From positions 1-63,552 of IMG/VR virus record IMGVR_UViG_3300050343_000084: a DNA stretch of 63,552 nucleotides. One strand, given 5' to 3'. The notes beneath the pieces were generated by a model. That model was given only the letters and a program-made list of their open reading frames with translations, was not told where the DNA came from and did no database searches. A program made the translations under genes and the position numbers. The stretch comes from a virus. Below are positions 1 to 63,552 of this stretch, one piece after another (the stretch's first letter is position 1; each line of letters begins with the position of its first letter).

Positions 1-2505
1 ACCACCTTTTTGTATATAGGCTACTTCTTTTTGGTATTCTATAGTTAACTGTGCGTCTTGAGCTTTTTTAATTATGCGTTGTTCTAAAGCGTTGTCTTTG
101 TATATTTTTACAAAAAATCTACCTTGATATTCAGGTTTATTTTCAGATCTAGATTGATATATTGCTATGTCTAAAGGCACGCCTGTTTGTCCTTCTGGTA
201 TAAATTCTAAGCTGTCATCAGTGGGGAATCTAAGTTGAACTCTATATATATTACCTTGTTTTTTTATCCATTCTATTTCAAAATAATCAGATATATTTGA
301 ACCAGAAAGTATTCTACAAGAAAGATTGTTCTCTTTGTTTAAATCAGCTAATCCACCACCGGATCCCGTACCGTCTTCTTTACCGTCAAAATCATCTTCG
401 GGTATTTCAAAAAACCCTTTGTTAACTTGAGGGTATCCCGATCCCGTAAACTCTGTAGTTTGCCTACCAGCTTGGTGCCTTCTTATTTTAACAGCATCTG
501 GCGCTTCGTTTGATATAGCTAATATCTTATATCTAGCAGATTCTTCAATAAACGAATTGTTGTCATGCTCTTTTTTAAGCTCTAAAAACGTTTCTTCGTC
601 GACTTTATTCCTGTCAGCAGACGGGAAAGACAACCATACACTACCATCTTCTGGCAGATAAAATCTATCTAATGCTAAGTTATAATACTCGTTAGATGTT
701 TCTTTTACATAAAACTTGTAATGTGTTGCCCACTTTGGTGGGTTTGAAAGCATGCCTATTTCTATAGTATTGTATAGGTCTGCAAATTCTTTTGCTAATG
801 ATCTACCACCACTATCATTTGTAAATACCGGCGTTTGTCTGCCGTATTGGTCTAAATATACCACGCCCATTTGGTAGGTACGCATAGACTTTAAAGACGG
901 CACCGGTGTAGATCCGTCAGGATCCGATGCTACATTTATAAATTGCCCTGGATTATCTGGGTCTTCAATTATATCTTCATTTTTTGTTGGATCATGTACA
1001 ATACTAAACTCAAAGTTTGGTATAACCTCACTGCTAGCGAAGTCAACCATGTCAAAGTTTTGTGTATAGTTGCCATATATGATTCTATTTCCGGTAATTT
1101 CTTGAGCTAACGCTTTTTTAGGAACGTTATCATAAGGTCTTAGCAATTGGTTAGACGGTAATAAAGAAGATATAAGCTCTGTCTCTATTTTAATTCTGCC
1201 GCTATAGCCTGTTGCTCCACCTTCTTGATAGCTTGTATCATTCCATTGATTATATGATTGGCCAGGTAAATTTGGTGCGGTTTTTTCTATAGTATCAACG
1301 CGGTATACATTAGTGCTGTTTGATTCTTTATAAAGTATATCTATAGCTATTACATCATCAGGAATGTTAGGCGTAATAAAATCTCTCACTTCTAACACTC
1401 GTATGTTATTAGTCATGGCTAAGTTATAACCATCAACGCCTGTATACTCAAATTCATCACCTGGTATAAATGCTATCTCTGTAAAAGGAGAAAATGTGGA
1501 AAATTGGTTATCATCGTATTTATAACGATATGCGAAGCGAGGAAATTTAAACTCAAATAATGGATCGTCCTGTTCCAGCTTTACATCAAACCCCTGTGGC
1601 CCCGGGGGTAGATCTTCGCCTACGCTTTGTAATTCACATATAACCTGCGCTTCTGAAACAACTTGTGTAACTTTTACTCTAGCCTGGAATTCTCTAAGAA
1701 AATTATCATCATCATCCGATATTGTTAATAATAAAAAGTCACCTGCTATATAGTCTACTGCGTTTGTCCAGGTTAAAGTTATAACAGTCCCGAAGTCCAT
1801 TGAGATTGTTTCATCAGGATCGTCTTCTGGGTCAGTAGACAGTGTGTTAAACTCAAATGTAGTAGTTGTTTCTATCTTACCGTCTCTAACAGTATTCTTT
1901 TTATATATAGTTGGCCGTAAAAGAGGCGATTTTTTTATAACAGTAATATCAGCTTCTATGAAGTTTCTGCCGAATATTTGGGTGTGTGTAGCAAAATCAG
2001 ATGAACCCTCTTTAAATTTTTTTATTTCAATTTTTTTAGGTTCTGTTTGATTGTCTGTAAAAAATAAAAACCCTTCGAGTATGTTTACACCCGTAATTAA
2101 AAAGTTTTCATTAAACCCAAGTATACCGTTTTTATCAACTAAAATAGGGAATACAACATCTCTTATTTGGTCATATTCAACAATAGCATCTACGCTCTGT
2201 GATGTGATAAACCAATATATCTTTTCTGTGGTCGCGTCTTTTACAGTACCTATACATTTAGCGTCAGCAGGTATATAAGCCAGTCCAGAGGCTGCCCAGG
2301 TAGTATGTAGCGTAGTTATATCGTTTAAAGTACGATTGACCATTTGAACATTACCAACCAATGTCTGCAATGCACCGACGTCTGAGCCTTCGGATGTAGC
2401 TACCTCTAGGTTTAACGCATCCCTATACTCGCCATTTGGAACTAAACGCTCATCAAGGTCTTTATTCATTTTACCCTTGAGAAACGTATGAATCAATTCT
2501 GGCAT
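1..2505 (-). CDS. Giant tail protein, N-terminal part (continues across the window ends)
   Basis: The minus-strand ATG is at 2505 and the frame is open to base 1. The protein begins MPELIHTFLKGKMNKDLDER and continues with a conserved stretch (NGEYRDALNLEVATSEGSDV) that I associate with large structural tail proteins of marine podoviruses. The codon phase ends exactly at base 1, and reading on from base 63552 the same phase stays open to the stop at 60334, so on a circular map this is the first 835 codons of a 1907-residue protein. The gene lies 3 bp after the preceding connector-like gene in the late transcription unit. Its likely role is a tail hub, stabilisation or nozzle-type component of a short tail. 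The family assignment is from memory of similar proteins, not from a search. Confidence 0.75.
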   Translation of the reverse strand, partial: MPELIHTFLKGKMNKDLDERLVPNGEYRDALNLEVATSEGSDVGALQTLVGNVQMVNRTLNDITTLHTTWAASGLAYIPADAKCIGTVKDATTEKIYWFITSQSVDAIVEYDQIRDVVFPILVDKNGILGFNENFLITGVNILEGFLFFTDNQTEPKKIEIKKFKEGSSDFATHTQIFGRNFIEADITVIKKSPLLRPTIYKKNTVRDGKIETTTTFEFNTLSTDPEDDPDETISMDFGTVITLTWTNAVDYIAGDFLLLTISDDDDNFLREFQARVKVTQVVSEAQVICELQSVGEDLPPGPQGFDVKLEQDDPLFEFKFPRFAYRYKYDDNQFSTFSPFTEIAFIPGDEFEYTGVDGYNLAMTNNIRVLEVRDFITPNIPDDVIAIDILYKESNSTNVYRVDTIEKTAPNLPGQSYNQWNDTSYQEGGATGYSGRIKIETELISSLLPSNQLLRPYDNVPKKALAQEITGNRIIYGNYTQNFDMVDFASSEVIPNFEFSIVHDPTKNEDIIEDPDNPGQFINVASDPDGSTPVPSLKSMRTYQMGVVYLDQYGRQTPVFTNDSGGRSLAKEFADLYNTIEIGMLSNPPKWATHYKFYVKETSNEYYNLALDRFYLPEDGSVWLSFPSADRNKVDEETFLELKKEHDNNSFIEESARYKILAISNEAPDAVKIRRHQAGRQTTEFTGSGYPQVNKGFFEIPEDDFDGKEDGTGSGGGLADLNKENNLSCRILSGSNISDYFEIEWIKKQGNIYRVQLRFPTDDSLEFIPEGQTGVPLDIAIYQSRSENKPEYQGRFFVKIYKDNALEQRIIKKAQDAQLTIEYQKEVAYIQKGG

Positions 2506-2508
2506 ATT

Positions 2509-3429
2509 CTAGTGTTTTATTTGCTTAGACTTACCTCGCATAACCTGCGTTAGTTCTTCTAGCTTAATATTTGATAACCTTAATTTAGCATTACGCTTTG
2601 ATGCTCTTGCTTCTTTTTTATATCTTTGCACGATGTATTCCGGCGTTGCAGGACGAGTAGATACTATAGCGTATGCTATATATTTATATAAAGCATCTTC
2701 TGCAAACTTATGGATTTTGCTTTCCTCATCAGTAGCAAGCCCGTCTGACACATACTTTATTGATATTATTTGCCCTACTATATTTGAACTGAAGTGCATT
2801 ACTCCTCTAACGGGGTCTATAAAAAATACACCATTACTTTGCGAATGCTCGGGATCTAATCCGTATCTACGACCTTGCGATGCGCCTTGTATAAGATCGG
2901 CGTTGTTCATATTTTGAAAATCTGTTTCAGGCGTACTGCCGGATCTTTCTGACTTTCTAAATCTTTTAAATGTTTCTGAGGGTGTAGCGGTAACTATCTC
3001 TCTACTTTGTTCATCGAATATATATTCATATTCGTTATCCTGTACGTATGGCACTGGATCACCTGTTTTTCTTGCAGGGTATAATATTCTTTCTATACCA
3101 GATTCATCTGTCATTGCAACTTTTACATAGCCAACAAAGTCTTGAGGCAGCGGCACATACAATGTAGGTCCAACCTCTACTTCAATCCATTTAGAAGATG
3201 GTAATATATCAAAACTCATTTCGGCTAATCCACGCTGTGCATGGAAAGCTACATCAGTTCTTTTAATTTTGCTAACTAGTTTACCTTCGCCAACATAAGA
3301 TATTATAAAGTTATTTATAACGTCTTTTAAAGAAACAGCCTGGTAATCACCGTAATTTTCATCGTAACTATTCCATATGCCATCTGGCCCTAAATAGTAC
3401 TGCTCATTATTTTGATATAGTAAACCCAT
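2509..3429 (-). CDS. Head-tail connector or tail-ring structural protein
   Basis: A 306-residue protein immediately before the giant tail gene (3 bp gap) and 3 bp after the previous structural gene. It contains the conserved blocks DVINNFIISYVGEGKLV, KIKRTDVAFHAQRGLAEMSF and VPLPQDFVGYVKVAMTDESG that I recognise from structural genes of marine podoviruses, next to tail-tube or connector genes. The C-terminus is very basic (KKEARASKRNAKLRLSNIKL). No catalytic motif is visible. A role as an adaptor or ring joining portal and tail is inferred from position between capsid and tail genes. Confidence 0.65.
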   Translation of the reverse strand: MGLLYQNNEQYYLGPDGIWNSYDENYGDYQAVSLKDVINNFIISYVGEGKLVSKIKRTDVAFHAQRGLAEMSFDILPSSKWIEVEVGPTLYVPLPQDFVGYVKVAMTDESGIERILYPARKTGDPVPYVQDNEYEYIFDEQSREIVTATPSETFKRFRKSERSGSTPETDFQNMNNADLIQGASQGRRYGLDPEHSQSNGVFFIDPVRGVMHFSSNIVGQIISIKYVSDGLATDEESKIHKFAEDALYKYIAYAIVSTRPATPEYIVQRYKKEARASKRNAKLRLSNIKLEELTQVMRGKSKQIKH

Positions 3430-3432
3430 CTA

Positions 3433-4218
3433 TTATGCTTTTTCTTGTTGTGTATTCTTAACTTCTTCACCGGCTGCTATTTGATACATTTGAATATCTT
3501 TAACAACTAACCCGGCTAATTCTAATACTTTTATTACAAGCTCAGTTTCTTCTGACGGATGTAATTCAAAGTCCTGCGAGTATGTAGCGTCATATAGCGC
3601 TTCGCCATATACCATTTGGTATCTCCATTCAACCTTAGCTGGCTTACGTATATAATTACACTTTACAGCGGAAGTTAATTCGGTATTACCATACACGTTA
3701 ATATTACCGTTTTTTGATATATATATAGGGCGTATATTTTTAGGCTTAGTTAATGGCGAAGAGTTAATATATAAAAACTCATTTCCATTAATTCGCTCTG
3801 CTTCTATATCTTCGTTAAGAGTTTGTCTATATATAGTAGGATTCTCTTCCGGGAAGTTTGCCGGCTGAGTAGGCGATGGGTAAAGATCCCTTATGGTAGT
3901 GTTTGTAAATATAACAGTACCAAGCCTGTACATATCCGTAGGGAGCGGAAAGTAACTATTTGTTTCGTCGTATGTTAGATCTCCCTGAGTTTCGAATACG
4001 GCTATTTTTTTATTCAGTATATCAAGCATGTCCGAGTATTCTGTATCATTACCAGGTGTTCGGCCAAATTGATTTATATCATAAAAATACTGCTCAAATA
4101 AATCTAATTGAGCTTGATTTGCAAATAAATTAAATTCCTGAGGCGTAACATACCCTCGTTGTTCTTTATTGAGTATGCCTAATACTCTTTGATAAACAGT
4201 ATCTATACTTACGCTCAT
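3433..4218 (-). CDS. Connector-like structural protein
   Basis: A 261-residue protein containing the block LNKEQRGYVTPQEFNLFANQ, followed by a beta-rich body; this N-terminal pattern is common in structural clusters of tailed phages from marine samples. It sits between the capsid-region gene at 4276 and the ring-like gene at 3429, with a 3 bp gap to the latter, so the two are very likely translated from the same message. The late position and lack of enzyme motifs suggest a head-completion or tail-tube adaptor. The exact role is inferred. Confidence 0.65.
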   Translation of the reverse strand: MSVSIDTVYQRVLGILNKEQRGYVTPQEFNLFANQAQLDLFEQYFYDINQFGRTPGNDTEYSDMLDILNKKIAVFETQGDLTYDETNSYFPLPTDMYRLGTVIFTNTTIRDLYPSPTQPANFPEENPTIYRQTLNEDIEAERINGNEFLYINSSPLTKPKNIRPIYISKNGNINVYGNTELTSAVKCNYIRKPAKVEWRYQMVYGEALYDATYSQDFELHPSEETELVIKVLELAGLVVKDIQMYQIAAGEEVKNTQQEKA

Positions 4219-4239
4219 ATTTTTTTATTTATAGTAATT

Positions 4240-4260
4240 AGGCCACCCATAAGATGGCCT
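4240..4260. other. Intergenic perfect 6-bp hairpin
   Basis: AGGCCA (4240-4245) pairs with TGGCCT (4255-4260) across a 9-base loop, in the 57-base gap between two late structural genes. Neither strand has a T-tract after the stem, so it is not a textbook terminator. It may instead act as an RNA processing or stability element that separates the capsid and tail parts of the late message. Confidence 0.35.
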
Positions 4261-4275
4261 TACCACTATGAGTGA

Positions 4276-5046
4276 CTATTTAAGTCTTTTTTCAATTGCT
4301 TTATAAACTTCAACGCCTTCGTCCGTTTTAAACCATGCTGCTAATGCAGAATATGGGTTTTCATCAAAAGGAACAGTCATAAGCTTTCTATCGCCGTCTC
4401 CATATGTAAATGTTCTTTGGTCTTGCGATAATTTTACTATGCCGTTTTCAACAGCTTTAATACCAAAGTTTCTTAATTGCACGTTATCATCATTTGCTAA
4501 TTCAACAAACAATAATGGATTACGTTTTGCAAATATTAAACCGTCACGTTTTAACTCGCTGCTTGATAGTTCGTTTACTTTAGATCCAAATTGAACTCTT
4601 AATATAGCTTCTATTTGGTCAATGTCTAACGCTTTAGCCAAGTTGAGTGCAGTTATTTCAGCTTCAATCCAATCTAATTGATTCGCAGCTTGCTGCTGAG
4701 GCTTATACTCTTCCCACACCTCGTCTTTCATAGGGTGGTACAATGATAACAGCTTTTGTAATACTTGGTTTTCTTTTGGAACATTCAATGCTCCATTTCT
4801 AAAGACAATACGCCCTAACGTTGCCGGTCCTTTTTGTTCATCTACAAAGGGTGATGGTTGGTTAGTTGCATATTTTAATTCTCGTTGATACCCTTTATCA
4901 GCATCAAACCAAAGTAATGGTTTTCTCCCGCTGTGTTTAGATGGTACCGTAAATACTAATGGACGCTTGTTGTTTCTAAGCGTATATAGTCTATCTTTAA
5001 CTTCCCAAGATTGCTCTACAACCTCGGTTTCTTTCTTTTTTGCCAT
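4276..5046 (-). CDS. Conserved capsid-region protein, function unknown
   Basis: A 256-residue soluble, mixed alpha/beta protein with a charged MAKKKETEVVEQ start and no membrane segment. It follows the major capsid gene by 74 bases, which contain a terminator-like hairpin, and precedes the connector genes. Contents include KHSGRKPLLWFDADKGY near residue 38 and an ELANDDNVQLRNFGIKAVENG segment. I recognise the type from marine phage capsid clusters but no function is established; capsid decoration or head completion is a guess from position. Confidence 0.6.
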   Translation of the reverse strand: MAKKKETEVVEQSWEVKDRLYTLRNNKRPLVFTVPSKHSGRKPLLWFDADKGYQRELKYATNQPSPFVDEQKGPATLGRIVFRNGALNVPKENQVLQKLLSLYHPMKDEVWEEYKPQQQAANQLDWIEAEITALNLAKALDIDQIEAILRVQFGSKVNELSSSELKRDGLIFAKRNPLLFVELANDDNVQLRNFGIKAVENGIVKLSQDQRTFTYGDGDRKLMTVPFDENPYSALAAWFKTDEGVEVYKAIEKRLK

Positions 5047-5080
5047 GATATAATATAATAAAAATGTTAAAAGTAATAAC

Positions 5081-5105
5081 TACCCCCGTCAGTTCAACGA
5101 GGGTA
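5081..5105 (-). terminator. Terminator or attenuator hairpin after the capsid gene
   Basis: On the minus-strand transcript an 8-bp stem (TACCCTCG with CGGGGGTA, one G-U pair) encloses a 9-base loop, 16 bases after the capsid stop codon. A moderately U-rich stretch follows the stem. This is the best terminator-like structure in the late block. Placed directly after the capsid gene, it would partly terminate or stabilise the message so that capsid exceeds downstream tail proteins. Confidence 0.5.
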
Positions 5106-5120
5106 ATTACTACAAAGGTT

Positions 5121-6533
5121 TTAGCTTGTCGCTTTCAACAATACGAAGTTGTTAGCAGCTTGAACACACAACGCTCTTTCAGATAAGAAGTGTACGTTCA
5201 TTTCGTCAGCGTCAGAAGTATAGTTACCTCCTACTGATCCAGTCACCCAAGACTTCATTCTACGGTCATCAGCTTCAGAAGCTCTGTAGCGGATGTGTAG
5301 GAATGGACGTGAGATGTTCTTTCCGAGTTGCTGATCGTAAACTGTAGAAGTACCAGCAGGAACTAGTACACCTTCAACATCTGCAACTAATCCACGAGTT
5401 GTAGAATCGTTTAGATATTTCCAGTCAGTTTTATAGAAATCGTAAGAACCTCTACGGAATCCTGAGAAACCTAGGTTAAGTGCCATATCTTCTGAATTGT
5501 CAAATACACCGTAAGATGTACCTCCAGCTCCATAAGAATTTTGAGCAGCCAACATATTGTCAATAGCTAGTGAAGTACCGCGATCTAAGAAAAGCATGTT
5601 TTCTTCGATTGATCCTTGCTTGTCTAGCTCAGCCAAAATAGTGTCAAAGTCAGCAAGACCTGCGCCTGCAGCAGCTCCGAAGTCAGCGTCAGTATAAACT
5701 AATCCTCTTTCTTCAAGAGCAGCAAATAGACCTTCAGATCCAGTTACGTTTGTACCACCGCCAAATCCAGCAGCAGCAGTAATATCACGTACATTACCTG
5801 CACCATCTGTTGATTTTTCTGCTTCAACCATAGCCATTTCAAGTTGATCTTCGAAACGGATACGAGCTTCGTGCTCAGACTTTAAGTACCAAAGGTAACC
5901 AGAAGTTCCAGCTTCAGTAGTTACTTCTACCCAACCAATTTGAGCAACATCAGAACCGTTTACATTATACTTGTCACGCAAGATAATTGGTTTGTTGTTG
6001 AAAGTTGTGAAAGAAGCATCAATTGAATTACCAGCTTTTTCAGTTCCTTTAGCGTACTCAGAACCGTAAACAAATACTTTTACGTCGCCTCCAGTGATAG
6101 TTAATCCTGATGCGTCGCCATAAGTATCTACAGTTACAGCCTGCCCCACTACGTCTTGTACATATGCTTTTTGCGTTGTAAAGCCTTTAGATACAACAAG
6201 TGTCATTCCTTTTCCGATCAAGTGACCTGCAGGGAATGTCAAAGTTGTAGCGTCTGCTACAGCAACATCATCATAAGCAATGTGTAAACGTCCTTGTTCT
6301 GACCAAGTAATTACGTCAGAAGCCATAGGCATTTCAGCGCCTACCATACGTAAAAATCCAGAAATAGTACGATTTCCATATCGCTCTACTTCTTTCTCAT
6401 ATACCTCAGGCAAAAATTGTTGCGTGAAGTCTAAGTCCGCGACAGAAAGGTAGTTGTCTCCAAACAATCCCTTAATAGGTCGTGGTGTTAAATGTGCGAG
6501 AGCTGTTGGGCTCCCAGTAAAAGATCCAGCCAT
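5121..6533 (-). CDS. Major capsid protein
   Basis: A 470-residue protein called as the major head protein from its place directly after the scaffold-like gene (22-base gap) and the portal, its length, and its composition: Gly/Ala/Thr-rich, with motifs such as PEVYEKEVERYGNRTISGFL near residue 43 and a repetitive Gly-rich middle. Codon choice looks stronger than in the neighbours, as expected for a very abundant protein. A hairpin at 5081-5105 follows it. I cannot assign the fold family from sequence alone; an HK97-type fold is expected for a tailed phage. Confidence 0.8.
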   Translation of the reverse strand: MAGSFTGSPTALAHLTPRPIKGLFGDNYLSVADLDFTQQFLPEVYEKEVERYGNRTISGFLRMVGAEMPMASDVITWSEQGRLHIAYDDVAVADATTLTFPAGHLIGKGMTLVVSKGFTTQKAYVQDVVGQAVTVDTYGDASGLTITGGDVKVFVYGSEYAKGTEKAGNSIDASFTTFNNKPIILRDKYNVNGSDVAQIGWVEVTTEAGTSGYLWYLKSEHEARIRFEDQLEMAMVEAEKSTDGAGNVRDITAAAGFGGGTNVTGSEGLFAALEERGLVYTDADFGAAAGAGLADFDTILAELDKQGSIEENMLFLDRGTSLAIDNMLAAQNSYGAGGTSYGVFDNSEDMALNLGFSGFRRGSYDFYKTDWKYLNDSTTRGLVADVEGVLVPAGTSTVYDQQLGKNISRPFLHIRYRASEADDRRMKSWVTGSVGGNYTSDADEMNVHFLSERALCVQAANNFVLLKATS

Positions 6534-6554
6534 TTTATAAATTTTTAATGGTTA

Positions 6555-7769
6555 TTATTTTCGTTTTTTAACTTTAAAACTACTCGTACTTACTGCATCA
6601 CTTTCAACCGTGCGTATTGTCCAACCATTTTGTGTTGTTACTTTTTCGTGTCCCCGTCTCGGGTCCATATCAACATTTTTGGTTCTTGACATGCTATCTT
6701 TCACTGCATCGGCCTTGCCTTGCTCGTAAAAGTGGTTTGCAATTGCATCAGCATTCATAGCTGTGAATAAAGACTTATGATAACCCTTAGCGTCTGACAT
6801 TTCATTTTTATCGTTCAAGAACTTCTTGACAAAATTATTAATGTCGCTTTGAGTTTTCTTTACATCTCCAGTATTTTTAATTTTAAACCTATACTTCTTG
6901 TCCCCAACAGAATAATCAAAACCTTTGAAATTCTCATTAAAAACGTTTTCGGTTTCAGTTAAAAATATTTTCTTTTGCGATTCAGCCATTTTAGTGACCT
7001 CTTCGTTTTCTTTATTGTAGCGGTTGAAAAATTCAACTGCCTTTTGCTGGTCCTGTGTTAAATTAGATCCAGCTTTAATATTTTCGTAATATTTGCCCTT
7101 TAAGCTTTCAAGATGTTTTTTAGCTTTAGCAGCTTCTTCTTTAAAAGCTATTTTAGCTTTTCTAATATCCCTTGGCTCATCTAGCTCTTCATCATATGAA
7201 AAGTCTTCCATAAGAATATCAATATCTTCTTTGTCTAAATGAGGCTTTGTCGTTTCGTAAAATTCACGAATTAACTGTGCTTCATTTAATTTAGAATAAT
7301 CAGTATTTAGTTTTACATAATCATCCAAACTTCCGCCTGTTTCATTCATAAAGTCTACAACTTTTTGAATATTTTCCGGGAGTTCAACGCCTGTTTCATT
7401 TGACTCAGCCACGGCTTCTTCAACAATCTCTTTTGTTTCTTCAACTGTGGGAGCGGGCTCTTCCGCTACTTCATCATCGACTATTTCTTCTAGCGCCGCT
7501 TCTTCGGTTTCCCGTACTTCTTCAACCACTTCTTGGCTGTCTGACGTGTCTTCGGATTCTCCGACAATAGCATCGCCGTCATCTGTGCTTTGCTCTTGAA
7601 CGGCATCTTCTTGTGGATTATTAAGTTTACCTAAATCTAATTTTATTGTACCATCTTCAGCGACTGATGCGCCAGTATCTGGTTTTTCTTCAACAACTTC
7701 GTTTTCAGCTGTTGGCTGTTCTTGAGTGTCTTCTTGTACCTCAAGTACTTCTTCTTGGTTTTCTGACAT
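6555..7769 (-). CDS. Scaffolding protein
   Basis: A 404-residue protein with an extremely acidic first ~140 residues (runs of Glu, Val and Asp, repeated VEE/EEVVEE blocks), a helical Lys/Glu-rich middle predicted as coiled coil, and a basic C-terminus (SSFKVKKRK). Acidic coiled-coil proteins with a basic tail encoded between portal and capsid genes are typical internal scaffolds that guide procapsid assembly and are then removed. The gene lies 34 bases after the portal stop and 22 bases before the capsid start. No protease domain is visible in it. Confidence 0.75.
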   Translation of the reverse strand: MSENQEEVLEVQEDTQEQPTAENEVVEEKPDTGASVAEDGTIKLDLGKLNNPQEDAVQEQSTDDGDAIVGESEDTSDSQEVVEEVRETEEAALEEIVDDEVAEEPAPTVEETKEIVEEAVAESNETGVELPENIQKVVDFMNETGGSLDDYVKLNTDYSKLNEAQLIREFYETTKPHLDKEDIDILMEDFSYDEELDEPRDIRKAKIAFKEEAAKAKKHLESLKGKYYENIKAGSNLTQDQQKAVEFFNRYNKENEEVTKMAESQKKIFLTETENVFNENFKGFDYSVGDKKYRFKIKNTGDVKKTQSDINNFVKKFLNDKNEMSDAKGYHKSLFTAMNADAIANHFYEQGKADAVKDSMSRTKNVDMDPRRGHEKVTTQNGWTIRTVESDAVSTSSFKVKKRK

Positions 7770-7802
7770 GATAAAATATTATATAATTGTACATTACTAT
7801 TA

Positions 7803-10229
7803 TTACTTAGGTTCAAAGGTTCCTAAGTCAAACCCTCCGCCAATTATATCGTTTCCGCCGGATTCGAAGTTTTTTGGTGGTGTATTGTTTTTCCTTTGCT
7901 CAATTAATTCACTTTGTTGTGTAGCTTCCATTTTTGAGCGATCGTCTTTGCGATCTTCTTTTTTACTTTCGCGTTGCTTATAAAGTTCAGTTTCCATACC
8001 TTTAAGCTGCATGTTGTAATCAAACTCTTGCGCCATTAAAGCTTTCTTTGCTTCAACTTCTGCTTGCAACTTTTGCAGATCCAGTTCCCCTTCTAATTGT
8101 TTTAGTTGCGCTTTTTGCTGCGTTATAGCCGCTTGCTTTTGTATTTCAGCTTGCGCAGCTACTTGCTGAGCTTGTGCATTTGCCTGTGCCTGTGCTTGCA
8201 TGTTTTGCTGCTGAATGGCTTGATCTCTCTCTTGTTTTTTCTTGCGCTTAATTTTTAACAGCTGATTAGCTAATTTTAAATTTTGTACTTGACGTATATC
8301 TATAGCATCATCCAGGTCTATTAAACCTGCTGACAATGCTGTTTGTATATTGTTCTCAAGCATTTGTTTTTCTTCCTCATCCGGCATAAGCGTTAAAAAT
8401 ATACCAAAGTCATATAAGTGTAAATTACTCATCTCTGAAAGAGTAGCCACATTATGAGACCCTATTTTTTGTATAAATGCCTCTTTCGCTGGTGAATACT
8501 CTATAATATCAGAAACTCTTAACGATAAGCATTCGGCTAAATGAGCTGTTATATTTAAGCCTGCCTCTAATATATGCCTTGTAGCTGTATTACTATTTGC
8601 CGCGGCTATTTTTTGTATACCTACTAAAGCCTTACCGTCGGGCATACTGCCGTCTCTTGCTTCATTCAATCCGGTCACGTCGCGGATCATTTGCAAATAA
8701 TAGTTGTAGGTATTTATTAAAGCCCCTAGCTTATTGCCGCCGCTACCGCTTGTAATTTCTTGAATAGGTATTTTACCCGGGTTCATATCCCCATCTTGCG
8801 TAAATGATCTACCAATTACAGAACCTGTTTGGAAAAACATATTTAATGCTTCCTGCGGATTATAGTTTGTGCCGTTACCTAAATCAATTTCAGCCAAACC
8901 ATCTGCGTCTAAATAAACGCCATCTGGCACCATTCGCGATAGCAATTGTTGTAACTTTAAATGTGTTAACTGAACCATATCAGCAAACCCTGTAATACGA
9001 TCAACTAAAGATTCAATTTTGCCTTTGTACATTCTAGGCGCGTTAATGCTATAATTTAATAACACTTTTGAGCTATCACTTTTTGGGCGCATCATATTTT
9101 TAGCAAGCTCCCATTGTAATAAATAGTCGGTGCCTAATATTAAAACTCCCTCGTATAACACCTCAATAGATCTTGATAGTTTGCCATACTGCTGCTCTAA
9201 CACTTCAACTGGAGGATCAAATGTATCGTCTCTTAATAAAACTTTAGATGCGCCTGTAGCGGTCTCTTTAATTTTATATACTTCGTTCATGTACGTTTTG
9301 TAATTGAAATACAATACTTGAACTGTATTAGAATCCGTTTCATTATAATTAGAAAGTGTCCTATCGTAAAACCCGTTATTTTGATAACCCGTCTCAGATA
9401 TTCTTTTTAAATCTTCATCTGTTAAATCGGGAAACTGTTTCTTAATTTCGTTAATAGGTACGTTTTTAACCTCGCCGCAATAATATATATCATCAAAATA
9501 AGGTGAATCAGTATACGACCAAACTAAATTAGCAGGATCAACATAATCAATTACAACACTTTCTGACTTACTAAATCTATTTTTAACAGCGCCAATACCT
9601 ATGGTGGTTAAATCATATATTACTCGCTTTTTTGTTAAATCATAATTATTGCCATCTAATAATACATTTATAGCTTGCTCTTCCGCAATCTCTACAGCCT
9701 GTTTGTAGGTAAGCTGCATGTGTACATCCAATTCTTCTTGAGAATCGGGTAACATTTCTGGAGGATTTTCATATAAGTTAACTCCAAAGTTTTCTTTTGC
9801 AAAATCATTTATTTCTTTGGTCTGTATGTCTCTAACTATACTTTGCAAATATTTTGTACGTTTTGAAACTCCATACGGATCTTGGGAATATGCTTTTATA
9901 TCAAAAGCTCTTTCTGAAATACCGTTTACAACAATATCAACAAACTTAGGTATAATAGGAACTGGTTTCCAATCTATATTTAAATATGATAAATCACCGT
10001 TAATAGATAATTCATCTTTATATTTTTGTATTGATTGCTCACCTCTAGCGTATAGTCTTAATCTATGAAATGTATTTTGATTACTTCTATATCTATTAGT
10101 ACCAGAATCGGACTTAAACCATTCGTCTTGAATTGCCCTACCGACTCTTAAACCATATTCAGGCGACATTTTTTCTTGGTCGCTAGCAACTTGGCTTGGA
10201 AAAAAACTATTTATAACTGACTCAGCCAT
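7803..10229 (-). CDS. Portal protein
   Basis: An 808-residue protein directly after the terminase large subunit (4-base spacing) and before the scaffold, the usual place of the portal. The N-terminal two thirds are mixed alpha/beta with motifs such as ITGFADMVQLTHLKLQQLL and NYYLQMIRDVTGLNEARDG near residues 405 and 505, typical of portals. From about residue 670 there is a long Gln/Ala/Lys-rich coiled coil (QAQANAQAQQVAAQAEIQKQ), resembling the C-terminal barrel or helix of podovirus portals. It forms the dodecameric DNA channel at one capsid vertex. Confidence 0.85.
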   Translation of the reverse strand: MAESVINSFFPSQVASDQEKMSPEYGLRVGRAIQDEWFKSDSGTNRYRSNQNTFHRLRLYARGEQSIQKYKDELSINGDLSYLNIDWKPVPIIPKFVDIVVNGISERAFDIKAYSQDPYGVSKRTKYLQSIVRDIQTKEINDFAKENFGVNLYENPPEMLPDSQEELDVHMQLTYKQAVEIAEEQAINVLLDGNNYDLTKKRVIYDLTTIGIGAVKNRFSKSESVVIDYVDPANLVWSYTDSPYFDDIYYCGEVKNVPINEIKKQFPDLTDEDLKRISETGYQNNGFYDRTLSNYNETDSNTVQVLYFNYKTYMNEVYKIKETATGASKVLLRDDTFDPPVEVLEQQYGKLSRSIEVLYEGVLILGTDYLLQWELAKNMMRPKSDSSKVLLNYSINAPRMYKGKIESLVDRITGFADMVQLTHLKLQQLLSRMVPDGVYLDADGLAEIDLGNGTNYNPQEALNMFFQTGSVIGRSFTQDGDMNPGKIPIQEITSGSGGNKLGALINTYNYYLQMIRDVTGLNEARDGSMPDGKALVGIQKIAAANSNTATRHILEAGLNITAHLAECLSLRVSDIIEYSPAKEAFIQKIGSHNVATLSEMSNLHLYDFGIFLTLMPDEEEKQMLENNIQTALSAGLIDLDDAIDIRQVQNLKLANQLLKIKRKKKQERDQAIQQQNMQAQAQANAQAQQVAAQAEIQKQAAITQQKAQLKQLEGELDLQKLQAEVEAKKALMAQEFDYNMQLKGMETELYKQRESKKEDRKDDRSKMEATQQSELIEQRKNNTPPKNFESGGNDIIGGGFDLGTFEPK

Positions 10230-10232
10230 ACT

Positions 10233-12443
10233 TTATTTTATTATTTCCGATATTCCACCGGTGTTTTTGTATCTTGCAATACTTAAATTTAACTTTGGTT
10301 TCTCAACTCTTGGGTTAGGCCTATATAAGTGCCGATTGCATGCCATTATCGCTAACCCTGAACTAATAGCCGCATCAAATTTTGTTCTTTTGTTTATATC
10401 GAACTTAGCCCAATCGTTTAAAGTGCGGTTAAAGTACATTGTCCCGTATTCACCATCCCCTTTAACACCAACGTGGCTTTGTATATATGTTTCGATAGCA
10501 GCAGCGTGTGCCTGCTTAATATCTTCACTTGAGTTAGGTATACCGCCTATTTCTTTTTCTGCAACCGAAAGTTTGTTATATAACTTATCCGGTCTATTCA
10601 TAGAGTAACCTCTATAGCCTCTTCGCTTTAAGTAATAAAGCAATCGAGGTTTGTTATTTTCACAAAGCAATGGCATTCCGTAAAATACTAAAGCCATAAG
10701 TACATCTTCAAAAAACATTTCAGCCGTTTGAGGCCTAGCTACATATTCCAAAAAAAATGTGTTTGGCGGGGCATCTTCCATACTAAAAGTTGTTAGCCCG
10801 TGCAAAGACCCTTTAGAACCTTGTCCGTCTGTGGTTCCCGATATATCGTAGCTATCACACCCAAAAGCACCTATGTGTTCATTGCCTGGATGCTTTATAC
10901 CATTTTTAATTACCTGTTTATTTTGCAATGCAACCTTAGGTACCCAAGAAACTTTAAATCTACCATTAGGGTTTGGGCTAAACATTACTTTGGAATCTTT
11001 AACGCCATGTTCCCAATTAAAGCTACCCGTTGTTATAACACCTGAGCTTTTTAAATCTTCGTTGTAATCTATTTGTTCGTATATTTTTACTAAGTTAAAT
11101 ATACTATTTTTAGTTTCATCTCGAAACGCGTGCTCCTCTGTACGCGGGAACTGCCTGTAAAACTCATTTAAAGCATCCTGGTCGCCTTTTAATCCTTCGA
11201 CCTCATTATCCCAGTGTTCAATAACCCCGACCTCGATAGCGTCGCCGTGTGGGCCAATGCAATCTGCTGATGGGGTTTCGAATACAGGCATTCCATAAGA
11301 ATCAATGAACCCCTCGTAGTTCCATTCCATAGGTATGAACAAAGAATATAATCCTGACTTAGTTTGTCCATTGCGGTTTCTTTTTGTAACGTCTGAGTCA
11401 TTGTAAAGTTTTTTAAAGTTTTCGCCACCTTTGTCTAGCGCGTTTGATGTTGATCCCATCATACACTTACCTATAACTCTGCTACCTAATCTTAATGTAG
11501 TTTTTGTTACGCGCCAGTTATTCAATATGTTATCTGGCTTTTCCCACTTACCGCTTTCATCGTGTACTAACAGTTTTAGTTTTTCACCATCATAGCTGTT
11601 ATCACCTGTATTTTTCCAGTCAATAGTTGTATCTAATCCTTCTAACAACTCTTGATCCTGTTTGTTTTGTATTGACTTCCTTGTAAGCCTTGAAGCTGGT
11701 ATTCTATACGCTAGCTCTGTTTTCGGACGGTCCATACCGTCTTGTATTGGCTTAAAGAAAAATGGATAGTTTACAGATATTGGTACTACCTTGTCTGTAA
11801 ACATTTTTTTAGCGTCAGAACCGGACTTTGATAATATTCCGAATCGCGCATCGCTTGATATTGTGGCCATGTTAACGGTCTCACCGCTTGCCATGAATGA
11901 AAATCCCGAACGTCTATTTTTGAGGTAACACATGCCGTAGCATCTCTGGTCTGCTTTGCAAGCTTCCCAAAAGATGAAGAATAATCTGTTGGCTTCCCTA
12001 AATTCTGGGTGCCCAACGTCAATTTTAGACCATTGCAAGTACATAAAGTGAGTGCCAGTAACGTAAGTGCCCACACCCTTATTATTGAACCAATGGCCAT
12101 CTTCGCGGCGTCTGAATTGTTCATCTATATATGGTTCCCATTTTTCTTTAAAGTCGTCAGGATAATCGCGCCAATCAAAAACGCTTTGTATTCGTTTTAG
12201 TTCCTTTGGCAATTCCTCAACAACCCATCTGTCATTTGATTTATTTATTTTAGCTGGAGTTTTAGGTAACGCTATCTTTAAATTTTGTATCTGATATATG
12301 TCACCTATTTGACCGTTTTTGCTTATAACAACAATATCATGCTCTTTGTTATAACCGTAACTCCATTTTTTGCTTTTATTTAACCTAGATATTGTGGTTT
12401 GCTTTATGGGTGTTATTATGCTATATAAAGTTTGCTCGTACAT
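10233..12443 (-). CDS. terL: Terminase large subunit (TerL)
   Basis: A 736-residue packaging motor. The ATPase half has an Arg-rich, non-classical P-loop candidate KNRRSGFS at about residues 175-182 and a clear Walker B ending in acidic residues, LLVHDE at 291-296. The nuclease half has the conserved acidic strand GCDSYD at about 528-533 and a late TKFDAAISSG near 693, matching the RNase H-like nuclease core. Length is long for TerL but fits large podoviruses. The start overlaps the stop of the small upstream gene by 1 base (12443), and the portal follows after 3 bases. The role is to cut concatemers and pump DNA into procapsids. Confidence 0.88.
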   Translation of the reverse strand: MYEQTLYSIITPIKQTTISRLNKSKKWSYGYNKEHDIVVISKNGQIGDIYQIQNLKIALPKTPAKINKSNDRWVVEELPKELKRIQSVFDWRDYPDDFKEKWEPYIDEQFRRREDGHWFNNKGVGTYVTGTHFMYLQWSKIDVGHPEFREANRLFFIFWEACKADQRCYGMCYLKNRRSGFSFMASGETVNMATISSDARFGILSKSGSDAKKMFTDKVVPISVNYPFFFKPIQDGMDRPKTELAYRIPASRLTRKSIQNKQDQELLEGLDTTIDWKNTGDNSYDGEKLKLLVHDESGKWEKPDNILNNWRVTKTTLRLGSRVIGKCMMGSTSNALDKGGENFKKLYNDSDVTKRNRNGQTKSGLYSLFIPMEWNYEGFIDSYGMPVFETPSADCIGPHGDAIEVGVIEHWDNEVEGLKGDQDALNEFYRQFPRTEEHAFRDETKNSIFNLVKIYEQIDYNEDLKSSGVITTGSFNWEHGVKDSKVMFSPNPNGRFKVSWVPKVALQNKQVIKNGIKHPGNEHIGAFGCDSYDISGTTDGQGSKGSLHGLTTFSMEDAPPNTFFLEYVARPQTAEMFFEDVLMALVFYGMPLLCENNKPRLLYYLKRRGYRGYSMNRPDKLYNKLSVAEKEIGGIPNSSEDIKQAHAAAIETYIQSHVGVKGDGEYGTMYFNRTLNDWAKFDINKRTKFDAAISSGLAIMACNRHLYRPNPRVEKPKLNLSIARYKNTGGISEIIK

Positions 12444-12718
12444 TACTTAGATCGTCTTTCCGCAAACCCTGAAAAAGCTTTTTTCTTTTCTTCCTCTACA
12501 GGTTTATTTTCAAGTATAGCTTCTTCTTCTTGAATACGTGTTAATATTTCAAACGCATCAAATATAGCTAGCTTTTTTGTAGCAGCAGCGTTCTTAAGTC
12601 TATCAGCGGATATATCATCGTCTGAATCAACTATAGGTTCTTTAGCTACCTTTATTAACTCCTCAACTGCTCGCTGCCCAGCTTGGATTATATTCTTCTT
12701 CGTCTCCTTGATATTCAT
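12443..12718 (-). CDS. Candidate terminase small subunit
   Basis: A 91-residue, highly helical charged protein (block DISADRLKNAAATKKLAIFD at about 37-56) whose gene overlaps terL by 1 base, the usual place for a small terminase. No HTH is obvious. The first 56 bases overlap the end of the upstream GroES-like gene. The call is based on position and size; it could instead be an unrelated packaging accessory protein. Confidence 0.45.
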   Translation of the reverse strand: MNIKETKKNIIQAGQRAVEELIKVAKEPIVDSDDDISADRLKNAAATKKLAIFDAFEILTRIQEEEAILENKPVEEEKKKAFSGFAERRSK

Positions 12719-13262
12719 ATTTGATTGTAATTAAATTTGTTGGAACACGATATAATTTTTCTTTATTTATAATAAACTCGTACTCTGCGCCAGGTCTAAA
12801 GCCTACAAGATCACCTTCTTTAACACTTTTCAAACTAGGGTCCTTATATTTAAGCACTCCCATTAATGGTTTTTCAAAGTTGATTGAAAACATTTTATTT
12901 TCTTTTAGCGGCTTAACAAAGTTAAACCCATCCAGCGGTATCCACTTATATATACGCTTGTACGCAAATATTTGATCTGGTGAAACAAAATACATATTGT
13001 CTTTATAATAACTCCTGCTATTTTTTTCTTCACCTCTAATATCTCGAAACCTGCGGAACACATTGTGGTGTAGTATAACCTCATCACCTTTGCGTATACC
13101 CGTCAGATTTGTTGCTGGCGTAGCCATAACAATACCTATTCTTGAAACAAAATTATGATTTTGTAATTCTGTATTAAGTATTAATTCTTGGTCACCTATT
13201 GTTTTTGTATTGTTATACCTATCTTCTTTAGGCATAATAACAAAATCAAAAACACCTTTCAT
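12663..13262 (-). CDS. Tandem GroES-like (co-chaperonin fold) protein
   Basis: A 199-residue protein that appears to carry two GroES-like beta-barrel units. The first half runs from FVIMPKEDRY through VSRIGIVMATP to GIRKGDEVILHHNVFRRFRD; the second from FNFVKPLKEN through MGVLKYKDP to VKEGDLVGFRPGAEYEFIIN and VPTNLITIKY. Both repeat the GroES order: initial strand, G-V turn, then V-x-x-G-D-x-V and a terminal strand. The family is common in marine phages next to terminase genes. Whether it caps a chaperonin is unknown, since a separate single-domain GroES is encoded next to GroEL. The start overlaps the previous stop by 1 base. Confidence 0.6.
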   Translation of the reverse strand: MKGVFDFVIMPKEDRYNNTKTIGDQELILNTELQNHNFVSRIGIVMATPATNLTGIRKGDEVILHHNVFRRFRDIRGEEKNSRSYYKDNMYFVSPDQIFAYKRIYKWIPLDGFNFVKPLKENKMFSINFEKPLMGVLKYKDPSLKSVKEGDLVGFRPGAEYEFIINKEKLYRVPTNLITIKYEYQGDEEEYNPSWAASS

Positions 13263-13429
13263 TAGTAATCAATATTGTACTCTATGGCTATTGCCATATT
13301 TTTATTGAAATCTTTCCAAGGTATTACGTCGCTACCTTTTTGAATATAGATAGAATACTTTTCTTCTTCTTCTATAATATTAACTATGGTATGACCGCCA
13401 TACACTTCCTGGCCAACAGAATAGTGCAT
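13262..13429 (-). CDS. Small conserved hypothetical protein
   Basis: I chose the internal ATG at 13429 (MHYSVGQEVYGGHTIVNI..., 55 residues) over a longer frame from 13504, because the longer start would overlap the preceding gene by 47 bases and the MHY start matches how this small protein usually begins in related phages. It looks like a small beta-barrel (SH3-like) protein. The stop overlaps the GroES-like gene start by 1 base (TAATG). Function unknown. Confidence 0.55.
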   Translation of the reverse strand: MHYSVGQEVYGGHTIVNIIEEEEKYSIYIQKGSDVIPWKDFNKNMAIAIEYNIDY

Positions 13430-13457
13430 GGCGTCATTTTTATAGTCTTTCCCTATA

Positions 13458-13715
13458 CTAATCTTCCTTAGCAGGCTCACGTAATTCGCCGGTATTAATA
13501 TCAATCACCTTGTCTCCATACTTATCTTGCAACTCTTTTTGTTGCTCATCAAGCTTTGTTTTAACTTGAGCAAATGTATGTAGCAGCTCATGCTTTTGTA
13601 ATTCTAATCCGCCGATCTGCGATTGAACACTATTTAATTGTTTAATAATGTTTGTTAGAACTTCTAGTTCTTCTGCTGTTAGTTTTTCAGGTACTAAATT
13701 TACTTCTTTTGCCAT
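13458..13715 (-). CDS. Small coiled-coil protein, unknown function
   Basis: An 85-residue protein starting MAKEVNLVPEKLTAEELEVL, almost entirely alpha-helical with heptad-like Leu/Ile spacing. The ATG at 13715 is preferred over a frame from 13775, which would extend into the holin gene. It lies 11 bases after the holin stop. Function unknown; a structural or spanin-like partner is possible but not supported by any signal peptide. Confidence 0.55.
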   Translation of the reverse strand: MAKEVNLVPEKLTAEELEVLTNIIKQLNSVQSQIGGLELQKHELLHTFAQVKTKLDEQQKELQDKYGDKVIDINTGELREPAKED

Positions 13716-13725
13716 TTGATTTAAT

Positions 13726-14124
13726 TTAATTATTATTGCTGGATTTCTTTGCTTTTTCCCAGGTACGCCCAACAAAATACGCCCCGTAGACTGTTATTAA
13801 TAAAGATTGAAAAATTGGTATATAGTCTTCAGCTATTTTAAACTCTCCTATATTACCATCAAAAAAACATAGCGCTGTAAATATAACAGTCAAATATATA
13901 AGAACCATAGGTCTTATGTTTTTAGATAAAAACGAATCTGAATTCATATCCGCTTCCCATCTTGCTGTTACTTGCTCTTGCGCTTCTTTATCTGCTTTTT
14001 CTAGTATCTCAGTTATTAATCGCTGAGCTTCTAATTTTTCTTCTTTAGTTGTAGTTAATTTATCAATGACATCACCGACTTCTTTAATTACTCCGCCGGT
14101 AAGCCATTCCCATATTTTTTTCAT
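13726..14124 (-). CDS. Holin (3TM holin-like family)
   Basis: A 132-residue protein: an amphipathic N-terminus (MKKIWEWLTGGVIKEVGDVI), a charged helical linker, the conserved block FLSKNIRPMVLIYLTVIFTA (about 66-85) leading into a first membrane segment, and a second (IFQSLLITVYGAYFVGRTWE, about 104-123). This order matches phage and gene-transfer-agent holins of the 3TM type, which permeabilise the inner membrane at lysis. The endolysin is far away at 46122-46478 on the linear numbering but in the same late transcription block. Confidence 0.75.
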   Translation of the reverse strand: MKKIWEWLTGGVIKEVGDVIDKLTTTKEEKLEAQRLITEILEKADKEAQEQVTARWEADMNSDSFLSKNIRPMVLIYLTVIFTALCFFDGNIGEFKIAEDYIPIFQSLLITVYGAYFVGRTWEKAKKSSNNN

Positions 14125-14126
14125 TA

Positions 14127-14501
14127 CTATTTTTTCTTAGCTTCTTTTACAATAGCAGCATAAAGACCTGGATTTGGCTCGCTACCGCTTGGGCCAAATT
14201 TATCTGTTTGACCTTTTGTTTGCTTAGCAGTTGCTTTAGGAGGTTCCTCATTGCTTTCTGGCTGCTCATTGCTTTCTGGCTGCCCATTACCTTCTTTAAT
14301 GGAATCCATACCTTCTTTTAAAGGCTTGGTTATATCTACAAATTTGTCGTGGTGGACGTCGGTCATTAAACTAGAATCTGCGCTGTAATCTATTTCTGCT
14401 TTCTTTACTGCAGAGCCTATATCCAGTAAAGGGTCTTGTACTTTCATTCCCTTATTTGTGGAATGTTGAATTCTTGCTGTAATTGGTTTATTATATCCCA
14501 T
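14127..14501 (-). CDS. Hypothetical low-complexity protein
   Basis: A 124-residue hydrophilic protein with a direct hexapeptide repeat (QPESNE twice, near residue 74) followed by a Pro/Lys-rich tail ending EAKKK. No domain recognised. It starts MGYNKPITAR just after the 51-residue gene and ends 2 bases before the holin start, so it belongs to the same operon. It may be a minor virion protein. Confidence 0.5.
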   Translation of the reverse strand: MGYNKPITARIQHSTNKGMKVQDPLLDIGSAVKKAEIDYSADSSLMTDVHHDKFVDITKPLKEGMDSIKEGNGQPESNEQPESNEEPPKATAKQTKGQTDKFGPSGSEPNPGLYAAIVKEAKKK

Positions 14502-14505
14502 TGTA

Positions 14506-14661
14506 TTATTTTTTATAAGGAAACATTTTGTTTAACTTTTCTTTACGATGCTGACATCCACAGGGAATGTTCAAACCCTCAGATACCTTATCAACCACGG
14601 TTTTAATTCCTGTGGCTTTAGTAATTTTTTCCACTGTATCGCCTAAACCTTGTGATTTCAT
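14506..14661 (-). CDS. Small Cys-containing protein, 51 residues
   Basis: An ATG at 14661 opens a 51-residue frame that exactly fills the gap between neighbours. It begins MKSQGLGDTVEKITKATGIK and has a CGC motif followed by a basic QHRKEKLNK stretch and a terminal MFPYKK. Small proteins with the same layout recur in marine phage structural clusters. The two Cys residues and His could bind a metal. Function unknown. Confidence 0.6.
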   Translation of the reverse strand: MKSQGLGDTVEKITKATGIKTVVDKVSEGLNIPCGCQHRKEKLNKMFPYKK

Positions 14662-14665
14662 AATA

Positions 14666-14956
14666 TTAGCATTTCCATCTGCGCCTTGCAGCGCAAATTC
14701 TTTTCTTTGGTGTTTTTGAACAGTTGATACCGTGTTGTTTCATTTGGCCTTTTGATCTAGCGCAATAAGACGTCCGTCTTTTACCACCTCCTGGTTGAGG
14801 AGCCTTAAGATTACCACCTGTCTTTTTATTGTAAGCTTTCCGGCCAGCAGCTGTCATACCGGCGCCTTCTTCAGCTGTCAAGAAATGTCTACCTTTTCCC
14901 TTTGTTGTCTTACGGAGCTTTTGCACCATAGAACTTGCTGGTTGTTGATCGTACAT
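14666..14956 (-). CDS. Small basic Cys-rich protein
   Basis: A 96-residue, strongly basic protein. The second half has the pattern KRRTSYCARSKGQMKQHGIN followed by CSKTPKKRICAARRRWKC, giving four cysteines spaced as in a DNA- or RNA-binding zinc module. Related short basic proteins occur in many phages and some giant viruses. It is likely a DNA-associated late protein; function not established. Confidence 0.6.
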   Translation of the reverse strand: MYDQQPASSMVQKLRKTTKGKGRHFLTAEEGAGMTAAGRKAYNKKTGGNLKAPQPGGGKRRTSYCARSKGQMKQHGINCSKTPKKRICAARRRWKC

Positions 14957-14959
14957 ATC

Positions 14960-15991
14960 TTATTTATTAAAATAGTTTTTTTGAAGTGGCGCGGGTTTTT
15001 TGCCTCCACGTAATAAGTTGCCGACAAAACTACCTTCTTCTTTTTTCCCAAAAACACCTCTAAGAGCATTACCTACAGCAGTGCCATTTTCTTTTTTCCC
15101 AAAAATATCTCTGGCTATATTACCTACAGTAGTTCCATTAGAATCAGGAGCGTCAGCTACTTTTGTTGATGAAACTTGCGCATCAGCTGTTCTAGTCGCT
15201 GCTTCTTTAGGTGTTTCTACAATGCTCGTTGTACTAAACTCGCTTGTGCCTATACCACCCTGATCACGTTGTAAATTTCTGAGAGCTTTTCTGTCCTTTA
15301 TAAGATTTAAAACGTCTTGCTGTCTTTGCTCGTTAGATGCTTGCCTATCGCTTCTTTGTTTTTTTCTTAAAGCACGTTTGTATTGCCCTTTGCTTTTGTA
15401 CCCTTTGCTTTCCCAATCTTCATCAGTTATTGATTTTCTTTCTGCGCGGTCTTGTCTACGTTCAGCTTGTTTAGATAGTCTATTTAATATTTTTTCACTG
15501 CGAATATCTTGTCTTAAACCAAAGCTACTAGCACCTTTAGCTTTAGTTTGATCAGGAGTAAATTCAGTTTCAGTTTCTGTAGCGCCTTCTGAACCTGGCG
15601 TTGTGATTGTTACTTCTCCAGGTCCCCCGGATACGCCAGTGGCCGCAACCATACCAGCTTCGAATCCTTCAGGATCTTTTTTACGCTGCGCTTCTCTGTC
15701 CGCAACGTAGGCATTATAATCTTTGTACATACCAGTTGTTCTCACACCATCTATGTCTTGATCATAAGCTTCTCTATACGAAAGCCTTTTATTTGTTTTA
15801 GTGGTTCCCCCTGAACCTGGACTAATTATGCTTGTTCTGGTTTCGTCGCCTACAATGGCCCTAGAGTCGCCAGTTGGTCTTATAACGTCTGATGAAACAG
15901 ACACCTTTTGTATTTCGCCAGAGCCAACTTGTTTAACCGCTGAATTCTTCGCGCATGAACGAGATGCTATTGCTGTAATTGGGTTTGCCAT
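14960..15991 (-). CDS. Basic repeat-containing protein, possible virion DNA-associated protein
   Basis: A 343-residue hydrophilic, low-complexity protein. The middle is a very basic helical segment (residues ~190-245; RKSITDEDWESKGYKSKGQY and following). The C-terminus carries three imperfect copies of a ~19-residue unit of the form G-x-x-VGN-x-x-R-x-x-FGKKE (about residues 286-335). It begins MANPITAIASRSCAKNSAV. No enzyme motif. The repeat plus basic helix suggests a nucleic-acid-binding or internal head protein (inference). The start is 5 bases after the preceding stop. Confidence 0.5.
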   Translation of the reverse strand: MANPITAIASRSCAKNSAVKQVGSGEIQKVSVSSDVIRPTGDSRAIVGDETRTSIISPGSGGTTKTNKRLSYREAYDQDIDGVRTTGMYKDYNAYVADREAQRKKDPEGFEAGMVAATGVSGGPGEVTITTPGSEGATETETEFTPDQTKAKGASSFGLRQDIRSEKILNRLSKQAERRQDRAERKSITDEDWESKGYKSKGQYKRALRKKQRSDRQASNEQRQQDVLNLIKDRKALRNLQRDQGGIGTSEFSTTSIVETPKEAATRTADAQVSSTKVADAPDSNGTTVGNIARDIFGKKENGTAVGNALRGVFGKKEEGSFVGNLLRGGKKPAPLQKNYFNK

Positions 15992-15996
15992 AATTA

Positions 15997-16368
15997 TTAT
16001 GCTTTTTTAGCCTCGGCTTCCCATTCAAGGTTACCGCCTTCCGGCTCATTTGTTGTTTTATTTACTATTCTTCCACCAAGCCGCTGATATACTCTAGCTG
16101 GTGACTTTGTATCTTTTTTCCAAGTGACTTCTTCGTTTGTGTATTGCAAACGCCCTGTTATCATTTGGTCGTGATGAGCATTCTCTTCAGGAATAGAATC
16201 ACGCTTTTCTTTTTCACTTGCATTTTCATTTACAAATGTGGTGCCGTCGCGATTAGCTTCAGCTATAATACCATCGCCTAAATCTTTTTCAAACACTGGC
16301 CTACCAAACTCAGATAATTCTTCGTTGTAGCCGAAAAGCTCGCCTTTAGACTTTAATTTAAAACTCAT
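15997..16368 (-). CDS. Conserved hypothetical protein with His-rich motif
   Basis: A 123-residue protein of a type common in marine phages: GELFGYNEELSEFGRPVFEK at the start, then EENAHHDQMITGRLQYTNEE in the middle and WKKDTKSPARVYQRLGG near the end. The E-x-x-A-H-H-D-x-M stretch sits where relatives carry an HExxH-like sequence, so a degenerate metal-binding site is possible. It overlaps the preceding gene by 1 base. Function unknown. Confidence 0.55.
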   Translation of the reverse strand: MSFKLKSKGELFGYNEELSEFGRPVFEKDLGDGIIAEANRDGTTFVNENASEKEKRDSIPEENAHHDQMITGRLQYTNEEVTWKKDTKSPARVYQRLGGRIVNKTTNEPEGGNLEWEAEAKKA

Positions 16369-16778
16369 TAGTAATCGGTATAGCTTTTAATTTCTTTTTT
16401 AGCTTCTTTAAATTTTTTACGCTGTTCTTTTATAAGACCTTTTTTAACTTTACGTAATTGTTTTTTGTCAACAGAGGTATTATTTTTAGGCTTAATAGAA
16501 CTCATGTCAGCGTTGGACGTTGGCATGCTGTTGTCTGTATTAACGATACCTTTTGATTCTAAAGTAGATACTTTTTTTGTAGGTAATCTTTTTAGTTCTT
16601 TACTGTACGTTTGCTTAGGCTCTGATTTAATAATTTCTTTGCTCAAAGGCTTTAGCTTCTCCGCGATCATTTCTTTGCCCAAAGGCTTTAATTTCTCCGC
16701 GTTTATCGATTTGCCTGTCTGCTTAGCCGCGGCTTTTGGTGCACCTAGTCTATTTGGCCCTATACCTTTTGGTCCCAT
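16368..16778 (-). CDS. Basic hypothetical protein
   Basis: A 136-residue, strongly basic low-complexity protein with a duplicated segment near the start (two near-copies of EKLKPLGKEMIAEKLKPLSKE-type sequence, residues ~29-51) and a very Lys-rich C-terminus. No recognised domain. It follows the winged-helix gene by 1 base. It may be a DNA-condensing or internal virion protein. Confidence 0.45.
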   Translation of the reverse strand: MGPKGIGPNRLGAPKAAAKQTGKSINAEKLKPLGKEMIAEKLKPLSKEIIKSEPKQTYSKELKRLPTKKVSTLESKGIVNTDNSMPTSNADMSSIKPKNNTSVDKKQLRKVKKGLIKEQRKKFKEAKKEIKSYTDY

Positions 16779-16779
16779 A

Positions 16780-17220
16780 CTATCTTTCTTTATCGTTAAT
16801 CATATCGTCAATAGCTTTGTTATAAACTTTATCGGTATATGTTTTGTTTTTATAAAATGTACTTCTCTCAGATGTTGGCAAATCTTCTTCTGCTAACATT
16901 ATTCTGTATATTCTTTTAATTAGTAGCTTACACTTATTCGATGTTTTATAAACAGCATACTTAGACGTAGTACGGTTTCTTTCTTTAAATACATCAATCC
17001 AGCCATTCCGCCTTAAGCGTTCCCACCGGTTTTTATCCCAGCTGTAAGTGTAAACACCGTTAATAAAATCATTACGTGTAAAAAGCTTTTTGCAATCTAA
17101 GTATATAAGAAGCTCTAAATCTGCGTCTTTTAAATCGTAAGTCTTACAGGCCCATCTTCTGATAAGCCTGTAATACTTTAACAAATTCATATCTTGCAGG
17201 TCAGTTCCAGTTAGCCTCAT
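16780..17220 (-). CDS. Winged-helix DNA-binding protein
   Basis: The start at 17220 (MRLTGTDLQDMNLLKYYRLI, 146 residues) is chosen because its ATG overlaps the groES stop as ATGA; a longer frame from 17274 would overlap groES by 58 bases. The body reads as a MarR-like winged helix: helices around DADLELLIYLDCKKLFTRND, a basic recognition region DKNRWERLRRNGWIDVF and a wing with RNRTTSKYAVYKTSNKCK. A transcriptional regulator translated with the chaperonins would suit late-gene control. Target unknown. Confidence 0.6.
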   Translation of the reverse strand: MRLTGTDLQDMNLLKYYRLIRRWACKTYDLKDADLELLIYLDCKKLFTRNDFINGVYTYSWDKNRWERLRRNGWIDVFKERNRTTSKYAVYKTSNKCKLLIKRIYRIMLAEEDLPTSERSTFYKNKTYTDKVYNKAIDDMINDKER

Positions 17221-17474
17221 TCTATAAGCACTATATCTGAAATTTTCAGCACATAATACAAATGATCGTTCCATTCTATTCCATGCCCAGCGTGTTTGTC
17301 ATATCTAACAAAATCACCGTCTTGCAGTATATCTATTTGATCACCTATACTTATTACTCTACCTTTAACGTAACGAACGTCTTTATTTTGTTTTTCAGTA
17401 AGCTCTAGCCCACCAACTTTTGTAGGCTCCTCTTTAATTTTATCTACAATTACAAAATGATTTATTGCTTTCAT
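17217..17474 (-). CDS. groES: GroES co-chaperonin
   Basis: An 85-residue single-domain GroES: an initial strand (INHFVIVDKIKEEPTKVGG), a mobile-loop-like segment (residues ~16-34; LELTEKQNKDVRY), the conserved KGRVISIGD turn, LQDGDFVRYDKHAGHGIEWN and a terminal strand YYVLKISDIVLIE. It overlaps the groEL stop by 4 bases, so the pair is translationally coupled. It forms the heptameric lid of the chaperonin cage. It is slightly shorter than the usual 95-97 residues. Confidence 0.82.
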   Translation of the reverse strand: MKAINHFVIVDKIKEEPTKVGGLELTEKQNKDVRYVKGRVISIGDQIDILQDGDFVRYDKHAGHGIEWNDHLYYVLKISDIVLIE

Positions 17475-19024
17475 GCTAATCGTTTATTACTGATTACACA
17501 ATCTGCAGATATAATAGTTGTAACAACACTTACCGCATTCTTTAAAGCTGTTTTGGTAACTAACACCGGATCTATAATGCCGGCTTTAACCATATTAACA
17601 TCTTTACCTGTTTTAACGTCTATACCTCTGTTTTTGATTTGAGGATAAACTACTTGCATATTAGCGTTTTCTAATATAGTCTCATATGGTGATCTTATTG
17701 CAGCAAGCAATATCTCCTCACCTTTATTTTTCGGCTTAATCAGTGTAGAAGCATTCAGCAAAGCTACACCTCCGCCTGGAACTATACCTTCTTTATAAGC
17801 GGCTTTTGTCGCATATATCGCATCTTCAATACGATCTTTCTTTTCTTTAAGCTCAACCTTAGAGTCAGCCCCGACATAAATTATACCGACTTGACCAGTT
17901 AGCATTGATAATCGTTGCTCTAATTTTTTCTTAAAGAACGGATTGGTTTCTTCAGCTATTTGCTTTTCAACATCCATTATTCGTAGAGCTACTTCTTCAT
18001 TTGCTTCAGCTACTTGCAGAACAGTGTTTTTATCGTCCGTAACAGCTTTAAAAGCTTTTCCTAATACATTAGGCTCTATGAAGTCTAAATCGTCTCCTAA
18101 CTCTTCGTTTATGATTTGAGCGCCAGTGAGTATTGCTAAGTCTTCAAGCGTTTGCTGCTTAGTTGGACCAAAGCCAGGTAAATCAACTATATTTACTTTT
18201 ATATTACCTTTTACTTTATTAGCTAATAATGTTTGATACGGCTGTTGATCCATATCCGCTACTATTAGCAGGCTCTTTTTATTTTTAATTACAAACTCTA
18301 ATACGTTTTGTATTCTTCTTATATTAGGTATCGGCGAAGATACTATAAGAACATATGGGTCTTCTAATGTAGCTGTACCTTTATTTTTATCCGTAGATAA
18401 ATGCGAGGATTTTAAACCGCTGTCAAATTGCACGCCGTCAACAAACTCAACATAAGTTTCGTTTGTATCAGACTCTTCCATTAGAACGACTCCATTTTTT
18501 CCAACTTTTTCATAAGCTTGTCCAATTTTATTTCCAAGCTCTGTGTCGTTGTTGCATGAAATACCAGCAACTTGGTTAAGCATTTCACCTTTAACTTCAG
18601 TACTGGCTTTGTCAAGATAAACCATAACTTTTTCAGCACCACTAATAATGCCGCTTTTAAGCTCTCTAACTTCTTCCTCATTTAAATGCTTGTTAACTGT
18701 TTTTAATAAAGAATGCGCAAGGACGGTTGATGTTGTTGTGCCGTCCCCGGCTTCTTTTACTGTATTGCTTGCCGCTTCCTTTATAAGTGTAGCGCCAATA
18801 TTCTCAACCGGATGTAATAAGACTACGCTTTCCGCAACGGTTACACCATCTTTTGTAATCACCGGTTTTCCAAGGGCGTCTTCATATATAACGCATTTTC
18901 CAGACGCACCTAATGTGCTCTTTACTGCGTTTGACAATTTTTCAACGCCTTGCATAATTTGTTGTTTGGCATCATTGCCAAATGTGAGAGTTTTAACTAT
19001 CTCACTAGGGTTATTAAATTCCAT
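17471..19024 (-). CDS. groEL: GroEL chaperonin
   Basis: A 517-residue group I chaperonin. ATP-binding residues are present: ITKDG (56-60), the GDGTTT signature (93-98) and RIEDA with Asp401 corresponding to the catalytic Asp398 of E. coli. The GIVPGGGVAL block is at 413-422. It lacks the C-terminal GGM-repeat tail of bacterial GroEL and ends in ISNKRLA, accounting for most of the ~30 residue shortfall. With groES directly downstream it should give a complete folding machine, probably for capsid or fibre proteins, which flank it in the late block. The start is preceded by an A/T-only stretch with no Shine-Dalgarno sequence. Confidence 0.93.
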   Translation of the reverse strand: MEFNNPSEIVKTLTFGNDAKQQIMQGVEKLSNAVKSTLGASGKCVIYEDALGKPVITKDGVTVAESVVLLHPVENIGATLIKEAASNTVKEAGDGTTTSTVLAHSLLKTVNKHLNEEEVRELKSGIISGAEKVMVYLDKASTEVKGEMLNQVAGISCNNDTELGNKIGQAYEKVGKNGVVLMEESDTNETYVEFVDGVQFDSGLKSSHLSTDKNKGTATLEDPYVLIVSSPIPNIRRIQNVLEFVIKNKKSLLIVADMDQQPYQTLLANKVKGNIKVNIVDLPGFGPTKQQTLEDLAILTGAQIINEELGDDLDFIEPNVLGKAFKAVTDDKNTVLQVAEANEEVALRIMDVEKQIAEETNPFFKKKLEQRLSMLTGQVGIIYVGADSKVELKEKKDRIEDAIYATKAAYKEGIVPGGGVALLNASTLIKPKNKGEEILLAAIRSPYETILENANMQVVYPQIKNRGIDVKTGKDVNMVKAGIIDPVLVTKTALKNAVSVVTTIISADCVISNKRLA

Positions 19025-19044
19025 TAAATTAAATTTTAAATTAT

Positions 19045-19338
19045 TTACTCTTTTTCAAAAGTCTTTACAACTTTAGGTCCTTTCATAAAATCTAGCTTTT
19101 TCTGATAATATTGAATTGATCCGTCAATTGCTGCTTCTGCACCCTCGATAGTTTCTCTCCTTGTAATATCTTTCCAGGAGTCTTCGTCTGGTACTTTGAT
19201 TTCTGTTTGGTAGAATCCATTTGGTAGTTGCACAATTCGCCAGTTGCTTTTGTCGGATGCATGCTTCCAGGTTTCTACGGTTTTTTCATTTACTTGTGGC
19301 TGACTACTCCACGAACTAGTCTGATAAAATAGTGTCAT
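19045..19338 (-). CDS. Conserved small hypothetical protein
   Basis: A 97-residue soluble protein with SNWRIVQLPNGFYQTEIKVP and a WKDITRRETIEGAEAAIDGS segment, resembling small proteins found beside fibre genes in marine phages. It lies 20 bases upstream of groEL. No catalytic or membrane feature; function unknown. Confidence 0.55.
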   Translation of the reverse strand: MTLFYQTSSWSSQPQVNEKTVETWKHASDKSNWRIVQLPNGFYQTEIKVPDEDSWKDITRRETIEGAEAAIDGSIQYYQKKLDFMKGPKVVKTFEKE

Positions 19339-19369
19339 TGGTTTTGGTTTTAATTATTACTATTTGGTT

Positions 19370-19385
19370 TGCTCTATCCCGAGCA
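19370..19385. other. Short hairpin in a 72-base late intergenic gap
   Basis: TGCTC (19370-19374) pairs with GAGCA (19381-19385) across a 6-base loop. The minus-strand reading upstream contains an A/T-rich stretch (ATATATAAAATATA type) that could be a late promoter for the small gene and groEL. No T-tract follows the hairpin, so termination is doubtful. Confidence 0.25.
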
Positions 19386-19410
19386 GGGTATATTTTATAT
19401 ATTACGTGGT

Positions 19411-19770
19411 TTATGACGGCGTTAACCCGCCTTGATTTTTAGTAGGATCAAACTCGTCCTTATCCCAAGGTTTACCACCCTCTACAACTGGTGTTTCTAA
19501 TTCTTGTTTTTTAGCTAATGCTTCCGCCGCAATAGTAGATTCTGTTTCATTTACCGCATCTGGGCCTAATTTATCTTTAACCCACCCTATAACAGTTTCT
19601 TCTGTTAAATTTTCGTAAGGTATAAATCCAGGACCCGCTGTTTCTTCAAACTCTTGCATAAACACTTTTCTAGCATAGCCCAGTCCATCTTGTACTTCGT
19701 AGCATGACGAAACCTCTATAACAAAACCATCTGAGGTTTTATGTTGCATATCTAATATTTTCCAACTCAT
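19411..19770 (-). CDS. Conserved small hypothetical protein downstream of the fibre genes
   Basis: A 119-residue acidic protein: MSWKILDMQHKTSDGFVIEV, a middle helix with GLGYARKVFMQEFEE, and a low-complexity C-terminus with PWDKDEFDPTKNQGG. It follows the fibre gene by 10 bases. Such small proteins accompany fibre genes and might be fibre assembly or host-range accessories; this is positional inference only. Confidence 0.5.
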   Translation of the reverse strand: MSWKILDMQHKTSDGFVIEVSSCYEVQDGLGYARKVFMQEFEETAGPGFIPYENLTEETVIGWVKDKLGPDAVNETESTIAAEALAKKQELETPVVEGGKPWDKDEFDPTKNQGGLTPS

Positions 19771-19780
19771 AATTTATTTT

Positions 19781-22588
19781 TTAATGTGCTTTTGCTTGAA
19801 TTATATACCATTCAGATCCGTCTGACCATACCGCAACACCTTCATAAGCTTTTGATATTTCAAAGTTTGCTGCGCCATCAATTGTATCACCGCTTCTTGC
19901 GGTTAATAAAACTTTATCGCCCGCGCCCGTACCAAACGTACCATCTGTAATAAATCTAATCATTCTATTTGTTGTTCCGCTTGCAGGTGGTAGCCTTAAT
20001 GTAAAATTACCATTTCCACCACTCCAAGATATTTTTCCCAGATCGCCAATATTAGATGCTGTTAACCAAAAGCTCTGCCCAGATACAGCGGTTATATTTG
20101 TTGGCGTTAATGTCGCGAGTGGAGCAGGTGGCAATCCTCCTGAACCCATTCTTATTCTTAAATCACTACCAGTGCGGTAAACTCCTCTTATTGGCACACC
20201 AGCACTAGCGGCGGCTGCATCATCTGCTAAATTCTTAATACCATCACCTATTATTATATAACTTGGAGTACTTGTGGAGGTAATTTTTTCGGTAATTTCA
20301 ATAGCATTGTATTCCTGCCCCAGCCCATCACCTGCTTGCCCTGCGGCAATTACAACAGAGGTTGGATAAGTTGTTTGACTTGGGAACGTATTATTAGTAC
20401 CTATAACAACACAAGCATCACCTGCTCCAACAAGGTTAGATTTTCTAGCATTGTCGGCGGCATTAAATCCTGATAAATGTCTACCGATTAATATATTGTG
20501 CTCCATGTCCCCATAGTTCGTACTATTAACCTGGTTATCCCTACCTACTAAAACGTTTCCTTCAGAACCAGTAAATACCACCTCGTTCCCTTGTCCAAAC
20601 ATAAAGTTAGGATCGTTACCGTTTGTATTATCAATATTAGTAAGACCTATTGCAATACCATTTGTAGTGCTTACATTGTTATTATAGCCAATTGCAACAG
20701 AGTTGTTCCCGCTCGCTATACTATCATAACCTAACGCAACCGATCTAAGCCCTGATGCGGTATTTGCTTGTCCAGCCGAAAAACTGTTATTACCTGTTAC
20801 TGTATTATTATTACCCAATGCTTGCGCTGCTGTTCCACTAACAGTATTATTTAATCCAACTGCAAAAGAATTTACAGCACCCGCTGTGGTTCCATTACCT
20901 AAAGCCACTGCTTGACTAGCACTTGCCGTTGTATTTAATCCTGAGGCTATAGAGTTTGCGCCGCTTGCAGTGGTTCCATTACCTATAGCAAAAGATTGAT
21001 TACCACTTGCTGTTACGCTACTACCCATCGCAACAGAGTTAATAGCCGTAGAAGACGCGCCTTTACCAAATATAAGAGCCGCACCGGGGTTTGAAGATCC
21101 GCCTGCGTTTTGTTTTATTTCAAACTTTCTTTCGCCATAGCCTGATTTTAGCAAAAACAGACTAGTTCCCCCAATAGCGGTATAATTGTTGTTGTCATAT
21201 CGCGCGTCAAAAGTAAATATACCTTGACTACCTGGAGTTGATTGCGGTCCGTTTTGGTAATCATAATTTTGGCTTGATGTTCTATATTCAACCACACCAG
21301 CGCTACAGTTTGCTTGAGATTCAGTCCCAAATACATCGCCTAGCCCAGTTCCGCCGCTGGGCGATCCAAATTGAGGATCAAACGCCATTTGAAATCTAGC
21401 GCCGTCAGCGTGCGTATCAGTAAACCCGCTAAGTCCCACATTTATACTCGATACGTAAAGGAATCTATTAGCGTACAGAGTGCTGCCTTGAGAAATTGTT
21501 GGAAAAAAGCCTTGTATACCTGGGTAATTTACAAAAGCATTAGAGCGAACCCATTCTGGATCACCCATATGTATTGTAGGTATTGTATTAAAAATACTAT
21601 TATCTGTTACTTGTGCAGATCCCATTTTTAATACTCTATCCAACATTACCGTGTTTTCTTGGTAATATTTTCTTCCTTGTACACCGCCATATGAGCCTTC
21701 ACCTAAAACTACATTAGTTGCGTTCGTTATTAATGATTCATTTAAAGCGTCAATACCTTCACCTATAAGTTTCTGGTTATATGGCGTTGCGTTGTTAGTA
21801 CCTATAACAACCTGTGGTGAATTAATTTCTACTAAAGAGCCAGCTGATGGGGATCCTTGTGATATTAAAGAATCTGTTAAGTTTTCTGTTTGGTCCCAAA
21901 GCGCTAACTTATAAGGAGTGCCGCTACCAGTTATAAAACCAGCCGCACTGATTGTTAGCGTTTGGTCTAGCATAGTTGTTGACACGTTAGCTCCACCAAT
22001 TATGTTTAGCGATTGCGTATCTAAATCTATTGTGCCTGTGCCTAAATCACCGGTAACAGTTAGATCGTCGTCTTCAGGATCAGCCCAGTATACTTTTCCA
22101 ATTCCATCTGTCGTAAGCTGTGAGCCAGCCGCCCCAATGTCATTGGGCAACTCCATAATATACGAAGCTGGCAGATCAGCATGCGCTGGAGCTTTGATTG
22201 TAATGCCTGTAGCGTTTAAGCTTGAGTTTAAAATAAGTTGTCCAGATTCTGCAACACCCTCTGTTAGTTTACCTTTTATTTTGGCTTCTTTATCAACTTG
22301 CAATTTTCCTGCAATTGTAATTAATGTGCCGTCAGGGTTTATATCTTGCGACATAATAGAACCTGTTATGCGTGTTGCATTCGAACCTAATGTATCTTGA
22401 GTATCTCTCAGTACTGGTATCGTAAAACTAACTGCATCCGGATCTATAAACTTATCAATGACATATTCTGCAATATCCCCTAGGAAAAAGTTTTTTGTTA
22501 CTAGCTCATTAGTATCTCCATCTGTGCCGATTATACGGTCAAGATCGGATATGTATATATCTTTTTGATAAGTAGGTATTCTAGCCAT
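19781..22588 (-). CDS. Tail fibre or spike with YadA-like beta-roll repeats
   Basis: A 935-residue adhesin. The N-terminal ~50 residues (MARIPTYQKDIYISDLDRII...) align with the start of the neighbouring 1187-residue fibre and look like a shared virion-anchoring domain. The middle (about residues 515-650) carries a run of ~14-residue units of the form A-x-A-x-G-x-x-x-x-A-x-G-x-x-S, the left-handed beta-roll repeat of YadA-type trimeric adhesins. The C-terminal ~70 residues (IDGAANFEISKAYEGVAVWS and following) resemble a phage spike tip. It overlaps the upstream fibre gene by 8 bases. Likely receptor-binding. Confidence 0.8.
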   Translation of the reverse strand: MARIPTYQKDIYISDLDRIIGTDGDTNELVTKNFFLGDIAEYVIDKFIDPDAVSFTIPVLRDTQDTLGSNATRITGSIMSQDINPDGTLITIAGKLQVDKEAKIKGKLTEGVAESGQLILNSSLNATGITIKAPAHADLPASYIMELPNDIGAAGSQLTTDGIGKVYWADPEDDDLTVTGDLGTGTIDLDTQSLNIIGGANVSTTMLDQTLTISAAGFITGSGTPYKLALWDQTENLTDSLISQGSPSAGSLVEINSPQVVIGTNNATPYNQKLIGEGIDALNESLITNATNVVLGEGSYGGVQGRKYYQENTVMLDRVLKMGSAQVTDNSIFNTIPTIHMGDPEWVRSNAFVNYPGIQGFFPTISQGSTLYANRFLYVSSINVGLSGFTDTHADGARFQMAFDPQFGSPSGGTGLGDVFGTESQANCSAGVVEYRTSSQNYDYQNGPQSTPGSQGIFTFDARYDNNNYTAIGGTSLFLLKSGYGERKFEIKQNAGGSSNPGAALIFGKGASSTAINSVAMGSSVTASGNQSFAIGNGTTASGANSIASGLNTTASASQAVALGNGTTAGAVNSFAVGLNNTVSGTAAQALGNNNTVTGNNSFSAGQANTASGLRSVALGYDSIASGNNSVAIGYNNNVSTTNGIAIGLTNIDNTNGNDPNFMFGQGNEVVFTGSEGNVLVGRDNQVNSTNYGDMEHNILIGRHLSGFNAADNARKSNLVGAGDACVVIGTNNTFPSQTTYPTSVVIAAGQAGDGLGQEYNAIEITEKITSTSTPSYIIIGDGIKNLADDAAAASAGVPIRGVYRTGSDLRIRMGSGGLPPAPLATLTPTNITAVSGQSFWLTASNIGDLGKISWSGGNGNFTLRLPPASGTTNRMIRFITDGTFGTGAGDKVLLTARSGDTIDGAANFEISKAYEGVAVWSDGSEWYIIQAKAH

Positions 22589-25500
22589 TGTTTTGTTTTA
22601 ATGTTTTTATCTCTTCTTTGAGTTCATTTATTTCGCTCACTAGCTCTTTAATAGCCGCAGTGTTTATCGATATAATATTATTATGCTCTAATGTTAAGTG
22701 CTCCCCTTCTTTTACAATAGTGGGTAGGACTTCCTGCATGTCTTGCGCTATAAACCCATATCTTGTTTCTAAGTCAATCCCGCGCATATCTGGTTTCCAA
22801 TTAAAAGAAACGGGCTCCAATTTCGAAACCGTGTCTAGTGCATTAGAAATTGGTGTAATGTTATCTTTTAAATTTTTATCTGAAAATGTTCGAGTAACAT
22901 TACTTGTTAATGTACCAAACACTTGCGCATTACCCCATACCTGAGCAACCGCATTTGCAGACCCGGGAACAACATCACCAAGAGCAACAAATCCTTTATT
23001 ACCTCTAACTTGTATACCATTTAAACCAATATTTGTTTTTCCGGATGCCCCTGTAAATAATACGTTACTAAAGGAATTAGTTAGGTCTTCGCCAGAGGAT
23101 AAGTAATTTTTGCCAGTAACATCTAGATAAGCCCAAGGGTATTGGTCCTCATTTAATCGGTAGCCAGTAGTTGTAGAATTAGCCGACCATACATATATAT
23201 CGGTAATTTCATAAAAATATTGGGCCGTTACCTTTATTTCACCGGGATCGGAAGCCGTACCCATATTAGGTCTACTAGAAGGCGGGCTGAAGGATCCGTC
23301 TATTTGCCCCGCTGACCAAGTGCCTGGCACGTCGCAAAACCAACCAAAAAATTGCTTAGTATTAGGGTCATTAGCACCAGGGGCTGGAGCTAAAATAGCG
23401 CCTGTTGCTTCATTTAAATTTTTTGTAATAGTACCCGTAGCTAATACTTTTTCTTCTGTTGCAACAATTGACGTTTGCTGGAACCCCCCTCCTGAGTCAG
23501 GGATAAACGTAAAAGTAAATTTAACTTTCAGCTCATAGTCAAAGCCGGCGACATCTGCTATGTTTGGTATCGAGCTAAAGTCTAAAGAGCCGCTTCCATC
23601 GTTAGTTTCGAAGTTTTCTTCACCACCGCCTAAGTCTCCATCTCCCCGGTTTGGCCCCGAGTTGCTATCTGCGCTTAGTGATCCCCAGCCGTAATCTTTA
23701 CCAAATTCTTCTTGCATTCCTATCACTATCCTAAAAGAATCGCCCTGTTGATTACTATTGCCAGGCCCCTCGCTGTAAGGTATAGAATAAGTGGCCGTGC
23801 CTCCAGTGTAAGCATCGTAAGCTATATTGTTTTGGACGTTAGTCCCTACTAAATTCCCTGTTATATCTGGAAAATAATACTTAACGTTTTTAACCCCGGA
23901 TTGAGCGGTTACCCCGCCTGATCTTGAAGTTAATCTAAAATTATTACTAGCGCTAGTTGTCCCAAAAGGACTCGCGAAGGTATTCGGTGAAAAAGAAAAG
24001 TTAGCACTAACAGCTGCACTAGGCGAAATTGCCGGCAGGTTTTCCGAAGACAACACGAGCTTTTCAGTTCCTACCTCTGTGTAGTTGCCGCTTGGATCCA
24101 AAACAATTTCTGATGATCCGTCTTTTAATGCACCGCTGCTGTCTACTGTCCAGCTACCAATTGATCCAGCTGAATGAGTACCTCCAAAGTTTGCGGATCC
24201 GTCTGCGTTAATGTAGAATTGTTCAGCATGTATAGAACTGTTATCTAGGTTTATACCCATGCCAGCCGTTGAGAATCCTGACAACGCAGAGTTAATCGGC
24301 ATTGCGAAATCCTCGCTAGCTATGATGCCTGTTGTTATGTTGCTACCATTTATAACAGTGTTAGCTGTTGTATTTTGGCCGCTTAATATATTAAGGAGTT
24401 GCACCTCTGTAATACCAGCTGTATTCCCAGTTACATAACCATTGTTTTGTAAATAAGAAGCAAGAGCTGCCTGGTCCAAAAACGCAGATGTATCTGGCAG
24501 ATCACTAGTTTGGGTGTAGTTGTTTTGGCTTAGGTATGTAGAAAGATCGTCAAAGTCAATACCCTGTCCTGTCGATGCGTTTGAGAATGTTACTTGCCCG
24601 TTTAATGATATAGTTCCGTCGGAGTTAACAACAAATGGAGATACCGTTCCGCCTGGAGTATCAATCTTAAATACATTAGCTAAGAAAGAAATTTCAGAAA
24701 GATTAGTAGTACCATCAGCCAAGAAGGTCATACCTGCAATTGCATTGCCGGCTGTTACATTTAAACCATAAGAAGCTGCTAGTTGCCCATCAACTTCAGC
24801 AATAGCCGATTGATTAGTGGAAACGCCAGCAGATAGTGTGGTATTGTTTTGTGTTACTGTAGCTGTAAGATCTGTAACGCTTTGAGCGCTCGCCAAGTTT
24901 TCAGTGGCAATAATATCTGTTAATTCAGTTGAAAACGCGGTCGATAAACCTGTTAGGTTTCCGTTTGCGTCGAAAGTGCCAATCTCAGCCTTTAGTTCAT
25001 TTAAATCTGTTACTTGCGCAAATGTGTCTGTTGCAATCGCTGAAGTAACTTGAGTAGCGAAAGCTGTCGACAACCCGGTTATATTCCCGTTGGCGTCGAA
25101 CGTTCCTATCGATGCTTGCAATTCTGTTAAATCCGTGGCCTCTGCATAGTCCGCTAAAACAGTTGTTAAATAGCTGGCGGTAATACCAGCGTTCGATGCT
25201 CCCGTTATTGCACCATCTACATATGACTCTAATGTAGCTTGTAAATTTGTTAAATCCTGCGCGGTAGCGCTATTTTGCGTAGCGGTTGTAATTAATTGGT
25301 TAGTTGCCGTAGTATCTGAGTAGCTTGTTAACTGACCGTCGGTGTAATTTTCTAATGTAGACTGTAAAGTCGTTAAATCTGACGCTGTAGCTAATGTATC
25401 GTCAGTGTATGCTGTTAAAACATTATTTGCAAAAGAACTTGAAAGTGTTAATAGGTTGCCGTCCGCATCAAATGTACCAAAATTAGCTTTAAGGTTACTA

Positions 25501-26144
25501 TATTCAGTTGAAGAAGCAAAAGTATCTGTTGCCGTTACTTCTACGCCTCGTACAGCTGCTGCAAAAGAGTCTGTTGTGAGTATGCCATCAGTGTAAGCTT
25601 GGTAACCCGCAGTTAAAGTGTCTTCTAATGTAGCAATTGAACCAGTTAAAGTAGAGGTTGTATTAGCTAATTGGTCAATTGTGGCGTATGTGTCTATTGT
25701 AAGGACACCATCTACTATTTGCTGGACTTGTGAAGATAAAGAATCAACCGTGGTGGCTGACGCAAAGCCCTCAGAGGCGATAGTTTCAGCAAAATTAGTG
25801 ATATTTGCTGTAGAAAGCGTCAATGTTCCATCAACATTTGTATTAAACACAGATTCTAGTGTTTCTGTACGTGTTACAACGGACTCAAATTCGGTCGTAA
25901 GGGTATTTACTATGTTTTGATAACTAGCTATGGCTGTAGTATTGCCATCTAAGCTCGTTGTGATGTCCAGAAGACTCTGATTTATGCCATCACCGTTACC
26001 ATTTACTGAAAAGTAATCAATAGCTAGGTCAACAATAGCTGCAATCGGTATATTTACCGTAGCTTTTTGATTTTCTACATCGGTCCCTACCAATGTATCT
26101 GATAATGTTACATTACCTTTTGTATATCTATGTATTCTAGCCAT
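22581..26144 (-). CDS. Long tail fibre with C-terminal S74 intramolecular chaperone
   Basis: A 1187-residue fibre. The N-terminal anchor (MARIHRYTKGNVTLSDTLVG) resembles that of the next fibre. Residues ~60-420 are Ala/Thr/Ser-rich with repeated units built around IGTFDANGN-x-TGLSTAF, consistent with a trimeric coiled coil. The C-terminus is a peptidase S74 chaperone: FSDKNLKDNITPISNALDTV with the SDxxLK catalytic Ser and Lys, then PVSFNWKP, RYGFIAQDMQEVLP and a final coiled coil ending in LKQNNG. In this family the domain folds the trimer and then cleaves itself off before the Ser. It is second in the late block, 2 bases after the first gene. Confidence 0.88.
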   Translation of the reverse strand: MARIHRYTKGNVTLSDTLVGTDVENQKATVNIPIAAIVDLAIDYFSVNGNGDGINQSLLDITTSLDGNTTAIASYQNIVNTLTTEFESVVTRTETLESVFNTNVDGTLTLSTANITNFAETIASEGFASATTVDSLSSQVQQIVDGVLTIDTYATIDQLANTTSTLTGSIATLEDTLTAGYQAYTDGILTTDSFAAAVRGVEVTATDTFASSTEYSNLKANFGTFDADGNLLTLSSSFANNVLTAYTDDTLATASDLTTLQSTLENYTDGQLTSYSDTTATNQLITTATQNSATAQDLTNLQATLESYVDGAITGASNAGITASYLTTVLADYAEATDLTELQASIGTFDANGNITGLSTAFATQVTSAIATDTFAQVTDLNELKAEIGTFDANGNLTGLSTAFSTELTDIIATENLASAQSVTDLTATVTQNNTTLSAGVSTNQSAIAEVDGQLAASYGLNVTAGNAIAGMTFLADGTTNLSEISFLANVFKIDTPGGTVSPFVVNSDGTISLNGQVTFSNASTGQGIDFDDLSTYLSQNNYTQTSDLPDTSAFLDQAALASYLQNNGYVTGNTAGITEVQLLNILSGQNTTANTVINGSNITTGIIASEDFAMPINSALSGFSTAGMGINLDNSSIHAEQFYINADGSANFGGTHSAGSIGSWTVDSSGALKDGSSEIVLDPSGNYTEVGTEKLVLSSENLPAISPSAAVSANFSFSPNTFASPFGTTSASNNFRLTSRSGGVTAQSGVKNVKYYFPDITGNLVGTNVQNNIAYDAYTGGTATYSIPYSEGPGNSNQQGDSFRIVIGMQEEFGKDYGWGSLSADSNSGPNRGDGDLGGGEENFETNDGSGSLDFSSIPNIADVAGFDYELKVKFTFTFIPDSGGGFQQTSIVATEEKVLATGTITKNLNEATGAILAPAPGANDPNTKQFFGWFCDVPGTWSAGQIDGSFSPPSSRPNMGTASDPGEIKVTAQYFYEITDIYVWSANSTTTGYRLNEDQYPWAYLDVTGKNYLSSGEDLTNSFSNVLFTGASGKTNIGLNGIQVRGNKGFVALGDVVPGSANAVAQVWGNAQVFGTLTSNVTRTFSDKNLKDNITPISNALDTVSKLEPVSFNWKPDMRGIDLETRYGFIAQDMQEVLPTIVKEGEHLTLEHNNIISINTAAIKELVSEINELKEEIKTLKQNNG

Positions 26145-26146
26145 GT

Positions 26147-26389
26147 TTAGTTTGTGTTGTAGTTGTTACCACTTTCTTTTTTAGTTCCCTCGCCCTCGTT
26201 TCCTCTATTGGAGGCTATTGGTACGCACTTTTGTCTCTTGTGATCGTAGTCATAACCGTCAGGGCAGGGCTTTTTCCTGCGCTCTCGCTGGGAATGTGCT
26301 TTTTTCCTTCTCCGATCAGGTGTCATAGCGTATGCTTTGTCCCGTGCACGCTTAGCTCTTCTTGCTGCCGGAGATAGTTTTTGTGTCAT
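26147..26389 (-). CDS. Small basic protein, first gene of the late block
   Basis: An 80-residue, extremely basic protein: SPAARRAKRARDKAYAMTPD and RRRKKAHSQRERRKKPCPDG, then YDYDHKRQKC. This SPAAR..YAMTP-type sequence recurs in small proteins of marine phages and large DNA viruses and probably binds nucleic acid. It is the most upstream minus-strand gene, next to the divergent control region, so it is likely read first from any late promoter there. Confidence 0.55.
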   Translation of the reverse strand: MTQKLSPAARRAKRARDKAYAMTPDRRRKKAHSQRERRKKPCPDGYDYDHKRQKCVPIASNRGNEGEGTKKESGNNYNTN

Positions 26390-26421
26390 ACTGTGTATGA
26401 TTACGCTGTTTTCGGAGTACT

Positions 26422-26480
26422 TAATGCGACAGTTGCCTGCTACTATTATATATAACTACCTAGTGTCACATTATATTTAA
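26422..26480. repeat. Imperfect dispersed repeat, copy 1
   Basis: Ordered blocks TAATGCGAC (26422-26430), TATTATATATA (26444-26454) and TGTCACA (26464-26470), followed by a T-rich end. The same blocks in the same order occur at 27752-27808. Spacing differs by a few bases, so it is a diverged repeat rather than a strict duplication. In the minus direction the blocks read TGTGACA then TATATATAATA, resembling promoter elements. Confidence 0.4.
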
Positions 26481-26588
26481 AAAATAGTTAGATATAGGGA
26501 AGTAATGGGTTGCTACTATATATACACTGTACACCCACATAAGTAAAACCCGTTTCTTTTTGCCAGCCCCCATATCGTTTCCAGGTTT

Positions 26589-26687
26589 CAGGATCACGTT
26601 CCCAGGATCAGCTGCCAGGTCCCAGCAGGCACAGCTCGCAGGATCTCGGCCAGGATTCAGGCTTTCCCAGGATCAGGATACAGGATC
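26589..26687. repeat. CAGGATC iteron-like cluster
   Basis: Exact CAGGATC heptamers start at 26589, 26603, 26639, 26668 and 26681, with near copies at 26615 (CAGGTCC), 26651 (CAGGATT) and 26674 (CAGGATA), all in one orientation within 99 bases. Two more exact copies lie downstream at 26803 and 26870. Base composition here is clearly richer in G and C than the surroundings. Short direct repeats next to AT-rich DNA in a divergent region are typical of replication-origin iterons or operator arrays. No binding protein can be named. Confidence 0.6.
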
Positions 26688-26698
26688 CATGTATAGCA

Positions 26699-26738
26699 TT
26701 TACATACCTAGTACGAATAGTATACGATAATATATATG
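26699..26738 (+). promoter_or_regulatory. Early promoter motif 1 (tripartite)
   Basis: TTTACATACC at 26699, TACGAA at 26712 and CGATAATATATATG at 26725: three elements whose starts are exactly 13 bp apart, the arrangement found at ten sites. It lies 17 bases upstream of the 44-residue gene at 26756. The CGATAA element resembles the -10 of FliA-type sigma factors, and a phage sigma factor is encoded at 35875. Confidence 0.7.
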
Positions 26739-26755
26739 AATAACAATTAGAAACT

Positions 26756-26890
26756 ATGATACACTTCAACGATATATATAACATGAAAGATGTTGTAAGC
26801 AACAGGATCTTCAAAGAAAACTGCAGCAGACTTACAGATGAACAGCTACTGGTTGTTAAGCAAGAGATGCAGGATCACGGCCTGGAATAG
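26756..26890 (+). CDS. Small early protein, 44 residues
   Basis: Opens 17 bases after promoter motif 1 and starts MIHFNDIYNMKDVVSNRIFK. It has a helical, charged second half with DEQLLVVKQEMQDHG. It contains two CAGGATC heptamers within its coding sequence. First gene of the early block; not recognised. Confidence 0.45.
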   Translation: MIHFNDIYNMKDVVSNRIFKENCSRLTDEQLLVVKQEMQDHGLE

Positions 26891-26928
26891 CACAGACGTA
26901 ACACGAAACGTAAACGATAATATAAATG
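26889..26928 (+). promoter_or_regulatory. Early promoter motif 2
   Basis: CACGAA at 26902 and CGATAATATAAATG at 26915 with the standard 13-bp phase; the upstream element is weak (only a central ACA is kept). It precedes the 44-residue membrane protein gene at 26942. Confidence 0.6.
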
Positions 26929-26941
26929 TAAAACGAATAAT

Positions 26942-27076
26942 ATGAAACGTAAATTCACACACAAAGTACTGATAGTTGTAACGTACACAGTAATAACTGG
27001 ACTGACAACTCTAGCTGTAACAGGGATCCTGTTCTCGATCTATCAACTGATAACTGATCCTTCATTCAGAGTCTAA
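26942..27076 (+). CDS. Small single-pass membrane protein, 44 residues
   Basis: MKRKFTHKVL followed by a hydrophobic stretch rich in Val, Thr, Leu and Ile over residues ~9-36 and a short tail ending SFRV. The positive N-terminus suggests N-in topology. Read from promoter motif 2. It could act on the host envelope early in infection (for instance superinfection exclusion); this is inference. Confidence 0.45.
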   Translation: MKRKFTHKVLIVVTYTVITGLTTLAVTGILFSIYQLITDPSFRV

Positions 27077-27109
27077 TCAAATAATTAATAACCTTTAAAA
27101 TCTTAAACT

Positions 27110-27229
27110 ATGTCAAACTTTTCTTACACACTACTGAAAATAAGCTGGAGAGTATTCGATAAGCATTACACTCAGCTGACAGACGAACAGAAGTCTGAAG
27201 TCCTGGATATCTATTACGATTTCTACTAG
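27110..27229 (+). CDS. Small early protein, 39 residues
   Basis: MSNFSYTLLKISWRVFDKHY then QLTDEQKSEVLDIYYDFY. It is helical and acidic at the end. The TDEQ segment echoes the TDEQLLVVKQE of the first small gene, suggesting related helix-turn units. Unrecognised. Confidence 0.4.
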   Translation: MSNFSYTLLKISWRVFDKHYTQLTDEQKSEVLDIYYDFY

Positions 27230-27236
27230 ACTTAAA

Positions 27237-27276
27237 AATACAAACTGAATACGAATGGTATTCGATAATATAAATG
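27237..27276 (+). promoter_or_regulatory. Early promoter motif 3
   Basis: AATACAAACT at 27237, TACGAA at 27250, CGATAATATAAATG at 27263, in 13-bp phase. It is followed by a purely A/T leader and the gene at 27305. Confidence 0.7.
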
Positions 27277-27304
27277 TAAATAAATAATAATTAAAATAAT
27301 AAAT

Positions 27305-27619
27305 ATGTCAAATTCTAAATTAACTGAAGCAATTTCAAAACTATCTAAAGAAGAACTAAATGAAATCTTCCCACCGATCGAACGTAAAAACTTCGTAGTC
27401 CGTAAATCTTGGTACGGTAGAAACCAAATCATTACCTTTGTAAATAACAAAAATCAAAAGATTACTTACAATCACGATGAGGTTCTCAAAGTAATGTTAC
27501 CTAAACTAAACATTATGCCTTGCTGGATTAAAAGAGGTTATTGGTCTCAAAGTACCGATATGCCTTCGAATGTTCGAACTAATGTAATCGAAAGAATTGA
27601 ACTAGACGAAGTAAAGTAA
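27305..27619 (+). CDS. Early hypothetical protein, 104 residues
   Basis: A basic soluble protein: SKLTEAISKLSKEELNEIFP, then a beta-rich part with SWYGRNQIITFVNNKNQKIT and WIKRGYWSQSTDMPSN. It lies 28 bases after promoter motif 3. The A/T-only leader lacks any Shine-Dalgarno sequence. No family recognised; its separate promoter suggests a needed early product. Confidence 0.6.
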   Translation: MSNSKLTEAISKLSKEELNEIFPPIERKNFVVRKSWYGRNQIITFVNNKNQKITYNHDEVLKVMLPKLNIMPCWIKRGYWSQSTDMPSNVRTNVIERIELDEVK

Positions 27620-27889
27620 TCTAGTTCAAACCCTAACGGGACTGGCGCGTTGAGATGTGTGCATCACCAGTATAAATAACGTTGAACAGATCGCAGGTAT
27701 GCATCGTAACTGATGTGTATAGCAACCACCTATAACTTATTCAATCGATCGGTATGCGACGATAGCTTCTTATTATATATACTTAACACCCTATTGTCAC
27801 ACTATTTGGGTAAATAATTTTCTAGGTACTTAGAGGTAGAGTACAATACCTGTAATACTATTTTAACTAACAAACAAAGTGTATACTTT
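27620..27889. other. Non-coding stretch with nested hairpin and repeat copy 2
   Basis: No convincing gene on either strand. Right after the preceding stop, ACTGG pairs with CCAGT (27639-27669 region) enclosing an inner GATG/CATC hairpin, which could be a terminator-like or processing structure. Further on is the second copy of the dispersed repeat (27752-27808). The 3' edge runs into promoter motif 4. Confidence 0.4.
27752..27808. repeat. Imperfect dispersed repeat, copy 2
   Basis: Blocks TATGCGACGATAGCT (27753-27767), TATTATATATA (27771-27781) and TTGTCACACTAT (27794-27805), matching the order at 26422-26480. The first 15-base block occurs again exactly at 35217-35231, where it overlaps promoter motif 10. 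Minus-strand reading gives GTGACA and TATAAT separated by 17 bases, an ideal sigma70-like arrangement directed toward the late block. Confidence 0.45.
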
Positions 27890-27929
27890 TTTACAAACTA
27901 AATACGAAGTATATTCGATAATATATATG
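27890..27929 (+). promoter_or_regulatory. Early promoter motif 4 (best match)
   Basis: TTTACAAACT at 27890, TACGAA at 27903, CGATAATATATATG at 27916: the consensus in all three elements. It lies 19 bases upstream of the first of three tightly packed small genes. Confidence 0.75.
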
Positions 27930-27948
27930 AATAAAAAATATAACTACT

Positions 27949-28083
27949 ATGCAATTTATACTTACTTGTGAAAACGGAAAACAAATAGATATGTCTACCG
28001 ATGTTTTACAGCAAATGGAGGGTCTTATAGAAAGACAAGAAATACTAGAAAGAATTAACTACTATAAAACCACTAACAAATGA
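27949..28083 (+). CDS. Small early protein, 44 residues
   Basis: Starts MQFILTCENGKQIDMSTDVL and continues into a charged helix. It is the first gene after promoter motif 4, with stop and next start overlapping as ATGA. Unrecognised. Confidence 0.5.
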   Translation: MQFILTCENGKQIDMSTDVLQQMEGLIERQEILERINYYKTTNK

Positions 28084-28214
28084 GAAATATTAAACTCACC
28101 GAAAACGATTGTACCTTTGTACACTATGTATTAAGAATGTACGCTAATCAAACTGAAGGTTTAGATAGCGAAGACAAATCAGAAATCTACGAAGTAGCGG
28201 CTAAATTTAAGTAA
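28080..28214 (+). CDS. Small early protein, 44 residues
   Basis: Starts MRNIKLTENDCTFVHYVLRM, helical and acidic at the end. It overlaps the previous stop by 4 bases, so is coupled to it. Unrecognised. Confidence 0.5.
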   Translation: MRNIKLTENDCTFVHYVLRMYANQTEGLDSEDKSEIYEVAAKFK

Positions 28215-28215
28215 T

Positions 28216-28386
28216 ATGGGATTTCACTGGAATGACGATACTATAGAGTACTTCAAGGAATTATACTCTAAAGACGAAAGTAACTACCGAGAACTATGGA
28301 ACTTCGTTAAAAACGATTGTGACCTTGAAGACGGCGAAACATATGAAATGTTAGCAAACGATTTAATAAACAAAATACAAAACTAA
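28216..28386 (+). CDS. Small acidic early protein, 56 residues
   Basis: Starts MGFHWNDDTIEYFKELYSKD, very acidic with many aromatic residues, the kind of composition seen in DNA-mimic or host-inhibitor proteins of phages. Third gene of the cassette after promoter motif 4. Function unknown. Confidence 0.5.
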   Translation: MGFHWNDDTIEYFKELYSKDESNYRELWNFVKNDCDLEDGETYEMLANDLINKIQN

Positions 28387-28413
28387 TACGATTACCTAAC
28401 GATAATATATAAG
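28374..28413 (+). promoter_or_regulatory. Early promoter motif 5, nearly leaderless
   Basis: TACAAA near 28376, TACGAT at 28387 and CGATAATATATAAG at 28400. The next start codon is at 28415, so transcription from the usual distance would begin at or just before the ATG and give a leaderless or near-leaderless message. Confidence 0.6.
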
Positions 28414-28414
28414 T

Positions 28415-28699
28415 ATGAAACTAATAGAAATAAATAATAACGGAACTACCACGTTCCTACTAAACGACGGACGTAAAATAAAATCCTATCAATCAGGTTA
28501 TATAAGAATTGATAGCAACCGACTCGACAGGTTATACCAAATAAACAAAGTGGTAAAAATTAAAGACGAGTATTGGACGGGCGTATGGCACGGCAGGGGT
28601 AGAATGGATGTAACTATCTATAACCACAAACGAGTACTAATACCTAACGAACTCGATCGACTTGAATATATTATTAACTGGGTAAAACGAAATGTATAA
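28415..28699 (+). CDS. Early hypothetical protein, 94 residues
   Basis: A small beta-rich basic protein, MKLIEINNNGTTTFLLNDGR at the start and GRGRMDVTIYNHKRVLIPNE later. The start codon is only 2 bases after promoter motif 5, and the stop overlaps the next start by 1 base. Unrecognised. Confidence 0.55.
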   Translation: MKLIEINNNGTTTFLLNDGRKIKSYQSGYIRIDSNRLDRLYQINKVVKIKDEYWTGVWHGRGRMDVTIYNHKRVLIPNELDRLEYIINWVKRNV

Positions 28700-28947
28700 T
28701 GGAATTATGTGAAAATATTACCGTAAACGGTTGGAGCTTTGAGCTAGTAAGAAACGATATAGACGACGTGTTTTACCAATGTAGAGGCGAAGTAATGTAT
28801 GACGACGATCACGACGAAATGCCAGAACCAAGTCTTTGGCGAGCAGCGGAGAAGTTAGAAGAAATACTAACTAAAGACGGATTGAAAGTATATGCTGGCC
28901 ACAGTGAAAAAGGCTGGGTTGAAGTAACTATAAATACACAACTATGA
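28699..28947 (+). CDS. Acidic early protein, 82 residues
   Basis: Very acidic (YDDDHDEMPEP near the middle), mixed alpha/beta. It overlaps both neighbours (TAATG at the start, 4 bases at the end), so translation is coupled. No family recognised. Confidence 0.55.
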   Translation: MELCENITVNGWSFELVRNDIDDVFYQCRGEVMYDDDHDEMPEPSLWRAAEKLEEILTKDGLKVYAGHSEKGWVEVTINTQL

Positions 28948-29195
28948 TGACTATGAAAGAAGCGTGTGAGTACGTTAAAAACTCAAGACTAGCGAAGAAT
29001 CGCAAACACCGACTTGAAGTAACAAAAGGTGACTATTGTAGTGGTTTAACGGCCAAAGAGTATAACCGTTGGCACGTTAGAGGTAAAGGTGCTGGCAATA
29101 AAGGTAGAACTCATTCACACACTAAACTGTGGGAAACACAAAGGTTCTCTAATAACATACACACTATGTACCACGATGGAACTTTTACAAACTAA
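28944..29195 (+). CDS. Basic early protein, 83 residues
   Basis: A basic protein, MMTMKEACEYVKNSRLAKNR, with GLTAKEYNRWHVRGKGAGNK and a His-containing end (THSHTKLWETQRF). Basic residues suggest nucleic-acid contact. It ends inside promoter motif 6. Unrecognised. Confidence 0.5.
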   Translation: MMTMKEACEYVKNSRLAKNRKHRLEVTKGDYCSGLTAKEYNRWHVRGKGAGNKGRTHSHTKLWETQRFSNNIHTMYHDGTFTN

Positions 29196-29223
29196 ACACG
29201 AATACAAATCGATAATATATACG
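29184..29223 (+). promoter_or_regulatory. Early promoter motif 6
   Basis: TTTACAAACT at 29184, CACGAA at 29197, CGATAATATATACG at 29210, in 13-bp phase. It overlaps the end of the preceding gene and reads into the gene at 29244. Confidence 0.72.
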
Positions 29224-29243
29224 AATCAAATAAATAATTTACT

Positions 29244-29450
29244 ATGCAAAATACAATTAAATTTACCGCAAACAAAAAAATTAAACTCAACGGAGTTACT
29301 TACAAACCTTATACTGTCGGCAATTTGCCTCCTTCATTCGGTTTCAAATACAATGAAGACAAAGACAAAGACGGTATATACCAATGGTTTAACTACAAAG
29401 GTCTAACATACCTTGAAGAAAAGAAAGGATTTTGGGATGCTTTTGCATAG
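29244..29450 (+). CDS. Early hypothetical protein, 68 residues
   Basis: Starts MQNTIKFTANKKIKLNGVTY, short beta-rich protein with DKDKDGIYQWFNYKGLTYLE. First gene after promoter motif 6. Unrecognised. Confidence 0.5.
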   Translation: MQNTIKFTANKKIKLNGVTYKPYTVGNLPPSFGFKYNEDKDKDGIYQWFNYKGLTYLEEKKGFWDAFA

Positions 29451-29703
29451 GGGCATCCAGTACCACTACAAAGAGTGGACGACTTGGAACGGCAAGCAAG
29501 CTAGCGGTTATGGTTGCGAACACTTTAACTTCGCGCCTTATCACGTTAGCTATCTGCCCGCCCAAACGGAAAACGAAATGAAAGCTCGTATTGACGAATT
29601 GATCGACAATCACGACAAATATGTAGAACAGCGTAGACTGCACGATGCCGGATGTGCAGAGTATTACGCAAGTAAAAAACCCGGCGATTATACAGGAGAT
29701 TAA
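29437..29703 (+). CDS. Early hypothetical protein, 88 residues
   Basis: The ATG at 29437 (MLLHRGIQYHYKEWTTWNGK) is preferred to an upstream TTG at 29413. It overlaps the previous gene by 14 bases. It contains several His and Cys residues (GCEHFNFAPYHVSYLP; later HDAGCAEYY), so metal binding is conceivable. Unrecognised. Confidence 0.5.
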   Translation: MLLHRGIQYHYKEWTTWNGKQASGYGCEHFNFAPYHVSYLPAQTENEMKARIDELIDNHDKYVEQRRLHDAGCAEYYASKKPGDYTGD

Positions 29704-29706
29704 ATT

Positions 29707-29997
29707 ATGAGTGATACAATAACTAAATGGCACGAAATGCAAGAAGAAAAAATACTTAGCGACCAAGGTGGCAAATATACTGTACCTAAAAAAGGTGACG
29801 AAGCTATACCATACCACCAAAAAGCACAATGGGTATTCATTATGGATTATACTGACGGTAAAGCGTACAGATATGATGTAAGTGACCTAGCTAACGATAG
29901 TGAAGTGATCGAAGCATTCTTACACGGTGCAGGTCATAAGCTTTCCAATTGCGAATGGATGGTAACTAAACATAAAGATTTTGTAAATGGCAACTAA
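29707..29997 (+). CDS. Early hypothetical protein, 96 residues
   Basis: Mixed alpha/beta: MSDTITKWHEMQEEKILSDQ, WVFIMDYTDGKAYRYDVSDL, then a helix and a final strand NCEWMVTKHKDF. Three-base gap after the previous gene. Unrecognised. Confidence 0.55.
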   Translation: MSDTITKWHEMQEEKILSDQGGKYTVPKKGDEAIPYHQKAQWVFIMDYTDGKAYRYDVSDLANDSEVIEAFLHGAGHKLSNCEWMVTKHKDFVNGN

Positions 29998-30103
29998 TAA
30001 AGAATTATACGAAGCGTTTATATACAATTTAAACTGCTATGACTCTAAAATAATCGATAAAAACGATTTTATTAACGCAATGGAAGAATATATCTATGAG
30101 TAA
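29987..30103 (+). CDS. Small early protein, 38 residues
   Basis: Starts MATNKELYEAFIYNLNCYDS and ends with an acidic helix. Overlaps the previous and next genes by 11 and 8 bases. Unrecognised and short, but the nested overlaps match the local style. Confidence 0.4.
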   Translation: MATNKELYEAFIYNLNCYDSKIIDKNDFINAMEEYIYE

Positions 30104-30293
30104 AATGAAAGAACTTGACGAAATCGCACAAGGTGTCGCTGACGTCACAATGGAACTAATGTATGATAGTGTTGAATGGCAACTATCGGATTTTGAACAA
30201 GACGGTGATGACTTTAATGCTATACACAGCCACGTCATGCACGTCGCAATAGCTAAAATGTATGAAGAAACAAAGAAAACAACGAAAGTTTAG
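30096..30293 (+). CDS. Small acidic early protein, 65 residues
   Basis: Helical and acidic: MSKMKELDEIAQGVADVTME, then a His-rich end (AIHSHVMHVAIAKMYEETKK). Unrecognised. Confidence 0.5.
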   Translation: MSKMKELDEIAQGVADVTMELMYDSVEWQLSDFEQDGDDFNAIHSHVMHVAIAKMYEETKKTTKV

Positions 30294-30396
30294 CCACAAA
30301 CCGCTCAAAAGAGTAGAGATTGAGGCGATCGAAAGAGAATACTGGGACAGATATAACTCCGGTATGCCACAGTGGCAAGCGAATATGTACAACTAA
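30262..30396 (+). CDS. Small basic early protein, 44 residues
   Basis: An ATG at 30262 overlaps the previous gene by 32 bases in another frame: MKKQRKQRKFSHKPLKRVEI, then WDRYNSGMPQWQANMYN. The strongly basic N-terminus suggests nucleic-acid binding. Unrecognised. Confidence 0.4.
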   Translation: MKKQRKQRKFSHKPLKRVEIEAIEREYWDRYNSGMPQWQANMYN

Positions 30397-30435
30397 TTAC
30401 AAACATAATACGAACCACTTACGATAATATATATG
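30396..30435 (+). promoter_or_regulatory. Early promoter motif 7
   Basis: ATTACAAACA at 30396, TACGAA at 30409, CGATAATATATATG at 30422. It reads into the zinc-ribbon gene at 30456 and then directly into the structured non-coding region. Confidence 0.72.
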
Positions 30436-30455
30436 TAACAACAAAAAACAAAATT

Positions 30456-30644
30456 ATGTATTGCAAATGCGGAGATAAAGTACACCCAGTACGACTAAAT
30501 TTAGGTTATAAAACATGTGTACCATGTTCAACTACCCAAACGTACAGCTATGTACCAATTATCGAACACAAAACAGGTAATACAATACAAATCGTCAGCC
30601 AAGAAGTTAGCGCTTCTGTACACAGAGCTTGGCGGCGTAAATAG
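30456..30644 (+). CDS. Small zinc-ribbon-like protein
   Basis: A 62-residue protein, MYCKCGDKVHPVRLNLGYKT followed by CVPCS, giving CxC and CxxC pairs ~18 residues apart, a compact zinc-ribbon pattern similar to DksA/TraR-type small proteins. The ATG after promoter motif 7 is chosen over a frame opening at 30372, which would start inside the promoter. It could modulate host RNA polymerase, but that is only a family analogy. Confidence 0.55.
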   Translation: MYCKCGDKVHPVRLNLGYKTCVPCSTTQTYSYVPIIEHKTGNTIQIVSQEVSASVHRAWRRK

Positions 30645-31023
30645 TGTGTTTCCCACTAAGACTCTGACGAAGGGTTGAAACTTGCTAATCGGCAAGCAGC
30701 AGAAAGGATGTTTGACACATTACAGAGAGGTTTAAGGTTGGAAGCCGTATCGAGTAGTAAAGCGAGTGAGAATGCAAGTACAGGCTTTGATGAGTCACAC
30801 GTACTAAAAACACTCAATAGTTATTACCCGGCAGAAAGACGGGATAAAACAGATAAAAGGATATAAGTCAGGGCATACTAGTAAATGACGTGCATTCCTA
30901 ACATTCCAGTCCCGTCCACCTCTCAAATATAACCGGCGCGCATACCGGTGTGCCGCCGTCCCTCGCGGGAAACATGTGCTACACAGCACCAAGCCTTTTA
31001 GGTTGAAAACAAGTGAGGGAATA
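30645..31023 (+). ncRNA. Structured non-coding RNA candidate
   Basis: About 380 bases without a credible gene in an otherwise gene-dense block, and visibly richer in G and C than its neighbours. Perfect or G-U-tolerant stems: CTTGC/GCAAG (30681-30696), GACGGGA (30838-30844) with TCCCGTC (30910-30916), an 8-bp CGGCGCGC/GTGTGCCG (30934-30955), TCCC/GGGA (30959-30970), GTGCT/AGCAC (30976-30989) and AGCCT/AGGTT (30992-31004). It is transcribed from promoter motif 7 and ends against a tRNA-like fold. I cannot match it to tmRNA, RNase P RNA or a group I intron. Large phage RNAs found beside tRNAs (GOLLD or ROOL type) are a possible comparison, unverified. Confidence 0.55.
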
Positions 31024-31024
31024 T

Positions 31025-31093
31025 GGGCGTGAAATGGATAGGGGTTCTGCTTTGTGCATTACCTAAACGCAGGTTCGATTCCTGCCACGTCCA
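31025..31093 (+). tRNA. tRNA-like element (degenerate or processed with the upstream RNA)
   Basis: A clear 7-bp acceptor stem (GGGCGTG 31025-31031 with CACGTCC 31086-31092, one G-U) and a perfect T-arm (GCAGG, loop TTCGATT, CCTGC; 31069-31085) with A93 as discriminator. The 37 bases between them are about 4 short for a normal cloverleaf. The best anticodon arm has loop CTTTGTG, which would put TTG (Gln) at the anticodon, but it has two mismatches, and no proper D-arm forms. No CCA is encoded. The next gene starts 3 bases later. It may be the 3' domain of the structured RNA rather than a functional tRNA. Confidence 0.5.
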
Positions 31094-31095
31094 CT

Positions 31096-31302
31096 ATGGA
31101 AATAAATAAATATATAAAAACAGAGATGGCGAAGCTCGATCGAGGTATCGTAGCAACGCCTGAAGACAGAGAACAACTAGAGAACTTTGCCGGTGGATGC
31201 GGTCAAGGCTCTTTAATACTAATGCAAATGGCAATTAACTTCGGTTATAAAATAGCGTTAGAAAATTTACAAATTGAATACGAACAAGAATCGATAATAT
31301 AA
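31096..31302 (+). CDS. Early hypothetical protein, 68 residues
   Basis: The ATG at 31096, right after the tRNA-like fold, is preferred; a longer frame from 31054 would be translated from the T-arm. Starts MEINKYIKTEMAKLDRGIVA, then a helix with CGQGSLILMQMAINFGYKIA. Function unknown. Confidence 0.5.
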   Translation: MEINKYIKTEMAKLDRGIVATPEDREQLENFAGGCGQGSLILMQMAINFGYKIALENLQIEYEQESII

Positions 31303-31305
31303 TAA
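31266..31305 (+). promoter_or_regulatory. Early promoter motif 8
   Basis: TTTACAAATT at 31266, TACGAA at 31279, CGATAATATAATAA at 31292. It lies inside the end of the preceding gene and 13 bases before the gene at 31318. Confidence 0.7.
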
Positions 31306-31317
31306 ATTAAAACAAAT

Positions 31318-31569
31318 ATGAGTAGACTTACCATTTATGAAAGGCTAAAGCCTGAAATCAAAGAGGCATTACATTCCTCTGAAAACGACAAATACAAAGC
31401 TTCTATCGACTCTATAGTCGAGGCTTTTTCAAACACTACATTTTATAGTGACTTAAAAATTAGCGACGTTAGCTCGTTATATACATTTTCTAACCTTGAG
31501 CTTATGAGAGTTTCAGCGTGGGATTTTAAATACGGCGATAACATTTTAATATCTAAAGACTATGAGTAA
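31318..31569 (+). CDS. Early hypothetical protein, 83 residues
   Basis: Starts MSRLTIYERLKPEIKEALHS, predominantly helical and acidic. It overlaps the next gene by 8 bases. Unrecognised. Confidence 0.55.
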   Translation: MSRLTIYERLKPEIKEALHSSENDKYKASIDSIVEAFSNTTFYSDLKISDVSSLYTFSNLELMRVSAWDFKYGDNILISKDYE

Positions 31570-32023
31570 AATACTAACCGACGAATTGATCGAAACAAGA
31601 CTGCGTAAAATCAACGTGCTTGAAAGAGAAGACTTAGACCATGACTATATGCTTAAAACTATAGCTAATCACTTTGATTTTAAGATAACTAGCGACTGGC
31701 CTAATAGACCTGACATGATGTTTTATACTGAAACAACTGCCGATGGCTATGAAGTATGGATTGCAACCGACAATGATCGCAACCCTAATGTTAATGAAGA
31801 CGTATACTATTACGATAACGACTGGTTAGAAAAAATGCCTGACGCTATGATTGATGGCGCTAGCATATACTACGACCAGCTTGATGATGAAGACTATGCT
31901 TTTCAAGAAGTTGTTGAAGAAGTATACGACGACTATTACAATGATAAGAAAAAAGAAATTGAAAACGAACTAATTGAAGAAGGTTATGAGTACGAAAGAG
32001 AAGACGAAACAATCAGTGCCTAA
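31562..32023 (+). CDS. Acidic early protein, 153 residues
   Basis: Very acidic protein (C-terminal half with YDDYYNDKKKEIENELIEEG and a DEDYAFQEVVEEVYDD run). The middle has DGYEVWIATDNDRNPNVNED. No family recognised; strong negative charge suggests a protein-binding or DNA-mimic role (inference). Confidence 0.55.
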   Translation: MSKILTDELIETRLRKINVLEREDLDHDYMLKTIANHFDFKITSDWPNRPDMMFYTETTADGYEVWIATDNDRNPNVNEDVYYYDNDWLEKMPDAMIDGASIYYDQLDDEDYAFQEVVEEVYDDYYNDKKKEIENELIEEGYEYEREDETISA

Positions 32024-32258
32024 ATGGTTTACTGGTATGATATACGAAAATGGTGAAACAGTAACAAACCCGTTCAGCGGCGAAACATACGATCTAAACG
32101 GTGTTGAGCTATCAATGTACGATTTTATTATGGGTAGCCAGTATGTAATGGAAGTTGCACCTAAAACAGTAACAAGTAAACAAATAAATGAATTTCACAA
32201 AGCACTACGTTGGTTTCAAAAAAACAATATTGAAGCCTATATGGTATTGCTAGACTAA
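31986..32258 (+). CDS. Conserved phage hypothetical protein, 90 residues
   Basis: Starts at the ATG 31986 (MSTKEKTKQSVPKWFTGMIY) rather than an upstream TTG. The block GETVTNPFSGETYDLNGVEL followed by SMYDFIMGSQYVME is a pattern I associate with a small conserved phage family of unknown function. Overlaps the previous gene by 38 bases. Confidence 0.6.
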   Translation: MSTKEKTKQSVPKWFTGMIYENGETVTNPFSGETYDLNGVELSMYDFIMGSQYVMEVAPKTVTSKQINEFHKALRWFQKNNIEAYMVLLD

Positions 32259-32268
32259 TACTAAAATT

Positions 32269-32481
32269 ATGCCAAATATGAGTTATTGCCGCTTCGAAAA
32301 CACGGCAAAAGATATGAGAGACTGCATCTACGCGATCGAAGAGCGTGATGTGTATGAATTCAGTAGTTATGAACTATCTGGATTTAAAGATTTGCTAGAA
32401 TATGCGCGGGACATTATAAACATGGAAGACGATATTGAAAAAATAATTGAGTACTATGAATCTCCTGACACAGAACAGTAA
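32269..32481 (+). CDS. Conserved phage hypothetical protein, 70 residues
   Basis: MPNMSYCRFENTAKDMRDCI at the start and an acidic helical end (SGFKDLLEYARDIINMEDDI). MSYCRFENT-type small proteins are widespread in phages, function unknown. It overlaps the next gene by 26 bases. Confidence 0.6.
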   Translation: MPNMSYCRFENTAKDMRDCIYAIEERDVYEFSSYELSGFKDLLEYARDIINMEDDIEKIIEYYESPDTEQ

Positions 32482-33061
32482 ACTAAAAAAGACAAGTAAA
32501 GAACTCGGGCTTCGCGTGTTCAACTTCGGTATACCTGCATATAAATCTGCAAGTGGTAAGTTGACATGCCCGATGGCTGACGAATGCGTTAAATTTTGTT
32601 ATGCCAAGAAAGGAGCCTACATCTGGTCTAATGTAAAACCGGCGTTTGAGAAGCGTTATCAGCTAACAAAGACTGACAACTTTGTTGAGGCTATGAACGC
32701 TGAAATACGTAAGAAGAAACCTGATTACGTCAGAGTCCATGATAGCGGAGATTACTACTCACCCGCATATCTAAAAAAGTGGATCGAAGTTGCTATACAC
32801 AACCCAAGCGTACGGTTTTACAGTTATACCAATATGATAGATATGGTGTTAAAGACCTCATTGCCAAGTAATTACGATATAATATTTAGTGATTCAGGCA
32901 AACAAAAGCATATGATAAATGAAAGAAAACATAGACACACAAAAATCTTTTCTACTAATAGCGATCTTGTATCTAACGGTTATGTGGATGCTTCTAGTAT
33001 TGATCTGATGGCAACAAAGTGGTTCAGTAAAAACCACAAAGTGGGATTAGTATTCCATTAA
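32456..33061 (+). CDS. Gp88-like protein with Cys cluster
   Basis: A 201-residue protein with the ATG at 32456 preferred to a TTG at 32447. It has the pattern LTCPMADECVKFCYAKKGAY: Cys residues in C-x6-C-x3-C order followed by YAKKG, then VRVHDSGDYYSPAYLKKWIE and a Ser/Tyr core. This matches the phage Gp88-like family. The Cys spacing recalls an iron-sulfur or metal site, but no radical-SAM CxxxCxxC is exact. Biochemical function unknown. It is the last gene before promoter motif 9. Confidence 0.65.
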   Translation: MNLLTQNSKLKKTSKELGLRVFNFGIPAYKSASGKLTCPMADECVKFCYAKKGAYIWSNVKPAFEKRYQLTKTDNFVEAMNAEIRKKKPDYVRVHDSGDYYSPAYLKKWIEVAIHNPSVRFYSYTNMIDMVLKTSLPSNYDIIFSDSGKQKHMINERKHRHTKIFSTNSDLVSNGYVDASSIDLMATKWFSKNHKVGLVFH

Positions 33062-33063
33062 AA

Positions 33064-33103
33064 TTTACAAAGTTAACACGAAGTATAATCGATAATAAAT
33101 TAA
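33064..33103 (+). promoter_or_regulatory. Early promoter motif 9
   Basis: TTTACAAAGT at 33064, CACGAA at 33077, CGATAATAAATTAA at 33090, in 13-bp phase. It is 6 bases before the KTSC gene and should drive the ligase and repair genes. Confidence 0.7.
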
Positions 33104-33108
33104 AAACA

Positions 33109-33333
33109 ATGAGTAATATAATTGAAAAAGTCCTAGTAGACTCTGAGTGCATACACGATGCACAGTACAATAACGTAACCAAAAGACTAAGGTTATTTTA
33201 TAAAAACGGCGGTGTGTACAACTATGAGCGTGTACCATCTTTTTACTGGCACGGTTTATTTAATTCCCAATCTAAAGGTAAATTTATTAACAGCCACATC
33301 ATTGGCCAGTGGGAATATAATAAAGTAGGTTAA
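33109..33333 (+). CDS. KTSC-domain protein
   Basis: A 74-residue protein matching the KTSC pattern: ECIHDAQYNNVTKRLRLFYK, NGGVYNYERVPSFYWHGLFN and SQSKGKFINSHIIGQWEY. KTSC domains are short beta-rich modules, often near nucleic-acid enzymes in phages, with unproven function. Its stop overlaps the next start by 1 base. Confidence 0.7.
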   Translation: MSNIIEKVLVDSECIHDAQYNNVTKRLRLFYKNGGVYNYERVPSFYWHGLFNSQSKGKFINSHIIGQWEYNKVG

Positions 33334-33617
33334 TGACTGAAGATGAAATTGAACAGTTAGCGGTAAGAGTTGCTGACCTCGTTATGATCGGCTTAATTGA
33401 AAAGCAGAAAGAATGGGATCAGCAGTTCACCACTGACGTAAACCAAATGTTTGGCAATGGTTATATGGCAGCGCCAGACGATGAGCAACTACTATTAGCT
33501 GAATTAGCTAGACTAATGACGTTATTAACGGCTTATGAAGAAAACGAGCAGTATGAAAAAGCTGCAATAGTAAATAATAAAATACAAAAAATACAAAATA
33601 AATTAAGTAAATTATGA
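33333..33617 (+). CDS. Hypothetical helical protein, 94 residues
   Basis: Acidic helical protein with a C-terminal YEENEQYEKAAIVNNKIQKI that resembles the short UVR-type helical hairpin found in repair proteins. Located directly before DNA ligase (4-base overlap). The resemblance is weak, so the function is left open. Confidence 0.5.
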   Translation: MTEDEIEQLAVRVADLVMIGLIEKQKEWDQQFTTDVNQMFGNGYMAAPDDEQLLLAELARLMTLLTAYEENEQYEKAAIVNNKIQKIQNKLSKL

Positions 33618-34456
33618 TAAAACCAATGCTCGCATACAAAGTAGGCAAGAAAGAAGTCGACTGGTCCGAGAAAGTATTTATGCAACCTAAGCTTGACGGC
33701 GTACGCTGTGTAATATCTAAAGACGGCGCTTATTCGCGCACCGGTAAAGAGTGGCTTAATATCCATCACATTACCGCAAACCTCGAACCGTTCTTCGAAA
33801 CGTATCCTGATGTGGTACTCGATGGCGAATTGTACAACCACGAACTAAAAGATGACTTCGAAAAAATTATCTCACTTGTTCGTAAAACAAAGCCAACAGA
33901 AGGTGATCGAGTTGAGTCCGCTGGATATGTACAGTTTCATTGCTACGACTATATCCCGGGTCCTGCACTTCGCCGTGCTAAATTTTCTAGCCGAATTACA
34001 TGGCTTAAAAATGAACTGCCGGAAAGCTATTGTGTTAAATTTACTAACACATACCTAGTTGATAAATATGAAGAGGCTTTAAACATGCACAACGATGCTT
34101 TCTTAGCTAATGGCTACGAAGGTTCTATACTGCGTCTTGACAAACCGTACGAATGTAAACGTTCTTACAACCTTCAAAAGTTTAAAGACTTTCACGACAC
34201 CGAAGCTACTATTGTTGGCTACGAGGCGGGCAAAGGTAAATTTACTGGTCTAATCGGTAAGTTTCTTATGCAAGATGACGATGGCGTTGAGTTTGGCTGC
34301 CCTATCGGCAAAGGCTACAACTTTGATGATCGTCGCTACATTCTAAACAATGTGCATGACTATATCGGCAAGCGTGCTACGTTTACATACTTTGAACGTA
34401 CAAAAGCTGGTAGCTATCGTCATCCTCTGTATAAAACACTACGTAACTATGAGTAA
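33614..34456 (+). CDS. ATP-dependent DNA ligase
   Basis: A 280-residue ligase. Motif I QPKLDGVR (Lys26 would carry the AMP), RTGKEW just after, DGELYNH (motif III), ANGYEGSILR (motif IV) and QKFKDFHDTEATIVGYEAGK followed by the OB-fold segment KGKFTGLIGKF (motif V region). A compact two-domain phage enzyme that seals nicks during replication and recombination. It overlaps the following small gene by 8 bases. Confidence 0.9.
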   Translation: MIKPMLAYKVGKKEVDWSEKVFMQPKLDGVRCVISKDGAYSRTGKEWLNIHHITANLEPFFETYPDVVLDGELYNHELKDDFEKIISLVRKTKPTEGDRVESAGYVQFHCYDYIPGPALRRAKFSSRITWLKNELPESYCVKFTNTYLVDKYEEALNMHNDAFLANGYEGSILRLDKPYECKRSYNLQKFKDFHDTEATIVGYEAGKGKFTGLIGKFLMQDDDGVEFGCPIGKGYNFDDRRYILNNVHDYIGKRATFTYFERTKAGSYRHPLYKTLRNYE

Positions 34457-34556
34457 ACTAATATGGCAACTATACAACGAAAATATGATAAGCGAAGAAG
34501 TCGCTCACCTATTATTAGACAAACATTATAATAGAGTTAACAACAAAAGGTTTTAA
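34449..34556 (+). CDS. Small protein, 35 residues
   Basis: MSKLIWQLYNENMISEEVAH with a basic end. It sits between ligase and glycosylase and overlaps both (8 bases and 1 base), the pattern of coupled genes here. Unrecognised. Confidence 0.4.
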   Translation: MSKLIWQLYNENMISEEVAHLLLDKHYNRVNNKRF

Positions 34557-35059
34557 TGAATATATTTTATTTACACCCAGACCCAGCTAAAGCGGCTAGT
34601 TTCTTTTACGACAAGCATAAGGTTAAAATGATTCTGGAGTCGGCGCAAATGTTATGTACTGCACATCATGTATATAACAACGGTGACAATGTGCCATACA
34701 AAAAAGCACACCTTAATCATCCAAGTACTATATGGGTACGTGATAGTATACACCACTACAATTGGTTGTACGATCACATGCTTGCATTAGGTAAAGAGTA
34801 TACAGCTAGATACAATAAGCATCACCTTAGTATTGCTAAGTGTCGTGAAGCTTTAATGTACCCGCCTTCAGGTATGCCCGATAATGGATTTATCCAACCG
34901 CCTCAATGTATGCCTGACGAATACAAAGAGCTTAGTAGCTTAGCTGCGTATTGGAATTATTATGAACAAGAAAAACACACAGTAAAAAATAAAAATGAGC
35001 AAAAAATTATACGACCACATTATATCAACGAATTATGCGAACATTACGAAGAAAGTTAA
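34556..35059 (+). CDS. Pyrimidine-dimer DNA glycosylase-like protein
   Basis: A 167-residue protein beginning MNIFYLHPDPAKAASFFYDK with HKVKMILESAQMLCTAHHVY, the signature of the phage pyrimidine-dimer glycosylase / endonuclease V-like family (a conserved D-x-x-K-x-A start and K-M-x-L-E helix), followed by HPSTIWVRDSIHHYNWLYDH. It probably excises UV photoproducts or acts as a related base-excision enzyme. It groups with ligase, consistent with repair. Confidence 0.7.
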   Translation: MNIFYLHPDPAKAASFFYDKHKVKMILESAQMLCTAHHVYNNGDNVPYKKAHLNHPSTIWVRDSIHHYNWLYDHMLALGKEYTARYNKHHLSIAKCREALMYPPSGMPDNGFIQPPQCMPDEYKELSSLAAYWNYYEQEKHTVKNKNEQKIIRPHYINELCEHYEES

Positions 35060-35229
35060 AACATTTCAAAAGAAAAAGAAAACATCTAAGGTATCTTCAA
35101 AATAGTATATGGACATTAAAGTATGAAATACTTAATGATGCCCTTATATTAGAAATTAATGAAACCAAAATAAATTTGTTTCACAAATACCAGAAAAGAT
35201 ACAAGCTAATCACATTTATGCGACGATAG
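35035..35229 (+). CDS. Small basic protein, 64 residues
   Basis: MRTLRRKLKHFKRKRKHLRY then a helix; overlaps the previous gene by 25 bases. Its last codons lie within promoter motif 10. The very basic start suggests nucleic-acid binding, but the frame might be fortuitous. Confidence 0.4.
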   Translation: MRTLRRKLKHFKRKRKHLRYLQNSIWTLKYEILNDALILEINETKINLFHKYQKRYKLITFMRR

Positions 35230-35237
35230 CTAATATA
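35198..35237 (+). promoter_or_regulatory. Early promoter motif 10, upstream of the HTH-sigma operon
   Basis: GATACAAGCT at 35198 (TACAA and CT in phase), a degenerate CACATT at 35211 and CGATAGCTAATATA at 35224. It retains the 13-bp phase but not the full middle element. The 15-base TATGCGACGATAGCT here recurs exactly at 27753. The gene downstream starts at 35258. A weaker site in front of the sigma gene could give autoregulation. Confidence 0.5.
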
Positions 35238-35257
35238 TAATAAATAGTAAGAAGCTA

Positions 35258-35878
35258 ATGTCATACTACGACCGAAATACCAAATATCTAGAGCAGCATC
35301 GTATTATATACCGGCAAAATCCAACAACAGACGAACCAACGGAATCGTTTGACTGGGGCTGGTATTACGAGAGTGGCACACATCAATGCTATACACTCTT
35401 TAATTCGCGGGCTAAAATAAACACATATAAGAGCCTTAAATGGCATCTGTATGTATTATGGTATCTTAATCCTCAAATGGATCAAGAAGCATTCGCGGGG
35501 CTTGTTAAATACGTTTGTAATAAGCGCACAGGGTTTATAACATTCAATGTTTCGGATCAACTCAGGGAAAGCATGATATATGATGTTTCGTTAATGGAAT
35601 TAGATACACCGCCACCTAATAAATTACGTAAAGTTATATTCAAAGACTTCACGGGTTTAGACATGCGACAAAAGCTATCTATAGTAGGTAAGCTAGTCGG
35701 TAGATCTAAAATATCTGAAAGCGAAATATACGATGCGATGTTACTTATAAATGATAGTCAAATTAAAATAACGGTTGCAAGGCTTGCTGATGCACTTAAA
35801 TGTTCAACAAGAACTATATATCGCAATATGAGTAACGAACTTAAAAAAGAAAAAGAATTACTTAATCAACAACTATGA
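35258..35878 (+). CDS. Helix-turn-helix DNA-binding protein
   Basis: A 206-residue protein whose C-terminus holds a helix-turn-helix: ITVARLADALKCSTRTIYRN, with the typical spacing A-x-x-L-x-x-S-x-x-T. The N-terminal ~110 residues are Tyr/Trp-rich (SFDWGWYYESGTHQCYTLFN) without a recognised domain. It overlaps the sigma gene by 4 bases, so the two are coupled. It is likely a regulator or sigma/anti-sigma-type partner of phage transcription. Confidence 0.65.
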   Translation: MSYYDRNTKYLEQHRIIYRQNPTTDEPTESFDWGWYYESGTHQCYTLFNSRAKINTYKSLKWHLYVLWYLNPQMDQEAFAGLVKYVCNKRTGFITFNVSDQLRESMIYDVSLMELDTPPPNKLRKVIFKDFTGLDMRQKLSIVGKLVGRSKISESEIYDAMLLINDSQIKITVARLADALKCSTRTIYRNMSNELKKEKELLNQQL

Positions 35879-36627
35879 AAAAGTACAATGTACAAAACTA
35901 TATAAGGTATAAGGAAGATCTTAAACGTTCTATGCCCGAAGATAAGTTTTATGATTACTACACAAGAGATGAGTTAATTGTAAAATTTTTACCGCTTGTT
36001 GAGAATTTAGCGCGCAAGTTCGCTACATCAGAACAAGCATCCGGAGTACTAAGTATTAACGATTTAATACAAGAAGGTAGCAAAGGTTTAACTCTTGCGG
36101 TAGATAAGTTAGAATGGGATAAGCTTATTGACTCTGAAGATATTGAAAAAACTTTAAAAAGTTTCTTTAGTAAAAGAATTAAAGGAGCTATAAGACGTGC
36201 AATTGATATTAACCGCGGCGACATACGTATACCAGAACATAAGCTAACTGAAATACGTAAGAATCCTAAAGATGAAAAAATTGTTACAATGTTTTTTAAT
36301 TCTATATTTTCCAGTATAGACGCTAATTATAATACAGATGAAGAAAATCCATTGTTTCAAATACCAGATGAATCTGAACCATATAATATTAATTTACTTA
36401 ATGCTTATTTGTTAAGTTTAATGAAACAACACTTAACAGGTATTGAATATGAAGTATTGAGATTATCATATGGTTTGGATTGCGATAAGCACTCTGCTAA
36501 TTATATAGCGGGTAAATTAAACATAAATGTAAACACTGCAAACGTACGTGTTTCACAGATAAAAAGAGAAGCTATAAATAAACTTATCGCTAACACTGAC
36601 GCAAACCAAGTGATTGATTATCTGTAA
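35875..36627 (+). CDS. Phage RNA polymerase sigma factor
   Basis: A 250-residue sigma70-family protein. Region 2 spans about 31-112, including LVENLARKFA and the core-binding INDLIQEGSKGLTLAVDKLE; region 2.4/3.0 has KGAIRRAIDINRGDIRIPEH, close to primary-sigma IRIP-H; region 4 is at about 195-245 with TGIEYEVLRLSYGLDC and the HTH SANYIAGKLNINVNTANVRV. Region 1 is missing. It should redirect host RNA polymerase to phage promoters; the ten-copy tripartite motif is the natural target. Translated with the HTH gene upstream. Confidence 0.82.
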   Translation: MKKYNVQNYIRYKEDLKRSMPEDKFYDYYTRDELIVKFLPLVENLARKFATSEQASGVLSINDLIQEGSKGLTLAVDKLEWDKLIDSEDIEKTLKSFFSKRIKGAIRRAIDINRGDIRIPEHKLTEIRKNPKDEKIVTMFFNSIFSSIDANYNTDEENPLFQIPDESEPYNINLLNAYLLSLMKQHLTGIEYEVLRLSYGLDCDKHSANYIAGKLNINVNTANVRVSQIKREAINKLIANTDANQVIDYL

Positions 36628-36690
36628 GTTATGAACTTAAATGCAATTAAAAATGTGTAATTATATTAATATACCAAATAAGAAAACCCT

Positions 36691-37227
36691 ATGACCATAA
36701 ATGACAAACTGGCAACGATCCAGACAAAATTTAAATCTAAAAAATCAAGGTTTAATTCATTCGGCAAATACTACTTCAGATCAGCCGAAGACATTCTCGA
36801 AGCAACAAAACCCTTTCTATTAGAGTTAGGAGTTAGCGTAACAATCAATGAGAAATTAACTAGCATTGAGCAATTACCTATTATGGAAACTACAGCTACA
36901 ATTTCTGATGGCGAAAATGCTATACACGCTACGGCTATTGTTGGTGTTGACCTTAATCAAAAAGGTATGCAAACACCTCAGCAGTTTGGTAGTGCGTCGA
37001 GTTATGGAAAGAAGTATGCGTTAGGTAATTTATTCCTAATAGATGACACTCAAGATAGCGATGCTACTAATAACCACGGTAAAGGTGCGAGTGCAACATT
37101 AACATCAACGAAAGATCCAGCATTTGCTAAAGCAAAGGATTATGTGCAAAAAGGCGGAAAGCTTGATGCAATTAAAAAGAAGTACAAATTAAGCGCTGAA
37201 GTTGAAAAAGCGTTAACAACACTATAA
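36691..37227 (+). CDS. ERF-family single-strand annealing protein
   Basis: A 178-residue protein with the ERF signature: a start KLATIQTKFKSKKSRFNSFG then YYFRSAEDILEATKPFLLEL, and the conserved PQQFGSASSYGKKYALGNLF around residues 91-112. ERF proteins anneal complementary strands in phage recombination. A C-terminal helical extension (SAEVEKALTTL) follows. Coupled (1-base overlap) to the exonuclease, forming a two-gene recombination system. Confidence 0.85.
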   Translation: MTINDKLATIQTKFKSKKSRFNSFGKYYFRSAEDILEATKPFLLELGVSVTINEKLTSIEQLPIMETTATISDGENAIHATAIVGVDLNQKGMQTPQQFGSASSYGKKYALGNLFLIDDTQDSDATNNHGKGASATLTSTKDPAFAKAKDYVQKGGKLDAIKKKYKLSAEVEKALTTL

Positions 37228-37958
37228 TGAAAAACAAAGCAGCTATTGAAAAGCTGAGGGACGATGAAAACTACTACGGCAAGTTTGGTAAACAATACTT
37301 GTCTAATAGTGATATTGGAACTTTGCTTACAAATCCTTTAGCGCTTGGTACACCACTAAAACCGTCAGCCGCATTTTTGGTTGGCGGTTACTTTCACACT
37401 GCAATACTTGAGCCCGATAAGCTTAAGAAGTATAAGATAGTTGAAAGTTCTACGCGGAATACTAAAGCGTATAAAGAGATCTCAGGCGGTGAGCTGTGTC
37501 TTCTACAAAAAGAAGTAGATCAAATTGAACTAATGACAGACAAAATGTTAGAGAACGATGTCTGCCGTGGTTTAATACGAGGTACTAAAGTAGATTACGA
37601 ACAGCCTGCGATTACAGAGTTAGAAGGTTTGCAATGGAAAGGCAAAGCGGATATTGTTAATCACGAAGAAGGTTTAATAATTGATTTAAAAACCACGGGT
37701 GATATAACAAAATTTCGCAGCTCAGCATGGCGATACAATTACGACTCACAAGCTTACATTTATAGTAAACTATTTGGTTATGAAATGTTGTTTATAGTAA
37801 TAGACAAAACAACACATCAAATAGGAATATTTGATTGCTCACCTGAATTTTATCAGCGTGGTGCGGACAAAGTTCAACAAGCGGCGGAACAATATAAATT
37901 GTTTTACCAAAACCCGGATTTCGATCCAAACAATTATTTTATTAACAAAACCCTTTAA
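37227..37958 (+). CDS. PDDEXK exonuclease (RecB/exonuclease VIII-like)
   Basis: A 243-residue nuclease: YLSNSDIGTLLTNPLALGTP at the start, then GGYFHTAILEPDKL with the conserved His, and the catalytic core GLQWKGKADIV ... GLIIDLKTTGD followed by YDSQAYIYSKLFG. The D-x(n)-DLK arrangement and the downstream Q-x-x-x-Y motif are those of RecB-like exonucleases. It should resect DNA ends for the ERF annealase. Confidence 0.82.
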   Translation: MKNKAAIEKLRDDENYYGKFGKQYLSNSDIGTLLTNPLALGTPLKPSAAFLVGGYFHTAILEPDKLKKYKIVESSTRNTKAYKEISGGELCLLQKEVDQIELMTDKMLENDVCRGLIRGTKVDYEQPAITELEGLQWKGKADIVNHEEGLIIDLKTTGDITKFRSSAWRYNYDSQAYIYSKLFGYEMLFIVIDKTTHQIGIFDCSPEFYQRGADKVQQAAEQYKLFYQNPDFDPNNYFINKTL

Positions 37959-37961
37959 ACA

Positions 37962-38141
37962 ATGGCAAGAACCAGAAAAAACCAAACAAAAGTATGTACA
38001 GTAACAGGAATGGAAACAAGTGTAGATAACTTCTATGCTAACCAGAACCATGTAAAAGCCGTAGACAACTTAAGGCGGAATAGCGGCGCAACTAAAGATC
38101 AGTTGCAAAGAATGTTTAATCAGTTAAATCAATATGCGTAA
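37962..38141 (+). CDS. Small basic protein, 59 residues
   Basis: MARTRKNQTKVCTVTGMETS followed by VDNFYANQNHVKAVDNLRRN. Basic protein with an N-terminal KVCTVTG resembling half of a zinc knuckle. Similar small proteins sit beside phage recombination genes. The stop overlaps the SSB-like start (TAATG). Confidence 0.55.
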   Translation: MARTRKNQTKVCTVTGMETSVDNFYANQNHVKAVDNLRRNSGATKDQLQRMFNQLNQYA

Positions 38142-38455
38142 TGGCAAGTATAATTAAAACGAGTATCAATTTATCGGAAATCCCGGCGGATAAAATCATT
38201 ACTGGTAAGAAAGGTAAGTATTTACCTATTACAATTACTATAAATGACGAAACAGATCAGTTTGGGAATCAAGGCCCGGTAGTTGTAGCGCAATCAAAAG
38301 AAGAGCGCGAGGCTAAACAAAAGAAAACTTACTTAGGTAATGTTCAAGTTGTTTGGACTAACGGCGACAATGTTGCCGCAGCCCCAAGACAAGACCAACC
38401 AATGCAAGCTGCTCCAGTGGGGCAAGCGGCGCCTGAAGTTGATCTGCCTTTCTAA
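38141..38455 (+). CDS. SSB-like single-stranded DNA-binding protein
   Basis: A 104-residue protein with a beta-rich basic body (KIITGKKGKYLPITITINDE, TYLGNVQVVWTNG) and a flexible Pro/Ala/Gln tail ending in EVDLPF, the acidic C-terminal tip typical of SSB proteins, which recruits partners. Its place between the recombination and primase-helicase genes supports the call. It is shorter than bacterial SSB. Confidence 0.68.
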   Translation: MASIIKTSINLSEIPADKIITGKKGKYLPITITINDETDQFGNQGPVVVAQSKEEREAKQKKTYLGNVQVVWTNGDNVAAAPRQDQPMQAAPVGQAAPEVDLPF

Positions 38456-38544
38456 TGCAGCAATGCGAAATATGTAATGAGGAAATGTCGCAGGAGGAAC
38501 ACGACTTCTGCGATATATGCCCTAAATGTAGAGAGGAATGGTAG
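38455..38544 (+). CDS. Mini zinc-finger protein, 29 residues
   Basis: MQQCEICNEEMSQEEHDFCD then ICPKCREEW: two or three CxxC pairs with a His, enough to hold a zinc ion. The start overlaps the SSB stop. Very short, but the dense Cys pattern and coupling make it credible. Confidence 0.5.
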   Translation: MQQCEICNEEMSQEEHDFCDICPKCREEW

Positions 38545-38609
38545 ATGAAAACGATTACATTAGTATCAACACAGACAACGATGGTAATGTAACATTAATA
38601 GAAGATTAA
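38538..38609 (+). CDS. Very short acidic ORF, 23 residues
   Basis: MVDENDYISINTDNDGNVTL plus IED; it overlaps the mini zinc-finger gene and ends 9 bases before the primase-helicase start. It may be a real acidic micro-protein or only a leader for translation of the next gene. Low certainty. Confidence 0.25.
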   Translation: MVDENDYISINTDNDGNVTLIED

Positions 38610-38618
38610 TTAAATTAA

Positions 38619-40328
38619 ATGCAGACAACAGAGATCAATGGATTTGTTATTGACGAGTTCAATATACATAAGCTTGAAGAGGGCAAGGCACAGGGTATAT
38701 GTCCTGTGTGCTCCCACGATAGAAAACCCAAGAATCAAAAAGCAAAATGTGCTTCTTACGATTGGGAACGGGGTCTCGGTACTTGTCATAATTGTAATAA
38801 ATCATTTCAACTACATACGTATCAGCGCAAAGGCAAAGCCGAAAAGGTTTACGTTAAGCCGGAGCCAGTTGCTATACACAAGCCAGGTACAAAAGTAGAA
38901 GAGTGGTTTAAAACTCGTGGTATATCTCAGGAAACCCTTGCTGATCTTAAAATTAGCGAGGGCCCTGAATATATGCCTCAGACCGGTAAATCCGAGAATG
39001 TAATAAAGTTCAATTATTTTATGGGCGGCGAATTAACTAATGTTAAATACCGTGATGGAAGAAAGAACTTTAAATTATATAAGGGTGCTGAAAAGGTATT
39101 CTACAATATAGATAGCATTGTAGGTTGGGAGTATTGTATTATTGTTGAAGGTGAAATGGACGTATTAGCGTTGCATGAAGCTGGTATAACAAATGCAATA
39201 TCTGTTCCTAACGGTGCAACACTTAATACTAACAACTTAGATTATTTAGACAATTGTATAGATTATTTCGAAGACAAAGAGAAGGTTATATTGGCCGTAG
39301 ATTCAGACGAAGCTGGCCAAGCTTTGCAGACAGAGTTAATACGTAGATTAGGTTCAGAAGTATGTTACTTAGCTACATTTGACGATTGCAAAGACGCTAA
39401 TGAATATTTATTAAAATATGGAAAAGAAAAATTGGCAGAGCGTATTTCGCGAAGCAAGCCAGTACCGCTGGAGAATGTTACAACGTTCAGGGATATTGAA
39501 GACGAAGTTACCGACTTTGTTCGTAATGGCTTTAAACCAGGATTCCAAATTGGCTTACAAAATTTTGATGACATATTTTCGACTTACACTGGTCAATTTA
39601 TTACTGTCACTGGTATCCCTAGTTCCGGGAAGAGTGACTTTGTCGATCAGATGGTTGTTGGGTATAACGCTAATTACGGTTGGAAAACGGCATTCGCTTC
39701 GCCAGAAAATGTTCCAACATATTTACATGCTCATAAGCTAATGCGTAAAACTTGGCAAGGCATGCCGAGTAGAGATGATATTGGTACTGATCGATGGAAT
39801 CAAGTGGCGGATCATTGTAACACTAATTACTTTCATATAGATATGGAACGCTACACATTAGAATCTGTATTAAAGAAAGGTGCTGAGCTTGTTAAACGTA
39901 AAGGTATTAAATGTTTAGTTATAGATCCATATAATAAGGTTAGAGACGTTGATTGTAAAACAGAAGACGTTAATCGTTATACTATGGAGTACTTAACTAA
40001 GATTGAAATCTTTGCTAAGAAGTATGATGTGCTAGTTTTTATTGTAGCACACCCAACTAAGATGTACAAAGATGGCAATGGCAAAATTGAAGAGCCATCA
40101 ATGTATAATATTAAAGGTGGTGGCGAATGGTACGATGCTAGTTATCATGGGCTATTAGTCCACAGAGATTATGAAGCTAAAACTGTTAAAGCTAAAGTTC
40201 TTAAAGTTAAGTTTCAAAACTTAGGCGAGAATGGGGCTGAAGCTCATTTTAAATGGGAACCAAAGTCTGGTTGTTTTATTCCTCACGAGCAAGTTAATCT
40301 TGCTGGCGAGAAAATGCCCTGGGAATAA
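38619..40328 (+). CDS. Bifunctional DNA primase-helicase
   Basis: A 569-residue T7 gp4-like protein. N-terminal zinc-binding primase domain with CPVC (28-31) and CHNC (56-59); TOPRIM domain with EGEMD (177-181) and DSDEAG (228-233); C-terminal hexameric helicase with Walker A GIPSSGKS (332-339) and Walker B CLVIDPY (near 426), followed by an arginine-containing motor core (FIVAHPTKMYKDGNGKIEEP). It makes primers and unwinds DNA at the fork. There is no DNA polymerase gene beside it, in contrast to T7. The stop overlaps the next start by 1 base. Confidence 0.9.
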   Translation: MQTTEINGFVIDEFNIHKLEEGKAQGICPVCSHDRKPKNQKAKCASYDWERGLGTCHNCNKSFQLHTYQRKGKAEKVYVKPEPVAIHKPGTKVEEWFKTRGISQETLADLKISEGPEYMPQTGKSENVIKFNYFMGGELTNVKYRDGRKNFKLYKGAEKVFYNIDSIVGWEYCIIVEGEMDVLALHEAGITNAISVPNGATLNTNNLDYLDNCIDYFEDKEKVILAVDSDEAGQALQTELIRRLGSEVCYLATFDDCKDANEYLLKYGKEKLAERISRSKPVPLENVTTFRDIEDEVTDFVRNGFKPGFQIGLQNFDDIFSTYTGQFITVTGIPSSGKSDFVDQMVVGYNANYGWKTAFASPENVPTYLHAHKLMRKTWQGMPSRDDIGTDRWNQVADHCNTNYFHIDMERYTLESVLKKGAELVKRKGIKCLVIDPYNKVRDVDCKTEDVNRYTMEYLTKIEIFAKKYDVLVFIVAHPTKMYKDGNGKIEEPSMYNIKGGGEWYDASYHGLLVHRDYEAKTVKAKVLKVKFQNLGENGAEAHFKWEPKSGCFIPHEQVNLAGEKMPWE

Positions 40329-40606
40329 TGCCAAGTTTATATGGCAAACGGGTGAAACCAATGCCAAGTTATACGTATAATGAAGAGGAGTTTAAGTGGT
40401 ATAGCTTTTGTGTTAAAAACAATATAAGAATATCACCTTACGGTATACAAGGCGATACAGAGCATTGGCATATAGCAATTAGCTTAGGCCCTTACAAAAA
40501 ATGGGAAAAGCCACACTTGTCACCCAGCAAGTATTGTAGAAAAACAATTTGGCCAGAATACTATAAAATGTGTAAATACTATTATGAGAAATACAATAAT
40601 AAATAA
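40328..40606 (+). CDS. Conserved hypothetical protein, 92 residues
   Basis: Basic, aromatic-rich protein: YTYNEEEFKWYSFCVKNNIR, then GDTEHWHIAISLGPYKKWEK. Located between primase-helicase and the ThyA-family gene with overlaps at both ends (1 and 23 bases). Unrecognised. Confidence 0.5.
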   Translation: MPSLYGKRVKPMPSYTYNEEEFKWYSFCVKNNIRISPYGIQGDTEHWHIAISLGPYKKWEKPHLSPSKYCRKTIWPEYYKMCKYYYEKYNNK

Positions 40607-41393
40607 CGATCCCAAATACGCAGAAGCGGATTATGAATTACAATACAGGGATTTATTACTAGACGTAATGGAAAATCATGTAATACGTGACAACGAAAGA
40701 ACTGGAGTTGGCTGCGCATCTACATTTTCTTTAGATATTGATATTGATATATCTAAGCATTTTCCTATATTAAGCGGGCGCAAAATGTTTCCGCATATAT
40801 TTAAATCAGAGTTTAAATGGTTTATCAACGGCGAAACAAATATTAAAACGTTACAGGAAGCTGGTAATAAAATATGGAATGAATGGGCAGATGAGAATGG
40901 AGACTTAGGTCCTGTTTATGGTCATCAGCTTAGAAACTTTAATAGCCAAGGATATGATCAATTAGAGGCTGTAATAAAGAATATAAACGAGAAGCCTGAC
41001 AGTAGACGTCATGTAGTAAGTTTATGGAATCCAGCACAGCTTGAAGAAATGGCTTTGCCTCCTTGCTATTTGTACTTCCAGTTTTTTGTTGAGAAGAACA
41101 ACCTGCATATGTTTGCTCTGCAAAGAAGCGCAGATATATTTCTTGGTGTGCCGTACGATATGGCTTTGTACTCTCAAATTTTGCTATACATAGCTGAGAA
41201 AACGGGTTATAATGCAAAGCGTGTAAACGTTAAGTTTATTGACGCTCACATATATAAGAATCAACAAGAAGCAGTTGAGCAGTACTTAGATGAAGATTTT
41301 AACGGCGCTCCTACATATGCTTTTCACAATGGATTATTAACCTTAAATAATTATCAGCCAGGCAAAGTGATTACTGCGCCAGTAGCTGTTTAA
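40584..41393 (+). CDS. ThyA-family enzyme, probably dCMP-specific (hydroxymethylase or methylase)
   Basis: A 269-residue thymidylate-synthase-fold enzyme. RTGVGC (39-44), SRRH (140-143), catalytic Cys161 in LPPCYLYFQF, QRSADIFLGVPYD (180-192) and DAHIY (220-224) are all present. The residue after PY is Asp192, where dUMP-specific synthases have Asn (E. coli Asn177). In T4 gp42, dCMP hydroxymethylase, this position is Asp and it selects cytosine. The gene is therefore more likely a dCMP hydroxymethylase or methyltransferase than a thymidylate synthase. The next gene carries a MazG domain, consistent with pool remodelling. Confidence 0.75.
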   Translation: MRNTIINNDPKYAEADYELQYRDLLLDVMENHVIRDNERTGVGCASTFSLDIDIDISKHFPILSGRKMFPHIFKSEFKWFINGETNIKTLQEAGNKIWNEWADENGDLGPVYGHQLRNFNSQGYDQLEAVIKNINEKPDSRRHVVSLWNPAQLEEMALPPCYLYFQFFVEKNNLHMFALQRSADIFLGVPYDMALYSQILLYIAEKTGYNAKRVNVKFIDAHIYKNQQEAVEQYLDEDFNGAPTYAFHNGLLTLNNYQPGKVITAPVAV

Positions 41394-41397
41394 AACT

Positions 41398-42171
41398 ATG
41401 TATAACATTTATCATATTCCTGGTAAAAAGATCGGAGTTACACGTGATCTTAATAAGAGGGTTACGGAGCAGCAAGGTTATGCGCCAGGCGAATACGAAG
41501 TTTTATTTACGAGTGATGATATTAATTTAATATCTAACAAAGAGATAGAACTTCAACAGTCTTATGGCTACAGAAAAGACAGAACATTATATAAAAATTT
41601 ATTTAAATCAAATATGAGAATAAACCCGACAGAACAAACAAGTACGTTTCCAGTACCTATAACAAAGCTTAAAGGCAATCTTATGGACAACATAGGATTA
41701 GAATGGGAAACGCCAGAGTATAAATTTAAATTAGAAAAAGAACATGTACCCTGGATAATGCAGAACGCAAGAACCTCGATGTTTAATGATGATCGAAGCT
41801 ATATATATAATAAGGCTTTCTATGAGGCCTTTTTTAATCTAAAGCATAATCCAAAGGCAACGGCATTAAACAGCGCCAGATTTGATTTAATACGCGATTG
41901 GGCCGCTGTAAGGGGTATATATGACAACGGCGATGGCAAGACGCAATACGTGAAGCTTATGGAAGAAGCAGGCGAGTTGGCTAAAGCTTTATTAACTAAA
42001 GATAAACCTGAAATAAAAGATGCTATTGGCGATATGATTGTAGTTCTTACTAACTTAGCGCATCTTGAAGGTTTTGAAGTTGAGGATTGTATTGACTCAG
42101 CTTATCAAGAAATAGCCGCTAGAACAGGTAAAATGATTAACGGTACATTTGTTAAAACAGAATCATTATGA
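41398..42171 (+). CDS. GIY-YIG-like / MazG fusion protein
   Basis: A 257-residue fusion. N-terminal ~75 residues: MYNIYHIPGKKIGVTRDLNK followed by RVTEQQGYAPGEYEVLFTSD, a GIY-YIG-type nuclease fold in which the start is Y-x-I-Y and the gly turn is KKIGVTR. C-terminal part (about residues 180-257): MEEAGELAKALL and EIKDAIGDMIVVLTNLAHLE, the EExxE / ExxD pattern of MazG nucleotide pyrophosphohydrolases. The middle is unrecognised. Possible role: hydrolysing an unmodified nucleotide triphosphate to support DNA modification, with nuclease attached. Active nuclease residues cannot be verified. Confidence 0.68.
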   Translation: MYNIYHIPGKKIGVTRDLNKRVTEQQGYAPGEYEVLFTSDDINLISNKEIELQQSYGYRKDRTLYKNLFKSNMRINPTEQTSTFPVPITKLKGNLMDNIGLEWETPEYKFKLEKEHVPWIMQNARTSMFNDDRSYIYNKAFYEAFFNLKHNPKATALNSARFDLIRDWAAVRGIYDNGDGKTQYVKLMEEAGELAKALLTKDKPEIKDAIGDMIVVLTNLAHLEGFEVEDCIDSAYQEIAARTGKMINGTFVKTESL

Positions 42172-42431
42172 ATAAAAAACAAATAGAGTTTAGAGACCCA
42201 GTTGTTGAACGCGTTGTTGATAAGTTTGTATCAAGATCAGACGTTGGCTTTGCAAAGTACGGCGTAACGCTTAACGATGACAAATCAAATTTGTTTGCTT
42301 GGATTAATCACTTACAAGAAGAACTAATGGACGCTGTGCTATACATGCAAAAATTAAAAGAATCTAGTACAGAAGAGATGCAAGAAGCTTTGCTAAGAAA
42401 TATAGAGATCCATGAGGAGACAACCGTATAA
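42168..42431 (+). CDS. Small helical protein, nucleotide-hydrolase-like
   Basis: An 87-residue protein: VVERVVDKFVSRSDVGFAKY, then FAWINHLQEELMDAVLYMQK. The Q-E-E-L-x-D-A helix resembles all-alpha NTP pyrophosphatase (MazG/dUTPase-type) cores, but the second acidic motif is unclear. It overlaps both neighbours (4 and 20 bases). Confidence 0.5.
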   Translation: MNKKQIEFRDPVVERVVDKFVSRSDVGFAKYGVTLNDDKSNLFAWINHLQEELMDAVLYMQKLKESSTEEMQEALLRNIEIHEETTV

Positions 42432-42873
42432 AAGAAAAAGTAAAAAGCGAGGGCCAGTACAAGCAAAGAAGGTGTCATATGATGGCATCAACTTTGCTTC
42501 AGGGCTTGAGCGCTATATGTATATGGCTTTGAAAAAAGCAAAAATCAAAGCTAAGTACGAAGGGGAAACATTTGTTTTACTTGCTGGTTTTCATTTTGAA
42601 AACGAGGTTTACGAAAGACAAGCTAATGGCAAAGGTGATTACAAAAACAGGGGGTGCAAGCGCATACTACCTATTAAGTACACGCCTGATTTCATTGGTG
42701 AAGATTTCATAATAGAAACAAAAGGCAGAGCTAATGAATCATTCCCTATGCGTTGGAAGTTGTTTAAAAGATTAGTGATGACGCAGTTTCCAAATGTAAC
42801 ATTATACAAACCACAAAATCAAAAAGAATGCGACGAAACAATTCGCCTAATCCTTTCGAAGCGAAAAGGATAG
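42412..42873 (+). CDS. PDDEXK endonuclease (DUF1064-like)
   Basis: A 153-residue basic nuclease: GINFASGLERYMYMALKKAK, then IKYTPDFIGEDFIIETKGRA with D and E-x-K, followed by NESFPMRWKLFKRLV and YKPQNQKECDE. The PD-(D/E)xK arrangement resembles small phage nucleases related to Holliday-junction resolvases. A likely role is trimming branched DNA before packaging or breaking host DNA. Confidence 0.72.
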   Translation: MRRQPYKRKSKKRGPVQAKKVSYDGINFASGLERYMYMALKKAKIKAKYEGETFVLLAGFHFENEVYERQANGKGDYKNRGCKRILPIKYTPDFIGEDFIIETKGRANESFPMRWKLFKRLVMTQFPNVTLYKPQNQKECDETIRLILSKRKG

Positions 42874-43001
42874 CCAGGCAAAAGTACGCTGAGCGTCAAA
42901 TTGATAAGTTTGTCAAATGGAGTTGGGACGTACGAGGCAAAGTAAAATACAAAGAATTAGTAGAAATAATGGATAAACACAATATAAAAGTATATGGATA
43001 A
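42828..43001 (+). CDS. Small basic protein, 57 residues
   Basis: MRRNNSPNPFEAKRIARQKY, then DKFVKWSWDVRGKVKYKELV. Basic helical protein overlapping the nuclease gene by 46 bases. It ends overlapping the next start. Unrecognised. Confidence 0.45.
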   Translation: MRRNNSPNPFEAKRIARQKYAERQIDKFVKWSWDVRGKVKYKELVEIMDKHNIKVYG

Positions 43002-43143
43002 ACAAGACAAGCCTGAGTGGGCTTTATCCTTTGGGTTATACCCAGGGATATTAATAGGTATGAGAACTTATGAGGAAGAAAAGCAAACGGCATATGTTTT
43101 TTATTTGCCATTTGTGGATATAGCATTGGAGTTTTATAAGTAA
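42994..43143 (+). CDS. Conserved small protein beside RNR, 49 residues
   Basis: MDKQDKPEWALSFGLYPGIL then GMRTYEEEKQTAYVFYLPFV. This FGxYPGILxGxRTYEE type of small protein repeatedly accompanies phage ribonucleotide reductase genes. Function unknown. The stop overlaps the nrdB start (TAATG). Confidence 0.6.
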   Translation: MDKQDKPEWALSFGLYPGILIGMRTYEEEKQTAYVFYLPFVDIALEFYK

Positions 43144-44111
43144 TGGGATTGTTTGATGAGCGCATAGCGTATAAACCGTTTGAGTACCCTGAGTACTACA
43201 CAGAAGGTTGGCTTAAGCAAGCACAGGCATTTTGGTTACACACTGAAATACCAATGCAAGGCGATATAAAAGACTGGAAAGAAAAATTAACACCAGAAGA
43301 AAAGAATCTAGTAGGTAATATACTATTAGGTTTTGCACAAACCGAATGTGCTGTTTCAGATTACTGGACACAAAAAGTGGTATCATGGTTTCCTAAACAC
43401 GAAATACAGCAAATGGCTATGATGTTCGGATCACAAGAAACAATACATGCTGTAGCGTATAGTTATTTAAATGAAACACTTGGTCTTGAAAATTATGAAG
43501 CCTTTCTCCATGAGCCTGCAACTGCTGAAAGGTTTGATAACCTGGTTAGTTATGGCGGGACAAGCTCTATTGGTATTGGCAAGTCTCTTGCTGTTTTTAG
43601 CGCTTTTGCTGAGGGGGTTAGTTTATATTCTGCTTTTGCTGTTCTCTATTCTTTTCAATTAAGAAACTTATTGAAAGGTATAGGCCAACAAATGAAGTGG
43701 AGTGTGCGAGACGAATCTTTACACAGCAAAATGGGTTGTAAGTTGTTTCGCGATATGTGCAGTGAAAATAATCAATTATTAGAATTATGTCGAGAAGATA
43801 TAATTAAAGCTGCTGAAACAATGGTAAAACTTGAGGGTAAGTATATAGATAAAATGTTTGAGATGGGTGACATTGAAGGCATTAAAGCAAATGATTTAAA
43901 ACACTTTATAAAGAAAAGAACAAATGAAAAACTGGTGGAACTTGGTTATGTTGACCTTGGCTCGTACTTCCCGTATGACAAAGATGCAGCGGCTAATCTT
44001 GATTGGTTCTATCATCTTACCGGCGGGGTCACTCATACTGATTTTTTCGCGGTTCGGCCGACGGACTATTCGAAAGCTGGTGAAGGCGAAGACTTCGAGG
44101 ACATTTGGTAA
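43143..44111 (+). CDS. nrdB: Ribonucleotide reductase class I beta subunit
   Basis: A 322-residue R2 subunit. Metal ligands by family alignment: Glu in FAQTECAVSDYW, E-x-x-H in SQETIHAVAY, Glu in AFAEGVSLYS and E-x-x-H in VRDESLHSKM. The radical Tyr is conserved (AVAY, seven residues after the first Glu of ETIH). The first ligand is Glu where E. coli has Asp84, as in class Ic enzymes, yet Tyr is kept. It supplies dNTPs with NrdA encoded 300 bases on. Confidence 0.87.
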   Translation: MGLFDERIAYKPFEYPEYYTEGWLKQAQAFWLHTEIPMQGDIKDWKEKLTPEEKNLVGNILLGFAQTECAVSDYWTQKVVSWFPKHEIQQMAMMFGSQETIHAVAYSYLNETLGLENYEAFLHEPATAERFDNLVSYGGTSSIGIGKSLAVFSAFAEGVSLYSAFAVLYSFQLRNLLKGIGQQMKWSVRDESLHSKMGCKLFRDMCSENNQLLELCREDIIKAAETMVKLEGKYIDKMFEMGDIEGIKANDLKHFIKKRTNEKLVELGYVDLGSYFPYDKDAAANLDWFYHLTGGVTHTDFFAVRPTDYSKAGEGEDFEDIW

Positions 44112-44134
44112 TTTAATAACCGAAGAAGAAATAT

Positions 44135-44407
44135 ATGAAGACCTCTACGACAAAGCGTAGTTTATTAAAAGCGCTTGTAAGACAAAGAAGATTAAAGCCT
44201 CACGAGAGGATAGCAAATAGGTTAGGATATATGGGGACTGGATTTATGATGACAGCTCCCCACCTCCTACCAGATCCGACCGGCATAGTAATATACATTA
44301 TTGCTGGTGTAATATCAATACCGCAGGTATTTGTTGCAAAGCAATGGAACTTAGTAGCGGTTAATTTAAACGTAGCAATAGCCTACACAATACTATACTT
44401 TACATAA
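44135..44407 (+). CDS. Small membrane protein between nrdB and nrdA
   Basis: A 90-residue protein with a basic start (MKTSTTKRSLLKALVRQRRL) and two or three hydrophobic segments (GYMGTGFMMTAPHLL; GIVIYIIAGVISIPQVFVA; LNVAIAYTILYF). Proteins of this layout accompany RNR genes in other marine phages. Function unknown. The stop overlaps the nrdA start by 1 base. Confidence 0.6.
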   Translation: MKTSTTKRSLLKALVRQRRLKPHERIANRLGYMGTGFMMTAPHLLPDPTGIVIYIIAGVISIPQVFVAKQWNLVAVNLNVAIAYTILYFT

Positions 44408-46125
44408 TGTGGAATGAAAACTGGAAAAAAGGTGAGGATTACCCGGCGTGGGGTAATAACGACGTATACAAGAAAACTATATCCGGGGGATATTTATTGT
44501 ACGACGAATCACCGAGAGACGCTTACATGCGGGTTGCTAAGACAGTTGCTCGCAGATTATATAAGCCAGAAATGGCGGAAACTTTTTTTGAATATATCTG
44601 GAACGGTTGGTTATGCTTGGCTTCGCCGGTTCTTAGTAACACTGGTACCGATCGCGGTTTGCCTATTAGTTGCTTTGGCATTGATGTTGCTGACTCGATA
44701 CAAGATATAGGGCAAAAGAATTTAGAGATGATGCTACTCGCTAAGCACGGCGGTGGAGTTGGCATCGGTGTAAATCAAATCAGACCCGCCGGCGCTAAAA
44801 TTACAGGAAATGGAACATCAGATGGAGTTGTCCCCTTTTGCAAAATCTACGACTCAACTATCCTCGCGACTAATCAAGGCTCTGTTCGCAGAGGCGCAGC
44901 ATCAGTCAACATCAATATTGAACACGACGATTTTGAAGAGTGGCTTGAAATTAGAGAACCAAAAGGCGACGTTAACAGACAGTCACTCAACCTTCATCAA
45001 TGCGCAGTTGTTGGTGATAAGTTTATGCGACGCCTTGAACAAGGAGATTCGGAAGCGCGGACTAGATGGAGTAAACTTATTAGAAAACGAAAAGCAACTG
45101 GAGAACCGTATATACTGTTTAAAGGAAATACTAACAAAGCAAATCCGAAAGCATACAAAGACAACGGATTAAAAGTACATATGACAAATATCTGTAGTGA
45201 GATTACATTACACACAGATGAGAGTCATAGTTTTGTTTGTTGCTTATCATCATTAAATTTAGCTAAATATGAAGAATGGAAAGGTACTAACCTTATATAC
45301 GACGCCACGTGGTTTCTTGACGGCGTTATGGAGGAATTTATTCAAAGAGCCAAAGGACTTAGAGGTTTTGAAAATGCCGTTCGTTCTGCTTCAAAGGGAC
45401 GAGCGCTTGGATTGGGTGTACTCGGATGGCACACGTATCTCCAAGAAAAGGGAATTCCTTTTGAAGGTTTACTTGCTCAATTTGAAACTAGGAAAATATT
45501 TTCGCAAATCAAAATCGAAAGCGAACGAGCATCTATGGACCTTGCGGAAATTTACGGCGAACCTCTTTGGTGTGCTGGCACTGGTTATCGTAACACCCAT
45601 CTTAGGGCTGTTGCTCCTACTGTGTCTAATAGTAAGCTTAGCGGTAACGTTAGTCCTGGCATTGAGCCTTGGGCCGCTAATGTTTTCACGGAACAAAGTG
45701 CGAAGGGTACGTTCATTAGGAAGAACCCCACACTTGTAAAGCTTCTTAGAAAACATAAGTTAAATACAAATGAAATATGGGATAAGATACTTGCTGATGG
45801 CGGGAGTGTACAAGATATTAAAGAGCTAGATGAAGTAATGCTAGCGCATGACATACCAGCTAAAGAAGTATTTAAAACCTTTAAAGAAATAAACCAACTA
45901 GAGCTAGTGAATCAAGCAGGCATACGCCAGCAGTACATAGATCAGTCGGTTAGTTTGAATCTCGCTTTCCCAAGTGTTGCTACGCCAAAATGGATTAACC
46001 AGGTGCATATGCAAGCATGGAAGAACGGAATAAAGACTTTGTATTATACTAGAACAGAGAGTGTTCTACGCGGAGATATAGCACAACAAGCTATGGATCC
46101 TGAATGTGCTGCCTGTGATGGTTAG
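44407..46125 (+). CDS. nrdA: Ribonucleotide reductase class I alpha subunit
   Basis: A 572-residue catalytic subunit, shorter than the ~760 of E. coli because the N-terminal ATP-cone is absent. Active-site motifs: PISCFG (first catalytic Cys), NICSEI (Asn, thiyl Cys, Glu), VCCLSSLNL (second Cys) and the radical-transfer Tyr pair in LYYTRT. The C-terminal redox pair is ECAACDG. With NrdB it reduces ribonucleotides for viral DNA synthesis. The missing cone implies loss of overall allosteric switching-off, common in phage enzymes. Last gene of the early block; its stop overlaps the convergent endolysin stop. Confidence 0.9.
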   Translation: MWNENWKKGEDYPAWGNNDVYKKTISGGYLLYDESPRDAYMRVAKTVARRLYKPEMAETFFEYIWNGWLCLASPVLSNTGTDRGLPISCFGIDVADSIQDIGQKNLEMMLLAKHGGGVGIGVNQIRPAGAKITGNGTSDGVVPFCKIYDSTILATNQGSVRRGAASVNINIEHDDFEEWLEIREPKGDVNRQSLNLHQCAVVGDKFMRRLEQGDSEARTRWSKLIRKRKATGEPYILFKGNTNKANPKAYKDNGLKVHMTNICSEITLHTDESHSFVCCLSSLNLAKYEEWKGTNLIYDATWFLDGVMEEFIQRAKGLRGFENAVRSASKGRALGLGVLGWHTYLQEKGIPFEGLLAQFETRKIFSQIKIESERASMDLAEIYGEPLWCAGTGYRNTHLRAVAPTVSNSKLSGNVSPGIEPWAANVFTEQSAKGTFIRKNPTLVKLLRKHKLNTNEIWDKILADGGSVQDIKELDEVMLAHDIPAKEVFKTFKEINQLELVNQAGIRQQYIDQSVSLNLAFPSVATPKWINQVHMQAWKNGIKTLYYTRTESVLRGDIAQQAMDPECAACDG

Positions 46126-46478
46126 TACGTCCAAATAACGTTAGGTGATTTATCAGGGTCGACATCAATGTGGATAAAAGTATCTGCGATGCCGATCCTG
46201 TTTATACCTAAGTCTAAGAATATATCAATAAGCTCAAATCTATCTTTTGATTTGCGACAATCAATATCAGCAGCTAAACCTTTTAGGTGGGAAGACTTCT
46301 CAGTTCCACCAACATAATCATTATGCTGCGGCGTACGATACCCAGAATTTATATTAATAGGTTTATCAAAGCGATCTCTCGCTTGATCTAGTATTTGTAA
46401 AAAATCCCTATCCATCATCTGCCCAGAGCCCTGCACATCGGGACTATCAAATTCTGAATAATTAAAATACTTCATCAT
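46122..46478 (-). CDS. Endolysin, peptidase M15-family
   Basis: A 118-residue M15-type (D-Ala-D-Ala carboxypeptidase-like) enzyme: ININSGYRTPQHNDYVGGTE then SSHLKGLAADIDCR with His64 and Asp71, and FIHIDVD with His103, the expected zinc-binding set (S-x-H-x-x-G-x-A-x-D and H-x-D). No signal peptide. It cleaves peptidoglycan peptides at lysis. It is the last gene of the late block, coupled to a small membrane protein (TAATG overlap). Confidence 0.85.
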   Translation of the reverse strand: MMKYFNYSEFDSPDVQGSGQMMDRDFLQILDQARDRFDKPININSGYRTPQHNDYVGGTEKSSHLKGLAADIDCRKSKDRFELIDIFLDLGINRIGIADTFIHIDVDPDKSPNVIWTY

Positions 46479-46633
46479 TACTTTTTCTTTTTAATGTCTT
46501 TCCATTTCGCTATGGTATATCCAATAGTCACTAAGAGCAGCATTATTTTTAAACCATCTTCTATTTGTGTAAAAGTGGTGAGACCAAGTGTACTGCCGTT
46601 TATAGCGTATAATTTTAGTTCTTGTAAACTCAT
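46478..46633 (-). CDS. Small membrane protein, second holin candidate, 51 residues
   Basis: ATG at 46633, MSLQELKLYAINGSTLGLTT, a hydrophobic segment IMLLLVTIGYTIA at about residues 30-42, and a Lys-rich end (KWKDIKKKK). The stop overlaps the endolysin start by 1 base. A single-span protein coupled to an endolysin is a typical holin or holin-helper arrangement. Confidence 0.58.
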   Translation of the reverse strand: MSLQELKLYAINGSTLGLTTFTQIEDGLKIMLLLVTIGYTIAKWKDIKKKK

Positions 46634-46935
46634 TTTCTTCTTTTAACAGGTTTAACTCTTCTGGGTTTGCCTTTTGGTTGTCCTAGTCTTTTCTTTTCAG
46701 CGATCTTTGCAGCTTTTTCTTTAGCTGACATTTCGCTTGCGGTCTTTGGGGTTTTACTTGATATTCTTTTCTTTGGCCTACAATATGGCGTACCACGGCT
46801 TTCGCCTTCGCTTCGGCCGCATGGCTTACCTGTTCTTACATCAATCCATTCTTCTTTAAACCAACGTTTAAGCGATGCTCCTTTTTTAGTCTTACGTACT
46901 TTGGGGAACGCGGACTTGCTTTGCTCGTATGCCAT
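46630..46935 (-). CDS. Small basic Cys-containing protein
   Basis: A 101-residue, strongly basic protein: KGASLKRWFKEEWIDVRTGK followed by PCGRSEGESRGTPYCRPKKR and an SSKTPKT segment. LKRWFKEEW..GKPCGR..YCRP is a recurrent pattern in small phage proteins of unknown function. It overlaps the next gene by 1 base and the membrane-protein gene by 4. Confidence 0.6.
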   Translation of the reverse strand: MAYEQSKSAFPKVRKTKKGASLKRWFKEEWIDVRTGKPCGRSEGESRGTPYCRPKKRISSKTPKTASEMSAKEKAAKIAEKKRLGQPKGKPRRVKPVKRRK

Positions 46936-47519
46936 TATCCTAATTTACCTCCTCGTTTTCTACATTTAGCTATATAACCAGAAGCGTAAGCGGACGGGAA
47001 TACATCATACTTTGCTTTTGCTTTGCGGTAGCATGCGTCTTTTTTCTTTGCTACAGCTCTAACACTACTTCTTAAACCTTCTTTATCATGCAAATCATAA
47101 GTGGTTGTACGACCGTCTGGTTCACGATATGAAGCAGAGTCTTTAGGCCCTCTCATGTTATTTATTGTATAATTATTGGATGTATTACCATCGCGTAAAT
47201 GAGTAGCAGCGTTTTGAGCTTTAGCTAGGTTCATTGTTTTGTTAAGATTATAATTACCACTTGTGGTGCTTATAATAGTGTCTGTCTCTTGATTAAACTG
47301 CGGAAACTTATCAACGGATTTTTGATAAGGATCTTGTTTATACTGTTCTAATCTTTTTTTATATTGTTTTTTATTTTTTGGGTCCTGTTGAGGTGTATAT
47401 ACCTGCTTAGCAATAGCAATAGGCCCACCGCTACCATCAGCATTTTGCGTTACCTCTTGGTTAACAGGTTTTTTTGTGCCTTGCGTTATGTTTTGTATTC
47501 TAATGTTAAATGGTTCCAT
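46935..47519 (-). CDS. Conserved small virion-region protein with Cys motif
   Basis: A 194-residue hydrophilic protein whose C-terminus has KKKDACYRKAKAKYDVFPSA then YASGYIAKCRKRGG, a recurrent pattern in marine phage and giant-virus proteins. The N-terminal part is Gln/Lys-rich, with TQGTKKPVNQEVTQNADGSG. It follows the large polyvalent protein by 1 base. Function unknown. Confidence 0.55.
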   Translation of the reverse strand: MEPFNIRIQNITQGTKKPVNQEVTQNADGSGGPIAIAKQVYTPQQDPKNKKQYKKRLEQYKQDPYQKSVDKFPQFNQETDTIISTTSGNYNLNKTMNLAKAQNAATHLRDGNTSNNYTINNMRGPKDSASYREPDGRTTTYDLHDKEGLRSSVRAVAKKKDACYRKAKAKYDVFPSAYASGYIAKCRKRGGKLG

Positions 47520-47520
47520 A

Positions 47521-50500
47521 TTAAAATTTTACTTTTCTTCCTGATTCGAAATCTATTGAATCTTTTATTCTTTTATTTTCTATTCTGGTTGCCGCGGCTT
47601 TACGAGCAGACGCGCTTCGTTTTGCTCTTTGCTTAGCGTCATAATCCGCTCTTTCCTCGGGTGTCATAGCAGCGTAATCAGCTAGTTTCTTTTTTCTGTT
47701 TTCTATTCTAGTTTTAGCGGCTTTAATTTTACCCTCAGCTTTTCTTCTAGCTTTACCTTCTGTTTTAACAAATTCTTCCTCTTCTTTTTTAGCGTTAACA
47801 TCCCAGGTTCTCCAGCCAAGACCTAGCATCATTCTTTGATAAGATGTATTACGGGCGTCAAGTGCTTCGGATATACCGTCTAATTCAGCTAAAGCTCTAT
47901 CTAGCGGCAGGTTTAATCCAGCAGATGAAAGTGATGCTAATATTTCGTAATTAGGTGATATGTTAAATCTTCCATTTAAAGTAACATCCCAGCCTTGAGC
48001 TTCTATTACATCTTTGTCAAACTTCTTAGTTTGAATTGCGCCGTATACTTTCCTCATCTTAGAACCTATAGGTGGCGATACGTTTGCTAGTTCTAATAGT
48101 GTATAAGCGTGATCAGCATTATAACCTTTTTTCTCTTCTTTGTAATATCTATTAATAACATTTTTTAATGTTGATATAACAGCGCCTGTTAGTCCGGATC
48201 CCCTAAGAATAGTGTCCACCATAGAATTAACAATTCTTTCAGCCTTTGTATTAATGATTCTTTCGTATTTTTCATCATCTTCTTCTTCATCACCAAATCC
48301 TGGTATTAACGCAAACAATGAATTTTGCAATGCGCTAAATATAAGGTTTTGCACAAACCCGTAATAAGCTATCTTACTAATATTGGTCTTAGCATCGCCA
48401 CGGCCGTTTATAAGATCCTGGCCAGCTTTTTTCATTAATCTAGTGTATTGCATCGGCGTGTTTTGAAAAGCCAATATAAGACGCCCTAAATGGCTCGACT
48501 GTTGTGCAGACACAAGCATAGGGTCACCTGATTGCTGTGTCTCATCGGATATAGCGCTAAAGTCTTCAAATGCTTTTGCTTCTGCCTCTGCCTGTGATAA
48601 ACCCTGCTTCTTATAAGTTTTTGTTCTGTTAATTAAAAACGTAGCTCCTCCTGTCGCAATGGCAAAACTATCCGCTATTTGAGTAGGCGTGAAACCTATT
48701 TTTAATAAGTATGCAATTACAGCGCTTGCTTTGTCTTTACTGTTTTTAGCTTGGTTAGCTATCTCTTGCTCTTGTACGTCTGATTTTAAACCGCCCCGAC
48801 GTTCTTTAAGTTTATCGGAATTGAATATCTTCGACCATGCGCTCCAGTAAGCCGGCTGATTAGCAAATGCCAAACCAGCTTTTAACGGATTATTGTCACT
48901 CCAATTTACAAAGTTAGCAAATGATAACATCTGCATTGCCGCTGACCTACGGTTAAAGAACATTATAGTACCGACAGAGTTATTAACCCAGTTTAACCAT
49001 TGTTGCTCGTAAGCGCCAGGTTGTGCCGGTCTGTTTCTGCCAGACTTCATTCGCGCTATAGAGTTTTTTAAAGCGTTTACATAACGAGTACCGTATAAAG
49101 CCTCAAGCTTAGTTAAATTTTTTTCGTCAAATATAATATCTACATTATCGTTAAACTCTTGTAAATATTCAGATCTTGTTCCAACCTCGTTTATTTGATT
49201 AATATCTTTTAATACAGAGCCCGCTACCCAGTATTCCGCGGGTGATGGCCATTGTTCTTGCTTTGATATTGTTTGAAGACCATCAGCAAACGCTGATAAA
49301 TCAGGATCATTTGCCACAAGGCTATTTAATTTCTTTTGGTCTCTTTTAGATATACCGGGAACTTCTTGGCCTTGCTGTGTCCATAAATATACACGCACAG
49401 CTTGATCAACGGTGTAATCTGTATCGCCAATTTGTTTGCCCAGGCGTTTTTTCATTCCGGGAAACATTTTTAATAATATAGCGAAATCATTTTTAAGAGC
49501 TCGTCTAGCTTTTTCCATAGCAGATATACCTCTCATATACGGCACAACCAAATTATCTTCAAAGAATTTTTGATCAGCTTCGCCTTGCTTGCCTTTGCCG
49601 GCTAATGCGTATGACGTTAGCCCTCTAAAGTCCTCTGCCCCATACGGTAAGAAAACTTTAAATCTACCTTTCTTAGCACCTTCTTTTCGCGCTCTAATTT
49701 TAGAGTATACAGCTTCTGCAGCAACGCCTTTATTACGCTCAATCATTTTATTAAGATCTTGCGATAATCCCATACTCCTTTTCACTCTTGCCTGCTGCAC
49801 TTTCCCTTTAACGTCAAATACATCAAGCACCTCTTTAACAGCTTTAACATTACCCATGTGATCATCCACAAAGTAAAAATCGTTGAACCCATCCGCGACC
49901 TTGCCAACCATCCAGGCGGCTTTTGCGGCGGGTGCGCCGTTAGCAAGTCCAGTTATATTTTCAAGAGGTATCTCTAAGCCTATACCTTTTAAAAATGCGT
50001 GTATAGCAACTGCCGATTCTGCAGGTCTAGCAGTTAATACAAATATATTTTTATTACCAAACTTTTCAATCGCTTTTTTAAGCCTTGGGGCAAGAGGGCC
50101 TGGTGTACCTTTAACAACCTTATTGAATTCGCTAAAGTCAAATGTTGCTCCTTCAGCGGTTAATTGTTCGCTATTTTTAGCAAACTCTGCAGGTGTTATT
50201 TTATATGTCTTACCGTCTTTATTTACAATCACTTGGCTTTTACTGAACGCCAGTGTATCATCAAAGTCATATACACTAATACCTTTAGGGTTCGAGGTGT
50301 AAGAACGCTTGCGGGCATTGTTTATAGCTTTTTGCTGTATCGTTATTTTTTTAACTTCAGCTTCAGCGTCTTTTTTAACCTCAGGCTTAAAGCCTTTTTG
50401 ATTAAAATAATCAGCGTACTGTTGGCCAATAATAGATCCATCTTCTAAAGACTCTAATGCGTATTGCACTTTGCCTCTTGTAGCGAAATTATAATATCTT

Positions 50501-53500
50501 TTCCACCAAGGTGTTTCGCCTGGCTTATACCCTGCTATCATAACTTGCTGATAACCAGATTTGCCAATCACTTTATCCATTTCAACTGGTATAATAGCAA
50601 CTTGGTAATCTGACTTTAGCGCATCAAGATCGATGTCTTTATTGCCTTTCACAATAACCTCATACATATGAGCTAACACAACCCGCGCTGGAACACCGTG
50701 CTCATACCTATATTTTTTAGTTTCCATAGTAGGTAGTACTGAGCTTCTGTAAGTAACAGGGGCAGCGGATCTTAATGCTGTATTGGTACCAGAGTTTAAT
50801 GAAGCCATCACCATAGCCTGCACCGCAGCGTCTGCTCCCTTAATACTTTGTAATATTGTTGTTGTGTAATTCCACGCCGCCTCAGCGTTTGCTTTATCAG
50901 CTTTTGCGTCAAACTTACCGGTTAAATGTCCCTTAAGAACATTACCTGTTGCGGAATATTTTCTTTTAAGTACTTTGCCTGTATTTAATTCTATCTCTGT
51001 AGGTGATATACTTTTTATATTAAACCCAGCTCTATTAAGCGCTTCTATAACCTGCGCTTGACCGGCGTATAAATCTGACCTATGCGTTTTCGAAGGAACC
51101 AAAACGCCATCAATCCATCTTCCCACCCTGCCTGAATTAGCAAAAGAAGCCGATGTGAATGCAACAGCGGTTTGTATATCCATAGTTTCTAAAGCGGATT
51201 CTACTACAATCCGGGAGCGCTCTACGTTGTTCCAGTCTGTAAACATACTTGAAACAGAATCGTAGGCATTAGTCATTGCTGTAATGGTCGATTGGCCATC
51301 TATATCTGCCGCAATATCATTTAGGTAGTCTTCAAATGTTTTGCCCTCTGCTTTAAGCTCTGATTCAAAATCAGGTGATAAAGGTTTAAGCAATTTAAAA
51401 AATTGTTTACCTATAGACTTGTGCTGCTCTTTTGAAAAATCGGGATATACATTTTTAACAGCTCTAGTTATACTGGCTTCAGTATATTTGCCGCCCATTA
51501 AGGTTCTCAGCTGGTTAAAAAATTCAGCTCTATTAAGTTCAAATTTATTAAATTCAGTTGGCGATAAACTAGATATAGAATATTTACGTCTACCAATTTG
51601 CGTTTCAACTTCTTGTATAGCTGCTTCGTTTTCTAAGCCTTCTGCTCTTAACACGTCAGGCAACTCGTCTTTAAGCATTTGATCAGCAATAACCTCAGCT
51701 AAAGATACTTTCCTCGCGTTACGTACATTGGTAGGTCTATCATTTGCTTTTAGATATTCAGTACCTTCTTTCTTTACCTCTGCACTATATGGTTTTTTAA
51801 TACGCAGCTTATTATTAGCGTATATGTTTTTTATTTTTTTAGCTTGGCTTTCGCCGCGATCAATTGCATCGTTGTATGCTTTAACCTCATCAACGGACAT
51901 TGGTATTTCTTTTCCGTTTTCATCTAAAGCGGTTTCTATTAAGAACGGGAATCTAGCAGATACCTGATCAACCGTCATCAGATTATATATAGATTGGAAA
52001 TTAGCATCTACAAAAGAATCATAGTTAGCGCGCTTGTCTTTATTACCAACTTTAGTAGAGTTATTCCAGTTAGACGCTCGGTCCATCATGTCTCTAATCT
52101 GGTTTACAAACATAGTCCTACCGTCTTTAAGTAGCGCTTGTCTAAAACCAAAATCAGCAATATTGTATTTACCAGTAGCCCAAAGCTTTTTAACTTTTTC
52201 AGCAAAGGAAGTAGAAAACGTTTCGTCTATTGTAGATATTTTATTATCATCACCAATAATAACTATTTCATCCGCTGCTTTTTTAAATACCTTTTTCTTT
52301 TCTTTTCCTTTACGTGTTTTTTTCGTAATCTCTTGCTCTGCGCTTTCGTCGCCAACAAGCTGTTTTTTACCTGGCTCGGAAGGGGCTGCTTCAGTAGTAA
52401 TTTCTCCAAATCCTGGAGTTTTATTAATTACCCCTTGTAGCCTATTGTCTATTTGGCCAAATATATACGTACTAAGCTTTGTACCACCCTCGGGGTCGTA
52501 TGATTTTATTAAGAAAGGTATACCGTCATCTCCCTTTTGAATACCTGTTGCGGCTCTATTTATTATTTCATCTTTGAGCTCATCGTATCTAGGGACTTGA
52601 TCTCTGGATTTCATTCTGTATGCTACATATGTAGCGTATTGTTCACCAACCAAAAATCCAATACCTAGTTTAGTATCGTCATCAACGGCGTCCCATTGTT
52701 CTTTTGTAAAGTTGGGTGTGCCATCGGGGTTTATTTTTAAATTTAAACCATAAAGCCCAGCCGCTTCATTAAAGGCTTTGTTACCATCTTGGAACATGCC
52801 ATCTTTATTTTCTTGAGTAAACTTCTCAGGTGCCGTAATTGACTTTGATTTTTTACCTTTAATGCCCTCACCTGCTTTTATTTTAGCTAATGATAGTTTT
52901 GATAGCTTACCTTTTTGAAAATTCTTTTGATAATTTATAATAAAATTAAATACCTCCTGACCAGAATCAAATGTTTGTTTTGTGCCTAGCCTACCTCGTA
53001 ATAACCTGCTTATAAATCTACCTACACTTTGCCAAAAGCTTTCGCCTAGCTTACTAACATCTTGTCCAAGTTTTAATTTAGTACCAACAATATCAGAAAA
53101 CGCTGTAAAAAACTCGTCCATATGTACCGTGTCTATATCCGAGTAATTTAGCTTTAGCTGCTTTTCAATGGCTTTTAATAAACCATTCTTTTTAAGTATA
53201 CCTTTAAATTCTGTTAATATTCTAGTTTGCAACTCTGTCGGCTTGCCATCGTTTGTAAATTCAGCCTTTAGTATTTTGTGCAAGAGTTCGTGCGACGCCA
53301 CTGAAATTTGGCTATTCTCCGCGGCTACATCCAACATTATAACAATCTTGCCGTCTTCCTCCATAAAACCATTGCTAAACAAATCTTTACCTTTATACTT
53401 CTTAGCGATAGCTTCAGCCTTATTTTTAAGGACGACCACACCATCATTGCCGGCTACTTTTTTGAGAAACTTAGTGTCTTTATATATTTCTGCTATATTT

Positions 53501-56157
53501 TCACCTTTGGCTAATTTTTTCTGTGCTTGGTTTAGTTTATCTATTTGAGCTTCTAAGTCGCCTTGCAGCCCTTTGTCTAATTGACTTTTTTCTGTTTCTA
53601 GCTCATTAATTTTTAATGAATTTCTAGCCATTTTAACATATGTATCGGGATTTAACTCGATCATATATTCAGGTACTTTTTTGTTTCCAAAAGAAAACTT
53701 TACAGCATCGGCATCTTTTAATATTTGATTTGCTTGCCGGCGTGTAATTTGGTTTTCATTAACCAAATAATCAAGTCTTGTAGAAGCCCCTTCTGTATCT
53801 GCGCTAACGGTCATTAAATCCATTAACTTATTAGGATTATACTTATAGCTAACCCCCGATATACCACCGGATAGCCCACCAACAGCTAAAGACAATATTG
53901 ATGTTTCCACAAACTGCTCTAAAGTATATTCTGTTTCTAAAATATCTTTACCCGCTCTAAGATTGATGTCTGGGTTAACAAGAAATGTTTCACCTAATTG
54001 TTGTACGTTTTCTTGCACAACTTCTTTAACGCCCTCTGCGGCAAACAGCCCACCTGTTTTTTTATTAAATACAGATTGTACTGCTCTTGAAAATTCATTT
54101 TTAACAGCAGCGTATGGATTTGCTTTGCCTTTCTTAGCCGTATTATAAGCTGTTGTTAAACGTTTATATACATTATTCTTAGGATCAAACAATCTACCTA
54201 AAAGCTTTTGCTGTGGAACCTTAGGGGCTAACGGCCCTGTAAGTGTATATAGCGCGGCCATTTCAGCACTTGCTATTCTAGCTAGCTCATCGGCGTCCTC
54301 TGTGGACATGTTAGCATCCAAAGCTGCTCTCATAGTATTGTTATAACCATGAGAAGCTCCGTATAAACCTTGGAACATTGTAGCATTTATAACTTCGGGT
54401 GAAGCTTTTACTTTCGGCATTTTAATACCAAAGGTTTCTGTATTTTTAACTAAATAAGCTCCTTTGTTTTTACCCGCTTGAGCTCTTTTAGCATACCTGG
54501 CATACTCAGCAGCGGATTTAAATCTGCCTAATTTACCAGCCTTAGCTAGCATATTTAAAGATGCTTTTGCTCTCGCTGCGCCTACCGCTGTTCTAGCTAG
54601 CCCAACGCCTTTAGGTCCTGCTACTTGAAACCCTAAGCTGCCAACAGTTGTTCCGAATATTTTGCTTGAGCCTCTTGCGCTTATGTGGTAATCTTCTTCT
54701 CCGTTTTCTTGTAAAAAATTACTTAGCTTTTCATAATCTTTTGAGTCTAGTATTCTGCTAATCTCTTTTTCGGCTTTAGTATCCCAAATCTCGCCATTTT
54801 CACCTAATATATAATTTCTACCGTCAGTATAAACAGCCTCTAAGCCGTTTGCGTAGCGGTAATCCATTGTGCTAATTTCATTACGTCTGCGTAAAGACCT
54901 AAGTGCAGACTGATTTTCAGACCATGTATCAAACCCTATTAAGTCTGTTACCCACAAACCAAAATCAACTGATTCTTGACCAAACCCCTCTATAGCGCTT
55001 ATAAATGGGTTAAAAACAACATCAAATCCCTTTCTAACTATATTTCTATCCTTGTCTTGCTCGTAATCCGCAAGATTTTTTTTGCGAACAGATTCATTAT
55101 ATGCAGCTAAATTTTTTTGGTTTTCCTCAGACCAACTATATGACTCATATAAAAAGTCTTTATTGGGTAATTTTACATAAGCATCTTTGCCTTGCTTATT
55201 TGTATTGTATTGATCAATGTCAAAAGCTATATTTTCAATTTCGTCTATTGTATCAGCATCTTTATATAAGTCAGGATTGCTTTTAGCGTGCTGTAGCGCC
55301 GCCTTTTTGCGATTACGTCTATTTACATGCTCGTTATACTCGACTAGCATAGTAAATAATTTGTCCTCCTCTAAAGCATTCTCTTCAAGATCCGAATATG
55401 TTAATGTTTCTTGATCAAACATGCCTTGCTGCTCATAATCAGTAATAGCTTCGTCGTAACCATTTCTAGCTAAGTAGCCTTGGAAATCAACTTTATTTAT
55501 TGACTCGGGTAGATTTGGGTAATACTTGTCAGTGAAATTTGTAGTCTTGCCTTTATTATAAGCGTAATTATCGTAAGCAATATCTAAATCTTCTTGCTTT
55601 ATTGTTTCGTTTACAAAAAAGTTAATATCTTTTTCCTCTACATAAAGAGGATTTTCAATTTCACGGCCGCGCTTGTTGCTTTTTGTTTTTGCTTGCCCAT
55701 AGTTATAGAGCTTCCAAGCCGTTGCTTCTTCTGGTGTTGGTTCTTCCCAGCCTATTCCTTTTCTTTCGTTGCGAGTTCCTTCTGATAAAATTATTTCTTT
55801 TTTACGCGTAGCCCCTGTTATTGGGTTATAACCTTCGCCGCTTTGGTATATTTTAAGTAAACCATCTGCGTTAGGCAATTTAAATCCATCAGCTCTTTGT
55901 TGTGATTCCAATAAACCAGGATCCAAGTCTAATTCCGTACTCTCTTGTGGCTTCGCTATTATGGATGCCCTGCTTGGTGTTGCTACTGGAGTTACAGGCG
56001 CATCCGTCCCCGCAACCCCGGTTTGAAAATCATCTTTTAAGTCGCTTTCCCAGCCAAAATCACTCGCCCATTCCTCAACGCTAATCCCAAGGCTTTCCGC
56101 GTTTATAGTAGCCTCTTCGCGTGTGATACTTTTGTCACCTTTTTTAAATCCGCTCAT
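47521..56157 (-). CDS. Giant polyvalent virion protein (2878 residues)
   Basis: The longest gene. Recognisable pieces: a zinc-metallopeptidase-like HELLH in SVASHELLHKILKAEF (about residue 955); a segment DGIPFLIKSYDPEGGTKLST (about 1215-1230) followed by YIFGQIDNRLQG, which resembles sigma factor region 2; a HAD-type phosphatase with VYDFDDTLAF (about 1964), VLTARPAES (about 2042) and DDHMG (about 2097); hydrophobic stretches near 760 and 2605; and a basic coiled-coil tail. Large polyvalent proteins of this kind are ejected with phage DNA and carry enzyme modules for entry. It follows the ejection-type proteins at 56170-57983. Confidence 0.78.
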   Translation of the reverse strand: MSGFKKGDKSITREEATINAESLGISVEEWASDFGWESDLKDDFQTGVAGTDAPVTPVATPSRASIIAKPQESTELDLDPGLLESQQRADGFKLPNADGLLKIYQSGEGYNPITGATRKKEIILSEGTRNERKGIGWEEPTPEEATAWKLYNYGQAKTKSNKRGREIENPLYVEEKDINFFVNETIKQEDLDIAYDNYAYNKGKTTNFTDKYYPNLPESINKVDFQGYLARNGYDEAITDYEQQGMFDQETLTYSDLEENALEEDKLFTMLVEYNEHVNRRNRKKAALQHAKSNPDLYKDADTIDEIENIAFDIDQYNTNKQGKDAYVKLPNKDFLYESYSWSEENQKNLAAYNESVRKKNLADYEQDKDRNIVRKGFDVVFNPFISAIEGFGQESVDFGLWVTDLIGFDTWSENQSALRSLRRRNEISTMDYRYANGLEAVYTDGRNYILGENGEIWDTKAEKEISRILDSKDYEKLSNFLQENGEEDYHISARGSSKIFGTTVGSLGFQVAGPKGVGLARTAVGAARAKASLNMLAKAGKLGRFKSAAEYARYAKRAQAGKNKGAYLVKNTETFGIKMPKVKASPEVINATMFQGLYGASHGYNNTMRAALDANMSTEDADELARIASAEMAALYTLTGPLAPKVPQQKLLGRLFDPKNNVYKRLTTAYNTAKKGKANPYAAVKNEFSRAVQSVFNKKTGGLFAAEGVKEVVQENVQQLGETFLVNPDINLRAGKDILETEYTLEQFVETSILSLAVGGLSGGISGVSYKYNPNKLMDLMTVSADTEGASTRLDYLVNENQITRRQANQILKDADAVKFSFGNKKVPEYMIELNPDTYVKMARNSLKINELETEKSQLDKGLQGDLEAQIDKLNQAQKKLAKGENIAEIYKDTKFLKKVAGNDGVVVLKNKAEAIAKKYKGKDLFSNGFMEEDGKIVIMLDVAAENSQISVASHELLHKILKAEFTNDGKPTELQTRILTEFKGILKKNGLLKAIEKQLKLNYSDIDTVHMDEFFTAFSDIVGTKLKLGQDVSKLGESFWQSVGRFISRLLRGRLGTKQTFDSGQEVFNFIINYQKNFQKGKLSKLSLAKIKAGEGIKGKKSKSITAPEKFTQENKDGMFQDGNKAFNEAAGLYGLNLKINPDGTPNFTKEQWDAVDDDTKLGIGFLVGEQYATYVAYRMKSRDQVPRYDELKDEIINRAATGIQKGDDGIPFLIKSYDPEGGTKLSTYIFGQIDNRLQGVINKTPGFGEITTEAAPSEPGKKQLVGDESAEQEITKKTRKGKEKKKVFKKAADEIVIIGDDNKISTIDETFSTSFAEKVKKLWATGKYNIADFGFRQALLKDGRTMFVNQIRDMMDRASNWNNSTKVGNKDKRANYDSFVDANFQSIYNLMTVDQVSARFPFLIETALDENGKEIPMSVDEVKAYNDAIDRGESQAKKIKNIYANNKLRIKKPYSAEVKKEGTEYLKANDRPTNVRNARKVSLAEVIADQMLKDELPDVLRAEGLENEAAIQEVETQIGRRKYSISSLSPTEFNKFELNRAEFFNQLRTLMGGKYTEASITRAVKNVYPDFSKEQHKSIGKQFFKLLKPLSPDFESELKAEGKTFEDYLNDIAADIDGQSTITAMTNAYDSVSSMFTDWNNVERSRIVVESALETMDIQTAVAFTSASFANSGRVGRWIDGVLVPSKTHRSDLYAGQAQVIEALNRAGFNIKSISPTEIELNTGKVLKRKYSATGNVLKGHLTGKFDAKADKANAEAAWNYTTTILQSIKGADAAVQAMVMASLNSGTNTALRSAAPVTYRSSVLPTMETKKYRYEHGVPARVVLAHMYEVIVKGNKDIDLDALKSDYQVAIIPVEMDKVIGKSGYQQVMIAGYKPGETPWWKRYYNFATRGKVQYALESLEDGSIIGQQYADYFNQKGFKPEVKKDAEAEVKKITIQQKAINNARKRSYTSNPKGISVYDFDDTLAFSKSQVIVNKDGKTYKITPAEFAKNSEQLTAEGATFDFSEFNKVVKGTPGPLAPRLKKAIEKFGNKNIFVLTARPAESAVAIHAFLKGIGLEIPLENITGLANGAPAAKAAWMVGKVADGFNDFYFVDDHMGNVKAVKEVLDVFDVKGKVQQARVKRSMGLSQDLNKMIERNKGVAAEAVYSKIRARKEGAKKGRFKVFLPYGAEDFRGLTSYALAGKGKQGEADQKFFEDNLVVPYMRGISAMEKARRALKNDFAILLKMFPGMKKRLGKQIGDTDYTVDQAVRVYLWTQQGQEVPGISKRDQKKLNSLVANDPDLSAFADGLQTISKQEQWPSPAEYWVAGSVLKDINQINEVGTRSEYLQEFNDNVDIIFDEKNLTKLEALYGTRYVNALKNSIARMKSGRNRPAQPGAYEQQWLNWVNNSVGTIMFFNRRSAAMQMLSFANFVNWSDNNPLKAGLAFANQPAYWSAWSKIFNSDKLKERRGGLKSDVQEQEIANQAKNSKDKASAVIAYLLKIGFTPTQIADSFAIATGGATFLINRTKTYKKQGLSQAEAEAKAFEDFSAISDETQQSGDPMLVSAQQSSHLGRLILAFQNTPMQYTRLMKKAGQDLINGRGDAKTNISKIAYYGFVQNLIFSALQNSLFALIPGFGDEEEDDEKYERIINTKAERIVNSMVDTILRGSGLTGAVISTLKNVINRYYKEEKKGYNADHAYTLLELANVSPPIGSKMRKVYGAIQTKKFDKDVIEAQGWDVTLNGRFNISPNYEILASLSSAGLNLPLDRALAELDGISEALDARNTSYQRMMLGLGWRTWDVNAKKEEEEFVKTEGKARRKAEGKIKAAKTRIENRKKKLADYAAMTPEERADYDAKQRAKRSASARKAAATRIENKRIKDSIDFESGRKVKF

Positions 56158-56169
56158 ATTATATTATAT

Positions 56170-57312
56170 TTAATAAGTTGAATACCCGCTAAAAATTAAA
56201 GCTTCTTCTTTTGTCATTGGATCTGTTACATCTAAACGAACGCCATCGTCATTACGAACTTCATATAAACCGTCTTTGTTTACTACTAAAAACTGGTTGG
56301 TTTTTCTTCTAACTGGTATACCTCCCTTAATAGTTTTACCTTGTCTAATAGTGTCTGCAAATCCTATATATTCTTGCGTACGCCTAGACTCTTTTTGATT
56401 GCTTATTTTTGCTTGTTTACCATTTGCCGCTGCACCGCGTGCTGCTTCGCTTGATATTTTTACAAATCCATTAACCAGCTCTTGCGAAAGATTAGGGTCA
56501 TCTAATAATGGTATTAAGGTTTCAAAATTCCCAAAGCTACTTAGTTTATCAGCTACAATTGATTTCATCGCCTCCGGGTTATTTAACGCGAAAGCTTTTA
56601 TCCTATCTTCAAACATTTTTTGCTTGGTAGCGTCATACGAACCAGAACTATAAATAGGGGTAAATAGATCGTTATATTCTATAGCCTGCTGATAAGCTTG
56701 CTTAAAAGGCATTTTAATGTCTTTATAATCTATACCTTTACCTTCTTTATCTTGGAATACTAATTGACCGTTTTCTTTAAGGCTAAGAGGCGCTCTGCCT
56801 GTAAAGACAAGGCCCGCCATGCTAGATTCGTACTCACTGTTTCCTTCAGATTGATCTTTAACAGACTCGGAATAATTAACTTTTGAGTCTTTAAAACCGT
56901 CAATTTCTGCCTTAGCTGTTGCTATAGCGTTTTTTTCATTATTCATAATATCAAGCTGCTCCATGTATTCAGGAGTGCCTGGGGTGAAATTAACTATAGC
57001 GCTAGCTGCGGCCGCGTACCTATCTTTTACACCCATTAAAAAATTGTTAATTTCTTTTTGGTTTTGCGGTGATAAAGCAGATACATCAACATTTGAATTA
57101 AACGTTTGCAGATAATTTTTAACCTCTGCGTTTCTAGCCCGAGATCTAGCTTCTCTTTGTTCCGCGGCCTGTTGCAAAACTTTCATTTGTCGGTCTATGC
57201 CTTTGTTCATTGAACCGGCTATATCAACAAAGCCGCCAGCTTGTCGCATAGCGCCTTCGCCACGTATTAAGCCTGCGTCTGCGGAATAACTTATACCTTG
57301 TTTCTTTGCCAT
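56170..57312 (-). CDS. Internal virion (ejection) protein
   Basis: A 380-residue largely helical protein: MAKKQGISYSADAGLIRGEG, RQMKVLQQAAEQREARSRAR, and a C-terminal beta part with GIPVRRKTNQFLVVNKDG. It lies between the Gly/Ala-rich 219-residue protein and the giant polyvalent protein, the usual position of podovirus internal core proteins. No enzyme motif seen. Confidence 0.62.
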   Translation of the reverse strand: MAKKQGISYSADAGLIRGEGAMRQAGGFVDIAGSMNKGIDRQMKVLQQAAEQREARSRARNAEVKNYLQTFNSNVDVSALSPQNQKEINNFLMGVKDRYAAAASAIVNFTPGTPEYMEQLDIMNNEKNAIATAKAEIDGFKDSKVNYSESVKDQSEGNSEYESSMAGLVFTGRAPLSLKENGQLVFQDKEGKGIDYKDIKMPFKQAYQQAIEYNDLFTPIYSSGSYDATKQKMFEDRIKAFALNNPEAMKSIVADKLSSFGNFETLIPLLDDPNLSQELVNGFVKISSEAARGAAANGKQAKISNQKESRRTQEYIGFADTIRQGKTIKGGIPVRRKTNQFLVVNKDGLYEVRNDDGVRLDVTDPMTKEEALIFSGYSTY

Positions 57313-57323
57313 AATTTAATTTT

Positions 57324-57983
57324 TTACTGTTGGCCGGTTACTGATGCACCGCCAAATCCAAAACCTCCATCTGCGCCACCTCCAATTCCAGAGGCCGCGG
57401 CTCCTGCTAAATCTCCTATGCCACCCATAATAGACTGCGTAGCCTGTGCCCTTGCTGCTTTAGCTGCTCCTAACCTTTGTTGAGCCATGCCTAATTGAGT
57501 GCCTGTTTTCTTATATTCTAATCCTCTTGCTGTTTCAGCCCCGCCAGCTTCAGCCATCTGTAGGCTCCCGGCCATTTGCGCTTTTGCCATTTGGTTAGAC
57601 CTTTCTTGTTGTCCTATGCTTGCTGCGGCTTGTGCTGCTCCTTGCGTTTGTTGATTAGCCATAGCTTGCGCCAATGCAGCTATGCCAGATCCGCCAGCTG
57701 CGCCAGCCATTTGATCCATAATATTAGCTTGCCCCTGTTGCTGTGCTTGCAATTGAAACTCCGCTGCTCTTTGGTCAACCGTTAGGTCTTCCATAGTGTT
57801 TTCTAAGTTAGCATACAAGTTAGATGTGTCAAGTTCAGCGTATTGATTTTTAAACATATCGTACTCCTCCTGAGCCGCCGCTTCTTCTCTTTTTCTTTTA
57901 CCACTACCTATAATACCGCCAGCTATGCCGGTAAGTCCTTTTACCGCGCCTCCAATTGCCATTGCTGTTGCTACTCCTGCCAT
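57324..57983 (-). CDS. Internal virion protein (small ejection protein)
   Basis: A 219-residue Gly/Ala/Gln-rich protein: MAGVATAMAIGGAVKGLTGI with a glycine-zipper-like hydrophobic start, helices such as EDLTVDQRAAEFQLQAQQQG, and a Gly-rich tail. This resembles T7 gp14-type or P22 gp7-type ejection proteins that insert into the outer membrane. It overlaps the cupin gene by 13 bases. Confidence 0.65.
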   Translation of the reverse strand: MAGVATAMAIGGAVKGLTGIAGGIIGSGKRKREEAAAQEEYDMFKNQYAELDTSNLYANLENTMEDLTVDQRAAEFQLQAQQQGQANIMDQMAGAAGGSGIAALAQAMANQQTQGAAQAAASIGQQERSNQMAKAQMAGSLQMAEAGGAETARGLEYKKTGTQLGMAQQRLGAAKAARAQATQSIMGGIGDLAGAAASGIGGGADGGFGFGGASVTGQQ

Positions 57984-58459
57984 AGTTTTTCTTTTTTATT
58001 ATATTCCTCAAGGGTTATAGAATACAAAGATTCTTCAACCTCTTTCATATCTTTAGTGTTCGTGGGGTTTTTATGTACATTTATAAATAATGAATCTTCT
58101 AAAGATAGTATTAATCGTTTTGCTCCTTTTATAGATTTTTCATAACACGGAGCTATGTGTTCAACCTCCTGCCCGTCTGTTGTAACTAGTATTCTGCCTT
58201 TTAACAAAAACCAAAAATGCTCTGTATGATGTATCGCGCTTATCACCACGCATTCTGCAGGCATATACATTTTGCGCATGTAAAGCTGATCCGCAAACTC
58301 GTTTTCGATGCGAAATATATCGTTATTAACTAAGTTTTTACCATCACCAAAAACGTTTTCTAAATGGTTGTTTTCAATCATTGTGTTTTGCAAGCTTTCA
58401 AGTTCGCCAACAAAGCTACTTAATTTATTATTATTAGATTCAATTTTATTTTTTAACAT
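57971..58459 (-). CDS. Cupin-like small virion protein
   Basis: A 162-residue protein containing AECVVISAIHHTEHFWFLLK, then GRILVTTDGQEVEHIAP and DSLFINVHKNPT. The H-H-x-E-H and later HKNP spacing fits a small cupin barrel with metal-binding His/Glu. Proteins like this occur near ejection genes in marine phages. Function unproven. Confidence 0.62.
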   Translation of the reverse strand: MLKNKIESNNNKLSSFVGELESLQNTMIENNHLENVFGDGKNLVNNDIFRIENEFADQLYMRKMYMPAECVVISAIHHTEHFWFLLKGRILVTTDGQEVEHIAPCYEKSIKGAKRLILSLEDSLFINVHKNPTNTKDMKEVEESLYSITLEEYNKKEKLWQE

Positions 58460-58476
58460 ATAATTATTATTACATG

Positions 58477-58809
58477 TTATTTACTGCTCTCAAATATCTC
58501 TGAGCCTACAGAAAACAATTCTGATTTGTTTAATGAATCGTTTCTAAGTTCAACTTCTGCAAAATATCCTAATATACCACTTGTATTAACTTTATTATCT
58601 TTAGTAAATAATATAAACGATGCAGCTGTTGGCCTAACCGTTTGCGGAGCTATGTTACATACAATTGTATTTGCCCCGTGGTTTATTGACACCACATCAC
58701 CTATTTTCACAACGGTTGTACCCATTGGATCGTTAGTGTAATATAGTATATCTCCAATTTGTACAGATACTTGTATAGGGCTGCTAAATGTTAATGTTAT
58801 TTGATCCAT
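58477..58809 (-). CDS. Small structural protein, 110 residues
   Basis: A 110-residue beta-rich protein: MDQITLTFSSPIQVSVQIGD, then GDVVSINHGANTIVCNIAPQ. It lies 1 base after the Ig-like tail protein gene and probably belongs to the tail or fibre base. Unrecognised. Confidence 0.5.
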   Translation of the reverse strand: MDQITLTFSSPIQVSVQIGDILYYTNDPMGTTVVKIGDVVSINHGANTIVCNIAPQTVRPTAASFILFTKDNKVNTSGILGYFAEVELRNDSLNKSELFSVGSEIFESSK

Positions 58810-58810
58810 A

Positions 58811-60334
58811 TTATGGGCATTCTATTGTTGGATTAAGAGCGGGTGGATTTCCATCGCCTGATATTAATGAAGGTGCCGGGACTACTCGGGCGCATTGCCC
58901 TGTAACAACCCCTCCCGCGAGCACTGTATCTTGTGTAATTGTACCAGTGTCGCAATCAGCATATTCATACACAGAATCTACAGCGCTTTGTGAATTGTCA
59001 AAATCAAATGTAGCGCATGTATACGTCTTAGTGATGTAAGTATCGATGTCATCCGTAAGCGAGTAGCTCATATTCTGTACACCTGTAAATGGCGAAGTAA
59101 TATCAACTCTAAGTGTTAAATCAGAACTTCCTAAATTTAGTAGCTTCGCTCCTTGGGTTATTGTAAAATTACCATCGGCTTCTGTTTTTGTAAAATCGGA
59201 ATCAACTAAAGAGTTGGTGGCTGTCCATGATATAGTGAAGCCTGCTACAGGCGAAATAGTAATATCATGCGTCAAGCTGCCGCTTTGTGTAAAGTTATAA
59301 CTAGCATCCAAAGGCAATGGCGTAGGGTTAGTAACTGAAATATCAGTATCGCCCGAGGTTATTGTTCCGCTTAATTGAATAGAAGTAATAACTCTTCTTT
59401 GGAAAACTATTGGATTAGGCTGATTAAAATCAGGGCTTAAATCCGTTCCGGGAACAACAAATGTTAAATTATGTGTTTGGGTCGATGTTACCGCTGGGAA
59501 TGTTATAGGTACAAGCTCTTGGCCAGACGGTAATATACCTGTAATAGCATTTGTGCCGTTAGAAAAAGTAGCACCATTATCTATTGTTAAAGAATAATCT
59601 GCCCCTTGAACACCTGTTATAGCTAGATTCCTAATCGTCTGCGTAGCTGGAACCGTTGTATTTATTGAATACCCAGTTACATATTCTAAAATAATTGGTA
59701 TTTCAATAGCATGAGCGTATACGTCTATTTCATCACCGCTATGATTTACAAAAGGATATGTGTAGTCTGCATTAACTCTTATAGCGGTTAATCTATTATT
59801 TGAATCAAATACAGATGCTGAAGTATATAGATTGTAATCAGTAGGGTCGCCAGTTCTAAGAGATATAGTTGGGGTAGATTGAAAGTAATAACCTGTGTCT
59901 GCTTGTATAAGCTGCGATAATATTTCTTCTGTGCTTTCAGCAGGGCCTGAATTAGAATAGCTAACAGTGCTAGTCAACGGCGTGGCATTTTGTGTATCAT
60001 AAAACACATCGCCATCTATTGTCACCCCAAGTTCTTGAGCCGCTCCACGCATACATATTTTTATATCAAGATTGTAGTTAGGCATAGTTGCTGTTGTTAC
60101 AAAAACTACTGTCAATATAACGTTTTCGCCATCTTGCGTAAAATAAGAACCAGGTACATCTACCTCTGGGTTTGATGAAACAACCGTAAAATTACTTGCT
60201 TCAATCTCGTAACCCTGATTGGGCACTATTGTTAATACAGCCTGAGGAGCAACGCTGCTTATTAAACCTCCGCCTGGTATTACAAATTCTTGCGATGTTA
60301 CCGTAAAATTATCTATTGCTACTATATTACTCAT
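58811..60334 (-). CDS. Beta-rich tail protein with Ig-like repeats
   Basis: A 507-residue protein, almost all beta-strand: repeated stretches such as TFSNGTNAITGILPSGQELV and IQLSGTITSGDTDISVTNPT read as Ig-like or adhesive modules. It starts exactly where the giant tail gene ends (1-base overlap) and is followed by the 110-residue gene. It probably forms a tail-tip or host-contact element. No enzyme motif visible. Confidence 0.6.
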   Translation of the reverse strand: MSNIVAIDNFTVTSQEFVIPGGGLISSVAPQAVLTIVPNQGYEIEASNFTVVSSNPEVDVPGSYFTQDGENVILTVVFVTTATMPNYNLDIKICMRGAAQELGVTIDGDVFYDTQNATPLTSTVSYSNSGPAESTEEILSQLIQADTGYYFQSTPTISLRTGDPTDYNLYTSASVFDSNNRLTAIRVNADYTYPFVNHSGDEIDVYAHAIEIPIILEYVTGYSINTTVPATQTIRNLAITGVQGADYSLTIDNGATFSNGTNAITGILPSGQELVPITFPAVTSTQTHNLTFVVPGTDLSPDFNQPNPIVFQRRVITSIQLSGTITSGDTDISVTNPTPLPLDASYNFTQSGSLTHDITISPVAGFTISWTATNSLVDSDFTKTEADGNFTITQGAKLLNLGSSDLTLRVDITSPFTGVQNMSYSLTDDIDTYITKTYTCATFDFDNSQSAVDSVYEYADCDTGTITQDTVLAGGVVTGQCARVVPAPSLISGDGNPPALNPTIECP

Positions 60335-63300
60335 TATGGTATTGGATTTACGGGTTGACCTGTATATATGTCAATTGTTATTAAAGTTCCGGTTGTAAAT
60401 GCCGTACAAAGTATTTGTTGCGCGTTGCCGTCAAATACATTAAACCAAAGAGCGGTGCCGTGACAATTAGCGGTTGTAGTACCAGTATTAAATGTACCAC
60501 ATTCCATAAAAAACGTAATCTGACCATTGCTTGAGTTTTGCGCTAATGTCTGGGCATCTGCTTCACTTATTTTGAAAGCACTATATCTATCGCTTGTGCT
60601 TCTAACCTGTCCTTGTGGCGTATAGTATTTTTCATTTCCACTTGGTGCGCCTAAATCAGGTGTTGGATTGCCATCACTATCAACATAGCTTGAGCCACCG
60701 CCACCTGTGTTGGAAATATGAACTCTACCAATTTCTACAGCGTTACCGGAATCCGCTGCTGCGAATATATTAAATGTGCCCCTGCTGCAATTATGACTGC
60801 CTGAAGCTGGAGATGCGCATACCGTTGTCTGTACCCCAGTGCTAGGGTCAACCCAGACCCCTTGTGGTTCGTTAGTAGAAACATACCTACCTACTATGTC
60901 TAAGTTAGTTAGCAAATTAGCTAAACCTTCTACGGTTACATTTTGTGTAGCTGTATTAGGCGGATTATCCGGATCGCTTACAACCAAATCAAAAGAGTAT
61001 GGTTGGGCATCTGGAACTGTACCTGTTACAACAGCGGTCCCGTCTCCGTTATCAGTAAGTGTCAACCAGCTTGGTATATTACTTGAAGTTATAGTTAACT
61101 CTGCTCCAGTATGATCTGCGTCAGCTACTCCGACATTATAAATATACGTATCACCTATAGCATACGCTGTAGTTGGTGGAGTTGTTGTAAAGTAAGGAAT
61201 ATCCGCGACTGGATCAACCGCAATTGTAACTGTACCAACATTGCTTACAAGTTGTGATCCATTAAAAGTATCAGTTGCCGTAAAGTTAAATGCTCCAGCG
61301 TCACCGTTAAAGTTTGCGTTTGGAGTAAAAGTAACAATGCCGCCATTTATAGTTAATGCACCGTTATTTGTGTTATCCGATGTAATATCATACGTAATAA
61401 CCCCTGCTGGTATATTATTGTCTGTAGTTAAATTAGCAAGGTCAATTGTCGGACAAGTAGTACAATCTTCTATAGAGGTTAAACTTCCGTTCACAACGTA
61501 GGGCGCAACCCTTGCTACAAAACAAGATGGGTCAACTTCAACATGCAAAACAAATGAACTTTGAGTGTCCCCTGATATTTCTGCACGCCCGATACCTTGC
61601 ATTGAAAACTCTGCAGCATCTAAATTGTTATCTAAATTAGTGCTAAATTGCGTGCCAATACCTTTTATGTAATTAAAGTATTTACCTTCTTTATCCAAAA
61701 ACTCTTTAACACTACCCTCTTGGAGATTTGTTTGTATTAAACTTGTATACCAGCCAGGTGTAAACACCTCGCTTGTTGGGTTATAATTTGGATTAGCTTG
61801 TAATTCAGCTAAATTAAATGTTTGCTCTTCTGGTTTTCCTTCTACCTGGTATCTATATTCCCTAGACTCTGTGCCTGAATAATTTAATGTTTTATATTTT
61901 TTAACAATATTTGGCTGGTCATTTATTAAGAATCTAATCGAGCTATCATATTGAACACCATAAAAATTATTTCTTGTAGCGCTTGTTGCCCCGTGCTCCC
62001 AAATCTTACCGTTTTTAATACTGTAATACTTGTTATTTAAGGATATAGCCCCTTCAGGTATAAAATCTTTACGAGAAGTCCAGCCTTTAACGTCTTCTTT
62101 AAAGGAAACAGTGGTCCCAGCCTGAGTTAATGACGGATTGAAATAATTGAGTTTAAGCTTATCTTTCCATTCATCTGTAAGATTATTAAGCGTAAGGTTA
62201 TAAACGTCCTTATCGTCGTCATATGAGCCTAATAATACGCTTGATGAGTGTAAGTTATCAGCAAAGAAGTCACGCATGTTGGCTGCTGAAATTTCTTCTA
62301 GCCCATTACGCGATAACCTTAAAATAACACCTCTATTTTTATCAGTAAAATATGCTCTAAACCCATAGGTAGCAAAGCTTTCTGGGTTTTTAGATATGCC
62401 ATATTCACCAACAAAAGGTATCGCTTGTCCTAACACAGCCGTATTACCCACAATGTTTGTATTCCCATCTGCATTAAACAACGCGTCTTTATTCGCTAGC
62501 ACCTTAAGAACTTTATCTTCACAGAAAGCAATTAAGTCCGTATCTCTTGAGTGCAACTTTTGAACACTTGTATAATACGGGTTTAAATCTTTAGTTATTG
62601 GTTCTGCAGCTATAAACTGGTTTAATCTATTAATACCAGAAGTGGAATTAAATATTTGCGAGAATATTAAACCCGTGGCTTTTGTTTCTTCGCCATACGC
62701 TTCGTCTAAAACAGTTGAAACAACAGGACCTTTGTCTATACGTGTTGCATTAAAATCATCACGTATACGATCAGATTCTACACCTTGCCCAAAAGAATAG
62801 CAATTAAACCAATCTAGTTTTTGTAATGGCTGGTGAGCAGCCATGGGAGTGCCTGCATTTTGTATTTCATATATATCGCTAGCCGAATAATATAAGTCTA
62901 AATCAACAGCTTCCTTTGGGTAAGTTTCAAATATAGCAGGATCGTTAGATGTGTATGTATCCGCATCTACCGCATATAGTCTTAAAAATTCTACACCTGT
63001 TCTTGTTGGATTTGCTTGGCCAGTATTAATAGGTGGTAAACCCACAGACGTGGCTATAGGTTTATCTATTTTTATATTCCATCTTACAACTCGTTGGCTA
63101 CCATATTTACCAGAACCATGTCTACCAGTTCTTCTGCTAGCAACACAGTACGCTGAGCGATAGCTCATTGTTATATTGTAAGTATGAGAATCAAGCTCTT
63201 TGTCTGGATCGTCTGTAATTCTAAATATACTACCCGCTGTGTCCAACGATTTAGCAAAACCTATATGATGGCCAGCGCTTGGTTGATTAGTTGGCCAATT

Positions 63301-63552
63301 CCACCAAATGCCTTGTCTATTATAAAAAGCCTTCTTTTGTTTCCAAGGATTACCAAATCCGTGAAATGATATGGTTAAATTTCTTTCGCCAACCACAATA
63401 CCTTTTCCTTGATATGGTCGATCGTCTTGGTTACCCCGCTGATATTTAAGATCACTACCCGCTCTTCTTTTTACATTTAATGGAGATGATTTATCCCAAA
63501 ACCATCCTTTACTATTATCCGGAGCTGTATCTCTCCAGAAACTACTCTTACC
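60334..63552 (-). CDS. Giant tail protein, C-terminal part (continues from base 1)
   Basis: Open from 63552 to the stop at 60334 (1072 codons plus stop), in the phase that continues from the frame leaving the left edge; joined, the gene is 5724 bases. The bases between 63552 and the internal GTG at 63396 are open and read FWRDTAPDNSKGWFWDKSS, so the GTG is not the true start. Early here: RRTGRHGSGKYGSQRVVRWN and FLRLYAVDADTY. The C-terminal region has cadherin/Ig-like repeats (TVTIAVDPVADIPYFTTTPP, then GTAVVTGTVPDAQPYSFDLV). Adhesive C-terminal domains suggest host contact by the tail hub. Confidence 0.78.
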   Translation of the reverse strand, partial: GKSSFWRDTAPDNSKGWFWDKSSPLNVKRRAGSDLKYQRGNQDDRPYQGKGIVVGERNLTISFHGFGNPWKQKKAFYNRQGIWWNWPTNQPSAGHHIGFAKSLDTAGSIFRITDDPDKELDSHTYNITMSYRSAYCVASRRTGRHGSGKYGSQRVVRWNIKIDKPIATSVGLPPINTGQANPTRTGVEFLRLYAVDADTYTSNDPAIFETYPKEAVDLDLYYSASDIYEIQNAGTPMAAHQPLQKLDWFNCYSFGQGVESDRIRDDFNATRIDKGPVVSTVLDEAYGEETKATGLIFSQIFNSTSGINRLNQFIAAEPITKDLNPYYTSVQKLHSRDTDLIAFCEDKVLKVLANKDALFNADGNTNIVGNTAVLGQAIPFVGEYGISKNPESFATYGFRAYFTDKNRGVILRLSRNGLEEISAANMRDFFADNLHSSSVLLGSYDDDKDVYNLTLNNLTDEWKDKLKLNYFNPSLTQAGTTVSFKEDVKGWTSRKDFIPEGAISLNNKYYSIKNGKIWEHGATSATRNNFYGVQYDSSIRFLINDQPNIVKKYKTLNYSGTESREYRYQVEGKPEEQTFNLAELQANPNYNPTSEVFTPGWYTSLIQTNLQEGSVKEFLDKEGKYFNYIKGIGTQFSTNLDNNLDAAEFSMQGIGRAEISGDTQSSFVLHVEVDPSCFVARVAPYVVNGSLTSIEDCTTCPTIDLANLTTDNNIPAGVITYDITSDNTNNGALTINGGIVTFTPNANFNGDAGAFNFTATDTFNGSQLVSNVGTVTIAVDPVADIPYFTTTPPTTAYAIGDTYIYNVGVADADHTGAELTITSSNIPSWLTLTDNGDGTAVVTGTVPDAQPYSFDLVVSDPDNPPNTATQNVTVEGLANLLTNLDIVGRYVSTNEPQGVWVDPSTGVQTTVCASPASGSHNCSRGTFNIFAAADSGNAVEIGRVHISNTGGGGSSYVDSDGNPTPDLGAPSGNEKYYTPQGQVRSTSDRYSAFKISEADAQTLAQNSSNGQITFFMECGTFNTGTTTANCHGTALWFNVFDGNAQQILCTAFTTGTLITIDIYTGQPVNPIP

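What the first reader, a model, noticed from the sequence alone, without database searches (positions are those of the whole stretch)
30645..31095. Long structured non-coding RNA ending in a tRNA-like fold
450 bases with no credible gene, raised GC, at least six helices including a long-range 7-bp pairing (30838/30910), transcribed from a phage promoter, and closed by a perfect acceptor stem plus T-arm but no proper D-arm. It matches no standard RNA I recognise. Large phage RNAs near tRNAs (GOLLD, ROOL) are the nearest idea, but this may be a new class. Such an RNA could form oligomers, be packaged, or mimic a tRNA to hijack host processing.
Basis: partly seen in the sequence, partly recalled or inferred. 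Interest (0 to 1): 0.8.

Follow-up and report, generated by a model that had tools for sequence, protein, structure and literature searches.

The report
Phage mini-tmRNA with swappable RNA modules
A group of uncultured marine phages carries a string of structured RNA pieces that plug into one another like nested building blocks and ends in a cut-down copy of the bacterial ribosome-rescue RNA (tmRNA) without its message part, an arrangement for which I found no described parallel.

Summary
Window 30642-31096 is a non-coding, GC-raised, structured stretch between two small genes. It is an array of separate RNA modules, J[S] - K[L] - hairpin - Q - tRNA-like structure (TLS), rather than one monolithic RNA. 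The TLS has a G3.U70 acceptor stem, discriminator A, a stemless D-loop with GG, a P2 helix and a T-arm: the tRNA-like domain of tmRNA with tag and pseudoknots missing. Rfam tmRNA scores it 36.4 bits, below the cut-off of 47; sister TLSs in five of 16 related phage contigs score 61-65; ordinary tRNAs score at most 27 in the controls. I found 119 distinct TLSs (92 distinct inserts by a stricter pattern), covarying at P2. Inserts are themselves modules that recur in other scaffolds, sometimes nested two or three deep; the window's J and L occur inside the TLS of relatives. Function is not shown. My best guess: a tag-less mini-tmRNA that engages AlaRS/EF-Tu/SmpB as a decoy or scaffold and displays interchangeable RNA modules. 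GOLLD, ROOL and ordinary tRNA are not supported. No transcript data were available, and no cultured phage examined carries it.

The parts
30399..30432 (+). repeated promoter-like motif upstream of the 62-aa gene and the RNA array
   Evidence: same motif at 27229 and 27882, partial copies at about 28399, 29207, 31267, 33060
30457..30644 (+). conserved 62-aa Cys-rich protein gene (MYCKCGD...WRRK) that precedes the array in most relatives
   Evidence: tblastn hits in most relatives; no Pfam family
30642..30722 (+). RNA module J carrying insert S; its outer helix begins in the stop codon of the 62-aa gene
   Evidence: empty form in L005 (two copies, one inside a TLS); filled form inside the TLS P2 of L198; covarying outer helix
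30725..30924 (+). RNA module K (closing helix GAGAGG/CCTCTC) with module L inserted
   Evidence: homologues in L002-L007, L182, L213 with different inserts
30744..30832 (+). RNA module L, nested in K here, nested in TLS P2 in L142/L169/L207
30838..30916 (+). K core: 7-bp helix 30838-30844/30910-30916, inner helices, possible pseudoknot
   Evidence: 7 pairs with changes on both sides, 0 of 500 shuffles as high
30934..30958 (+). GC-rich hairpin
   Evidence: fold
30960..31019 (+). RNA module Q (CCCTC...GAGGG)
   Evidence: also in L009 and L179
31025..31096 (+). tRNA-like structure: tmRNA-type tRNA-like domain without tag ORF or pseudoknots; G3.U70, A73, GG D-loop, P2 31042-31045/31061-31064, T-arm 31069-31085
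   Evidence: Rfam tmRNA 36.4 bits; 119 distinct relatives; covariation
31096..31302 (+). next gene (68 aa, MEINKYIK...), start codon overlaps TLS 3' end
   Evidence: ORF list, homologue MDIKNFIK... in L012

Best explanation
Shown by sequence: the locus encodes an array of autonomous structured RNA modules ending in a tag-less, tmRNA-derived tRNA-like domain (TLD). In this phage group the tag and pseudoknots of tmRNA have been lost and the tip of P2 has become an insertion site where different structured modules are swapped in, nested inside each other. Inferred: the transcript is cut by RNase P at 31025 and matured at A31093, CCA is added, the TLD is charged with alanine through G3.U70, and EF-Tu and probably SmpB bind it. 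Having no resume codon and no tag it cannot complete trans-translation, so it acts as a decoy for the host's rescue machinery and as a stable scaffold that displays swappable RNA modules. The modules turn over by recombination and insertion, plausibly in an arms race with hosts. The identity part I hold at about 0.9; the confidence given is for identity plus the decoy/scaffold function.
For: tmRNA model hit 36.4 bits in the window; 61-65 bits, above the cut-off of 47, in five relatives; ordinary tRNAs 13.9-27.4 bits, including a tRNA-Ala at 27.2. Shared D-loop GGTTTTGAC between the sister TLS type and a real Bacteroidota tmRNA. G3.U70 in 81 of 81, and P2 pairing 0.69 against 0.40 shuffled, maximum 0.476 in 2000. 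119 distinct TLSs; 92 TLS inserts and 35 inserts in a second scaffold, sharing stretches up to 54 nt. Nesting table. Compensatory changes in K. Literature: SmpB binds the TLD and crystallises with a TLD fragment (PMC3022190).
Against: No transcript, charging or binding data. The window TLS is below the Rfam cut-off. Decoy function does not by itself explain the conserved inserts or the modules outside the TLS. The encoded 3' end is ACTA rather than ACCA (harmless if CCA is added). Other TLSs in the same phages (CTAGTT type) lack G3.U70.
Confidence: 0.4

Rival explanations
1. Processing punctuation: the TLS only recruits RNase P and RNase Z to cut the upstream RNA array from the downstream mRNA and to stabilise ends; inserts are tolerated because they sit at a helix tip.
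For: The TLS sits directly before a start codon in the window; what is constant is acceptor plus T-arm, the minimal RNase P/Z substrate; real tRNAs lie at the same place in relatives.
Against: Does not explain strict G3.U70 (81/81) or the retained tmRNA D-loop; the spacing to the next gene varies.
Confidence: 0.25
2. Selfish RNA or DNA hairpin elements: the modules are mobile sequences that insert into loops of stable RNAs, neutral at RNA level, with the TLS as a safe site.
For: Nested insertions, empty and filled sites (J in L005 against L002), two J copies in one phage, K core nested in K core in L182, same insert in several scaffolds.
Against: Internal loops of modules are conserved and helices covary; no transposase or homing enzyme was identified, though only ten genes near the locus were scanned.
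Confidence: 0.2
3. RNA architecture of the GOLLD/ROOL kind: the array forms a large RNA-only assembly, the TLS being its 3' domain.
For: Large structured phage RNA near tRNAs, as for GOLLD and ROOL (PMC12286853).
Against: No Rfam match; the architecture differs between close relatives, which a fixed assembly would not allow.
Confidence: 0.1
4. Decaying tmRNA or tRNA pseudogene.
For: Tag and pseudoknots are missing; ARAGORN rejects it.
Against: Acceptor, T-arm and P2 are maintained, P2 with compensatory changes, across over 100 phage contigs.
Confidence: 0.05

Closest known systems
tmRNA (SsrA), Rfam RF00023, tRNA-like domain
   Same: acceptor stem with G3.U70, discriminator A, stemless D-loop with GG, P2 helix, T-arm; D-type relatives exceed the Rfam cut-off
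   Different: no tag ORF, no resume codon, no pseudoknot ring; length mostly 70-190 nt instead of about 350-400; P2 tip carries unrelated, swappable modules
Phage-encoded complete tmRNAs (for example the two-piece tmRNA of methylophage Melnitz, PMC9004378)
   Same: tmRNA sequence in a marine phage genome
   Different: those keep the mRNA-like part; these do not and are not permuted
GOLLD and ROOL RNAs (PMC12286853)
   Same: large structured phage RNAs near tRNA genes, function unknown
   Different: no Rfam match; here the architecture changes from phage to phage
tRNA-Ala
   Same: G3.U70 and A73 identity elements, T-arm
   Different: no D-arm stem, no anticodon arm; not recognised by ARAGORN

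Membership tests
tmRNA (RF00023) | Rfam gathering score 47 bits | tested here: not met
   window 36.4 bits; met in five of 16 relatives tested at 61-65 bits
tmRNA (RF00023) | alanine-type acceptor (G3.U70, A73) and T-arm | tested here: met
   window sequence; 81 of 81 non-D-type trimmed sequences have G3.U70
tmRNA (RF00023) | stemless D-loop and P2 helix | tested here: met
tmRNA (RF00023) | tag reading frame with resume codon | tested here: not met
   25-nt interior in the window; ARAGORN finds no tmRNA in 208 loci except one doubtful call
tmRNA (RF00023) | pseudoknot ring PK1-PK4 | tested here: not met
   interior too short in the window; in relatives replaced by inserts of unrelated sequence
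tmRNA (RF00023) | alanylation, SmpB and ribosome binding | not testable with these tools
   needs biochemistry
GOLLD / ROOL | match to the Rfam covariance models | tested here: not met
   no hit at gathering score over the window, nor at E up to 10 over 30400-31250
GOLLD / ROOL | homo-oligomeric cage | not testable with these tools
   needs cryo-EM
canonical tRNA | cloverleaf with D-arm and anticodon arm | tested here: not met
   ARAGORN none; 37 nt between acceptor and T-arm with no D-stem
protein-coding gene | conserved reading frame in relatives | tested here: not met
   region length varies in all three residues mod 3, sequence turnover is modular

The most novel reading that the evidence does not exclude
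A new kind of RNA genetic system: phages that evolve non-coding RNAs combinatorially, swapping and nesting structured modules into a tmRNA-derived, aminoacylatable scaffold, as an RNA-level arms-race or decoy system.
Probability: 0.4. Interest if true: 0.93.

Novelty: categorically new. Interest (0 to 1): 0.82.

Why it matters
Modular shuffling is commonplace for phage proteins; here structured non-coding RNA does it, fast enough that close relatives share scaffolds but not inserts. The anchor is a tmRNA tRNA-like domain stripped of its message, which suggests that phages target or exploit ribosome rescue. It makes testable whether a tRNA-like domain alone can act on trans-translation, and supplies a natural catalogue of over 20 plug-in RNA modules and their attachment points. 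On its own the TLS would be a new variant of a known kind (tmRNA); the nested array as a whole fits no family I could test.

Tried and rejected
Ordinary tRNA or tmRNA gene (ARAGORN: none in the window; one doubtful tmRNA in 208 loci). Rfam families other than tmRNA: RAGATH-28, Plastid-ycf2 and tmRNA_permuted matches are weak (E 0.39-2.5) and rest mainly on the T-arm. Cultured phages: no match to the region, to the 62-aa protein or to two TLS queries beyond short T-arm matches; the tmRNA model is silent in two named phage records related by terminase. Bacterial genomes: only four pattern hits, all on contigs with genes of this phage group binned into MAGs. A hidden tag reading frame in the inserts: inserts are mostly unrelated to each other and none looked like a tag (by eye). 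Sigma-70 promoter scan: nothing above chance. Papers: no description of tag-less mini-tmRNAs or nested RNA modules in phages was found; the library is open-access only.

Full report
What is there. The window is a 63.5-kb virus record. Its terminase has its best match in an uncultured spring podovirus (63%) and then in Flavobacterium and Cellulophaga phages (about 45%). The flagged region lies between a conserved 62-aa Cys-rich gene (30457-30644) and a 68-aa gene whose ATG (31096) overlaps the end of the tRNA-like structure. GC is 46.6% against 37% around it. A promoter-like motif repeated in the early region lies upstream of the 62-aa gene, so the array is probably co-transcribed with that gene; this is inference.

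The tRNA-like structure. At 31025-31096 a perfect 7-bp acceptor stem (GGGCGTG/CACGTCC) and T-arm enclose 37 nt without a D-arm. The Rfam tmRNA model aligns end to end to it, skipping the mRNA-like part (36.4 bits, E 7e-13, cut-off 47). Controls: in 16 related phage contigs the same model gives 33-45 bits for TLSs of this type, 61-65 bits for a sister type in five contigs, and 13.9 bits at the position of an ordinary tRNA-Met (position). In a Bacteroidota MAG the real tmRNA gives 142 bits, the strongest ordinary tRNAs, including a tRNA-Ala, at most 27.4. The sister type (for example L036, GGGGGTGATATGGTTTTGACGTAG...CTACGGAAGACAGTTCGATTCTGTCCACCTCC) shares the D-loop string GGTTTTGAC with that Bacteroidota tmRNA. 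I conclude that the TLS descends from a tmRNA tRNA-like domain; this step is well supported, about 0.9.

A family with a variable arm. Eighty related contigs were recruited by the DNA ligase; pattern searches for the T-arm and acceptor gave 37 and 79 stretches in viral contigs. Together they give 119 distinct TLSs with an intact 7-bp acceptor; one listed row spans two tandem TLSs and a few short rows may use a chance 5' partner. G3.U70 is present in 81 of 81 non-D-type trimmed sequences, and A73 in 118 of 119. After the conserved AWAWGGTWAG comes P2, whose sequence differs in almost every phage yet pairs: 0.69 of cells at a fixed register against 0.40 in shuffles (maximum 0.476 of 2000), and 54 of 58 distinct 5' arms form at least 4 bp within two nucleotides of register. 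The search patterns fixed the acceptor and T-arm letters, so their uniformity is partly by selection; P2 was not in the patterns. G3.U70 and A73 are the classical alanine identity elements (established knowledge).

Nested modules. The tip of P2 holds inserts of about 10-150 nt, 92 distinct by the stricter pattern. They recur elsewhere: 35 distinct inserts of a second scaffold (A, GAGTAGCTTAATTAG..CATAAGTGAATTGC) share stretches up to 54 nt with TLS inserts; others are shared with scaffolds I, L, T and K (some I and T sharing is the same nested place counted twice). A table of about 25 bipartite modules shows the same module in different parents: M in TLS, A, F and T; P in TLS and L; R in I, Y and A; L in TLS and K. 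Empty and filled forms exist (J in L005 against L002). L005 carries J twice, once alone and once inside its TLS, with different but paired outer helices. L182 has a K core within a K core. The module definitions are mine, read from the sequences, and not exhaustive.

The window's own parse. J with insert S (30642-30722), K (30725-30924) with L inside (30744-30832), a GC-rich hairpin (30934-30958), Q (30960-31019), TLS (31025-31096). J occurs inside the TLS of L198, L inside the TLS of L142, L169 and L207. Single-sequence folding is only modestly better than shuffles (z -0.9 to -2.8), so the case rests on covariation and recurrence.

Distribution. By pattern, 52 of 80 ligase-recruited loci carry a G3.U70-type TLS and 61 carry some TLS. 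The terminases of carriers are 65-86% identical to the window's, so this is one phage group. No cultured phage matched. Four bacterial-genome hits are on contigs with this group's genes.

Mechanism. Shown: tmRNA-derived TLD, loss of tag and pseudoknots, conserved alanine identity, covarying P2, combinatorial inserts. Inferred: RNase P/Z processing, alanylation, EF-Tu and SmpB binding (SmpB binds the TLD and was crystallised with a TLD fragment, PMC3022190), and hence a decoy for ribosome rescue and a scaffold for the modules. The rivals are processing punctuation, selfish hairpin elements, a GOLLD/ROOL-like assembly, and decay; reasons are given in the fields above.

Membership. It is not filed as tmRNA because the tag frame and pseudoknots were tested and not met, nor as GOLLD, ROOL or tRNA. 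It may still work like the tRNA-like half of tmRNA.

Noticed in passing
27229, 27882, 30388 and partial copies at about 28399, 29207, 31267, 33060: Repeated promoter-like motif TACAAA..AATACGA..TCGATAATATA upstream of small early genes; the phage also encodes a weakly sigma-70-like protein at 35875-36627.
   Followed up: partly
L010, L011, L012, L018, L026, L034 and others, after the 62-aa gene: A second tRNA-like structure type with an AACTAG/CTAGTT acceptor and 3' ACAA, also with a variable insert; its acceptor is not of the alanine type.
   Followed up: partly
many relatives, mostly within about 2 kb downstream of the array: Real tRNA genes (Met CAT, Gln TTG, Arg TCT, Thr TGT, Gly TCC) lie near the array in relatives but not in the window.
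   Followed up: partly
L213, about 5390-5480: A further TLS whose encoded 3' end is CCA, directly upstream of a normal ACTA-ended TLS.
   Followed up: no
window 17471-19024, minus strand: The phage appears to encode its own GroEL-like chaperonin (read from the translation, not tested).
   Followed up: no
window 34556-35059: Pyrimidine-dimer glycosylase domain protein (Pfam PF03013).
   Followed up: no
L210, L211, L212, L213: MAGs labelled Ilumatobacteraceae, Aliivibrio and Bacteroidetes contain contigs with genes of this phage group; probably binned phage contigs.
   Followed up: partly
window 30642-30644 and 31096-31098: The RNA array abuts both neighbouring genes exactly: the first helix includes the upstream stop codon, and the TLS end overlaps the downstream start codon.
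   Followed up: no
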